A stretch of 40,434 bases of DNA from a virus. Numbering within the stretch: the stretch's first letter is position 1; each line of letters starts with the position of its first letter. The stretch spans positions 1 through 40,434 of the IMG/VR virus record IMGVR_UViG_3300006802_011090, one strand, 5' to 3'. The notes under the pieces were generated by a model. That model was not told where the DNA came from. It saw only the letters and a program-made list of their open reading frames with translations, and searched no databases. A program made the translations under genes and the position numbers. Positions 1 to 40,434 of the stretch are shown piece after piece.

Positions 1-2
1 AA

Positions 3-398
3 ATGATTTCATACACAGCAACAAATAATAACATATACAACTCAATTGAATGGGTAACTGCTTCTGAAACAAATTGTGATTATTTTGAGGTAGAACAAAG
101 TGCAGATGGAGAAACTTGGCAAAAAATTGGATTTATAGATGGATCAGGAACTACAAGTGATATGACAGAATATGAAGTTGTGCACAGAAACTTTGAGCCT
201 GTAATAAATTATTACCGATTAACACAATATGATTACGATGGTAACTCCGAAATTTTTTCTGTATTATCTGTTAATAATATAAAAGATATAAAATATATTA
301 AAACTTTAAATCAATTGGGACAAGAAATATCTGCAGATACTAAAGGATTGGTATTTGAGATATATGATGACGGAACTATTGTAAAAAAATATAAATAA
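3..398 (+). CDS. Fn3-like surface protein, C-terminal fragment (5' partial)
   Basis: The frame is open to the left edge, so the ATG at 3 is probably internal. The visible 131 residues begin inside an Fn3-like module typical of Bacteroidota exported proteins: SIEWVTASETNCDYFEVEQS, then YYRLTQYDYDGNSE. The same module occurs in the next gene (TVTWKTASESNSDYFVLERS, YYQLTQVDYDGK), so the two are related. The last part (LGQEI, KGLVFEIYDDGTIVKKYK) resembles C-terminal ends seen on Bacteroidota cell-surface proteins, but lacks the full YPNP-type sorting domain of its neighbour. Likely role is a surface or virion adhesin-type protein next to the tail genes. Function is inferred only from domain type and position. 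Confidence 0.6.
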   Translation: MISYTATNNNIYNSIEWVTASETNCDYFEVEQSADGETWQKIGFIDGSGTTSDMTEYEVVHRNFEPVINYYRLTQYDYDGNSEIFSVLSVNNIKDIKYIKTLNQLGQEISADTKGLVFEIYDDGTIVKKYK

Positions 399-412
399 CC
401 AAACTCGACCTG

Positions 413-436
413 CCCATGGTTAGATGGGGGTTTCTT
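413..436 (+). terminator. Weak hairpin between the two surface-protein genes
   Basis: A 5-bp stem (CCCAT at 413-417 with ATGGG at 424-428, loop GGTTAG) is followed by GGTTTCTT. It is short and the T-tract is broken, so it is at best a weak terminator. Confidence 0.2.
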
Positions 437-470
437 CGGATTCTTCAAGAGAGTTATAAAACGTAAAATT

Positions 471-1595
471 ATGAAGAATCTATTACTTGCATTACTGTTA
501 ACTCCTTTTATTTCATGCACACAAACATTAAGTGTTGGAAACAATCAAACTCACACAACGTCTGGTGACGACAGCTATTCTAATATTTCTATAGGAAATA
601 ACGGATTATTACATGTTGTTAACACTGATTCAATTTATTCTGCAGGAGATATAAATTCCAGCAATGGTATAGGAATTACTGTTGATGCGGGGTCTATACT
701 GCATGCAGATGGCGCATTAACAGGAAACAATTCCATACAATTAAATGTATCAGGAAAAATAACTTTAGGATCTGTTAACATAAACAATAACGGAACTCTA
801 ACTATACTAGGAACCGGAGAATTATTTATTTTAGGAGATTTAACTGCTGAAAATGGAACACATATTGATATTGATTTTGCAGGTACATTAGATGTAGGTG
901 GAAATGTTGTAATTGATGAAGCAACCTCTACAGCAAATGTAAACGGAAACTTTGTTATCGGAGGAACTTATTCAGGTCCTGCATTTACAGGTGATGGAAC
1001 AGTAACAGAAGGAGGTACAATAGTATATCCTGTAGAACTACCCGTAGATTTTTTAGGTATGGAGGTAGAATGTAGTAATGGAGGATACAATACGGTTACT
1101 TGGAAAACTGCATCCGAATCAAATTCTGATTATTTTGTTTTAGAAAGAAGCCGAGATGGTATTCATTGGACAGAAATAACAGAATTAAAAGCAGCAGGAA
1201 CCTCAAACAAAGAAAATCATTACACGCACTATGATTTAGGAGCAGGTAGATACTTTGAAGGATACTATCAATTAACACAAGTTGATTATGATGGCAAATT
1301 TAAAATATATGATCCTGTCTCAGTACAATGCAATAAAGAAGCAGAATATCAAGTGGCAGTGTACCCTAATCCAGTTACAGATAAAATGTTAGTTACCGTG
1401 TATTCTTTAAAATCATCACACATAGAAATAGACTTAACTAATCTATCTGGTCAAATTTTAACACAACGAGCGTTTGAATTAGAAAAAGGTATGAATGTGT
1501 TTGAATTTGATTTAGCTTCATACAAAAAAGGACTTTATATAATATATGTAAAGGATGAAGAACATTTTCAAAGCCTATCGGTTAGTAAAAAATGA
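471..1595 (+). CDS. Exported beta-rich protein with C-terminal T9SS sorting domain
   Basis: 374 aa. Residues 1-17 (MKNLLLALLLTPFISC) form a signal peptide; the FISC end could be a degenerate lipobox. Residues about 20-180 are Asn/Gly-rich repeats of short beta strands (NNGTLTILGTGELFILGDL, GTLDVGGNVVI), as in a beta-helix. Residues about 190-290 are an Fn3-like module (TVTWKTASESNSDYFVLERS). Residues 296-374 match the Por secretion tail family: YPNP at 298-301, LSGQIL, and a final GLYIIYV. In Bacteroidota this domain sends proteins through the type IX secretion system to the cell surface. Finding it in a phage suggests a protein exported by the infected host, or a horizontally acquired host surface protein reused as an adhesin. 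It sits directly upstream of the tail block. Confidence 0.75.
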   Translation: MKNLLLALLLTPFISCTQTLSVGNNQTHTTSGDDSYSNISIGNNGLLHVVNTDSIYSAGDINSSNGIGITVDAGSILHADGALTGNNSIQLNVSGKITLGSVNINNNGTLTILGTGELFILGDLTAENGTHIDIDFAGTLDVGGNVVIDEATSTANVNGNFVIGGTYSGPAFTGDGTVTEGGTIVYPVELPVDFLGMEVECSNGGYNTVTWKTASESNSDYFVLERSRDGIHWTEITELKAAGTSNKENHYTHYDLGAGRYFEGYYQLTQVDYDGKFKIYDPVSVQCNKEAEYQVAVYPNPVTDKMLVTVYSLKSSHIEIDLTNLSGQILTQRAFELEKGMNVFEFDLASYKKGLYIIYVKDEEHFQSLSVSKK

Positions 1596-1723
1596 TGTTA
1601 TTGGATGAAGATGAAATATTAAAATTAATAAAGTCGCTACAAAAAGATTACAAGTTTATTTTAATTTTTATGATTTTTATAGAACTACAAATAGTTTGTT
1701 TGTCGGTGCTATATTTATTATAA
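1592..1723 (+). CDS. Small single-pass membrane protein
   Basis: A 43-codon ORF whose ATG overlaps the TGA stop of the T9SS gene (ATGA), a usual sign of translational coupling in this genome. A charged N-terminus (MMLLDEDEILKLIKSLQKD) is followed by about 24 hydrophobic residues (KFILIFMIFIELQIVCLSVL), predicting one transmembrane helix. No family recognised. The short length leaves open that it is a chance ORF. Confidence 0.4.
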   Translation: MMLLDEDEILKLIKSLQKDYKFILIFMIFIELQIVCLSVLYLL

Positions 1724-1732
1724 AGTTATCAT

Positions 1733-1939
1733 ATGAAACAAGAGCTTCTGGTTCGTTTTGCCAATGAATCCTATCATTCAACCATTATTAACATAGACGT
1801 AGAAAAGTTAACAAATATCACGGTATTTCCTGATGAAGTGTTTGCAACCATAGACGGCGTTCGCATAGCAATACTGCGGGAAGAATATGAATCTGCCGTG
1901 CAAAAAAAATCTGCCGTAGATTTGGATGTTACTGAATAA
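1733..1939 (+). CDS. Hypothetical protein, 68 aa
   Basis: Starts 9 nt after the small membrane ORF and follows an AAGTTAT element at 1723-1729 and a TATTTATT box at 1712-1719. It is a small soluble-looking protein with mixed alpha/beta composition (VDVEKLTNITVFPDEVFATI) and a charged C-terminus. I do not recognise a family. Position just before the coiled-coil gene and the tail sheath suggests late expression, but nothing in the protein shows a role. Confidence 0.6.
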   Translation: MKQELLVRFANESYHSTIINIDVEKLTNITVFPDEVFATIDGVRIAILREEYESAVQKKSAVDLDVTE

Positions 1940-1961
1940 CTTATTATATTAATAATAAACA

Positions 1962-2234
1962 ATGGCAACAAGAAAACTAGATAAATCAGATTTAGAACAA
2001 CTCAAATCTTTGCAAGAATCATATCAACAAGTAACCGCTCAGATAGCCAGTTGCACTATAGATATTGAACTAATAGCAGAACAATTGCAAGAGCTAGAAA
2101 CAGAGAAAAAGTTTCAGATGAAACAGTTCAAAGATCTTCGAGAAGAAGAATCAAAAATTATCAGCACACTCAAAGAAAAGTACGGAGACGGTGAAATAAA
2201 TATCAACGAAGGCATATTTATATCTCAAGAATAA
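1962..2234 (+). CDS. Small coiled-coil protein
   Basis: 90 aa. Residues about 6-78 carry a heptad-like pattern rich in Leu, Glu, Gln and Lys (LEQLKSLQESYQQVTAQI, ELIAEQLQELETEKKFQMKQ), predicting two helices that form a hairpin coiled coil. The C-terminal GDGEININEGIF segment looks like a short beta hairpin. Similar small helical proteins lie near structural genes in marine T4-like phages. Molecular role unknown. One TATTTATA match lies inside its 3' end (2215-2222). Confidence 0.65.
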   Translation: MATRKLDKSDLEQLKSLQESYQQVTAQIASCTIDIELIAEQLQELETEKKFQMKQFKDLREEESKIISTLKEKYGDGEININEGIFISQE

Positions 2235-2255
2235 CTGTCAGAGTCGTACATACTA

Positions 2256-2263
2256 TATTTATA
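2256..2263 (+). promoter_or_regulatory. TATTTATA box upstream of tail sheath
   Basis: Exact TATTTATA 35 nt before the sheath start, followed by an A/T-rich leader and AAGGAAAGAAG, a plausible ribosome site. It belongs to a repeated set of boxes placed before late genes; no -35 element is apparent. Confidence 0.45.
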
Positions 2264-2298
2264 TAATATATAATCAAAAAATTAAGGAAAGAAGTTAA

Positions 2299-4773
2299 AT
2301 GGCAGAAAGAATAGTGACGCCTGGTGTCTATACGCGCGAAATAGACCAGTCGTTTTTACCAGCAGCAATTCAATCAATAGGTGCCGCAATCATCGGGTCT
2401 ACAGTTAAAGGACCAGCTCTTATCCCAACCACAGTTTCTTCATACGCAGAATTTGAAAGAGTCTTTGGAGGATTTACTGATGAATCATATGTGCCTTTTG
2501 TAGTTCAAGATTATCTGCGAAATGCAGAAAACATCACAGTAACACGTTTATTATATGAAGATGGATATGATTTAGATCAAGGAGTTATAGCAGTTACTGC
2601 AACTTCTGCATCAACCACAATCGTTACTCATCTTTTGCATCCAACACAACCAGTTAATGTTGCTGCAGATTTATTAAAAGACTCTTCATTAGCTAATGAC
2701 GAATCAGGTTCATTTGCAATATCAATAACAGGTTCATATTCAGACAATTTAAACACTGACGTACCCGGATTTAGTGGAGCATTCACATTATATCCTACAA
2801 CAAATACTCCGGTATCTGCTTCAATTGTAGCAGCTGACAATGATTACATAAGCAAAGTTTTTGGAAAAACTCCTAAATCAAATGAATATCCAGTATATGT
2901 TCAATATGAAAACAACAATGCATCTGGAGTATTTGATAACTTAGGCGATGTAACGGTAGCAGCAGAAGTTTTAGCAGGATATGATTTTGCACAAGACTAT
3001 CAAACCGCAGCAACGCCATGGATAACATCACAACGTATAGGAAGTGCAGTTCTTAATCTGTTTAAATTCCATACATTATCACACGGAACTGCAGTTAATT
3101 ATGAAACTAAGGTTGCAATCCGTAATATTAGATTAGCTTCAGAAGTTTCAGATCCAAACGGATACGGAACATTCACCGTAGAAATCAGAAGAGTTAATAC
3201 TACAAATATACCACCATTATACAAATCAGTATACAACAGCAACGACACGGATCTTCAACCAGAAGTAGTTGAAACATTCCAAAATGTGAATTTAGATCCA
3301 GATTCTCCTAGATATATTTCCAGAATAATAGGAGACCGTTATCAGACATTAGATGCAGACGGAAACATTGTATTAAATGGTGATTATGAAAACATATCAA
3401 AATACGTTCGTGTAGAAGTAACTGAAGCAGTGTCAAACAAAACTGCAGATGAAACATTGGTACCGTTTGGTTTCCGAGCATTAGTATCATCTATACCTAA
3501 TACATCAGGAGGAGCTAATTTAGCAGCTGCAACGTTTAATACTTCACAAACTGTCGGAGGATCATTTAATTCAAACAACACTCATGGATTTAATTTTACA
3601 TCTGCTCCGAATTTAGCGTATTTAGCACCTCTTCCGGTATCGGCTTCGACTACAGGTAGCAATACAGATTTCTACTTAGGAGATGTATCTCAAAGTGCCG
3701 ATGCAGCATTTCCAAGCACTGCTAATGCTTATAGCGGATCATTGCAATCTGCATTAACTGGTGGAACCTTTTCTAGCAACGTAGCTACTGCAACACGTAA
3801 CTTCATTATGCCAATGCAAGGCGGATTTGACGGAGCTCGTCCTAATTTACCTAAATTTGCAGGAGGTAATATTAAATCAGATAATACATTTGGATTTGAT
3901 TGTTCGGGTACATCTACCACAGGAACATTGTCATATAAAAAAGCGTTTGCTTTACTTAGCAATACTGATTACTATGACATGAACATGTTGTTAACACCGG
4001 GTATTATTCACACTTTGCATAGCAATGTTAGCAACGCAGCTCGACAATTATCAGAAGACAGGCAAGATACTTTTTATATTTCAGATCTTGTTGCGTTAGA
4101 AGATAATATTGCAACCGCTATTAACACGGCAAACGGATTAGATTCTAGTTATACTGCAGCATATTATCCATGGGTGAAAATTTTAGATCCTAGAAATAAT
4201 CGTCCAACATGGGTACCACCATCAGTAGTAATGCCAGGAGTTATTGCATTCAATGATTCAACAGCAGCTCCATGGTATGCGCCAGCTGGTTTAAACAGAG
4301 GTGGTTTAACCATAGCAACACAAACATATAAAAACTTGAGTCCTTCACAAAAAGGAGACCTGTATGAAGCACGTGTGAATCCAATTGCAAACTTCCCTAA
4401 CCTAGGAATTGCAGTTTGGGGTCAAAAAACACTTCAGGCAAGACCAAGTGCATTGGATCGAGTAAATGTTAGACGATTGCTTATTGCAGTTAAGAAATTT
4501 ATTGCATCTGCAACTCAATACTTGGTATTCGAACAAAATACAGATGCTACTCGTAAGCGTTTTGAAGGAATTGTCAATCCATATTTAGATGGAGTAAAAA
4601 GACAACAAGGTTTATATGCTTTCCGAGTTAAAATGGATGCTCAAAATAATACTCCGGATTTAATAGATCAAAATATTTTATACGGACAAATATTTTTACA
4701 ACCAACTCGTACCGCAGAATTTATTATTCTTGATTTCAATATTCAACCAACAGGAGCTTCTTTCCCGGAATAG
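2299..4773 (+). CDS. Contractile tail sheath protein (T4 gp18-like)
   Basis: 824 aa, longer than T4 gp18 (about 660 aa). The N-terminus has the family signature: VTPGVYTREID, then an IGAAIIGSTVKGPALIPTTV stretch and FGGF, as in Myoviridae sheath proteins. The C-terminal conserved domain is also clear: LNRGG near residue 670, RPSALDRVNVRRLLIAVKKF, a YLVFEQN stretch, and a final strand of the form EFIILDFNIQ that would join the next subunit's handshake sheet. The middle (residues about 100-500) is a large variable insertion, probably surface-exposed on the tail. It is followed directly by a strong terminator and the tube gene, giving the usual sheath-tube order. Confidence 0.95.
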   Translation: MAERIVTPGVYTREIDQSFLPAAIQSIGAAIIGSTVKGPALIPTTVSSYAEFERVFGGFTDESYVPFVVQDYLRNAENITVTRLLYEDGYDLDQGVIAVTATSASTTIVTHLLHPTQPVNVAADLLKDSSLANDESGSFAISITGSYSDNLNTDVPGFSGAFTLYPTTNTPVSASIVAADNDYISKVFGKTPKSNEYPVYVQYENNNASGVFDNLGDVTVAAEVLAGYDFAQDYQTAATPWITSQRIGSAVLNLFKFHTLSHGTAVNYETKVAIRNIRLASEVSDPNGYGTFTVEIRRVNTTNIPPLYKSVYNSNDTDLQPEVVETFQNVNLDPDSPRYISRIIGDRYQTLDADGNIVLNGDYENISKYVRVEVTEAVSNKTADETLVPFGFRALVSSIPNTSGGANLAAATFNTSQTVGGSFNSNNTHGFNFTSAPNLAYLAPLPVSASTTGSNTDFYLGDVSQSADAAFPSTANAYSGSLQSALTGGTFSSNVATATRNFIMPMQGGFDGARPNLPKFAGGNIKSDNTFGFDCSGTSTTGTLSYKKAFALLSNTDYYDMNMLLTPGIIHTLHSNVSNAARQLSEDRQDTFYISDLVALEDNIATAINTANGLDSSYTAAYYPWVKILDPRNNRPTWVPPSVVMPGVIAFNDSTAAPWYAPAGLNRGGLTIATQTYKNLSPSQKGDLYEARVNPIANFPNLGIAVWGQKTLQARPSALDRVNVRRLLIAVKKFIASATQYLVFEQNTDATRKRFEGIVNPYLDGVKRQQGLYAFRVKMDAQNNTPDLIDQNILYGQIFLQPTRTAEFIILDFNIQPTGASFPE

Positions 4774-4791
4774 AATAATAAAATAAAGAAT

Positions 4792-4819
4792 AAGGCAGAG
4801 TTCACGCTCTGCCTTTTTT
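4792..4819 (+). terminator. Rho-independent terminator after sheath gene
   Basis: A perfect 9-bp stem (AAGGCAGAG at 4792-4800 with CTCTGCCTT at 4807-4815, loop TTCACG) runs into a T-tract. It separates the sheath from the tube transcript, which restarts at the TATTTATA box at 4831. Confidence 0.9.
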
Positions 4820-4830
4820 ACTGATCAATA

Positions 4831-4838
4831 TATTTATA
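4831..4838 (+). promoter_or_regulatory. TATTTATA box upstream of tail tube
   Basis: Exact TATTTATA lying 12 nt after the sheath terminator and 18 nt before the tube start, so it is well placed to restart transcription. Confidence 0.5.
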
Positions 4839-4856
4839 TAAAAAAGAAAGAAGATT

Positions 4857-5456
4857 ATGCCTTACGATCCCAATCAATCAAATCTAGCAAGTTTTGTTAA
4901 TGGCGCGCCTACAAATGGTAATGGTGCCGGATCACCCGAAGGATTTCCATATGAGAGTCCTTTAACAGAAGCAGATGCAGCAGATTTTTATGATAATGCA
5001 TTTACATGGGAACCTAAATATCAGAACAGATTTATTATGTCAGGAGCAGATGGTATTCCAGCATTTTTAATTAAAGCTTCTGCCAAACCTTCCATGACAA
5101 ATGGTACAGTAACTCTAGATCATATCAATGTTCAGAGATATGTAAAAGGAAAAACTGTTTGGAATACAATTGATATAACTATATATGATGCAATAGTTCC
5201 TTCTGCAGCACAAGCATGCATCGAATGGGTTAGACAGCACCATGAATCAGCAACTGGTCGTGATGGATATGCTTCAATGTATAAAAGAGATATTACATTA
5301 GAGTCACTTTCGCCACTAGGAGAAGTTATCGAAGAATGGACTTTAAAAGGAACATATTTAGAGTCAGTTAACTTCGGAAGTTTAGACTGGGCACAGGAAG
5401 GAGCGGTTGAAATATCTGCAACACTTAAATATGATTATGCATTCTTGAATTTCTAA
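4857..5456 (+). CDS. Tail tube protein (T4 gp19-like)
   Basis: 199 aa, close to the usual size for gp19 (about 160-200 aa). After a Gly/Asn-rich N-terminus, the body matches the phage tube family: YQNRFIMSGADGIPAFLIKA, then a strand pair with VQRYVKGKTVWNTIDITIYD, a helix with QACIEWVRQHHESATGRDGY, and KRDITLESLSPLGEVIEEWT with the closing strand VEISATLKYDYAFL. The protein forms the inner tube inside the sheath. It stands between two strong terminators with its own box, so it is probably its own transcript, as fits a very abundant protein. Confidence 0.93.
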   Translation: MPYDPNQSNLASFVNGAPTNGNGAGSPEGFPYESPLTEADAADFYDNAFTWEPKYQNRFIMSGADGIPAFLIKASAKPSMTNGTVTLDHINVQRYVKGKTVWNTIDITIYDAIVPSAAQACIEWVRQHHESATGRDGYASMYKRDITLESLSPLGEVIEEWTLKGTYLESVNFGSLDWAQEGAVEISATLKYDYAFLNF

Positions 5457-5474
5457 TATTTTTCATATGGTTTG

Positions 5475-5500
5475 AATGGGAGTGTAATACTCCCATTTTT
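5475..5500 (+). terminator. Rho-independent terminator after tail tube gene
   Basis: A 9-bp perfect stem (AATGGGAGT at 5475-5483 with ACTCCCATT at 5489-5497, loop GTAAT) ends in a T-run. Its position shows that the in-frame ATG at 5472 is not the start of the next gene. Confidence 0.88.
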
Positions 5501-5512
5501 ACTGTACATACA

Positions 5513-5520
5513 TATTTATA
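5513..5520 (+). promoter_or_regulatory. TATTTATA box upstream of gp26-like gene
   Basis: Exact TATTTATA followed by ATAAAGTTATAAAAGGAAAT and the ATG at 5544. The downstream arrangement is almost identical to that at 39698, which supports a conserved promoter and leader module. Confidence 0.5.
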
Positions 5521-5543
5521 ATAAAGTTATAAAAGGAAATAAA

Positions 5544-6329
5544 ATGAGTAACATGACAAATCGTTTATCAAATTCACAACTTGCTGATATTGCAAAACAA
5601 AAATATGAAACGGAACAAATAAATCGAGTTCCAGGAGTAGTAGTAGATTTACCGAGTCGAGGATTAGTATATCCAGAATCATCAGTTTTAAGAACAGGTA
5701 CCGTAGAAATGCGATACATGACTGCATATGATGAAGACATACTAACAAATAAAAATTACATACAACGAGGTATTATTTTTGATAAACTGTTGCAATCAGT
5801 AATTACAACACCAGGATTCAATGTATCAGAACTAGTAGATGCAGATAAAACTTGGCTGATTGTGATGGTACGTATTACCTCATATGAATCCGAATATCCT
5901 GTAACCGTAACCGCTCCTAACAATCAAAATATATCAAGCACAGTCAATTTGTCAAAATTAAAATTTAAACCATTTCAATTGAAACCTGATGCTAATGGAG
6001 AATTTGAATATAAAACCTCTGCAGGAGATGTGTTAAAATTTAAATATTTAAGCAGTTATGAAATTAATAATCTTCCAGATGATCACGCAGTTTCATACAT
6101 ATTACATACATCTATTAAACAAGTCAATGACGTTAGAGATTCTAATACTATAGCAGATTGGGTACGTTATAACTTTTTGCGTAAAGATGCTGGTGAATTC
6201 AGAAAATACATGCAATCAAATGCTCCAGATGTTGATATGACATATGAATTCAAATATACTACAGAGGAAGGTAAACAGGAGACCTTCCAATCTCGATTTC
6301 CAATTGGATCAGACTTTTTTTGGTTATAA
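5544..6329 (+). CDS. Baseplate hub protein, T4 gp26-like
   Basis: 261 aa from the ATG at 5544, chosen because a terminator lies at 5475-5500 and an AAAAGG ribosome site lies just before 5544. It resembles the T4 base plate protein family that includes gp26: DLPSRGLVYPESSVLRTGTV near the N-terminus, RYMTAYDEDILTNKNYIQRG, then VRITSYESEYPVTV, and a FPIGSDFFWL end. In T4, gp26 acts in assembly of the central baseplate hub, with gp51. The C-terminus ends on a run of seven T residues (6315-6321) where another frame continues into the next conserved segment, so a frameshift product is possible. Confidence 0.75.
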   Translation: MSNMTNRLSNSQLADIAKQKYETEQINRVPGVVVDLPSRGLVYPESSVLRTGTVEMRYMTAYDEDILTNKNYIQRGIIFDKLLQSVITTPGFNVSELVDADKTWLIVMVRITSYESEYPVTVTAPNNQNISSTVNLSKLKFKPFQLKPDANGEFEYKTSAGDVLKFKYLSSYEINNLPDDHAVSYILHTSIKQVNDVRDSNTIADWVRYNFLRKDAGEFRKYMQSNAPDVDMTYEFKYTTEEGKQETFQSRFPIGSDFFWL

Positions 6330-6546
6330 TTCTAAAGACCGCGTAAAACTTCATGAACAACTGTTTGATATAGTATGGGCAGGCAACGGTAAATGGAGTT
6401 TTGATACTATATATCATATGCCACTTCCAATGAGAAGATTTTGGATACGAAAAGTCAATGATAAAATAACAACTGAAAACACATCACATACATCTCCGGC
6501 TAAATCTGCGCCGACTAAAATGCCAGTAACAAAACGATCCGCTTGA
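6244..6546 (+). CDS. gp51-like baseplate assembly protein or frameshift extension
   Basis: The first ATG in this frame (6244) lies 86 nt inside the gp26-like gene. The residues before FFGYNSKDR look like shadow translation of that gene, so the real product probably begins near the T-run at 6315-6321, from a TTG at 6304 or by a +1 shift from the upstream frame. The conserved part reads KLHEQLFDIVWAGNGKWSF and then YHMPLPMRRFWIRKVNDK, a pattern seen in the small gene after gp26 in marine T4-like phages (gp51 or tail-assembly-chaperone type). The tail is Thr/Ser/Pro/Lys-rich and low in complexity. Homology is by recall of pattern only. Confidence 0.55.
   Translation: MNSNILQRKVNRRPSNLDFQLDQTFFGYNSKDRVKLHEQLFDIVWAGNGKWSFDTIYHMPLPMRRFWIRKVNDKITTENTSHTSPAKSAPTKMPVTKRSA
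6315..6321 (+). other. Seven-T run, candidate frameshift site
   Basis: Frame 0 reads TTT TTT TGG TTA TAA and stops. A +1 slip on the T-run reads TTT TTT GGT TAT and continues into the conserved downstream segment. A homopolymer sequencing error would look the same. Confidence 0.4.
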
Positions 6547-6554
6547 TATTTATA
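6547..6554 (+). promoter_or_regulatory. TATTTATA box upstream of tape measure gene
   Basis: Exact TATTTATA straddling the end of the preceding gene and lying 14 nt before the ATG at 6569. Confidence 0.4.
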
Positions 6555-6568
6555 TTAAAATAAGCTGA

Positions 6569-8323
6569 ATGAATCACACTGATCAAATAAAATTATTACA
6601 ACATCTAAAAACATTGCCACGGCAAGGTCGAATCGATTTTAAGAAATTGCAGAAAGAAGCAGAAGCGGCTTATGACGCAGCTAAAAGTGAAGCCGAGGAT
6701 GCTGCTAAAGATATAGATAAAATTTTTAATTCATTAGTAGATGGTGCAAAACAAAGAGGCGCATTTTTTAAACAAAATCTTGCTGCTACGTTTGGTAATG
6801 CTATTCTCGAAGTAACCAAACAATTCACTTTTCTTGAAGAACGAAATCGATCATTAAATGATTCATTGGGTATAACTAGTGGGTTATCTGCAGATCTGGG
6901 GGCAACGTTAGATACGTTTTCTGAAAAATTAAGTGTCGGCGGAGACACAGCAAGAAAATTAGCTATCAGTTTAAACAGTGTTGCAGAAGGTCTTATTACT
7001 GCAGAAACCATGCAAACCAATTTTGGAGAAGCCATGCTAGCCGGCCAAAGCTACATGAGAAATCAAATTAAAGTTTCTGAAAAAGCAGCACAAGGATATG
7101 AATTATATGCAGCTGGACTAGGCAGAAGCACTGCAGAACAATTACTAGCACAAGATGGACTAGCAAAAGGAATTGAAACAGCTACTGAGTTACAAGGCGT
7201 ACAAAGAGATTTAACAGAAACTATAGGTAATCTAACCTCAGATCTACAAGTGCAATACAGTCGCATACCTGGATCATTAGAATTAGCTATTTTAAAATCC
7301 AGAGCATTAGGTATGTCAATGGCAGATCTAAACAAAACCGGACAAAATTTACTTAACATAGAATCCAGCATAGGACAAGAATTAGAATATCAACTTTTAA
7401 CTGGTAACAGATTAGTTGATGAAGTGAGCGGCGACAGCTTAACTAATGCATATCGAGAAGCAACATTGCGAGGAGATGCAAACAAACAAGCGGAGGTAAT
7501 GAATCGAATTCTAGAACAAGAAGGAGAAACATTGCAAAACAATTTGTTGGCTCGACAACAAATGGCTAAATTGTTAGGAACTGATGAAGCTACAATAGCT
7601 CGTAGTCTGCAGAAAAAGAAATTGCTCGCACAATTGGGAGCAGAAGAGATAATGGAGTTATCCGCGGATGATGCAAAACGAGAAATAGAAAAATTACGAG
7701 ATAAATATAAAGACGATAAGACCAAACAAAAACAAATCGAAGACTTGCTAAAAGCATCAGACACACGTACTACTGCAGAAAGAACTGCAGATGCAGTAGA
7801 AAAAATGGCAACCGCAATGATTCCAAAGAATCAAGCTCAGATAATCAAAGATACCATAAATGAAATGGGCACCCCGGAGTTTACAAAAAATCTTACCGAC
7901 GGGCTAACAAAACTTACTACTGAATTCCAATCCTTCATCGATATAGGATCATCGGTGTCGACACTGGTAACAACTACTTTGAGTGCGTATGGGGATTTTA
8001 AAACTTTAATTGAAAAAGGAAGTGTACAAATCAAGGACCTTGATTTAGGAGGAGTAGACGCAAAAGCTAATGATGCAATTATTCAGTTTAATCCACGCGA
8101 TAAATTCATGAAAATTAATGATGGTGCGATGCTAGCTTCTACCGACGCCGGACAACTGAACAAAGCAGCACAAACACTTGTAGGTTCTTCCCAATCATCG
8201 ATTAATCGCAGCGATATGCAAATGATGGCCTCCATGATTGCTGCAGCGGTAGCAAACACAAAACTGTCAGTAGAAATGCCATTAGGATCTGCATCAGAAT
8301 TAAATAATGGGAGATTTTCATAA
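6569..8323 (+). CDS. Tail tape measure protein (T4 gp29 position)
   Basis: 584 aa, very close to T4 gp29 (590 aa). It is almost wholly helical and Ala/Gln/Glu/Lys-rich, with long amphipathic stretches (for example KKLQKEAEAAYDAAKSEAED and AKREIEKLRDKYKDDKTKQK) as expected of the protein that spans the tube lumen and sets tail length. The C-terminal part (AIIQFNPRDKFMKINDGAML) resembles the end of tape measures in other phages, where a beta segment follows the helices. It lies between the gp26/51 pair and the baseplate junction genes, which matches a tape measure. The stop overlaps the next start (TAATG). Confidence 0.72.
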   Translation: MNHTDQIKLLQHLKTLPRQGRIDFKKLQKEAEAAYDAAKSEAEDAAKDIDKIFNSLVDGAKQRGAFFKQNLAATFGNAILEVTKQFTFLEERNRSLNDSLGITSGLSADLGATLDTFSEKLSVGGDTARKLAISLNSVAEGLITAETMQTNFGEAMLAGQSYMRNQIKVSEKAAQGYELYAAGLGRSTAEQLLAQDGLAKGIETATELQGVQRDLTETIGNLTSDLQVQYSRIPGSLELAILKSRALGMSMADLNKTGQNLLNIESSIGQELEYQLLTGNRLVDEVSGDSLTNAYREATLRGDANKQAEVMNRILEQEGETLQNNLLARQQMAKLLGTDEATIARSLQKKKLLAQLGAEEIMELSADDAKREIEKLRDKYKDDKTKQKQIEDLLKASDTRTTAERTADAVEKMATAMIPKNQAQIIKDTINEMGTPEFTKNLTDGLTKLTTEFQSFIDIGSSVSTLVTTTLSAYGDFKTLIEKGSVQIKDLDLGGVDAKANDAIIQFNPRDKFMKINDGAMLASTDAGQLNKAAQTLVGSSQSSINRSDMQMMASMIAAAVANTKLSVEMPLGSASELNNGRFS

Positions 8324-9744
8324 TGTCAAAAACATATCCGTTTCCGTTTAGCACAGTTCGTAACAGCACAAACATAGAACTACAAGATTCATTACGACAA
8401 CTCGGAGGATTAGCTTCATTATCGTTAGCTTCAAATTTAGGAATACCACAAGTATCTCAAATTGCCGGCAGTGCAATTTCAACAGGAGCCGGATCCGCTT
8501 ATAATGCAGTGCCATTTACTAATTTAAAAAGAACGCCAGGAATACAATATCAGGATTTTCGTGCACGAAAAGGATGGAATGCAAATGATTTACTAGGAAA
8601 ACGTTTGGATGGATTATCTGCATCAACTATCAATATACGAGATGGTTTTAATCCTAAAAAGCGTTGGATATCTGTTGCCTATGCAGCTGCATCTGCTACT
8701 CCAGCTGGAGCATACAGCGTGTTTAACAGAGACGGTAATAAATATTTTGGAGCTGGTTGGGGTGATCATGGAAACATATATGCATTACGTACTGATTTTA
8801 CCGCACAGAGTCATGTAGCTACACGATGGGATAAGACAGATGGATGGAAAGCTGTAAATAATCCGTTATCAATAGCAACTCCATTTCGTGGCGACAGAGT
8901 ACAAGTAATCGATTTTGGTCAGCGAACTATAAATGAAATATACAATTGGAAATCTACTGAAAAAATATTAGGAGCACAACTCCGAGCAGATTTAAATTTA
9001 ACACAAGACTTTGTAAAATTTTTCTTAACAGGACCAAAATTATCTCCAGCTGATAACGGAAGCACTCTAGATCACGTAATAGTATTTAGAGCTGCAATAA
9101 CATCATTAACTGATTCATTTTCGCCACAATGGAATGCTGTAACTCTTATAGGCCGTGCAGATCCAAATTATCAGTACAGTAGCTACAGCAGAACATTGCA
9201 ATTATCATTTGATGTGTATGCTACCGATCGAGATGAAATGAAACCAATATGGAGAAAATTGAATGCATTAGCGGGTTATACGGCGCCGACATACAATCCG
9301 GATTCGATAGCTTTAGAAGGCCCGTGGATGCGAATAACTATAGGAGACCTATTCTATCAACAACCAGTTGTTATAAATTCATTAACATATACCTTGCAAG
9401 ATGCAGAAACTACTTGGGAAATAAACATCGAACAAGATGAAACCATGATGCAAGTTCCAAAAAAAATATCAGTAACCATGGGACTAAACATAATAACAAA
9501 TGAATTACCACAAAAAGGAGGCCGTTTCTATACATTGGCTAAACGTTTCCATAAAACAAATCAAACACTTCCTGGCAGTGATAACTGGTTGAGTGATATG
9601 CGTGTTAACGAGCAAACAATTCCTACAGTTACTCTAACCGAAGCAACATCAACTTTTCTAAAAGTTAAGTCTGGAGAAACCGTTTCCGCAGAAGAACTAC
9701 AAAAAGCACAAACTAGAGAAACACTTTTACAATTAGGAAAATAA
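8323..9744 (+). CDS. Baseplate/tail-tube junction protein (gp48/gp54-like)
   Basis: 473 aa. The N-terminal 60 residues are Ser/Gly/Ala-rich. Residues about 240-390 hold a conserved phage baseplate domain: VIVFRAAITSLTDSFSPQWN, NAVTLIGRADPNYQYSSYSR, LQLSFDVYATDRDEMKPIWR, KLNALAGYTAP, then EGPWMRITIGDLFYQQPVVI and a closing region with TWEINIEQDE. This order of strands and helices is found in tail-tube initiator and junction proteins that cap the baseplate hub. Position between the tape measure and the LysM-type wedge protein supports the role. Which T4 protein it corresponds to (48 or 54) is not certain. Confidence 0.6.
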   Translation: MSKTYPFPFSTVRNSTNIELQDSLRQLGGLASLSLASNLGIPQVSQIAGSAISTGAGSAYNAVPFTNLKRTPGIQYQDFRARKGWNANDLLGKRLDGLSASTINIRDGFNPKKRWISVAYAAASATPAGAYSVFNRDGNKYFGAGWGDHGNIYALRTDFTAQSHVATRWDKTDGWKAVNNPLSIATPFRGDRVQVIDFGQRTINEIYNWKSTEKILGAQLRADLNLTQDFVKFFLTGPKLSPADNGSTLDHVIVFRAAITSLTDSFSPQWNAVTLIGRADPNYQYSSYSRTLQLSFDVYATDRDEMKPIWRKLNALAGYTAPTYNPDSIALEGPWMRITIGDLFYQQPVVINSLTYTLQDAETTWEINIEQDETMMQVPKKISVTMGLNIITNELPQKGGRFYTLAKRFHKTNQTLPGSDNWLSDMRVNEQTIPTVTLTEATSTFLKVKSGETVSAEELQKAQTRETLLQLGK

Positions 9745-9745
9745 C

Positions 9746-10045
9746 ATGAGCAGATACAGAAATGCAGATCAGTTACGTGATGCTAACGGCAAACGTCGGA
9801 TCGAAACATGGATAATTCAAACACCTCCTGCTAATAGTTCAGACTTGTACATACAAATAACTAGTCCGGATCGTTTAGACATACTTGCAGATAAATTATA
9901 CGGTGATCAAAGTTTATGGTATGTTATAGCACAAGCTAACGGATTAGGCAAAGGCTCATATCGAGTTCTAGAAGGTACAGTTTTAAGAATACCAAATCAA
10001 TCCGGATTACAACAATATATTAACATTGTAAATCAAACAAGATGA
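9746..10045 (+). CDS. LysM-type baseplate wedge protein (gp53-like)
   Basis: 99 aa. Residues about 45-90 look like a LysM-fold module: DRLDILADKLYGDQSLWYVI, AQANGLGKGSY, and TVLRIPN. In contractile-tail phages a small LysM-like protein (T4 gp53 or the gpX family) binds the baseplate wedge or hub. It sits one base after the junction protein stop and its own end overlaps the next gene by 4 nt (ATGA), so the three are surely co-translated. Confidence 0.65.
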   Translation: MSRYRNADQLRDANGKRRIETWIIQTPPANSSDLYIQITSPDRLDILADKLYGDQSLWYVIAQANGLGKGSYRVLEGTVLRIPNQSGLQQYINIVNQTR

Positions 10046-12276
10046 GTGAAATTTTTTATTCGCAAGTTGACGCCGGCTTACAAGCTGAATTAAATGCTCG
10101 GGGACGAGCTGGAAAAACAGCTCGCGGAAATAGTGCGTTAGATTTTATGATTGGCAAGATTGCTAACATAGAACTTATTGCATACGATCAAGCCAAAAAA
10201 GACAATAAAATTTTACATAGATTAGGAGGATCTACGGTAAGGCAAGGAGAGTATTTACCAACCGGAACAAGACAAAATCCGGGCTTTTTAGATGATCGTG
10301 TAACTGAAATTAAAAAAGCTGTATGGACTTCTACCAATGGAGAATTAGATACTACTACGCAAGAAAACACATATGTTAACACAACAAAACGAATTCCTCC
10401 ATATGTTACTGCAGCAGATATTAATATCGGAGATCATTCAATGGGTTTACTGAACAAAGCTACAGTAAACATTAAAATTCCAAATCCTCAACAAGATTTT
10501 GATTTTTTCGAAACTATTTACTTAAGACCCGGCAGACCGATAGATATCATAATAGAACATCCGGAGTCTGCAGTAATTACTCAGGGACAATTAAGTGGAT
10601 CGTTGCCATCTACCGAAAAAATTAAAAAATTAAAATCAGATGCTGATATTCAGAAAATACGACAAATGAATCGTTATGAATTTTCAGGATTGATTACTAA
10701 TTTTACATTTTCATATGAACCAGATGCAAGTGTAACAGTTACTATAAATTTAACTGGTACTAGCAATGTGTATACCGATGTATCACTGTTAATGAACACT
10801 GATAAAAAAGATAGAAATCAGATAAATATTACAGTTGGAACAGAAGATCCTGAACAATCTGCCGCAGAAGAAGAAGCTGAAGAAGAAACTGAAAATCAAG
10901 CAGTACTCTCAATATATTCAGATCTGGAAACTGAAATAGAAAGTGTTATAAACAAACAAACTGATGCATATAAATTGAATCCATATACCGGAGAATATAC
11001 CGAATCTATAGCTGGCTTGTTACAAACCAGTGGAGGAGACCAATGGTATACATATGGCAAACCTTATTCTACTGCAAAAAACAAAGATACCAGGTATATC
11101 ACATTAGCATGGTTAATTGATTATCTTAATCGCGTAATCGTACGTAAACGAAAAGATGCGAATCCTGAATCTGCCGATTTAGAAAATTTAATTCTTTGCA
11201 CCAAAGCAGAAGATTTATGCACAAGCAATTACTATGAACAAATCGTATCCGCTAATCCAGACGAGATTTTGTTAGTAAACTTTAACAACAAATTGTCTCG
11301 TACATACGGCGATACTGTGTATTATGAAAACGTTAATTTTGGAATTAACTTTCAAGAAAATAACATAGCATACCCATCATTAATAAAAATCAATCTGCGT
11401 GTAATAAAAAGTATTATTGATAAATATAAAAATGTTAAAACGCAGTTCAATGTTAATTCATTTTTAAAAGACATATCTGCTGTAATAAAAAGAAATACCG
11501 GCGGAGCTATTAACATGGCACTGATAACACACCCGGAAATTTCAGATACATTGTTATATTACGATTGCAATCGAGTACGATTTAATAAAAATATAATTCC
11601 ATATTCTGTACCGATGTTTGCAAATGATCCGAATGGCAACGGAACAATAGTAAGAAATTTTCAGTTTAGTGCAAAAATTCCAGATTCAGTTAAAACACTT
11701 TCTTATGTTTTAAATCAAAATCCAGAAGAAATTTCAGAAGAAGATATTGCTCCATACATGAATTTCATGTATAATTCAGCAAATGTAACAAGGAAAAATA
11801 ACGGCCAAAGAACTAGTGACGGTGTTTTGCAAGAATTCCAAAATTTTACTAATACCGGTGGAGAGTTAAAACCTACCACTGAAATTTTATTAGAAAAATT
11901 AAACAAAGAATGGAAAGAAAAACATGAAAAATATACAACGGAATTAGAACAAGCAAAAAAAGATTTCGGTAAAAATCCAGATAGCGATGAAAAACAATTG
12001 CAACTTCGACAAGCACTAGTTAAATACATACAATATCCAACACCCTCTGTAAAACAAACCAATCAGATAACCGCTCCGATGTATCCGTTTGATGCAGATT
12101 TAACAATCGATGGAATAAACGGATTTCGTTATGGAGATGTTTTAGAATTTCAATCATTGCCAGCAAGATTTCGTAATAATACGGTATTTAGTATAATTAA
12201 TATTGCTCACACAATAAGCACGGCTGGTGAATGGACTACCAAATTAAAATGTATAATGAGACCAAAATTTGAATAA
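10042..12276 (+). CDS. Putative baseplate hub structural protein
   Basis: 744 aa. Residues about 120-260 hold beta-rich structure (AADINIGDHSMGLLNKATVN, then YEFSGLITNFTFSYEPDASV followed by TVTINLTGT), a pattern seen in hub proteins that form the central trimer under the tube. An acidic linker (SAAEEEAEEETEN, about residue 275) separates this from a helical and mixed C-terminal half. The last 60 residues (GINGFRYGDVLEFQSLPARF, then NTVFSIINIAHTI) again look like a beta-barrel domain. Context between the LysM-type protein and another structural gene supports a hub or spike carrier such as T4 gp27. I see no lysozyme motif. Confidence 0.45.
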   Translation: MSEIFYSQVDAGLQAELNARGRAGKTARGNSALDFMIGKIANIELIAYDQAKKDNKILHRLGGSTVRQGEYLPTGTRQNPGFLDDRVTEIKKAVWTSTNGELDTTTQENTYVNTTKRIPPYVTAADINIGDHSMGLLNKATVNIKIPNPQQDFDFFETIYLRPGRPIDIIIEHPESAVITQGQLSGSLPSTEKIKKLKSDADIQKIRQMNRYEFSGLITNFTFSYEPDASVTVTINLTGTSNVYTDVSLLMNTDKKDRNQINITVGTEDPEQSAAEEEAEEETENQAVLSIYSDLETEIESVINKQTDAYKLNPYTGEYTESIAGLLQTSGGDQWYTYGKPYSTAKNKDTRYITLAWLIDYLNRVIVRKRKDANPESADLENLILCTKAEDLCTSNYYEQIVSANPDEILLVNFNNKLSRTYGDTVYYENVNFGINFQENNIAYPSLIKINLRVIKSIIDKYKNVKTQFNVNSFLKDISAVIKRNTGGAINMALITHPEISDTLLYYDCNRVRFNKNIIPYSVPMFANDPNGNGTIVRNFQFSAKIPDSVKTLSYVLNQNPEEISEEDIAPYMNFMYNSANVTRKNNGQRTSDGVLQEFQNFTNTGGELKPTTEILLEKLNKEWKEKHEKYTTELEQAKKDFGKNPDSDEKQLQLRQALVKYIQYPTPSVKQTNQITAPMYPFDADLTIDGINGFRYGDVLEFQSLPARFRNNTVFSIINIAHTISTAGEWTTKLKCIMRPKFE

Positions 12277-12887
12277 TGGCACGAAAGAAACTTTTTTATA
12301 CTAAAAATCAAATAACGGAAAATCTGTATACTGCAGGTTCAGAATATCAGCTGGCAGATGGAACTTTGTATGTAGGTTTATATCATGTTTATACTACAGG
12401 AGAAATATATACCGAAGCAAAATGGACACCCGGTAAATCAAAAAAATTAGAAGCATTCGTAGTTGTACCTGAACAAGCAAAAACATATCGAAAAAATAAA
12501 CCAGATATAAAAACTAAATTTGAAACTCCAGAAAAACATTTTCCAGAAATAACTACACAAGATATTCAACAGAAATATATTAAACGATATTTTTTATATA
12601 AAATAAATGAACAGCAAGTTACAGAAATTAGTTTGAAACAATATAATAAATGGTATTCACAAGAACTAGATAACAATATATATGATACAATTGAGTTGAT
12701 TTGGTATATTTCTGGCCCGGCATTCGACACAATAGACGGAAACGTAAAAAAAGTTGGAGTTATTAACAAAAATCAATCAGCTATTAATCGAACAAATCGT
12801 GAATATCCTGGATTCAATCAAACTGTTAACAATCCGTTAGAGTTATATGTAGATACCACTGTTATAGTTCCTCCTGACATCAACTAG
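12276..12887 (+). CDS. Phage structural protein of unknown role
   Basis: 203 aa; the start overlaps the previous stop (TAATG). The N-terminus (YTKNQITENLYTAGSEYQLA, then TLYVGLYHVYTTGEIYTEA) fits a family found among tail and baseplate genes of marine myophages, in which a short N-terminal beta module is followed by a variable body. The region with LIWYISGPAFDTID and the Asn-rich end (INRTNREYPGFNQTVNNPLE) are also typical. It closes the tail block and is followed by a candidate promoter for the replication block. Function is not known. Confidence 0.55.
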   Translation: MARKKLFYTKNQITENLYTAGSEYQLADGTLYVGLYHVYTTGEIYTEAKWTPGKSKKLEAFVVVPEQAKTYRKNKPDIKTKFETPEKHFPEITTQDIQQKYIKRYFLYKINEQQVTEISLKQYNKWYSQELDNNIYDTIELIWYISGPAFDTIDGNVKKVGVINKNQSAINRTNREYPGFNQTVNNPLELYVDTTVIVPPDIN

Positions 12888-12925
12888 GTTGGAATTCCGA
12901 TACATTATCATTATTATATAAATGT
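12887..12925 (+). promoter_or_regulatory. TTGG-type promoter candidate before polA-like gene
   Basis: TAGGTTGGA begins at the stop codon of the structural gene (TTGG at 12889-12892), 37 nt before the ATG at 12926, with A/T-rich ATTATCATTATTATATAA between. The same TAGGTTGGA occurs before the gene at 31890. Confidence 0.35.
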
Positions 12926-14248
12926 ATGATAATTGATAGTGTAGAAGAACTAGACTCGTTATTCGAGTACATGCAAAATCAGAAGTGCCTAGTTGTTCCA
13001 ATTCTATCAGACGCAAATACACCGGCAGCACACAGCAAAATGGCCTGCATATACGTGTATACTGAAAATCACGTAGAAAGAATAGTTCCGTTCTATCATA
13101 CTGAACAAATACGGGGCTTTGCAGAACATATACCTCGCTTTCTGCAATTAAATGAAATCTTTATCCATGACAAAAAGATCTGGATACAATTGGGCGGTAA
13201 CAATCAGGTGTATGATGTCAAGACGATGTGGTGGCATACATATCATGAAGCATATGACGAAACACATTATTACACTACTGCTCACAATTATTATTGGCGC
13301 AGACACACCAATCTGCAACATGTTAACAGCATAATACCAATCATGCAGCACCTGGCCATGTGTCAGAAGATACGTCAGTATGCCTGGCCCATGATACAGA
13401 ATGCCAAACTCTCTGAATCTTATTTAACATTCAATTCATTATATCCGAAAACATTTGCACAGATTGAATCCGCCGGGTTGCAAGTTAATCAGCAGTTTGC
13501 AGCTCAAAATCTGATACATGATGGCCGTGTTTATTCACAATACAATTATCATACATCCACAGGCCGACCATCCAATGCCAGAGGAGGATTCAATTTTGCT
13601 GCAATGAACAAAGAAGATGGCACCCGGTCTGCATTTTGCAGCAGATTTGAATCAGGTGCACTTGTGGAAATGGACTTTGACAGTTATCATGTCAGACTGA
13701 TTGCTAAACTGATAGGATACGAACTTCCGTTAACATCGGTACATGATTATTTAGGACGGTTTTATTTTGATACTGCAGAATTATCGGCCGACCAAAGAGA
13801 GCAAAGCAAAAGCATAACATTCAGATTGTTGTATGGAGGTATCGATCGAGAATTTTTGAGCATACCGTTTTTTCGCAATGTTAACAATTTTGTGAATGAC
13901 ATATGGACTCAGTGGAAATCTAAAAAAAGAATACACACAGCAATAGATAAACGAGTAATATCACAAGAACAGTTTCCGGATATGAATCGTTTCAAACTGT
14001 TTAACTATTATTTACAATCATTAGAAACAGAATTTTCAGTTCGCAAACTAGCACAAATAACAGAATTACTGCAAGATTACACAACATGTTTAATACTGTA
14101 TACTTATGACTCGGTGCTATTCGATGTGAATATGTCAGAAGCTAAACAAATAATACCAGCAATCAGAGACATTTTGCAACATGGTAAATTTCCGGTAAAA
14201 TGTAAAGTTGGTGATATTTATAGTAAAATGACTGAATTCACGTTATGA
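12926..14248 (+). CDS. Family A DNA polymerase-like protein
   Basis: 440 aa. The C-terminal half carries the family A motifs in order: TSTGRPS at 210-216, GTRSAF, motif A VEMDFDSYHVRLIA (D250), an O-helix QREQSKSITFRLLYGG with R291, K295, F299 and Y303 in the Klenow spacing, and motif C LYTYDSVLFDV (D395). Both catalytic Asp are therefore kept. Oddities: the motif A Glu of DYSQIELR (Klenow E710, the sugar steric gate) is His255, and motif C HDE is YDS. Residues 1-150 occupy the place of a 3'-5' exonuclease domain but show no DxE, so proofreading is probably absent. It stands away from the family B polymerase at 26747, so this phage carries two polymerase genes. A repair, gap-filling or primer-processing role is inference. 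Confidence 0.82.
   Translation: MIIDSVEELDSLFEYMQNQKCLVVPILSDANTPAAHSKMACIYVYTENHVERIVPFYHTEQIRGFAEHIPRFLQLNEIFIHDKKIWIQLGGNNQVYDVKTMWWHTYHEAYDETHYYTTAHNYYWRRHTNLQHVNSIIPIMQHLAMCQKIRQYAWPMIQNAKLSESYLTFNSLYPKTFAQIESAGLQVNQQFAAQNLIHDGRVYSQYNYHTSTGRPSNARGGFNFAAMNKEDGTRSAFCSRFESGALVEMDFDSYHVRLIAKLIGYELPLTSVHDYLGRFYFDTAELSADQREQSKSITFRLLYGGIDREFLSIPFFRNVNNFVNDIWTQWKSKKRIHTAIDKRVISQEQFPDMNRFKLFNYYLQSLETEFSVRKLAQITELLQDYTTCLILYTYDSVLFDVNMSEAKQIIPAIRDILQHGKFPVKCKVGDIYSKMTEFTL
14215..14222 (+). promoter_or_regulatory. TATTTATA box before the gene at 14245
   Basis: Exact TATTTATA within the 3' end of the polymerase gene, 22 nt before the next ATG, the same spacing as other boxes in this window. It could be chance, since it overlaps coding sequence. 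Confidence 0.25.
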
Positions 14249-15375
14249 CAGTAAAATCAATATTAACAGAGTGGACGTATCGTCTACCAAAAGGATATCC
14301 CGTCGAAGTAAAAGATTATGATGTACTAAGAGAGATACTGGATGAAATGACAGATCTTCCAGTTTCAAAAAAAGAGAGCATAGTTCGTCAGGCACAAGGA
14401 TTATCAGAAGCAGACGAAGAAACTACAGACAATGAGCAATCCGACACATTTTACACGTATGAACAGTTTGAAAGTATAATTGATAATAAATATAAATTCC
14501 AGGCACAAAAAATAGAAAATGTTCCAACGTTTTATCGAGCTATTTTAGATCTCTCACCTGATGAACAACGGCAAATTAAAAATTTACTAGAATCTGATCA
14601 ACCAGCATTAGAATTAACTACTACTAAATATCAACTTTCTGGAATAATTTTGACATTGTTCAATTTAATAGCATCTACTATCAAGATTGATAACGGAAAT
14701 TATTCAGAATTATGGTTTGCTATTGTGTTCAAAGGTAAAGTAGCTGGTGCAGTTGGAGGTGGTGAAGGAGGAGATATTGAAACGGATATTGTTATAACAA
14801 ATAATAAAGATCGAGTATCTTTGAAAAATTATAAAGATACATCGTTTGATTTAGGAACATTGCCTCCGGAAGCCGGCAACTATTTAAAAAGATTTGAATC
14901 ATTAGCTGCTGTTATAACAGAACGGCAACCAGACACGTCTAGTATGACTCGACCAGATATCAATAAAACATTAAAGTTATTGAATACCGAAAGCATACAA
15001 TCAGATATAGATCAGTTTCTAAGATTGAATTCAGACGTGCCAATAATAATCAGACTTCAGCAACAACTTCGAGAAATTTTATACAGACAACTAGGAACTG
15101 AAGAAGCAGAAAATTTAGACAATATAACAAAACGTTTTTGTCTGCAAGTTGATGAATTTGTTAAACAGAAATTATCATTAGTAGATTGGTGGGGTTTCAT
15201 AATAGATCGAAATATATTGTATTTACGAAGTAGTGAATCTATGATAGAAAGTAGCACTCATATTGAAGAAGACGGAGATTATTTATTAGGACCCGCAATC
15301 GCAAACTTTAAAGGAGGCAAGTTGTTTGTCAACGGAGGACAATTTGGAATATCAAAAACCTGGTCGGAAGGATAA
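14245..15375 (+). CDS. Conserved phage protein, possible PD-(D/E)XK-like nuclease
   Basis: 376 aa, start overlapping the polymerase stop (ATGA). The N-terminus (ILTEWTYRLPKGYP, then LREILDEMTDLPVSKKESIV) is of a type found on several proteins of marine T4-like phages. Residues about 175-205 read GGDIETDIVITNNKDRVSLK followed by NYKDTSFDLG. The D-I-V-I strand and S-L-K strand are spaced like the PD and (E/S)xK elements of restriction-enzyme-fold nucleases. This match is weak and by eye. The start also contains L-T-E after eight residues, so a cleavable head-targeting tag cannot be excluded. The gene lies between a polymerase and SSB/recombination genes, which fits a DNA-processing role. Confidence 0.45.
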   Translation: MTVKSILTEWTYRLPKGYPVEVKDYDVLREILDEMTDLPVSKKESIVRQAQGLSEADEETTDNEQSDTFYTYEQFESIIDNKYKFQAQKIENVPTFYRAILDLSPDEQRQIKNLLESDQPALELTTTKYQLSGIILTLFNLIASTIKIDNGNYSELWFAIVFKGKVAGAVGGGEGGDIETDIVITNNKDRVSLKNYKDTSFDLGTLPPEAGNYLKRFESLAAVITERQPDTSSMTRPDINKTLKLLNTESIQSDIDQFLRLNSDVPIIIRLQQQLREILYRQLGTEEAENLDNITKRFCLQVDEFVKQKLSLVDWWGFIIDRNILYLRSSESMIESSTHIEEDGDYLLGPAIANFKGGKLFVNGGQFGISKTWSEG

Positions 15376-15378
15376 ACA

Positions 15379-15765
15379 GTGAAAACACAATTGCTTTGCA
15401 CATTCGCACACAGATCAGACGTCAACATAATATCAGAATACATCAAATCAAACTTTGAGATACCAGAACGCCGCATATTCATATTTGAAAATGTCGAAGA
15501 CGTCAACAAATTGTATTGCACATACAACATACAACCCAGCCGAATCCGTGCCATTAACACCATAAGTGTGCATCGCAAAAAAGAAACCAATACTCTGTAT
15601 ACGGTTAATGCACTCAACGAAATAATCTGCAGATTAAACAACGGAGTGTTAGACAAAACATATCAGTTGCAATGGGTGAATTACAGAAATTCCTTGCTAT
15701 TAACAGACGATAAATCTGGATATCGATGCATCGAGTTAAACATGTATAAAAAAGTAACCTGGTAA
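15379..15765 (+). CDS. Conserved phage protein of unknown function, GTG start
   Basis: 128 aa, beginning at GTG 15379, 3 nt after the previous stop. The N-terminus MKTQLLCTFAHRSDVNIISE suggests a beta-alpha fold. The central sequence ISVHRKKETNTLYTVNALNE and the end NYRNSLLLT form a pattern I recognise from conserved hypothetical genes in the replication blocks of marine T4-like phages. No catalytic motif is visible. A role near DNA replication is inferred only from position. Confidence 0.6.
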   Translation: MKTQLLCTFAHRSDVNIISEYIKSNFEIPERRIFIFENVEDVNKLYCTYNIQPSRIRAINTISVHRKKETNTLYTVNALNEIICRLNNGVLDKTYQLQWVNYRNSLLLTDDKSGYRCIELNMYKKVTW

Positions 15766-15832
15766 TAAATGATTATTTAAACCAACTATTTCTTGGAAGT
15801 AACATATTTATTATATATAATAGAAAAAAAAT

Positions 15833-16264
15833 ATGGAAACTCGTAAATACTTGTTCGAGACTAAATGGAAGCAGTTCTTAAAAGAGAACAAAGTCCTAGA
15901 TTATGATATCATGATTAATTATGCAGAATATGACAGTAGCACTGGCAGTAGCACTTTAACTTTTAATAAACCAGTAATATTAACTCCTGACGAAGCTCAA
16001 GATATTATTACACAAATCAATGATGATATTGAAAGTAAAAACATAAGAGATGATGAAACAGGTGAATACCAGTATGATGTAACCAGATTAGACGGTAATA
16101 TTAAATTTGATTGTTACATTGATGTCCCTAACCAACAAATTGATCTAACCGTAACATATAGTGGTACTGGAGATCTTGAAGATGTTGATATTCATGATCA
16201 AGCCATAGCAGACGAATACGGAATCACGGAGATGCATATAATTAACAAAATACAAAAAAATTAA
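15833..16264 (+). CDS. Tagged small protein, putative packaged head protein (tag type 2)
   Basis: 143 aa. The first 18 residues, METRKYLFETKWKQFLKE, are nearly the same as those of the protein at 30152 although the bodies are unrelated. In T4, internal head proteins begin with a short amphipathic capsid-targeting sequence that the gp21 protease removes after (I/L)-x-E. Here L-K-E at 16-18 gives exactly that site. The body is acidic (many Asp and Glu) with strands such as STGSSTLTFNKPVILT and QQIDLTVTYSGTG, so the mature protein could be an injected DNA-mimic-like or inhibitor protein. A TATTTATT box lies at 15805-15812. The head-cargo role is inference from the tag. Confidence 0.6.
   Translation: METRKYLFETKWKQFLKENKVLDYDIMINYAEYDSSTGSSTLTFNKPVILTPDEAQDIITQINDDIESKNIRDDETGEYQYDVTRLDGNIKFDCYIDVPNQQIDLTVTYSGTGDLEDVDIHDQAIADEYGITEMHIINKIQKN
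15845..15886 (+). repeat. Type 2 tag-coding repeat, copy 1
   Basis: 42 nt encoding KYLFETKWKQFLKE, matching 30164-30205 with about five mismatches although the rest of the two genes differ. It is a mobile-like N-terminal module. Confidence 0.8.
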
Positions 16265-16271
16265 CAAATTA

Positions 16272-16352
16272 TTTGGAATTAAAGAATTAATTATCAATTA
16301 TATAATTAATAAGTAAACCTTAGTATTAACAATTAAAAATTTAACAAGTAAA
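16272..16352 (+). promoter_or_regulatory. A/T-rich leader with inverted repeat before SSB gene
   Basis: The 88-nt gap before the SSB start holds TTTGGAATTAAAG at 16272 and a 9-bp perfect inverted repeat (ATTAATTAT at 16286-16294, ATAATTAAT at 16302-16310), followed by about 40 nt of unstructured A/T-rich leader. T4 gp32 represses its own translation by binding a folded element and then the A/U-rich leader, so this may be a similar control site. Confidence 0.4.
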
Positions 16353-17126
16353 ATGAGTTTAAATTTGGACGCCATCAAGGCAAAGCTTAATCAGTTGAAC
16401 AATACTGATAACAAGAAACAAAACCTGTGGAAACCCGAAGCAGGTAAAACCCGAGTTAGAATTGTGCCATACGTGCACCGCAAAGAAAATCCTTTCTTAG
16501 AATTGTATTTCCATTACGACATTGGCAAAAGATCCATGTTGTCTCCGGTATCATTCGGCAATGCAGATCCTATTGTAGAATTTGCAGACAAGTTGAAAAA
16601 CACCGGTGACAAAGAAGATTGGTTGGCAGGACGTAAAATTGAACCTAAGATGCGTACTTATGTTCCAGTTATAGTTCGAGGAAAAGAATCCGAAGGTGTT
16701 AAGTTTTGGGGATTCGGTAAAATAATTTACACTGAATTGCTTTCAATTATTTCTGATCCAGATTATGGAGATATCACAGATTTAATGTCAGGACGTGATA
16801 TTGATGTAGAATTCACTCCATCAGAAGGAGCTGGACAATATCCTAAGACAGCAATTCGTGTTAAGCCAAACACATCGGCAGCAACCGACGACAAAGAAAT
16901 TGCTCAGAAAATTCTAGCACAACCAAAGATCACAGACATCTTTCCAGAGCCTACTTATGATGAATTAGAATCTGCTCTTAAAGAGTGGATGAATCCTGAA
17001 AATGCAGATGCAGACGTAGAAGAAACCGCAGATGCAGATGCAGATGAAGTTGAAACATCTTCTAACACTACAACCACAAAGAAAACGGATGTAGCAGATG
17101 CTTTCAATGATTTATTTAATAATTAA
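16353..17126 (+). CDS. Single-stranded DNA-binding protein (T4 gp32-like)
   Basis: 257 aa (T4 gp32 is 301 aa). The N-terminus LNLDAIKAKLNQLNN is followed by the conserved core LWKPEAGKTRVRIVPYVHRK, ELYFHYDIGKRSMLSPVSFG, and DWLAGRKIEPKMRTYVPVIV with FWGFGKIIYTELL, as in gp32-type OB folds of cyanophage and marine T4-like phages. The zinc ligands of T4 gp32 are not evident. The C-terminal 50 residues are an acidic tail (ADADVEETADADADEVE) with DNA GCAGAT repeats, ending DVADAFNDLFNN, as needed to recruit partner proteins. It is followed by UvsX, its partner in strand exchange, 13 nt downstream. Confidence 0.92.
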   Translation: MSLNLDAIKAKLNQLNNTDNKKQNLWKPEAGKTRVRIVPYVHRKENPFLELYFHYDIGKRSMLSPVSFGNADPIVEFADKLKNTGDKEDWLAGRKIEPKMRTYVPVIVRGKESEGVKFWGFGKIIYTELLSIISDPDYGDITDLMSGRDIDVEFTPSEGAGQYPKTAIRVKPNTSAATDDKEIAQKILAQPKITDIFPEPTYDELESALKEWMNPENADADVEETADADADEVETSSNTTTTKKTDVADAFNDLFNN

Positions 17127-17139
17127 TTGAAATCATAAC

Positions 17140-18294
17140 ATGGCAAAGAAAACTAAAACTAAAGATGAACTGACCGATGATCTCGCATTAACATTGGCAG
17201 ACAGCATCAACAAACAGTTTAAAGGACAAAACTATAAGACTGCGTTCTTTTTAGCTGGCGATAATGATGCTCCAACCAATGTGCATGAATGGATCAGTTC
17301 CGGATGTTCCATGTTGGATTTGGCTATATCAAACAGACCCCGAGGAGGATTTCCAGTTGGTAGAATTACCGAAATAACTGGACTTGAAGCTTCTGGTAAA
17401 TCTTTATTAGCAGCACACACATTAGCAGAAACACAGAAAAAAGGAGGACTAGCAGTTTATATAGACACTGAGTCTGCAACTAGTTCTGAGTTTTTAACGG
17501 CTATTGGTGTCGACATCAAAAAGATGCTTTATGTTCCATTAGAAACTATAGAAGAAATATTTGAAACAATAGAAACTATAGTTGAAAATGTTCGTAAATC
17601 AGACAAAGACAGATTGGTTACAATAGTAGTTGATTCAGTTATGGGTGCATCTACCAAAATAGAAATGTCGGCTGAATATGATAAAGATGGATACGCAACC
17701 AGCAAGTCAATCATTCTTTCAAAAGCTATGCGTAAAGTTACAAATTGGATAGCACGTGAAAGAATATGTTTGATATTCACAAATCAGCTCAGAACTAAAC
17801 TGGGTGTATCATTTGGAGATCCATGGACTACATCGGGTGGTAAAGCTTTACCGTTTCATTCTTCGGTTAGATTGAGATTAAAATCAATCGGACAAATCAA
17901 AGTGAAAGATTCGGTAGTAGGAATCAAAACCCGGGTAACGGTAGTTAAAAACAGAATGGGACCGCCGCTTCGATCAATCGATTACGACATATATTTCGAA
18001 TCAGGAATTGATAATTACGGAGGATGGTTGTCAATAATGAAAGATTACAAAATGGTTTCACAGGCCGGTGCATGGTACACATATGAAGATGTAGATCCGG
18101 CAACAGGCGAAGTGTTATCAGAAATAAAATTTCAATCAAAAGATTTTATCGAAAAGGTAATATCAGATCCTGAAAAAGAACAAAGGCTGTATGACCGAAT
18201 TTGTGAATCATACATATTCAAATATCATGCCGGAGTCGATGGAGGAATTGATGATGTTGTCATAGACGATGAAATGGTTAATGAAGAAGGCTAA
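17140..18294 (+). CDS. uvsX: UvsX-like recombinase (RecA/Rad51 family)
   Basis: 384 aa, near T4 UvsX (391 aa). Walker A is GLEASGKS at 81-88 within RITEITGLEASGKSLLAAHT, and Walker B is VTIVVDSV at 160-167. The L1/L2 region and the segment FTNQLRTKLGVSFGDPWTTS with GGKALPFHSSVRLRL are characteristic of phage RecA-like proteins. It catalyses homologous pairing and strand exchange on gp32-coated DNA, feeding recombination-dependent replication. The end is acidic (DDVVIDDEMVNEEG). Its stop overlaps the next start (TAATG). Confidence 0.95.
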   Translation: MAKKTKTKDELTDDLALTLADSINKQFKGQNYKTAFFLAGDNDAPTNVHEWISSGCSMLDLAISNRPRGGFPVGRITEITGLEASGKSLLAAHTLAETQKKGGLAVYIDTESATSSEFLTAIGVDIKKMLYVPLETIEEIFETIETIVENVRKSDKDRLVTIVVDSVMGASTKIEMSAEYDKDGYATSKSIILSKAMRKVTNWIARERICLIFTNQLRTKLGVSFGDPWTTSGGKALPFHSSVRLRLKSIGQIKVKDSVVGIKTRVTVVKNRMGPPLRSIDYDIYFESGIDNYGGWLSIMKDYKMVSQAGAWYTYEDVDPATGEVLSEIKFQSKDFIEKVISDPEKEQRLYDRICESYIFKYHAGVDGGIDDVVIDDEMVNEEG

Positions 18295-19352
18295 TGCAGA
18301 ATAAATTTCAGCGCCTATTTAATGAGTTACAAAAAGAAAAGCAGTTAGGTCCATCGAAAGTTAATGACAACATATTAATTTTCGATGGTCTTAACACTTT
18401 TATCAGAGCTTTCGGAGCTACACCTGCAACTAATGAAGACGGCGAACATATCGGAGGAATAACAGGATTTTTGTTTTCAGTAGGCAAAGTTGTTAGAGAT
18501 CTAAAACCTAGCAGATGCATTATTGTGTTTGATGGCCGAGGAGGCTCTAAACGCAGAAAAAGCATATACAAAGATTACAAATCTAATCGAGCAAACAAAA
18601 CCAAATTACGCAGACATGATCATCAACAGTTTGCTAGCATAGAAGACGAACAGGAAGCAATGCGATATCAGTTCAGTCGATTGGTTTCGTATTTGGATTG
18701 TTTGCCGGTTACATTCTTAGCAATCGATGGAATTGAAGCAGATGATACTATAACATATATTGCTGATTATTATAAGGATGTTGCTAAACGAATGACTATT
18801 GTTAGCACGGACAGAGATTTTTATCAGCTTGTATCCGAACAAACACAAGTTTGGAGTCCTATCAAAAAGCGCTTATACACCACTGAAACAGTTCTAGATG
18901 AATTTGGAGTACATCCTAATAATTATGTGCTATACAGATCGTTTACAGGCGATAAGAGCGATAATATTCCAGGTGTGTCGGGTATAGGTCCAAAGACAAT
19001 TCAAAAACTGATACCAGAGTTAGCAGACGAATCGGAATTCACACTGCAGGATTTAGTAGATAAATCAAACATTCTACTAACAGAAAACAAGCAGTATCAA
19101 AAAATTCTGGATAATCAAGACATATTAGATAAAAATAACAGACTGATGAATCTCAAATTGTTAGACATATCTGCAACTCATGCATCTAACATCAGAAACA
19201 TTGTGGATGCTCCAATATCTCTTCTAAACAAAACAGAATTTCGCAGATTGTTTATGGAAGATAAAATGTGGACTACCATGAAGAATCTTCCGGATTGGCT
19301 GAACAACACCTGGCTATCATTGTACGCATTCGCACAACAAACACACAAATAA
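18294..19352 (+). CDS. rnh: 5'-3' exonuclease / RNase H (T4 Rnh-like)
   Basis: 352 aa. It follows the FEN/5'-3' exonuclease pattern: NILIFDGLNTFIRAF with the first acidic residue, IVFDGRGGSKRRK with the helical-arch basic region, DGIEADDTITYIAD, VSTDRDFYQLV, then TGDKSDNIPGVSGIGPKT as the H3TH DNA-binding motif. T4 RNase H of this family removes RNA primers from lagging-strand fragments. N-terminal residues 1-20 (QNKFQRLFNELQKEKQLG) are an extra basic helix. It lies between UvsX and the nucleotide gene, in keeping with a replication operon. Confidence 0.92.
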   Translation: MQNKFQRLFNELQKEKQLGPSKVNDNILIFDGLNTFIRAFGATPATNEDGEHIGGITGFLFSVGKVVRDLKPSRCIIVFDGRGGSKRRKSIYKDYKSNRANKTKLRRHDHQQFASIEDEQEAMRYQFSRLVSYLDCLPVTFLAIDGIEADDTITYIADYYKDVAKRMTIVSTDRDFYQLVSEQTQVWSPIKKRLYTTETVLDEFGVHPNNYVLYRSFTGDKSDNIPGVSGIGPKTIQKLIPELADESEFTLQDLVDKSNILLTENKQYQKILDNQDILDKNNRLMNLKLLDISATHASNIRNIVDAPISLLNKTEFRRLFMEDKMWTTMKNLPDWLNNTWLSLYAFAQQTHK

Positions 19353-19852
19353 TGAAAATACTTATAGATCAAAAAGAAATAGAGCAACTGGTTGCAACTG
19401 TTGCTAAACGCATACAAACAGAATGGGATGAAACAACCGACAAAGTGTTTATCTGTTTGCTAAACGGAGGATACATGTTTTTTTCAGACCTAGTAAAATG
19501 CCTACCAGACAACATTGAATGCGATTTTATGCGTGTTAAATCATATCACAATAAAAAGCAAGGTGACATACAAATAACAAAAGACCTAGAAATACCTATC
19601 AAAGGCAAAGACGTGTACATAGTAGATGACATATATGATTCCGGAAATACCGTTGCAGCAGTTATCGATTATCTGAATGTTAAACATCCTAAGTCAATCA
19701 GCCTAGTAACTCTGGTTACCAGAGAATCATCGCCGATACCAACAGTTACCGCATATTTTGGAAAAACTATTGGAGAAGAATGGTTGGTTGGCTACGGAAT
19801 GGATAATAGCAAAGGATACATGAGAAACAATGCAAATATTTATGCCATTTAA
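19352..19852 (+). CDS. Phosphoribosyltransferase (hypoxanthine/guanine type)
   Basis: 166 aa from the ATG at 19352, which overlaps the previous stop by one base; upstream in-frame codons belong to the exonuclease gene. The PRPP-binding motif VYIVDDIYDSGNT is at residues about 88-100, preceded by the family's VFICLLNGGYMFFSDLV loop and MRVKSYHN. The C-terminal WLVGYGMDNSKGYMRN is the hood region of Hpt-type enzymes. It joins PRPP to a purine base, probably hypoxanthine or guanine, for salvage. Whether it has any role with the 7-deazaguanine pathway nearby is not shown by sequence. Confidence 0.82.
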   Translation: MKILIDQKEIEQLVATVAKRIQTEWDETTDKVFICLLNGGYMFFSDLVKCLPDNIECDFMRVKSYHNKKQGDIQITKDLEIPIKGKDVYIVDDIYDSGNTVAAVIDYLNVKHPKSISLVTLVTRESSPIPTVTAYFGKTIGEEWLVGYGMDNSKGYMRNNANIYAI

Positions 19853-19888
19853 TTTGGTTATAACCATAAATTTCAATATCATATTAAT
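19853..19888 (+). promoter_or_regulatory. TTTGG promoter candidate before helicase gene
   Basis: TTTGGTTATAACCATAAA starts at 19853 and includes the palindrome GGTTATAACC (19856-19865). The same element recurs with small changes at 31026 (TTTGGTTATACCCATAA). Both are about 35-45 nt before a start codon, suggesting a phage regulatory or promoter element, perhaps a middle-type one. Confidence 0.45.
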
Positions 19889-21244
19889 ATGACCGATAAA
19901 TTAAATGAATACGGAAAAACATTTCAAATAAAAGCAATAGCTGCAATGTTTGTGGATAGGTCATTTCTGCAACAAATTGCAGACATAGTTCGACCAGAAT
20001 ATTTTGAATCAGAATCGAACATATGGATATTAGAAATAATATTGAATCATTTTGCAGAATACAAAACTCCACCTACAAAAGACGTACTCAAAGTTAAGAT
20101 AACTGATATAACAGACGACGTTTTAAAAACTGCTATATTAGAACAACTCAAAGATGTGTTTCAATACATGGAATCTTCGGATTTAGATTTCGTTAAAAAT
20201 GAAATACTTAAATTCTGCAAGAATCAAGAAATTAAATATGCTATTCAAGAATCCGTTCAACTGTTACAAAACGGAAATTATGATGCTATAAAAGTTAAAA
20301 TCGATTCGGCAATGAAAGCCGGAGCAGACACTGATATAGGACATGAATACAAAAAGTCAGTTGCAATGAGATATGAAGAAGCAGCCAGACACACTGTTAC
20401 CACCGGATGGGACGTAATAGATGATTTAATGGATGGTGGCCTAGCTCCAGGAGAATTAGGAGTAGTAATGGCACCTGCAGGAATAGGTAAATCATGGCTA
20501 CTTATTAATATTGGAGCTAACGCAGTACGACAAGGAAAAAACGTTATACATTATACATTAGAGTTAAATCAGGATTATGTCGGACAACGATATGATTCGG
20601 TTATAACAGGCATAGGTGCACAGAATTTGAAACACCATATTGAAGAAATAGAAAACAAAATGGAATCGTTACGAGGAGAATTGGTTATCAAATATTTTCC
20701 AACCAAGTCAACCGGAGTAATGGGATTGAAAGCACACATAGAAAAAAGCATTATGCTTGGAGCTAAGCCGGATCTAATTGTTGTGGATTATGCAGATCTT
20801 TTAAAAGTTAACAGCAAAAAAGACAAGCATGAAGCACTTGAAGATTTGTATGAAGAATTGCGTGGTATGGCAGGAGAATATGAAATACCAGTATGGACGG
20901 CATCTCAGGCAGGAAGGTCCGCACTAGAAGAAGATATTATAGAAGCCGACAAGATTGCATCTTCATACGGAAAAGTAATGGTTGCAGATTTCTTGATGTC
21001 GTTGTCCAGAAAAGTGGAAGACAAACTTTCTGGCACAGGTCGAGGACATGTTATTAAAAACAGATTCGGTCCTGATGGTGTCACACTGCCAAGTAAAATT
21101 AATACTAACAACGGTCAATTCCAGTTTTTTGAACCACAAACCACACAAGGCAAACAGACTACACAGCAAATGAAAACAGGAGAAACATTGGTGAAAAGAA
21201 ATCTTGCACAAAAGTTCAAAGATCTTGGCGGATCCTTAGGGTAA
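19889..21244 (+). CDS. DnaB-type replicative helicase (T4 gp41-like)
   Basis: 451 aa (T4 gp41 is 475 aa). Residues 1-140 form a helical N-terminal domain. The RecA-like core starts at TTGWDVIDDLMDGGLAPGEL (about 171-190), Walker A is APAGIGKSW at 195-203, and Walker B is DLIVVDYADLL with D300. The sensor and arginine-finger region includes WTASQAGRSALEED. It unwinds the fork for the family B polymerase. The C-terminus is Gln/Thr-rich (TTQGKQTTQQMKTG). A strong terminator follows, so the replication transcript ends here. Confidence 0.95.
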   Translation: MTDKLNEYGKTFQIKAIAAMFVDRSFLQQIADIVRPEYFESESNIWILEIILNHFAEYKTPPTKDVLKVKITDITDDVLKTAILEQLKDVFQYMESSDLDFVKNEILKFCKNQEIKYAIQESVQLLQNGNYDAIKVKIDSAMKAGADTDIGHEYKKSVAMRYEEAARHTVTTGWDVIDDLMDGGLAPGELGVVMAPAGIGKSWLLINIGANAVRQGKNVIHYTLELNQDYVGQRYDSVITGIGAQNLKHHIEEIENKMESLRGELVIKYFPTKSTGVMGLKAHIEKSIMLGAKPDLIVVDYADLLKVNSKKDKHEALEDLYEELRGMAGEYEIPVWTASQAGRSALEEDIIEADKIASSYGKVMVADFLMSLSRKVEDKLSGTGRGHVIKNRFGPDGVTLPSKINTNNGQFQFFEPQTTQGKQTTQQMKTGETLVKRNLAQKFKDLGGSLG

Positions 21245-21249
21245 CTGTA

Positions 21250-21257
21250 TATTTATA
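21250..21257 (+). promoter_or_regulatory. TATTTATA match upstream of a terminator
   Basis: Exact TATTTATA 8 nt after the helicase gene, but the terminator at 21265 lies between it and the next gene at 21329, so it is unlikely to serve that gene. Confidence 0.2.
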
Positions 21258-21264
21258 ATAAATT

Positions 21265-21294
21265 AAAGGATCGGCGTTTACCGTTCCTTTTTTT
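21265..21294 (+). terminator. Rho-independent terminator after helicase gene
   Basis: AAAGGA (21265-21270) pairs with TCCTTT (21285-21290), with an inner CGG/CCG pair around loop CGTTTA, followed by a T-tract. It divides replication genes from nucleotide-metabolism genes. Confidence 0.85.
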
Positions 21295-21328
21295 ATCTAT
21301 AAACATTTTAAAATTAGTAAAGGAAAAC

Positions 21329-23185
21329 ATGGAAATTTCAAACAAAATTCTTTCGGACATTACAGTGTATATGAAATATGCAAAATATATGCCTGAACTA
21401 AATCGCAGAGAAACCTGGGAAGAGTTAGTAACTCGTAACAAAAACATGCACATCAAAAAATATCCAAAACTTAAGGATGAAATTGAAACAGCTTATAAGT
21501 TTGTGTATGATAAAAAGGTGTTACCTTCGATGCGAAGTTTACAGTTTGGAGGAAAGCCTATTGAAATTTCGCCTAATCGAATTTACAATTGTGCTTATCT
21601 TCCTATAGATGATTATCGTGCATTTGGAGAAACCATGTTTTTACTGTTAGGAGGAACTGGTGTTGGATATTCCGTTCAGAAACATCATGTAGACAAACTT
21701 CCGGAAATCAGAAAACCAAATGCAAAAAGAACCAGAAGATTTTTAATTGCAGATTCGATTGAAGGATGGGCAGACGCAGTTAAAGCACTTACAAAAAGTT
21801 ATTTTACAGGAGGATCCAAACTAAAATTTGATTTTTCAGATATTCGTCCTAAAGGAGCAAGACTTATAACATCAGGTGGTAAAGCTCCAGGACCTCAACC
21901 ACTTAAAGAATGTTTGATCAAAGTTCAAGGAATTTTAGATGCTAAAGAAGATGGCGATCGATTAGAGCCAATTGAAGTGCATGATATGGTTTGTCATATT
22001 GCAGATGCAGTTTTAGCCGGCGGTATTCGTCGAGCAGCACTAATCAGTTTGTTTTCGGCAGACGACGAAGAAATGATTGCATGCAAATCAGGAGCATGGT
22101 GGGAAACTAATCCACAAAGAGGCCGAGCAAATAATTCCGCAGCTTTAATGAGACACAAATTAACTAAAGATTTTTTCTTGGATTTGTGGAAACGAGTAGA
22201 ATTATCAGGAGCAGGAGAACCAGGAATTTATCTGACTAATGACAAAGATTGGGGAACTAATCCTTGTTGCGAAATTGCACTACGACCATTCCAATTCTGC
22301 AACTTGTGCGAAGTTAATGCTTCGGATATTGAATCTCAAGAAGATTTTGAAGACAGAGTTCGAGCGGCGTCATTCATCGGAACACTTCAAGCAGGATACA
22401 CTGAATTTCATTACTTGAGACCAATATGGCAGAGAACAACGGAAAAAGATGCGTTGATAGGCGTATCCATGACAGGTATAGGTTCCGGAACAGTGTTAGG
22501 ATATGACATGAAAGCTGCAGCAAAAGTTGTAAAAGCTGAAAATGAAAGAGTAGCCGAAATACTAGGAATCAATCGTTCTGCCAGAACTACTACGGTTAAG
22601 CCTGCAGGCACAACTTCATTAGCATTAGGAACAAGTTCCGGAATACATGCATGGCACAATGATTATTACATCAGAAGAGTTCGTGTCGGAAAGAATGAAG
22701 CAATATACACATATTTGTCAATCAATCATCCAGAACTAGTAGAAGACGAATATTTCCGTCCACATGACACTGCAGTAATATCTATTCCACAAAAAGCACC
22801 AGAAGGAGCTATCATGAGAACAGAATCTCCTTTCCAATTGTTAGACCGAATCAAGAAAGTGCATTTGGAATGGGTAAAACCAGGACATCGCAGCGGCAAC
22901 AACACACACAATGTATCTGCAACGGTTTCACTTAAAGAAGATGAATGGGATTTGGCAGGTGAGTGGATGTGGGAAAACAGAGAACATTATAACGGATTAT
23001 CGGTGCTTCCTTATGATGGAGGAACATACACTCAAGCGCCATTCGAAGATTGCACAGAAGAAACATACAATGAAATGTTAAAATCACTGAGTGCAGTAGA
23101 TTTAACAAAAGTAATAGAACTAGATGATAACACGGATCTATCCGGCGAATTAGCTTGTGCCGGCGGAGCGTGTGAAATTAAATAA
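21329..23185 (+). CDS. Class II (adenosylcobalamin-dependent) ribonucleotide reductase
   Basis: 618 aa, shorter than Lactobacillus RTPR (739 aa) as usual for phage versions. Signatures: PSMRSLQFGG, NRIYNCAYLPIDD, FLLLGGTGVGYSVQ, LAGGIRRAALISLF, NPCCEIALRPFQFCNLCEVN with the radical Cys in NLCE, VKPAGTTSLALGTSSGIHAW, and a C-terminal C-x4-C pair (CAGGACEIK, C610 and C615) that receives electrons from thioredoxin. A single subunit with no beta-subunit gene nearby fits class II. It needs adenosylcobalamin (B12), so the host must make or import it. A phage thioredoxin lies at 25976. An A/G-rich start region (GTAAAGGAAAACATG) gives a good ribosome site. Confidence 0.9.
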   Translation: MEISNKILSDITVYMKYAKYMPELNRRETWEELVTRNKNMHIKKYPKLKDEIETAYKFVYDKKVLPSMRSLQFGGKPIEISPNRIYNCAYLPIDDYRAFGETMFLLLGGTGVGYSVQKHHVDKLPEIRKPNAKRTRRFLIADSIEGWADAVKALTKSYFTGGSKLKFDFSDIRPKGARLITSGGKAPGPQPLKECLIKVQGILDAKEDGDRLEPIEVHDMVCHIADAVLAGGIRRAALISLFSADDEEMIACKSGAWWETNPQRGRANNSAALMRHKLTKDFFLDLWKRVELSGAGEPGIYLTNDKDWGTNPCCEIALRPFQFCNLCEVNASDIESQEDFEDRVRAASFIGTLQAGYTEFHYLRPIWQRTTEKDALIGVSMTGIGSGTVLGYDMKAAAKVVKAENERVAEILGINRSARTTTVKPAGTTSLALGTSSGIHAWHNDYYIRRVRVGKNEAIYTYLSINHPELVEDEYFRPHDTAVISIPQKAPEGAIMRTESPFQLLDRIKKVHLEWVKPGHRSGNNTHNVSATVSLKEDEWDLAGEWMWENREHYNGLSVLPYDGGTYTQAPFEDCTEETYNEMLKSLSAVDLTKVIELDDNTDLSGELACAGGACEIK

Positions 23186-23205
23186 TAAATAATAAAGGTT
23201 AAATT

Positions 23206-23373
23206 ATGAGTAAACAAGCGTTATTTGAATCAATGTCAGAGTTATGGAGCGAATTTGAAGCTCAACACAATGGCTCAACTAAAAAGTCACAACAACAAGC
23301 TCGTAAAGCTATTGGTGAACTAAAAAAGCTGGTTACAGATTATAGAAAAGCATCTGTAGAAGAAGGCAAGTAA
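23206..23373 (+). CDS. Histone H1-like small basic/helical protein
   Basis: 55 aa, with AAAGGTTAAATT before the start; the next gene starts directly after its stop. The helical sequence MSKQALFESMSELWSEFEAQ, KSQQQARKAIGELKKLVTDY and RKASVEEGK matches the plan of small Bacteroidota proteins annotated as histone H1-like (an acidic helix with LxxDFxxFxE, a Lys/Gly-rich turn, then RxRKxxxELKxLxxExRK). These may bind DNA, but activity is not established. It is missed by length-filtered gene finding. Presence here supports a Bacteroidota host and suggests acquisition from it. Confidence 0.55.
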   Translation: MSKQALFESMSELWSEFEAQHNGSTKKSQQQARKAIGELKKLVTDYRKASVEEGK

Positions 23374-23589
23374 ATGATAAATTTAAGTACTGATTGGATT
23401 TATCAACAGTATGTGAAGGAGTTTGGAAACAAGCTCCTTCCTACTGATTTTTATTACGATGCATTAGGTCGCAGAGTAATGACTGAAACATATCACATAC
23501 GCCGTGGTACATGTTGTGGTTCTGGATGCAAACATTGTCCGTATGAACCTGCACATAAAAAAGGCGTAAAAACTTTGAAATCAAAATAA
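23374..23589 (+). CDS. DUF5522-type small Cys-rich protein
   Basis: 71 aa. The core RRGTCCGSGCKHCPYEP has the CCGSxCxxCPY pattern of DUF5522, a short family widespread in Bacteroidota and rare elsewhere. Four clustered Cys suggest a metal site (zinc or iron-sulfur). It sits between the histone-like gene and folE. No function is known for the family. It is useful as a host-range marker; here it looks like a host gene taken up by the phage. Confidence 0.75.
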   Translation: MINLSTDWIYQQYVKEFGNKLLPTDFYYDALGRRVMTETYHIRRGTCCGSGCKHCPYEPAHKKGVKTLKSK

Positions 23590-23626
23590 TTTATCTTATT
23601 ATAAAGATATAAATAGAACAAGTTAT

Positions 23627-24286
23627 ATGACTACAAAAAAAAGTATTGAACTAGTTAAAGAAGGTTTTGCAAATGGCGTTGCTCCAGGTGTCCCATTAGA
23701 TAGTGCAGCAAAAAATGTAATGATATCCGCAGCTGCAGAAGCTTATGGCAAGTTTCTAGATGCGTTAAAATGCGATTGGCGCAATGATCCTAATTCTAAT
23801 GATACTCCGATGCGAGTAGCAAAGGCATATGTAAATGATTTATGGGCAGGTCGTTATAATGGCACACCTGACATAACTGCATTTCCTAGTGACGGATATG
23901 ACGGTATGGTATTTGAAGGAGGTATTCCTTTAACATCCATGTGTTCACATCATCATCAAACTATTATGGGTAAAGTGCATGTTGCATATATTCCAGGCGA
24001 AGACAGCAAAGTTATCGGCTTAAGCAAATTGAACAGATTAGTAGAGCATTTTGCAAGAAGAGGCGCTATACAAGAACAATTGACAGTTGCTATTCATAAC
24101 GCAATTGATACTATTATCAATGACAATAAAGGAGTAGCTGTGATGATTGAAGCAACTCATAACTGTGTGCAATGCAGAGGTGTTAAACACGGTGGTGCTT
24201 CTATGAAGACAAGCAAATTAACTGGTGCATTTAAAGAAGATGATGCTACCAGAGCAGAGTTTTATGAATTTGTAAAAGGTTATTAA
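23627..24286 (+). CDS. folE: GTP cyclohydrolase I (FolE)
   Basis: 219 aa, the usual length. Zinc ligands are visible: C106 and H109 in SMCSHHHQTIMGKVHVAYIP, and a Cys in HNCVQCRGVKHGG near 180-183. GLSKLNRLVEHFARR and QEQLT are conserved active-site segments. The enzyme turns GTP into dihydroneopterin triphosphate, the first step to 7-deazaguanine bases. With QueD and QueE directly downstream the target is the phage DNA base rather than folate. A TATAAATA sequence (T4-late-like) lies at 23608-23615 and AAGTTAT abuts the start. Confidence 0.95.
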   Translation: MTTKKSIELVKEGFANGVAPGVPLDSAAKNVMISAAAEAYGKFLDALKCDWRNDPNSNDTPMRVAKAYVNDLWAGRYNGTPDITAFPSDGYDGMVFEGGIPLTSMCSHHHQTIMGKVHVAYIPGEDSKVIGLSKLNRLVEHFARRGAIQEQLTVAIHNAIDTIINDNKGVAVMIEATHNCVQCRGVKHGGASMKTSKLTGAFKEDDATRAEFYEFVKGY

Positions 24287-24750
24287 TGGAAAAATTTCAA
24301 TCAACTAAAGTGTTTGATGGATTTAGTACAGTATTCCGTCAATGGCAAGCAGAAGGTACTCATTGCAAGTTTTTACACGGATATGCTATCGAATTTAGAG
24401 TAACATTTGAAGGCGAACTTGATCATAGAAATTGGGTTTGGGATTTCGGAGGAATGAAAAGAGCTAAAGCAAAGATTGATGGAATGTCTCCTAAGGAATG
24501 GATGGATTATATGTTTGATCACACAGTCGTATTGGCTAACGATGATCCAGAAAAGATATTCTTTGAAAACTTAGACACTAAAGGAGTTATACAATTACGA
24601 TTAATGGATGGACCAGTAGGAGCTGAAAGATTTGCTGAATTTATATTTAAAAAGTTAAATGGATTTGTTCACGAAGAGACTCGAGGCAGAGTACGAGTAG
24701 TACGAGTAGAATTTTTTGAAACTAAGAAAAATAGTGCAATCTATGAATAA
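24286..24750 (+). CDS. queD: QueD-type 6-carboxytetrahydropterin synthase
   Basis: 154 aa, start overlapping the folE stop (TAATG). The T-fold pattern is visible: FSTVFRQWQAEGTHCKFLHG, a HRNWVWDFGG strand, FDHTVVLANDD, and the C-terminal VRVEFFETKKNSAIYE. QueD enzymes turn dihydroneopterin triphosphate into 6-carboxytetrahydropterin. Odd: the classic FSAAH His is Phe (F17) and HGH is HGY (H31, Y33), so two of three usual zinc ligands differ, while C27 in HCKF is kept. H26 or other residues may replace them. This looks like a phage subfamily rather than a broken gene, since the full length and DHT motif are intact. Confidence 0.85.
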   Translation: MEKFQSTKVFDGFSTVFRQWQAEGTHCKFLHGYAIEFRVTFEGELDHRNWVWDFGGMKRAKAKIDGMSPKEWMDYMFDHTVVLANDDPEKIFFENLDTKGVIQLRLMDGPVGAERFAEFIFKKLNGFVHEETRGRVRVVRVEFFETKKNSAIYE

Positions 24751-25132
24751 TACAGAAACTTACATGTCACTTTACGAATATACAGGTCGAGCTGGTAATG
24801 CAGAAAATGGATTAGGACGACGAGTAAATCAACAAGCTCTTGATAAAAAAATTGATATCAAGTATAGAGATATACCAGTTCCTAGCCAAACAGATGCATT
24901 TAAGTCCGTCTGCACATATCCAGTATCTTTTTTAGATGATTACTTTGAGCAAAATCCAACGGACTTGCCAGACAATTCGGCATTCGTAAGAAGATCAGAC
25001 CTCATAAAGGTTTTACAGCGAATTGATGAATTAGAATCCAATATAAACATTCTTACTAACTTAATAGACAAAATACAAAATGCTACCAATAAACATGACA
25101 GCGGCAATGACGACGATGAACTCCCCTTCTAA
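24743..25132 (+). CDS. Conserved phage protein with SSB-Ct-like acidic tail
   Basis: 129 aa from ATG 24743 (8-nt overlap with queD); the ATG at 24764 (MSLYEYTGRAGNAENGLG) is an alternative start. The body has KYRDIPVPSQT and VCTYPVSFLDDYFEQ, a pattern I have seen in small conserved proteins of marine myophages, followed by a helix (LIKVLQRIDELESNINILTN). It ends in NDDDELPF, close to the C-terminal peptide of bacterial SSB (DDDIPF/DDDLPF), which docks helicases, exonucleases and repair proteins. Position inside the queD-queE operon is curious. Function unknown; docking to host SSB partners is inference. Confidence 0.6.
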   Translation: MNNTETYMSLYEYTGRAGNAENGLGRRVNQQALDKKIDIKYRDIPVPSQTDAFKSVCTYPVSFLDDYFEQNPTDLPDNSAFVRRSDLIKVLQRIDELESNINILTNLIDKIQNATNKHDSGNDDDELPF

Positions 25133-25904
25133 AATAAAGAAATTAGAAGATTACAATAAAACACTTCCTGTAGTAGAAGTATATCCTTGTGTGCAATCTG
25201 AAGGTAGCCGGCAAGGCAAACCTACTATTGCAATCAGAACTACCGGTTGCACCCACAGATGTTTCTTTGGTGAAGGAGGTTGGTGCGATTCATGGTATAC
25301 ATCTATACATCCAGAAAAAGGCACTTTCACTTTCAATGATATTATTCGAATGTATGATGATCATCCTTATATCAAAGAAATGATGCTAACTGGAGGATCT
25401 CCTACAATGCATGCATCTTTGGTTAATGAACTAGTTAATTTTGCATCAACACGAGGAATTGTGGTAACAATTGAAACTGAAGGCAGTCACTTTATTAAAA
25501 CGGATTTGCCGATAGATTTAATTTCATTGTCTCCTAAGTTTTCAAATTCTGTACCAAAGTTAGGAATTAAAACACCTAGCGGTAAAGAGACAGATCAAAG
25601 AATGATCGATCAGCATAACAAGTTCAGATTGAATCACGAAGCAATCAAGCAGACACTTAAATATCATCATGATTATCATTATAAACCCGTATGGGATGGC
25701 ACTGAATACAATCTAGAAGAAATAGAAGAATTCAGAGTGTTGCATAATATTCCAAAATCAAAAACTTGGATAATGCCCGCAGGAGATACCAGAGAAGAAC
25801 TAATTAAAATGTATCCTAAAACTATAGAAATGTGCACTAAACATGGATATAATTTCACAGGAAGAGAACACATCATTGCATACAATACCGAGAGAGGAGT
25901 ATAA
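25116..25904 (+). CDS. queE: 7-carboxy-7-deazaguanine synthase (QueE)
   Basis: 262 aa from ATG 25116, chosen because the residues before it overlap the previous gene and the conserved sequence starts at LPVVEVYPCVQSEGSRQGKP. It is a radical SAM enzyme; the cluster motif is CTHRCFFGEGGWC (CX3CX7C instead of CX3CX2C), with an aromatic before the last Cys, as in QueE variants with extra residues. MMLTGGSP is the SAM-binding GGEP-like motif, and VTIETEGS and LISLSPKFSNS are further QueE signatures. It converts 6-carboxytetrahydropterin to 7-carboxy-7-deazaguanine. It works with folE, queD and the dpdA-like gene at 33085. No queC is in the window. Confidence 0.9.
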   Translation: MNSPSKIKKLEDYNKTLPVVEVYPCVQSEGSRQGKPTIAIRTTGCTHRCFFGEGGWCDSWYTSIHPEKGTFTFNDIIRMYDDHPYIKEMMLTGGSPTMHASLVNELVNFASTRGIVVTIETEGSHFIKTDLPIDLISLSPKFSNSVPKLGIKTPSGKETDQRMIDQHNKFRLNHEAIKQTLKYHHDYHYKPVWDGTEYNLEEIEEFRVLHNIPKSKTWIMPAGDTREELIKMYPKTIEMCTKHGYNFTGREHIIAYNTERGV

Positions 25905-25907
25905 TTA

Positions 25908-25915
25908 TATTTATA
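25908..25915 (+). promoter_or_regulatory. TATTTATA box upstream of thioredoxin
   Basis: Exact TATTTATA 4 nt after the queE stop and 60 nt before the thioredoxin start; it lies immediately before a 20-codon ORF. Confidence 0.35.
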
Positions 25916-25916
25916 T

Positions 25917-25979
25917 ATGGAATACACGGTAACTACAACCTTCGGAGATATTAACATAAATTACATAATTACGCGATGA
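25917..25979 (+). CDS. 20-codon ORF overlapping thioredoxin start
   Basis: ATG at 25917 opens a 20-residue ORF (MEYTVTTTFGDININYIITR) whose TGA overlaps the thioredoxin ATG as ATGA, the coupling arrangement used by real genes here. It might be a leader peptide or translational-coupling element, or chance. Confidence 0.3.
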   Translation: MEYTVTTTFGDININYIITR

Positions 25980-26224
25980 AAGAATTTTTATACTTTAGTG
26001 CTACATGGTGTGAGCCATGCAAACAATATACTTCTGTGCTACTAGAATGTGCATCAACAATTAAAATTACACATCGAGATGTAAATCAGTATCCAGAAGA
26101 AACTCAGAAATACGGAATAAAAAATGTACCTACCATGGTACTACTAGTTAACGGACAAGAAAAGACTCGATTCACCGGAGTTAAATCTGCCGCTGAATTG
26201 ACAGCAATATACAACAAATATTAA
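25976..26224 (+). CDS. Thioredoxin-like protein
   Basis: 82 aa, shorter than E. coli thioredoxin (109 aa), like small phage thioredoxins. The active site is ATWCEPCKQ (C12, C15; CEPC instead of CGPC) and the cis-Pro loop is KNVPTMVL (P52), followed by GQEKTRFTGVKSAAEL. It probably reduces the C610/C615 pair of the class II RNR encoded upstream. Glutaredoxin-like substrates are also possible because the CxPC dipeptide differs from thioredoxin. Confidence 0.85.
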   Translation: MKEFLYFSATWCEPCKQYTSVLLECASTIKITHRDVNQYPEETQKYGIKNVPTMVLLVNGQEKTRFTGVKSAAELTAIYNKY

Positions 26225-26240
26225 TATAAACTAAAAGGTT

Positions 26241-26540
26241 ATGAATATGAAGCCATATGGAGATTTAGTTCTGCTTAAAGAACAAGAACAAGTTAAAAAA
26301 TCAAGCACAATCATCATGTTACCAGGTGCAGATGGAGATTATGTTTATGCAGATGTAATCAAAGTAGGTCCTGGATTATACACTCATAACGGAGTGCAAA
26401 TACCAATGACAGTGAAAGCTGGCGACACTGTAATGCTACACAAAAGCAATGCAGGAGATCAAAAGAAAGTAACAATAGACGAAGTTGAATATTTGCTAAT
26501 CAGAGAATCAGAATTGCTAATGGTATCTGAACCTGCTTAA
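26241..26540 (+). CDS. GroES-like co-chaperonin
   Basis: 99 aa. Cpn10 features are present in order: MKPYGDLVLLKEQE, a mobile-loop region with KKSSTIIMLPGADGD, YADVIKVGPGLYTHNG, VKAGDTVMLHKSNAGDQKKV, and EYLLIRESELL. T4 gp31 plays this part with host GroEL in folding the major capsid protein. AAAAGG at 26233-26238 is too close to the ATG at 26241 and well placed for the ATG at 26247, so the start may be two codons later. Confidence 0.82.
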   Translation: MNMKPYGDLVLLKEQEQVKKSSTIIMLPGADGDYVYADVIKVGPGLYTHNGVQIPMTVKAGDTVMLHKSNAGDQKKVTIDEVEYLLIRESELLMVSEPA

Positions 26541-26541
26541 T

Positions 26542-26781
26542 ATGTGGGTAGAAGCATTAGGATGGATTAGCACTGTATTAGTGTTAATCGGATTCATATT
26601 CAATTCATGCAGACAGCTGATTCCTGCAATTGTGATATGGATTATCGGAGACATAGGTTGGATTACATATGATATTTTCATAAATAATTATAGCCATATG
26701 TTTCTTAGTTTTATAATTATAGCAATTAACATTTACGGAATATACAATGTATCAAAACATCGCATATCACAAAAAAACTAA
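26542..26781 (+). CDS. Small multi-pass membrane protein
   Basis: 79 aa with three predicted transmembrane helices (about residues 5-23, 27-45 and 52-70): EALGWISTVLVLIGFIFNSC, AIVIWIIGDIGWITYDIFIN, FLSFIIIAINIYGIYNV. The WIxxDxxWxxYD and final NIYGIY features resemble small PnuC- or SemiSWEET-like proteins found in phages, but the match is not strong enough to name a transported molecule. Its 3' end overlaps the start of the DNA polymerase gene by 35 nt in another frame. Confidence 0.6.
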   Translation: MWVEALGWISTVLVLIGFIFNSCRQLIPAIVIWIIGDIGWITYDIFINNYSHMFLSFIIIAINIYGIYNVSKHRISQKN

Positions 26782-29269
26782 TACTATTCATCTGTGGGAT
26801 GATGAAGCCGGATACAAGAAGATTAACTTCAAACCGTACGGCTATCTTCCAGACGCAAACGGACAGTATAAATCATTGGATGGCACTACACTTAAACGAA
26901 TAAATTCAAACATCAGAAGCAGTCCAGAATCATATGAATCAGATTTAAATGAAGAAGTTCGCACACTGATTGATTTGTATTATGAATCTGATTTAGGTTC
27001 GACAGACCATCGTGAGTTATTTTTTGATATCGAAACGGCAAAAGATGAGAATGGTTATTCTACTCCAGACGATGTTCGCACCGAGATAAATGCAATTGCA
27101 TATTACGACAAACACGGAAAAGATCGTCGTGTGTTGCTGTTAGACACTCACAAAGTTTTGCAAGATGATGTGTTTTATGCTGAAGGATACACCATAGAAG
27201 TGTTTGATACAGAACACAAACTGTTAACCAAATTTTTAAACATATGGCAACAGATTGCGCCTACCATAGTAACAGGATGGAACAGTGACGGATATGATAT
27301 TCCATACCTTGTTAATCGTTGCAAGAAGATTCTAGGCAAACAATCAGTTGAAGCATTGTCTCCTGTCGGAATTGTTGAATGGAACAAAAACAGAGCACAA
27401 TACAAAATATTCGGAGTATCAAGTTTAGATTATATTAAATTGTATAAAAACTTTACTTATACAGAACTACCCAATTACCGATTAGACACAGTTGCACTTA
27501 CAGAGTTAGGGCGAGGCAAGGTTGAGTATGACGGAGATTTAGATGCATTGTTCCGGGAAGACATTCACAAGTTTGCTTGGTACAACATGACTGACGTTGA
27601 TTTGGTTGCAGATTTAGATGAAAAGCTGCAGCTGTTAAATTTAGCACGAACCATATGTCATAAAGGACATGTTCCGTATGAAGATGTGTATTATGCATCT
27701 AAATACCTGGATGGTGCTGCAATAGTAGACCTGAAACGCAACGGATTTGTTGCACCTAACAAGCAATTCAGATTCATTGAAGAAGAAACTCAGGCAGATG
27801 CATTAGCAGGAGCTTATGTGATGCCACCGGTCCCTGGACTATACAAATGGATATATGACTTGGATCTAACTTCTCTGTATCCTAGTATCATCATGAGTTT
27901 GAACATATCTCCGGAAACTAAAGTAGGAGTAGTGCAGAATTGGAATGAAGAACAACTTTTAAGCAAAGATGCATTTGATGTTACGGTTAGTGATGGCAAC
28001 ACCTCAATACAAGTAAAAGATTTTAAACGTTGGTTGCAAGAAACAGAATCCACAGTAGCCAGCAACGGAGCTGTGTATTCCACCAAGAAAAAAGGGTTTC
28101 TGCCGGCCATACTAGAAAAATGGTTTGATGAACGTGTAGAGTTCAAGAACAAACGAGACGAATATGAAGTAGGGTCAGAACAATACAAATTTTATGATGC
28201 CATGCAGCTCACGCAGAAAGTGTTGCTCAATTCATTTTACGGAGTGTTAGGATTAAAAACATTTCGATTTCATGACCTAGACAATGCAGGTGCTATCACA
28301 GCAACTGGTCAGAGTGTAATTAAATTTTCTGCAAAATGCATAAATAGATACTATGAACGAGAAACTGGAAAAGATCATTTTATTAATTCTACAGGTAAAC
28401 GAGCTGAATATGCTTTCTATACTGATACTGATTCAACATTTTGCTCATCGCTTCCTTTAATTGAAAAACGTTATCCGAATTTTGATGAAACTGATGAACA
28501 GTTCATGATAGAAAAGACCAATCTGATTGCATCTGAAATACAATCACACGTTAACGCAATGTATGATCAGTATGCCATAGTGTTTCATAATACCGCAACA
28601 CATCGTTGGCAGATCAAGCAAGAATATGTTGCAAAGTCCGGCTTATGGATAGCCAAAAAGCGTTACGCACAATGGGTAATATTCAAAGAAGGAAAACCTA
28701 CCGACAAAATGGATATAAAAGGACTAGATGTTGTTAGATCCAGTTTTCCTACGGATTTCAAAAAGATAATGACTGAAACACTCTGGCTGATACTCAAACA
28801 GTCCGACAAGCAAGAAACTTCGGATATGATACTGAAATTCAAAGACAACATACAGAATTCTGTGGTGTTGAATGTGATGAAAAACACCGGTGTCAAAGAA
28901 ATAAGCAAATACACAAAAGCACGCAAGCCGTTTACTGGATATGTATCAGGTACACCAGCACATGTTAAGTCTGCAATCAATTTCAATGATTTGCTGCATA
29001 AATTCAAAATTCGCAACACTGCAGCAATAACAGACGGCGAAAAAGTGAAATGGGCATATCTGAAAACTAATCCGTTTGGATTTGACACTATAGCAGTGCG
29101 AGGATATGAAGATCCTGCAGAGATCATGCAGTTCTTGCAGACCTATATTGACCGAGATAAAATATTCGATAGAGAGCTACGAGGCAAGCTGGATGACTTC
29201 TATGCAGCCATGAATTGGGGTGTGCTTCCGCAGAACAACAACATGACCAAGTTTTTTTCATTTGGATGA
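26747..29269 (+). CDS. Family B replicative DNA polymerase (T4 gp43-like)
   Basis: 840 aa (T4 gp43 is 898 aa). The 3'-5' exonuclease motifs are DIE at 94-96 (LFFDIETA), WNSDGYDIPYLVNR at about 178-191, and YNMTDVDL at 279-286. The polymerase motifs are A: DLDLTSLYPSIIMSLN (371-386), B: KVLLNSFYGVLGL (491-503), C: YTDTDS (558-563). All catalytic Asp are present, so it should be a proofreading replicase, working with the sliding clamp at 34350 and clamp loader at 35491/36856. The gene is followed by a TATTTATA box and the tagged-protein cassette. Confidence 0.96.
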   Translation: MYQNIAYHKKTNTIHLWDDEAGYKKINFKPYGYLPDANGQYKSLDGTTLKRINSNIRSSPESYESDLNEEVRTLIDLYYESDLGSTDHRELFFDIETAKDENGYSTPDDVRTEINAIAYYDKHGKDRRVLLLDTHKVLQDDVFYAEGYTIEVFDTEHKLLTKFLNIWQQIAPTIVTGWNSDGYDIPYLVNRCKKILGKQSVEALSPVGIVEWNKNRAQYKIFGVSSLDYIKLYKNFTYTELPNYRLDTVALTELGRGKVEYDGDLDALFREDIHKFAWYNMTDVDLVADLDEKLQLLNLARTICHKGHVPYEDVYYASKYLDGAAIVDLKRNGFVAPNKQFRFIEEETQADALAGAYVMPPVPGLYKWIYDLDLTSLYPSIIMSLNISPETKVGVVQNWNEEQLLSKDAFDVTVSDGNTSIQVKDFKRWLQETESTVASNGAVYSTKKKGFLPAILEKWFDERVEFKNKRDEYEVGSEQYKFYDAMQLTQKVLLNSFYGVLGLKTFRFHDLDNAGAITATGQSVIKFSAKCINRYYERETGKDHFINSTGKRAEYAFYTDTDSTFCSSLPLIEKRYPNFDETDEQFMIEKTNLIASEIQSHVNAMYDQYAIVFHNTATHRWQIKQEYVAKSGLWIAKKRYAQWVIFKEGKPTDKMDIKGLDVVRSSFPTDFKKIMTETLWLILKQSDKQETSDMILKFKDNIQNSVVLNVMKNTGVKEISKYTKARKPFTGYVSGTPAHVKSAINFNDLLHKFKIRNTAAITDGEKVKWAYLKTNPFGFDTIAVRGYEDPAEIMQFLQTYIDRDKIFDRELRGKLDDFYAAMNWGVLPQNNNMTKFFSFG

Positions 29270-29277
29270 TATTTATA
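29270..29277 (+). promoter_or_regulatory. TATTTATA box before tagged-protein cassette
   Basis: Exact TATTTATA just after the polymerase stop and 21 nt before the ATG at 29299; it marks the four tagged genes as a probable late transcription unit. Confidence 0.5.
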
Positions 29278-29298
29278 TTAAAATAAATAAAAGTAAAC

Positions 29299-29706
29299 AT
29301 GAAAAAGAATATCCTATCAGAAAACATGCGCAGATTCGGTACCAAGAATCTGAATGAACAAGAATGGAAATCATCGATTAGACGTCAATTGGATGGACCT
29401 ATAGATTATAAAACGATCGAAGATCTTAAAGATCCGCAATACATATATGATGTAATAAATGATTCTATAAACCATATTCCTTTTTGGGAATTAGATAATG
29501 AAGCCCCTGTTGAAGCAGCATTTATGGCAATAGAAAAAGGTGGGCCTGAACTTTATGCAGCAGTTAACAATATATATTTGAATTCAAAGAGGAAGAGTGT
29601 GACAGAAAACAGTATACTAGAGTGGATAAAATCTGAAATAGATATAACAAAAATTTATCATAAGAAATCTATTATGAGTATGGCAGCTGCTAACGGCTGG
29701 AAGTAA
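29299..29706 (+). CDS. Tagged small protein, putative packaged head protein (tag type 1)
   Basis: 135 aa. It begins MKKNILSENMRRFGTKNLNE, the tag shared with the proteins at 29724 and 30547. L-N-E at 18-20 fits a gp21-like prohead protease site, so the mature protein would start at Q21. The body (YKTIEDLKDPQYIYDVINDS, AAFMAIEKGGPELYAAVNNI) is helical and unrelated to the other tagged bodies. Role of the mature part is unknown; T4 analogues (IP proteins, Alt) are injected to block restriction or change host RNA polymerase. Tag function is inference. Confidence 0.62.
   Translation: MKKNILSENMRRFGTKNLNEQEWKSSIRRQLDGPIDYKTIEDLKDPQYIYDVINDSINHIPFWELDNEAPVEAAFMAIEKGGPELYAAVNNIYLNSKRKSVTENSILEWIKSEIDITKIYHKKSIMSMAAANGWK
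29308..29362 (+). repeat. Type 1 tag-coding repeat, copy 1
   Basis: 55 nt that differ from 29739-29793 at three positions only, and strongly resemble 30556-30610. Confidence 0.88.
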
Positions 29707-29723
29707 TAATTAAAAAAAAAGAA

Positions 29724-30140
29724 ATGATTAAAATAAAAAATATCCTATCAGAAAACATGCGCCGATTCGGCACCAAGAATCTGAATGAACAGGCTGATAT
29801 ACGCCAAGATAGTCTAATGAATACAGTAGCTAAAGATTTAGAGAACGGAACGATAAGTATACCTGGATTTATATGGGATAGCTATCTTTCCCCTACCAAC
29901 AAACCAAAATTTGGGTTTAAGCTTAAAAGCAATCCCGAATCAAGATTTACAATGTACTTAATTTTTAAAATGACACCAGCTGGACAGAAACCATGGGTGG
30001 CTGAAATTAATAACGAACACAGCAAAGCAATAAACGGCACGTGGGAATATGATGCAAATTCAAAAACAATTAAGTTACTTGATCAAACCGGAGTAGACGT
30101 TACTAATACGCTGGAGAACAAATATTTAAAAAAATCTTAA
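29724..30140 (+). CDS. Tagged small protein, putative packaged head protein (tag type 1)
   Basis: 138 aa. The tag is KNILSENMRRFGTKNLNE preceded by MIKI; predicted cut after L-N-E. The mature body is about 115 aa: SLMNTVAKDLENGTISIPGF, FGFKLKSNPESRFTMYLIFK, GQKPWVAEI and the end GTWEYDANSKTIKLLDQTG. This body is paralogous to that at 30547 (same PGF..., GFKL..., GTWEYDANSKTIKLLDQTG order), so one arose by duplication. A lipocalin- or SH3-like small beta domain is plausible; no known inhibitor is recognised. Confidence 0.62.
   Translation: MIKIKNILSENMRRFGTKNLNEQADIRQDSLMNTVAKDLENGTISIPGFIWDSYLSPTNKPKFGFKLKSNPESRFTMYLIFKMTPAGQKPWVAEINNEHSKAINGTWEYDANSKTIKLLDQTGVDVTNTLENKYLKKS
29739..29793 (+). 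repeat. Type 1 tag-coding repeat, copy 2
   Basis: 55 nt encoding the NILSENMRRFGTKNLNEQ tag; near-identical to 29308-29362 at DNA level, including silent positions. Confidence 0.88.
30036..30088 (+). repeat. 53-nt exact repeat in paralogous body, copy 1
   Basis: Starts GGCACGTGGGAATATGATGC and is identical to 30850-30902, while the segments between tag and repeat have diverged. Confidence 0.9.
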
Positions 30141-30151
30141 CGGTAACAAAA

Positions 30152-30529
30152 ATGAAAACTAATAAATACTTATTCGAAACTAAATGGAAGCAGTTCCTAA
30201 ATGAAGAAACTACGGTACCGAGTTCTATAACTAGTCTAGATGATATAAAAAATATTAAAATAGTTTGGACGGACTGTGGAGGCCTAGACAATGAATTATC
30301 CGCTTCAGATCGTGCCAAATTGCAATTGGTATCAGGAGATAATCCAATTACGGTTAAATTTGCCGCAGAACCAGAAGCAACCAGAGTTCCTACCGAAGCC
30401 GAAAAAGCCGGAGGAGAAACAGAAGATTTTAGCATACAGCGCTGCGTTATCGCAGAACCAAATGCTGTAGGTAAAAATTTAGAATTATCACCATATAAGG
30501 ATATATATTATTTGTTTTATAACGGATAA
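30152..30529 (+). CDS. Tagged small protein, putative packaged head protein (tag type 2)
   Basis: 125 aa. The first 18 residues MKTNKYLFETKWKQFLNE match the tag of the 15833 gene; predicted cut after L-N-E. The start resembles T4 IP tags (MKTYQEFIAE) in having MKT, an aromatic-rich amphipathic helix and a x-E cut site. The mature body includes LDDIKNIKIVWTDCGGLDNE, DRAKLQLVSGDNPITVKF, and ends KDIYYLFYNG. No family recognised. It lies between two type 1 genes, so the two tag classes are interleaved in one operon. Confidence 0.62.
   Translation: MKTNKYLFETKWKQFLNEETTVPSSITSLDDIKNIKIVWTDCGGLDNELSASDRAKLQLVSGDNPITVKFAAEPEATRVPTEAEKAGGETEDFSIQRCVIAEPNAVGKNLELSPYKDIYYLFYNG
30164..30205 (+). repeat. 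Type 2 tag-coding repeat, copy 2
   Basis: 42 nt matching 15845-15886 with about five mismatches across 14 kb. Confidence 0.8.
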
Positions 30530-30546
30530 CAATAAAGGATAACAAC

Positions 30547-30954
30547 ATGAAACGAAACGTTTTATCAGAAAACATGCGCAGATTTGGAACCAAGAATCTG
30601 AATGAACAGGTATATAATCTTATGAATGACGTAGCTTCCGGTTTACAAAATGGATCGATAAAAATACCTGGGTTTAAATGGAGTGGCTTTCTTTTACCAA
30701 CTGCGGATAATCCGGCAGAATATGGCTTTAAGCTTGAAAGCCTCCCTACACAGAGAGGTATTAAAATGGAATTACAGTTTAAAAGGTCACAAGGCGGACA
30801 GCAAGCTTGGATTACTAAAATGCAGAATAAATCGATTAGTGAATTGTCGGGCACGTGGGAATATGATGCAAATTCAAAAACAATTAAGTTACTTGATCAA
30901 ACTGGAAAAGATGTTACTAATTCGTTCAAGAATGTTTTAGGTGACCCAATTTAA
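30547..30954 (+). CDS. Tagged small protein, paralogue of 29724 product (tag type 1)
   Basis: 135 aa. Tag: MKRNVLSENMRRFGTKNLNE, predicted cut after L-N-E. The body repeats the plan of the 29724 product: LMNDVASGLQNGSIKIPGFK, YGFKLESLPTQRGIKMELQF, KRSQGGQQAWITKM, GTWEYDANSKTIKLLDQTGK. The middle has many changes, but 53 nt of the C-terminal part are identical, suggesting recent duplication or gene conversion. AAAGGATAACAAC precedes the start. A strong terminator follows at 30987, closing the cassette. Confidence 0.62.
   Translation: MKRNVLSENMRRFGTKNLNEQVYNLMNDVASGLQNGSIKIPGFKWSGFLLPTADNPAEYGFKLESLPTQRGIKMELQFKRSQGGQQAWITKMQNKSISELSGTWEYDANSKTIKLLDQTGKDVTNSFKNVLGDPI
30556..30610 (+). repeat. 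Type 1 tag-coding repeat, copy 3
   Basis: Same 55-nt module as at 29308 and 29739, with a few more changes in its first part. Confidence 0.85.
30850..30902 (+). repeat. 53-nt exact repeat in paralogous body, copy 2
   Basis: Identical to 30036-30088. Confidence 0.9.
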
Positions 30955-30986
30955 TGTATAAAGCTTAAACATCAACTAAATCAATA

Positions 30987-31016
30987 AAGTGTTAGCAATC
31001 ATGTTAGCACTTTTTT
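30987..31016 (+). terminator. Rho-independent terminator after tagged-protein cassette
   Basis: An 11-bp stem with two G-U pairs (AAGTGTTAGCA at 30987-30997 with TGTTAGCACTT at 31002-31012, loop ATCA) followed by T residues to 31016. Confidence 0.85.
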
Positions 31017-31025
31017 ACTGTATGA

Positions 31026-31069
31026 TTTGGTTATACCCATAATATTCATTATATTAAATAAAAAGTTAT
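31026..31069 (+). promoter_or_regulatory. TTTGG promoter candidate before the gene at 31070
   Basis: TTTGGTTATACCCATAA at 31026, nearly the same as the element before the helicase gene (19853). AAGTTAT (31063-31069) abuts the start. It lies just after a terminator, as a promoter should. Confidence 0.5.
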
Positions 31070-31504
31070 ATGTACGGAAAACAGCAATGGCGCGGACGTG
31101 AAGTAGAAGGCCGATACGCAGATTTAATGACTCTGTTTGTCAGAGAATTAGGCAACGGCATTCAGGTAAAAGATCTGCAAGAATATCCACATTATTATTT
31201 TACTATAGAATACATGAAACGATGTTTTGAAAATACCGCAGAAGTAGAAGCTATAAGAAACATATTGGATTCTTCTAATTGTGCTGTAACAATTGAAGCC
31301 AATACAGACACCATACGTCGTATTCCTCCGGACCTAATAAACAGATGCCATATTATATATCGCATACAAGATGATGCACTACAAGTACTTAAAGACACCG
31401 ATACACTTAGCATAGATGCTGGTTGGTACCGTGTTCATCAGATTACCAAGTGCAACATGATGGAAATCAATCCTAGTAACTATAAATTTGACGAAGAATT
31501 ATGA
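31070..31504 (+). CDS. Conserved phage protein of unknown function
   Basis: 144 aa. The N-terminus MYGKQQWRGREVEGRYADLM, followed by TLFVRELG, and PHYYFTIEYMKR are patterns of a conserved hypothetical family near replication genes in marine T4-like phages. The centre (IRNILDSSNCAVTIEANTDT, RRIPPDLINRCHIIYRIQDD) and SIDAGWYRVHQITK suggest an alpha/beta fold. No catalytic motif seen. Overlaps the next gene (ATGA). Confidence 0.6.
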   Translation: MYGKQQWRGREVEGRYADLMTLFVRELGNGIQVKDLQEYPHYYFTIEYMKRCFENTAEVEAIRNILDSSNCAVTIEANTDTIRRIPPDLINRCHIIYRIQDDALQVLKDTDTLSIDAGWYRVHQITKCNMMEINPSNYKFDEEL

Positions 31505-31854
31505 AATACAGCGTAGTAGTAACATTTTCAATCGAAGGATTTCACAATTGGCCTGAAGCCAAGGATATCTTTCCAGAAGTAGCATTTTTATCAGACAGAC
31601 ATCGACACATGTTTGGTTTTCGATGTTATGCTAAAGTAACACATACAGACAGAGATGAAGAATTTATCTTGTTGAAACGACAAATACAAAAAGGACTGCG
31701 AATAGCATTTACTAGTTCCGAAACCAATGTATTAGAATTTGGCAGAATGAGCTGTGAAGCTATCGGAGAATGGTTATTAGATTCATTTCCTAGTTTGTAT
31801 CGTGTAGAAGTTTGGGAAGATTGGGAGAACGGCGCAATCATTGAACGAGATTAG
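31501..31854 (+). CDS. Conserved phage protein, possibly a T-fold (QueD-like) relative
   Basis: 117 aa, start overlapping the previous stop by 4 nt. The layout recalls QueD: an early VVTFSIEGFHNWPEA strand, SDRHRHMFGFRCYAKVTHTD (H-x-H followed by a strand, as HGHNY in QueD), and SCEAIGEWLLDSFPSLYRVE with VWEDWENGAIIE at the end, as the PTxENxAxWI helix and final strand. The usual catalytic Cys and zinc set are not clear. This may be a divergent T-fold protein or only a look-alike. It is directly upstream of the glycosyltransferase and dpdA-like genes, which would suit a base-modification role. Confidence 0.5.
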   Translation: MKYSVVVTFSIEGFHNWPEAKDIFPEVAFLSDRHRHMFGFRCYAKVTHTDRDEEFILLKRQIQKGLRIAFTSSETNVLEFGRMSCEAIGEWLLDSFPSLYRVEVWEDWENGAIIERD

Positions 31855-31889
31855 GTTGGATAAAGCATATTATTTTCTTACAATAAGTT
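31853..31889 (+). promoter_or_regulatory. TTGG-type promoter candidate before glycosyltransferase
   Basis: TAGGTTGGA at 31853-31860, as at 12887, with TTGG 34 nt before the ATG and an A/T-rich spacer (CATATTATTTTCTTACAATA). Confidence 0.35.
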
Positions 31890-33092
31890 ATGACAAATAA
31901 AGACATTAGAACAGTATGGTATTTCGGTTTAGAGCCACTCAAAGCTCGATATACTTATCAGCTATCAAAAGAGTGGATGCCAGCAACATTTGCACCATAT
32001 GAAAAAGCAGAAAAACTCAAGTTTATCGATGTTCCAGGAGAATTTGATCTTGATCAGCAGATTAAAGTAGGCGCGGTATTAGATGCAGTAGGTCGTGGCA
32101 AATTTGCCATGTCACAATGCAGCAACTTTCTGGATATGCTTAATTTGGATTTGGTTAAAGACGATGATGTTTTATTCCTGCAGGATTATTGGCATCCGGG
32201 TATCGAATCTATATTATATGCATTGGATCTATATGGTATACGTGTTAAGATATACGCAATGCTTCATGCACAAAGTGTAGACGAATATGACTTTACATGG
32301 CCGATGCGAAACTGGATGAGAGGATTTGAATTAGGACTAGACAAACGAATGACAGGAATATTCGTAGGATCTACCATTCACAGAGATCAACTCAGAGCAG
32401 CAGGATTTGAAGCTCCTATACATGTTGTTTCATTGCCGTTGCATAAACAATTAACAGAAGCTAAACTACCAGGATATCAGAAAAATGAATGGACTAAGAA
32501 ACCGGTAGTGGTTTATTCAAGTCGATTAGACAAAGAAAAGAATCCATTCTTCATGATGCAGGTAGCCGAAGAATTTTTAAATCAAAATGAAAATTGGGAA
32601 TGGCACGTTACCACATCAGGCAAATCATTCAAGTCAATGCTGCCAGGTGTAATAGAAGCAATGAATGAATTGGCAGACCGTCAGCCCAGATTCAAATTGT
32701 TAAGCAATCTCACAAAAGAGGAATATTATACAGAGCTAGCAGATGCAAAGATTCAGTTTAATAGTTCACTGCAAGATTATGTTTCGTGGACGGTGTTAGA
32801 ATCAACTACATTTGGTTGTGATGTAATATTTCCAGATTTCAGATCATTTCCAGAGTTTGTGCCGGCAGATAAATTGTACAAACCATTTAATCTGCAATCT
32901 GCACTGTATGTTTTAAATCAGAACAGAACAAGTAATCGCACAGGAATATATTATAACTATCCGGATCTAGCAGACTTAGGTCGTAGAATGGAAGCATATA
33001 TCATTGCAAATGATGTTACACAAGAAATCAATGTGTGGCATGAATCTGCATATTGTACACACTTATTAAACACACAAGGAATACATGAGTAA
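31890..33092 (+). CDS. GT-B type glycosyltransferase (GT4-like)
   Basis: 400 aa. The C-terminal half has the GT-B donor-domain hallmarks: KPVVVYSSRLDKEKNPFFMM at about 208-227, then LLSNLTKEEYYTELADAKIQ and SWTVLESTTFGCDVIFPDFR with SFPEFVP, matching the E-x-x-x-GC-P-V motif of GT4 enzymes (E is in VLEST). The N-terminal half (DVLFLQDYWHPGIESILYAL, YAMLHAQSVDEYDF) is the acceptor domain. No signal peptide. It overlaps the dpdA-like gene by 8 nt, so the two are likely made together. Sugar transfer to the modified DNA base, as T4 does on hydroxymethylcytosine, is an attractive inference; a cell-wall or protein target is possible. Confidence 0.72.
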   Translation: MTNKDIRTVWYFGLEPLKARYTYQLSKEWMPATFAPYEKAEKLKFIDVPGEFDLDQQIKVGAVLDAVGRGKFAMSQCSNFLDMLNLDLVKDDDVLFLQDYWHPGIESILYALDLYGIRVKIYAMLHAQSVDEYDFTWPMRNWMRGFELGLDKRMTGIFVGSTIHRDQLRAAGFEAPIHVVSLPLHKQLTEAKLPGYQKNEWTKKPVVVYSSRLDKEKNPFFMMQVAEEFLNQNENWEWHVTTSGKSFKSMLPGVIEAMNELADRQPRFKLLSNLTKEEYYTELADAKIQFNSSLQDYVSWTVLESTTFGCDVIFPDFRSFPEFVPADKLYKPFNLQSALYVLNQNRTSNRTGIYYNYPDLADLGRRMEAYIIANDVTQEINVWHESAYCTHLLNTQGIHE

Positions 33093-34338
33093 AGAGTTTT
33101 TATATATACCATCTCTATCGGCAGGTAGTATGGTATCTGCATTCAAAAAAGGTACTACGTTTGAAGATGGCACTACGATGCGATTTTTTGCTAAAGAATA
33201 TCCTGCAGAATGGCGACATCCTTACTTTCTGGTAACTGCAGGACATCATTACAAGAAAATGGATTTCCGACAGCAGTTAGGATTAGATGACGGCACATTT
33301 GTATTCGGAGATTCAGGAGGATTCCAGATTGCAACCGGAGCACTTAAATGGGACGGTAATATCAGAGAAAAAATATTTCATTGGTTGGAAGCTAATTCAG
33401 ACGTAGCAGCTAATCTGGATATACCACCGCGCGTTACATTTGAAAATCGTTTCAATGATTCAATGGATATTTCATTTGATAATTTTAAATGGTTCGAAAA
33501 GCATCAGTCAGGTAAAACTAAGTTTTTAAATGTAATACAAGGAACATTTAATGAAGAATATTCTACTTGGTATCACAAGTTCAAAGATTTTGATTTTAAT
33601 GGTTGGTGTATAGGAGGTCCTAAGAAGCTGGTAGATTTCATGTATGTGATTGCACTAATGCTTCAAGAAAGAGAATTTGAAAAGAAGCATGTGCAGTATG
33701 TGCACTTGTTAGGCATAAGCAAAATATCAGATTTCTTCATACTAGGAACTATTCAGCATTTGCTAAACGAATTAACAGATGGTCGAGTTCAACTTATGTC
33801 TGACTCTTCATCTCCAGGACAATATCCGGTGTTTGGAACATATTTGCATTCTGGTAATTACAAAACACAAACATTCACTGAATTATATTTTCCAAAGAAT
33901 GCAGAATATCGCAGAAAAACTCATATTAAACAAGGCAAAGAAGGCGCGGTTGAAATTGATAAAAGCAAACATGTTGCTTGTAGTATTGATTGTCCTGCTT
34001 GTCGAGATTTTACATATGAATACTTGGGAGGACAGACAGCAACCGGATTAGACAGATATTCACAAGAAGGTATGCCCAGAATGGTAGTTCACAATGTGCA
34101 TTTGTATTGTGAAATGGTTAAAGACATAAACAAATTAACCGGTCATCATGTAGAGTTATTAGAAACAGTATTACCTAAAGATTTATATGATGTGATATTG
34201 TCACTTCATGAAATGTTTGCAGATCCAGCAGAAGCAATGAAAGTGTATTCAACATATAAAAAGACATATAAAAAGTTTGGTGGTGATAGCATATCAACTA
34301 CCGATGTAAATAAATTCAACGAATTCTTTAAATTTTAA
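33085..34338 (+). CDS. dpdA: DpdA-like 7-deazaguanine DNA transglycosylase (TGT family)
   Basis: 417 aa. The TGT fold is clear: FVFGDSGGFQIATG with the catalytic Asp at 76, NVIQGTFNEEYSTWYHKFKD followed by FNGWCIGGPK, a second Asp in LMSDSSSP (D240), and a zinc site C299-x3-C303-x2-C306 with H336. Bacterial tRNA TGT acts on queuosine tRNAs; phage DpdA relatives swap guanine in DNA for a 7-deazaguanine base. The folE-queD-queE set 9 kb upstream and lack of tRNA-queuosine context favour the DNA enzyme. A tRNA role cannot be excluded from sequence alone. The overlap with a glycosyltransferase gene suggests the base may be further decorated. Confidence 0.82.
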   Translation: MSKEFLYIPSLSAGSMVSAFKKGTTFEDGTTMRFFAKEYPAEWRHPYFLVTAGHHYKKMDFRQQLGLDDGTFVFGDSGGFQIATGALKWDGNIREKIFHWLEANSDVAANLDIPPRVTFENRFNDSMDISFDNFKWFEKHQSGKTKFLNVIQGTFNEEYSTWYHKFKDFDFNGWCIGGPKKLVDFMYVIALMLQEREFEKKHVQYVHLLGISKISDFFILGTIQHLLNELTDGRVQLMSDSSSPGQYPVFGTYLHSGNYKTQTFTELYFPKNAEYRRKTHIKQGKEGAVEIDKSKHVACSIDCPACRDFTYEYLGGQTATGLDRYSQEGMPRMVVHNVHLYCEMVKDINKLTGHHVELLETVLPKDLYDVILSLHEMFADPAEAMKVYSTYKKTYKKFGGDSISTTDVNKFNEFFKF

Positions 34339-34349
34339 ACAGGAATAAC

Positions 34350-35057
34350 ATGCAAAAAACAAATTTATTAAATTTTATTAGCAGATATCATTTAGGTGGT
34401 AATTGCGAAGCGGTAAAGTTAAACATGGACACAACAGGTGTTCATTGTGAATTAATCGACGAAGATCAAACAGTGGTTGGCAAAGTGAATTGGAAAACAT
34501 CTCCATTTGCTAACGGCGAAATAGGAATCAATCACACAGGCGGATTAGTAAAAATGCTTTCGGCAGTAGGAGACAATATTGATATCAATGTGCACGATTC
34601 TCAAGGCAAGAATTATGCAATGGAGATCAAAGAAGGAACTACCAAATTAACATTCATGTTGGCAGACACATCTGTTATTCCTAATGTTCCTACTATCAAT
34701 CAGGAACCACCGTATGAAGTAGCAATTGCAATAGACGCAGATTTTACCAATAAATTTATCAAAGCAAAGAATGCATTACCAGATTCTAAAAACTTTGCAG
34801 TACAGGTTAAGAATGGTGTTATCAAGTTTATTATTAATTACAGTACTATTAATTCAGACTATGTAACATTTGAAGTTGGCACCACAACAGAAGATTTAGA
34901 TACAATTTGCTTTTCTGCCGACAAACTAAAAGAAGTTTTAACTGCAAACAAAGGTGCAACCGGTAAAATGCATGTATCATCACAAGGATTATCTCGCATT
35001 GAATTTACAGATGCAGATTTTGATTCAACTTATTGGTTAGTACAATTACAAAATTAA
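34350..35057 (+). CDS. DNA polymerase sliding clamp (T4 gp45-like)
   Basis: 235 aa (T4 gp45 is 228 aa). Beta-rich clamp folds: [57 protein letters not shown], then [20 protein letters not shown] and VTFEVGTTT in the second domain, ending in [10 protein letters not shown]. gp45 forms a trimer that tethers the polymerase and activates late transcription in T4. It precedes the clamp-loader genes in T4 order with dUTPase inserted. A GGAATAAC sequence precedes the start. Confidence 0.88.
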
Positions 35058-35059
35058 TT

Positions 35060-35494
35060 ATGCAAGTATTAGTTATAAATTCATCAACAAACGAATTGCC
35101 GGCATATGAAACCAGCAGAAGTGCAGGTTGTGACGTCAGAAGTGCAGAAGAATTAGATGTGGAAATAGCACCTGGCAGCAGAGCAATGATATCAACCGGG
35201 TTATTTGTATCAATACCCGCAGGATATGAAATACAAGTTAGACCCAGAAGCGGACTTGCTGCAAAATGGGGCATAACAGTGCTAAATAGTCCAGGAACTA
35301 TAGATGCAGACTATCGAGGAGAAATACGAGTGATACTGATGAATCACGGCAAAGACATATTCACAGTGCGACCGGGTGATCGAATAGGACAACTGGTACT
35401 GAACAAAGTAGAACAAATTGAATGGAACGTGGTACCTGAGTTAGATATGACTGAAAGAGGTGCTGGAGGATTCGGATCAACAGGACAACAATGA
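35060..35494 (+). CDS. dut: dUTPase
   Basis: 144 aa from the ATG at 35060; the longer frame start at 35033 lies inside the clamp gene. All five trimeric dUTPase motifs are present: AGCDVRS (I), RPRSGLA (II), [12 protein letters not shown] (III), [11 protein letters not shown] (IV), [10 protein letters not shown] (V). It hydrolyses dUTP to dUMP, keeping uracil out of DNA and supplying thymidylate synthesis. It overlaps the clamp loader gene (ATGA). Confidence 0.95.
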
Positions 35495-36420
35495 TAGACA
35501 CAAAACAAGAACACGATTTATGGGTTGAAGCATTTCGACCTTCCACACTAGATGGTTACATAGGCAATGAACATGTAATAGACAAAGCAAAACTTTGGAT
35601 TGAAAGCGGAGAATTGCCGCATTTGTTATTTTATGGGCCTGCAGGAACCGGTAAAACCACATTAGCAAAAATACTGGCAAATGCAGTAGACAGTCAAATC
35701 ATGTATATTAATGCATCAGATGAAAATTCGGTAGACATTGTTCGAGACAAGATTAAAAGATTTGCTAGCAGTGTCGGATTTAATCGATGGAAAATTATTA
35801 TACTAGATGAGTTTGATTACATGACTCCTAACGCAATGGCAACTCTGCGTAATTTAATGGAAACATACAGCAAATCTGCCAGATTCATATTGACTTGCAA
35901 CTATATAGAAAAGATTATAGATCCAATACAGAGCAGATGTCAGGTATTTTCAATAACTCCGCCGAATAAAACGGATGTTGCTAAAAGATTGGTAACTGTG
36001 CTAGAACAAAAAGGTATTGAATATGATATAAAGGATGTAGCATCAATTATCAATGCATCATATCCAGATGTCAGAAGAGCAATCAATTCGGCACAAAGTC
36101 ATGTAGTGAACGGCAAGTTGATTTTAGACAAAAGCAGCATCGTTCAGGCAAATTACATGACAGAAATACTAGAAATATTAAAAAATCTAACAGATAAAAA
36201 ATCTGCATTCACAAAAATACGGCAGATTATTGCAGACAGCAAAGTAAAAGACTTTACAGCACTTTTCACTTTTTTATATGATAATTTAGATGAATTTGCT
36301 GTGGGACATATAGGTCCAGTTATATTGATTATTGCAGAATCACAACATACCGACGTATCTGTTGTAGACAAAGAAATAAATGCAATGTCAATGTTTGTTA
36401 AACTAATAAATGAATTATAA
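35491..36420 (+). CDS. Clamp loader large subunit (T4 gp44-like AAA+ ATPase)
   Basis: 309 aa (T4 gp44 is 319 aa). Walker [15 protein letters not shown] (GPAGTGKT at 49-56), Walker [11 protein letters not shown] (102-111), sensor 1 [14 protein letters not shown], and the SRC motif PIQSRCQVF (148-150) are those of the RFC/gp44 family. With the gp62-like protein it opens the gp45 ring on primer-template junctions. The N-terminal [19 protein letters not shown] is also conserved. Confidence 0.95.
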
Positions 36421-36422
36421 TT

Positions 36423-36647
36423 ATGGGAAAAGAAATCAAAATGAATATTACTCCGGATGATTTGCAAACAATCACCTGTCCGGAATGTCAAGGAATGTAT
36501 TTTCGACAAGTATTAGTTATTAACAAGATATCCAAATTTATTACAGGAGATACCAAAGATCAACTGGCGCCAATTCCGTCATTCCGATGTGATGACTGCG
36601 GCCATGTTCCAGAAGAGTTTCGTCCGGTTAAACCAAAATCAAAATAA
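36423..36647 (+). CDS. Zinc-ribbon protein, conserved in T4-like phages
   Basis: 74 aa. Two CxxC knuckles, CPEC (residues about 20-23) and CDDC (about 57-60), with a run between them (QVLVINKISKFI), form a zinc ribbon. The order IxCPxC, then KISKFITG, then FRCDDCGHVPEEFRP is a pattern of small proteins placed near the clamp-loader genes in marine T4-like phages. DNA or protein binding is likely; the exact role is unknown. The ATG at 36441 is an alternative start. Confidence 0.7.
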   Translation: MGKEIKMNITPDDLQTITCPECQGMYFRQVLVINKISKFITGDTKDQLAPIPSFRCDDCGHVPEEFRPVKPKSK

Positions 36648-36856
36648 TGGCAATATACAAAGATTCCGTAGCAATAGTATTCAAAACTAGCAACCGAAGC
36701 AATGCTCGAACTAAAATTAAAATATTACAGAATAAATCTGTCGACGAAGTAATCGGTAAAAAGAAAATAGCAGGTATTCCGGATAATGCAGTTATACTGG
36801 ATATTGGATTTGGAGATTACGTAATAGAATCATACAAGAAAAAATACAAACTATAA
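36647..36856 (+). CDS. Hypothetical small basic protein
   Basis: 69 aa. Lys/Arg-rich and short (SNARTKIKILQNKSVDEVIG, AVILDIGFGDYVIESYKKKY). Overlaps its neighbours by one base each (TAATG), so it is clearly part of the clamp-loader operon. I recognise no family. Confidence 0.6.
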   Translation: MAIYKDSVAIVFKTSNRSNARTKIKILQNKSVDEVIGKKKIAGIPDNAVILDIGFGDYVIESYKKKYKL

Positions 36857-37302
36857 TGGCAGAAAAGAAACCAGCAACTATCTTTGATTTTGTAGATGGC
36901 GTTACACACAAAAAGAAAGAATGGAACAAATGGTCAGAATCTGATCAAAAGAAATTTTCTCCGTTCATTGTGAATCGTTGGTTGTCAATGCGTATGGAAT
37001 TCACTGAAATAATCAACACATTGCAACGATATACCATAGGACAACTACGTCCTTCAGAAACATATCGACTATATCATGATTTTCTGCCAGCATCTAAAGG
37101 ATTTGCCAAATATGTAAAAGGCAAAAAGGATGATAAATACACAAAAGAGCTAATAGCTCAGGTTGCAGAGCATTATCAGGTTTCTAAGGCAGAAGCAATA
37201 GAATATATCGATTTAATGGATTTACATAGCTGTGATTCATTGATATCAAAATACGGATATACTGAAAAAGAAAAGAAAGCAATATTGAAAGGTAAAAAAT
37301 GA
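36856..37302 (+). CDS. Clamp loader small subunit (T4 gp62-like)
   Basis: 148 aa (T4 gp62 is 187 aa). The helical sequence TIFDFVDGVTHKKKEWNKWS, PFIVNRWLSMRMEFTEIINT, and RPSETYRLYHDFLP matches the gp62 pattern (an N-terminal DFxxxIxxxK, then PFxxNRxLS), and order after gp45-gp44 supports it. No ATPase motif is expected. Confidence depends on synteny as well as sequence. Confidence 0.75.
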   Translation: MAEKKPATIFDFVDGVTHKKKEWNKWSESDQKKFSPFIVNRWLSMRMEFTEIINTLQRYTIGQLRPSETYRLYHDFLPASKGFAKYVKGKKDDKYTKELIAQVAEHYQVSKAEAIEYIDLMDLHSCDSLISKYGYTEKEKKAILKGKK

Positions 37303-37502
37303 GTGTAAACACACAATCTCATTACAAAGGAAAAGATTCATTGTATAAATTTGCAGAAGATTGGCAGTTAAACAGTTATGAGTTTGATATAATTAAACGA
37401 ATAGTTAGATGTCGCCACAAAGGATCATTTCAGCAAGACCTACAAAAGACCAAAGATTTAATTGATATTTATCTGGCAGAACATTTGGATTCTAACGGAT
37501 AA
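37299..37502 (+). CDS. DUF3310-like small protein
   Basis: 67 aa, overlapping the gp62-like gene by 4 nt. The core HYKGKDSLYKFAEDWQLNSY, then EFDIIKRIVRCRHKGSFQQD and LQKTKDLIDIYL is close to the DUF3310 pattern (phage proteins sometimes called nucleotide kinase-like), though no kinase motif is visible. Function not known. Confidence 0.6.
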   Translation: MSVNTQSHYKGKDSLYKFAEDWQLNSYEFDIIKRIVRCRHKGSFQQDLQKTKDLIDIYLAEHLDSNG

Positions 37503-37527
37503 TTTATTATATTAAAATAAAATACTT

Positions 37528-38139
37528 ATGGCAAATCATGTTTATACTATCATGTGTATTACGTCTACACCAGAAGTTCTAAAAGCATTCAAAGATAAAA
37601 TTGTAACTGAACAAAAACAATCAGACAACACAGATAAAGATTCGGTTTTACCTAAATGGTATGACGAATGTTATAGATTAGCTGATAATTTATATAAATT
37701 AATATACGGCGAAGAATATCCAGAAGAACCAGACAGAGACTGGATGATAACTAATATTGGTGCAAAATGGTGTCATCTGCATGATTGGCAGTTTGAAGAA
37801 GATGAAATTATTCTTACATTTGAATCTGCGTGGGATACGCCAGAAGAATTATTTTATATGATTGCAGATTATTTTCAGGATAATTCAAAAGAATTTGAAA
37901 TTGAATTAACAAGTGAAGACGAAGCTTTATTGCATATAGCAGGAGGATATGCCAATCAGTTTGGTAGTGATTTAATATGTGAATATGATGAAGACAAACT
38001 TCCAAAACGGCCGGTTTGTGAAAATTATGATGATGAAACCGAAGAATATTACGAACTAGAAGAACAATTTTTCTTGGATCTTGCCGATGCAAAACAAAAT
38101 CTTGTTAATCTGTGTAAAGAAGATTTAATTGTAGTATAA
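37528..38139 (+). CDS. DUF1281/Api92-like ferredoxin-fold protein
   Basis: 203 aa, strongly acidic. N-terminal MANHVYTIMCITSTPEVLKA, central TNIGAKWCHLHDWQFEEDEI and LTFESAWDTPEELFYMI (the GxKW then FxSAWxxP pattern), and ALLHIAGGYANQFG are those of the YubB/Api92-like family of phage and plasmid proteins. The acidic C-terminus (ENYDDETEEYYELEEQ) is unusual. Function unknown; a DNA-mimic role is only a guess. Confidence 0.6.
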   Translation: MANHVYTIMCITSTPEVLKAFKDKIVTEQKQSDNTDKDSVLPKWYDECYRLADNLYKLIYGEEYPEEPDRDWMITNIGAKWCHLHDWQFEEDEIILTFESAWDTPEELFYMIADYFQDNSKEFEIELTSEDEALLHIAGGYANQFGSDLICEYDEDKLPKRPVCENYDDETEEYYELEEQFFLDLADAKQNLVNLCKEDLIVV

Positions 38140-39092
38140 TGAAATCTGGATATTTAAACCCTATATACAAACTATCAACAATAGACCCGGAAACTGTACC
38201 TAGAAAGATTTCTTATTCACAATGGGCCATGTACGAACGTTGTCCCAAATCATACGAGTTATCATACATCAAAAAGTTAGCTCCATTTACATTTAGCATA
38301 GAAACTTGTTTTGGTACTGCCTTTCATGAGACATTGCAAGAGTATTTGACTACCATGTATACCAAATCAGTAAAAGCAGCAGACAACATGAATCTGCCAG
38401 AGCTTCTGCTGTCTAATATGCATAAAGAATACAAATCATGTTTAGAATCAAATGAAGGCGTACATTTTTCTACTCCTGCAGAATTAGCAGAATATCAGCA
38501 GGATGGTGCTGCAATATTAGATTGGTTCAAGAAGCGTCGAGGCCAATATTTTTCAAGTAAAGGCACTGAACTAATAGGAATAGAATTACAATTATGTACT
38601 CCTGCTTCTCCAGTTAACAAGTCAGTGTATTGGTACGGATTTGTAGATTTAGTTCTTCGAGATACCAAAGACAACACCATAAAAATTATTGATATCAAAA
38701 CATCTCGTATGGGATGGAACAAATATCAGAAAGCAGATAAACTCAAAGCAGCACAATTGGTTGCATACAAGAATTATTATTCACAACAATATGGTGTTCC
38801 TAAAGACAACATAGAAGTAGAATTTTTTGTGGTTAAACGCAAAATGCAAGAAGATTCAATGTTTCCACAAAAGCGTATACAAGAAATAAAGCCAGCATCT
38901 GGATCGGTTACACAGAAAAAAATACAAACACAGATAGACAAGTTTATTAGCACTGTTTTTGATGCCGAAGGCAATCGTCGTGAAGATATTCCTTATATGG
39001 CAATTGCTGGCAAAGGTGCTAAACATTGCAAATGGTGTCCATTCAAAGAAGATTATGAAAATTGTCCAAAAGAGAACAGAATACGTGAATAA
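38139..39092 (+). CDS. PD-(D/E)XK nuclease with iron-sulfur Cys set (Cas4/AddB-like)
   Basis: 317 aa. SYSQWAMYERCPKSYELSYI (C35) is the N-terminal Cys motif of RecB-like nucleases; GTAFHE has H63/E64; YGFVDLVLRD holds D170; IIDIKTSR has D185 and K187; KAAQLVAYKNYY is the Q-x-x-x-Y helix. C297-x2-C300 and C309 at the end (HCKWCPFKEDYENCP) pair with C35 for a 4Fe-4S site as in Cas4 and AddB. It probably processes DNA ends in recombination or degrades host DNA. No cas or rec partners lie nearby. Confidence 0.85.
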   Translation: MKSGYLNPIYKLSTIDPETVPRKISYSQWAMYERCPKSYELSYIKKLAPFTFSIETCFGTAFHETLQEYLTTMYTKSVKAADNMNLPELLLSNMHKEYKSCLESNEGVHFSTPAELAEYQQDGAAILDWFKKRRGQYFSSKGTELIGIELQLCTPASPVNKSVYWYGFVDLVLRDTKDNTIKIIDIKTSRMGWNKYQKADKLKAAQLVAYKNYYSQQYGVPKDNIEVEFFVVKRKMQEDSMFPQKRIQEIKPASGSVTQKKIQTQIDKFISTVFDAEGNRREDIPYMAIAGKGAKHCKWCPFKEDYENCPKENRIRE

Positions 39093-39297
39093 GTACAAAC
39101 ATAAACATTGTTACGTTTACACATTCTTGCAGAAACGAAAAGACAGTCCAATACACGAAATTACTACATATCATCTGTTAACAGATATAGATGGACCGCA
39201 TCACAAAGAAAACAAAATGTGGTTGGAACAAGGATTACGCATGGCATACGGATATATGCCTAAATCAGTGAAATACAAACACGACAAGTATCAATGA
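39085..39297 (+). CDS. Conserved hypothetical small protein, GTG start
   Basis: 70 aa from GTG 39085, which overlaps the nuclease stop; the in-frame ATGs upstream (38959, 39055) lie well within the nuclease gene. The sequence is basic and aromatic-rich (YKHKHCYVYTFLQKRKDSPI, HHKENKMWLEQGLRMAYGYM). Its stop overlaps the next start (ATGA). I do not recognise a family. Confidence 0.6.
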   Translation: MNKYKHKHCYVYTFLQKRKDSPIHEITTYHLLTDIDGPHHKENKMWLEQGLRMAYGYMPKSVKYKHDKYQ

Positions 39298-39695
39298 AAG
39301 TAGCAATTATTGGAAATACAGGTTGGCAGAATAAAAGAAAGGTTCGAGACGTATTATATGAATTAAAACAACGTTTTGGACCTGATCTTACTGTATTAGG
39401 AGCAGGTGGCAATGAAGGAGCTAACTTTATGGTTAGAAAGTATGCACTTGAATATGAAATGCGGTATCAGGAATACAATCCTTCATTTTCCGGATACAAT
39501 CTGTATTCAGCTCTTCCAGAATCTTATTATGGTAAAAAATATCATTTCAGTCAATTGCATCATCGTATGAAAATGCTTTCTCAGAATTGTGATTACCTGA
39601 TGATACTAACAAATGAAGCAAAACTAGATCCTGTGCTTAAAACAGCTTATAACGCAGCAAATAAATCTGAAAAAAAGGTTGTTATTTTAGGATAA
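39294..39695 (+). CDS. SLOG/DUF2493-like nucleotide-binding protein
   Basis: 133 aa. The Rossmann-like start MKVAIIGNTGWQNKRKVRDV, then LTVLGAGGNEGANFMVRKYA, LEYEMRYQEYNPSF, and the end CDYLMILTNEA with KKVVILG resemble the SLOG superfamily (YspA/DprA-like), with a GxGGxEGxN binding loop. Proteins of this fold bind nucleotide-derived ligands; some act in defence or DNA processing. The phage role is unknown. Confidence 0.65.
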   Translation: MKVAIIGNTGWQNKRKVRDVLYELKQRFGPDLTVLGAGGNEGANFMVRKYALEYEMRYQEYNPSFSGYNLYSALPESYYGKKYHFSQLHHRMKMLSQNCDYLMILTNEAKLDPVLKTAYNAANKSEKKVVILG

Positions 39696-39697
39696 TA

Positions 39698-39705
39698 TAT
39701 TTATA
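39698..39705 (+). promoter_or_regulatory. TATTTATA box before second glycosyltransferase
   Basis: Exact TATTTATA followed by ATAAAGTTATAAAGGAAAAA, almost the same leader as at 5513, and 22 nt before the ATG at 39728. Confidence 0.5.
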
Positions 39706-39727
39706 ATAAAGTTATAAAGGAAAAAGA

Positions 39728-40434
39728 ATGGAGTTACAAAAAACTACTAAGAAAAAGAAAATTTTATTACTATCCGATGATTTCAGATTGCCGTCTGGTA
39801 TTGGAACTATCAGTCGAGAGATTATTCTAAACACACTGAAGCATTATGATTGGATTCAGCTAGGTGCAGCACTCGAACATCCGGAAAAAGGCAAAGGATT
39901 AGATTTATCCGCACAATTACAAAAAGAAACTGGTATTGCAGATGCAAGTGTAAAAATAGTTCCATGGTCAGGTTATGGCGATCGAAATGTGTTGATATCA
40001 CTAATCAATGCAGAACGACCCGATGCTATCATGCACTTTACAGATCCTAGATATTGGGGTTGGTTGTATGCAATAGAGCATGAGATAAAATCAACATACA
40101 ATATCCCTATCATATATTATTCCATATGGGATGATTTGCCTTATCCGATGTGGAACGCACCATTTTATGCAAGTTGCGATCTGATCATGGGTATCAGCAA
40201 ACAATCAGACAATATTCATCGTGAAGTGCTTCGACAAAACGGATTTGAAGTGTTTGACGCAGATTCAGAACAGACAAGACCATTAGCTAACAATGAAATC
40301 ATAACAGGATTTGTTCCACACGGATTGAATCACAATCATTACAAACCACTACCAAACACCGATGAATTGTACAAGAAAATGCAGCATGACATAAAAATCA
40401 AGAATGATGTAGATTTTGTAGTGATGTGGAACAA
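39728..40434 (+). CDS. Glycosyltransferase-like protein (3' partial)
   Basis: 235 residues are visible; the frame is open to the right edge. A strong AAAGGAAAAAGA ribosome site precedes the ATG. The N-terminal half-domain is GT-B-like: KKILLLSDDFRLPSGIGTIS, ERPDAIMHFTDPRYWGWLYA, IPIIYYSIWDDLPYPMW, and DLIMGISKQSDNIHREVLRQ, then GFVPHGLNHNHYKPL, the usual linker before the donor domain. This would be the second glycosyltransferase in the window. The catalytic C-terminal domain is outside, so substrate cannot be judged. Confidence 0.7.
   Translation, partial: MELQKTTKKKKILLLSDDFRLPSGIGTISREIILNTLKHYDWIQLGAALEHPEKGKGLDLSAQLQKETGIADASVKIVPWSGYGDRNVLISLINAERPDAIMHFTDPRYWGWLYAIEHEIKSTYNIPIIYYSIWDDLPYPMWNAPFYASCDLIMGISKQSDNIHREVLRQNGFEVFDADSEQTRPLANNEIITGFVPHGLNHNHYKPLPNTDELYKKMQHDIKIKNDVDFVVMWN

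Follow-up and report, generated by a model that had tools for sequence, protein, structure and literature searches.

Exchangeable, capsid-targeting-like N-terminal tags on small proteins of uncultured T4-like phages

The window analysed here is the whole of a 40-kb IMG/VR fragment (40,434 nucleotides) from a T4-like phage, and it carries tail genes (sheath, tube and hub) together with replication genes. Five of its open reading frames, all on the + strand, begin with one of two short tags, as a preliminary description of this DNA had reported, and all five lie where that description had placed them. Four of these genes are adjacent. The first (29299..29706) has a type-1 tag at 29299-29358, MKKNILSENMRRFGTKNLNE, in front of a body of 115 aa; the second (29724..30140) has a type-1 tag at 29724-29789, MIKIKNILSENMRRFGTKNLNE, and a body of 116 aa; the third (30152..30529) has a type-2 tag at 30152-30205, MKTNKYLFETKWKQFLNE, followed by an acidic body of 107 aa; and the fourth (30547..30954), a paralogue of the second, has a type-1 tag at 30547-30606, MKRNVLSENMRRFGTKNLNE, and a body of 115 aa. 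The fifth gene (15833..16264) has a type-2 tag at 15833-15886, METRKYLFETKWKQFLKE, and an acidic body of 125 aa. Below, genes are named by their start positions.

The bodies had been called mostly unrelated, which requires one correction: 29724 and 30547 have homologous bodies (52% for the body, 60% once the tag is included), so the adjacent set comprises three body families and not four. The further statement that the bodies match no known family stands, given that none of the five has a significant match in Pfam, PHROGs or sequence searches of the PDB. Scans for relatives of the 29724/30547 and 30152 bodies confirmed none. The 29299 body resembles that of a gene at 97669 of a related contig, G009 (34% identity, E=1e-11), and a dedicated relative scan confirmed none. 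Comparison of the tags and bodies with named phages by tblastn gave nothing convincing. The model of 15833 has a lone tag helix (residues 2-18, low confidence) and a compact body from residue 26 (high confidence), to which no solved fold was matched. The gene at 14245, with the start SILTEWTYRLPKGYP, was considered as a possible carrier of an additional tag type but discarded, because this start is common to homologous genes as a whole N-terminal region.

Type 1 follows the pattern N[IV]LSENMRRFGTKNLNE and type 2 the pattern KYLFETKWKQFL[NK]E, and the tags are net positive in charge. The earlier observation that the tags end in L-x-E is correct for all five in the window and can be refined, as each type has two such sites: LSE and LNE in type 1, a 22-residue two-site form, and LFE and L[NK]E in type 2. 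Over 51 nt, the type-1 tag DNA is 86-96% identical among 29299, 29724 and 30547 (2 to 7 differing positions), and identity falls to about 34-50% in the flanking DNA on both sides, so chance can be excluded as the source of the likeness.

Beyond the window, a degenerate pattern for ENMRRFGTKNL located type 1 in 115 IMG/VR viral stretches, nearly always at the N-terminus of an open reading frame and followed by very different bodies. Removal of near-duplicates left 81 non-redundant type-1 proteins, in whose profile (n=81) the ENMRRFGTKNL positions hold 3.5-4.7 bits each, with less than 0.3 bit remaining two residues past the final E. This glutamate is present in 73/81 tags, and the exact second L-x-E is missing in 8/81. 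The core is encoded by 70 DNA versions in 76 genes, and the free variation of its synonymous sites indicates that selection acts on the peptide. The type-1 pattern had no match in bacterial genome contigs, and the type-2 patterns had none in viral contigs beyond this record, a set from which records very near the window were possibly left out.

Several further features of the two types deserve mention. In many proteins, a calcium-loop-like segment (DxDQNNNGYPDxxE) or a reused NKLGFDSGANRDPKTGNL cassette lies between tag and body (L010, L012, L026, L048, L065, L067 and others). Two proteins (L005 2917-3618 and L094 8432-9160) have a second type-1 tag in mid-protein and in frame, as if two cargo proteins had been fused in a form separable at L-x-E. 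Finally, the type-2 segment TKWKQFLKE of 15833 and 30152 is similar to the N-terminal part of gp23, which reads NKWKPLLEG in T4 (L196 7946) and SKWERTGLLEG in the group studied here; perhaps the two make the same scaffold contact.

Comparison of N-termini within six related contigs (G002, G003, G004, G005, G008 and G009) revealed that many more genes carry a simpler 10-residue tag, MI[KR]LKx[IL]LxE. Type 1 consists of this short form followed by NMRRFGTKNLxE, which accounts for its two L-x-E sites, and we consider that types 1 and 2 belong to a wider tag family that includes the 10-residue form. The number of tagged genes ranges from 3 to 14 per contig. Among open reading frames picked by MI[KR]L alone, 55/67 have E as residue 10, and residues 7 and 8 are nearly always L or I and mostly L, respectively. 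In T4, mutations in IPIII show that targeting depends chiefly on residues 4 and 7, and processing on residues 8 and 10, of a sequence 10 residues long, and the cleavage motif of gp21 is L/I-X-E (PMC9026906). The short tag agrees with the T4 sequence in its length and at these positions.

A rule that takes its positions from the T4 work, and that was formulated when the short tag was already known, demands hydrophobic residues at 4, 7 and 8 and E at 10. It fits 35 of 920 open reading frame starts against 3.4 expected from internal positions (p=1e-23), and shuffled N-termini gave a mean of 2.2 and a maximum of 7 in 500 runs; as the genomes are related, these counts are not independent. Applied to 72 open reading frames from three stretches of T4, the rule selects exactly IPII, IPIII and gp24, the first two annotated as internal virion proteins and the third as cleaved by gp21; it misses IPI and Alt and is thus not exhaustive. 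In the Microcystis phage Mel-JY01, 5/237 fit, including three near neighbours (60276, 60923 and 62056; L164), which have MIKL-type tags. Within the window, the first 10 residues of 29724 fit exactly, and the tags of 29299, 30547, 15833 and 30152 fall outside the strict 10-residue rule, with their first E at residue 8 or 9.

The same bodies are found behind different tags. The 15833 body, behind type 2 in the window, is homologous to bodies behind type 1 and behind the short tag; a scan for this family returned 29 homologous loci, and 29/29 have type 1 or the short tag, one of them as the type-1 variant AKNMRRFGTKNLNE. Several of these loci occupy the same place, directly upstream of a single-strand binding protein gene. 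Likewise, the 29299-type body at G009 97669 sits behind the short tag MIRLKHILTE. Considering also the near-identical tag DNA before unrelated bodies in one genome, the tag is, judging by these sequence comparisons, an exchangeable module.

A late-promoter-like motif, ATATTTATA (TGATATTTATATTAAAATAAATAAA), is located at 29269..29277 (+), upstream of the tagged operon, which follows the DNA polymerase gene, and a similar motif, ATATTTATT, at 15804..15812 (+), upstream of 15833. The general form, ATATTTAT[AT], is largely found on the sense strand, ahead of many structural genes. It occurs at most 60 nt upstream of 27/54 tagged and 18/44 structural genes, as compared with 1/66 replication genes and 129/756 others; with a limit of 100 nt, the replication count rises to 7/66 and the difference is still strong (p=2e-6). 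The motif is also present ahead of the window genes 21329 (a reductase) and 25976 (a thioredoxin) and is thus not exclusive to virion genes. The motif is also found at 2255, 4830 and 5512 of the window and in relatives; ATATTTATA contains TATTTATA, which we take to be the reverse complement of the T4 late-promoter core TATAAATA. It may be a late promoter, and its sharing by tagged and structural genes is consistent with expression of the tagged genes together with virion genes.

According to Pfam, the proteins with the short tag include phage tail lysozymes (three), phage lysozymes (two, one with LysM), an M23 peptidase and a peptidoglycan-binding domain; ten type-1 bodies that were scanned had no such domains. 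The tagged lysozymes and the M23 peptidase might be located in another part of the virion or take part in lysis. Kinase-like sequence features were found in the protein at 107621 of G002 and its relatives, in L055 2043 and in the protein at 103366 of the Flavobacterium phage immuto. For the 107621 family, the Foldseek matches listed are kinases or aminoglycoside phosphotransferases, the best with E=0.005, below significance and from a weak model (pLDDT 68), and sequence searches gave no match to a kinase. Starts resembling capsid-targeting sequences accompany kinase-like glycine loops on small proteins at L133 7621-8163, L055 2043-2810 and immuto 103366-103806 (L201). The gene at 133383 of G009 (L142 13383-14129) combines a tag-like start, MISMKTLITE, with HEIEH, and related starts occur at G002 12109 and G005 19654; from HEIEH, and without Pfam support, its product is a possible metalloprotease candidate. 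The Mel-JY01 60276 body (VWHLTTVKSA...) is ADP-ribosyltransferase-like by eye only and has no Pfam match. The preliminary description had seen candidate anti-defence or host-takeover proteins in the bodies; those of the window resemble nothing known, and such tagged bodies of relatives as can be recognised are for the most part peptidoglycan hydrolases and weak kinase-like candidates. The preliminary description had raised the case of tags occurring only on replication enzymes; no replication enzyme was found to bear a tag, and the tagged proteins had no match in a replication reference set.

With regard to processing, a gp21 protease (PF03420 match) is encoded in 16/18 tag-bearing contigs longer than 47 kb (9/9 and 7/9), and the two large contigs with no gp21 match may be incomplete. 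PF03420 had no match in four shorter contigs tested, nor in the 40-kb window, which seems to stop short of the head genes. In the group's gp23, LV[KR]E/[AS] aligns with the FLTE/A site of T4 (the slash marking the site), and Mel-JY01 has LISE/A, a correspondence of motif position only.

A cultured relative, immuto, has a major capsid protein 55% identical to that of G009 and encodes a gp21-type protease. It also has a two-site tag of its own, DLKKFLVEN[RK]LTxNS[KR]xLxE and variants, shared by four proteins whose bodies are unrelated. One of the four, gp003, occupies the same slot as 15833, just before the gene for the ssDNA-binding protein, and in the clearest copy of the tag, at 118632, the two glutamates are spaced 12 apart, a distance shared with type 1. 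Two more proteins carry a second immuto tag, KKQILSEQF[RK]RMQ.... We found no virion mass spectrometry of immuto in the papers searched, and the existence of this cultured relative makes the head-cargo hypothesis testable. Together with reports of T4-like phages assigned to Bacteroidetes (PMC7198788), the likeness to immuto suggests that the host of the window phage belongs to the Bacteroidota.

We consider it highly probable that the tags are T4-type capsid-targeting sequences, and that the tagged proteins enter the prohead, are trimmed by a gp21-type protease and pass into the next host with the DNA. The preliminary description had offered the same reading, and all the sequence tests able to contradict it came out in its favour: the length and key positions of the tag, the L-x-E boundary, gp21 in related genomes, the gp23 motif, the upstream motif, the lack of tagged replication enzymes and the exchange of tags on bodies that keep their family. 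The individual steps, that is, core binding, packaging, cleavage (and the L-x-E site used), injection and what the bodies do in the host, are ones that we infer. The tagged proteins would be made late in infection along with the virion proteins, and the short amphipathic tag would bind the prohead core, a gp22-type scaffold in T4, so that the protein would be enclosed as the head forms. A gp21-type prohead protease would then cut after the glutamate of L/I-x-E, probably at one or both of the two sites. The tag would thereby be lost, and the small body released in this way would stay with the DNA and enter the next host with it. On the sequence data at hand, the whole is best read as an expanded, modular head-cargo system of the T4 type in uncultured T4-like water phages.

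Other explanations deserve consideration. The tags might lead into the prohead in front of bodies that are core or structural parts, degraded or kept in the head, and not injected effectors. T4 core proteins are also cut at L/I-x-E (PMC9026906), and the group's own head genes begin in a tag-like or L-x-E-rich manner (MAKSDLLKE in the gp22-like gene, MSKQLIVEY in gp21). However, the bodies differ greatly among relatives and several are enzymes (lysozymes, the M23 peptidase), unlike conserved scaffold parts, and we regard this explanation as unlikely. It is considerably less probable that the tag docks proteins to the tail or baseplate, as a general virion-sorting signal that would make the tagged lysozymes tail enzymes. 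Such an arrangement would agree with the Pfam assignment of several tagged bodies to phage tail lysozyme and with the position of some tagged genes among tail genes, as judged by neighbourhood (G002 107621 beside 108163), but the length, key positions and L-x-E fit a head-targeting sequence, the rule selects only head proteins in T4, and ejection from the head is also possible for lysozymes, as T7 shows.

Slightly less probable than tail docking is a signal directed at the infected cell, for example for membrane binding or proteolysis. The modelled helix of the type-2 tag and the net positive charge of the tags are compatible with it, but it leaves unexplained the fixed L-x-E ends, the match to the residues mapped in T4, the association with gp21 and the upstream motif. 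The least credible alternative is that what is conserved in the tag is the nucleic acid, for instance as a signal for translation or recombination, and that the protein sequence is incidental. Within the window, tag DNA is indeed nearly identical between genes whose flanks are not; across genomes, however, it is the peptide that is fixed and the synonymous codons that are free, no Rfam family was found at the operon, and the reading frame is kept even in the mid-protein copies. A nucleic-acid role is thus strongly disfavoured, and we reject it on codon usage.

Under the preferred reading, that of head-targeted cargo, the tags provide a direct sequence handle with which to list candidate injected proteins, most of them without a known family, and, if it is true, phages distant from T4 would have in the tag an existing signal by which reporter proteins could be packaged. 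We are evenly divided on a broader proposal, in which the far-T4-like aquatic phages would possess an open head-cargo platform with several interchangeable targeting cassettes that move between genes as short DNA modules and could make a virion-delivered cargo of nearly every small protein, cell-wall hydrolases and possibly protein kinases among them, with 3-14 tagged genes in each genome or contig.

Until now, the T4 tag had been associated chiefly with a group of internal proteins of T-even coliphages; here, an equivalent arrangement appears in new tag families, on many proteins per genome, and in uncultured phages. Like IPI, IPII and IPIII of T4, with their capsid-targeting sequence MKTYQEFIAE, the proteins described above have a short N-terminal tag on otherwise unrelated small bodies, ending in L/I-x-E, and the short form shares the hydrophobic residues at 4, 7 and 8 and the E at 10. 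Unlike in T4, there are several tag families per genome, including the 22-residue two-site form, each contig has 3-14 tagged genes, one and the same body may stand behind different tags, and the bodies include cell-wall hydrolases. T4 Ip1-Ip3 inhibit a host restriction enzyme such as GmrSD, a role that is not necessarily general (PMC12373910). The Alt ADP-ribosyltransferase of T4, whose start is MELITELFDE, offers another parallel, as this enzyme is packaged in the head and gp21 cuts its propeptide (PMC9026906); none of the tagged bodies was recognised as homologous to Alt. Further afield, phiKZ-like phages such as SPN3US and 201phi2-1 have ejection proteins with propeptides, and many of their head proteins are trimmed after glutamate by a gp21-like protease, as proposed here, although the motif in phiKZ is S/A-x-E and not L/I-x-E, and several SPN3US propeptides exceed 100 residues, unlike the short tags of the present phages (PMC9026906, PMC5694885).
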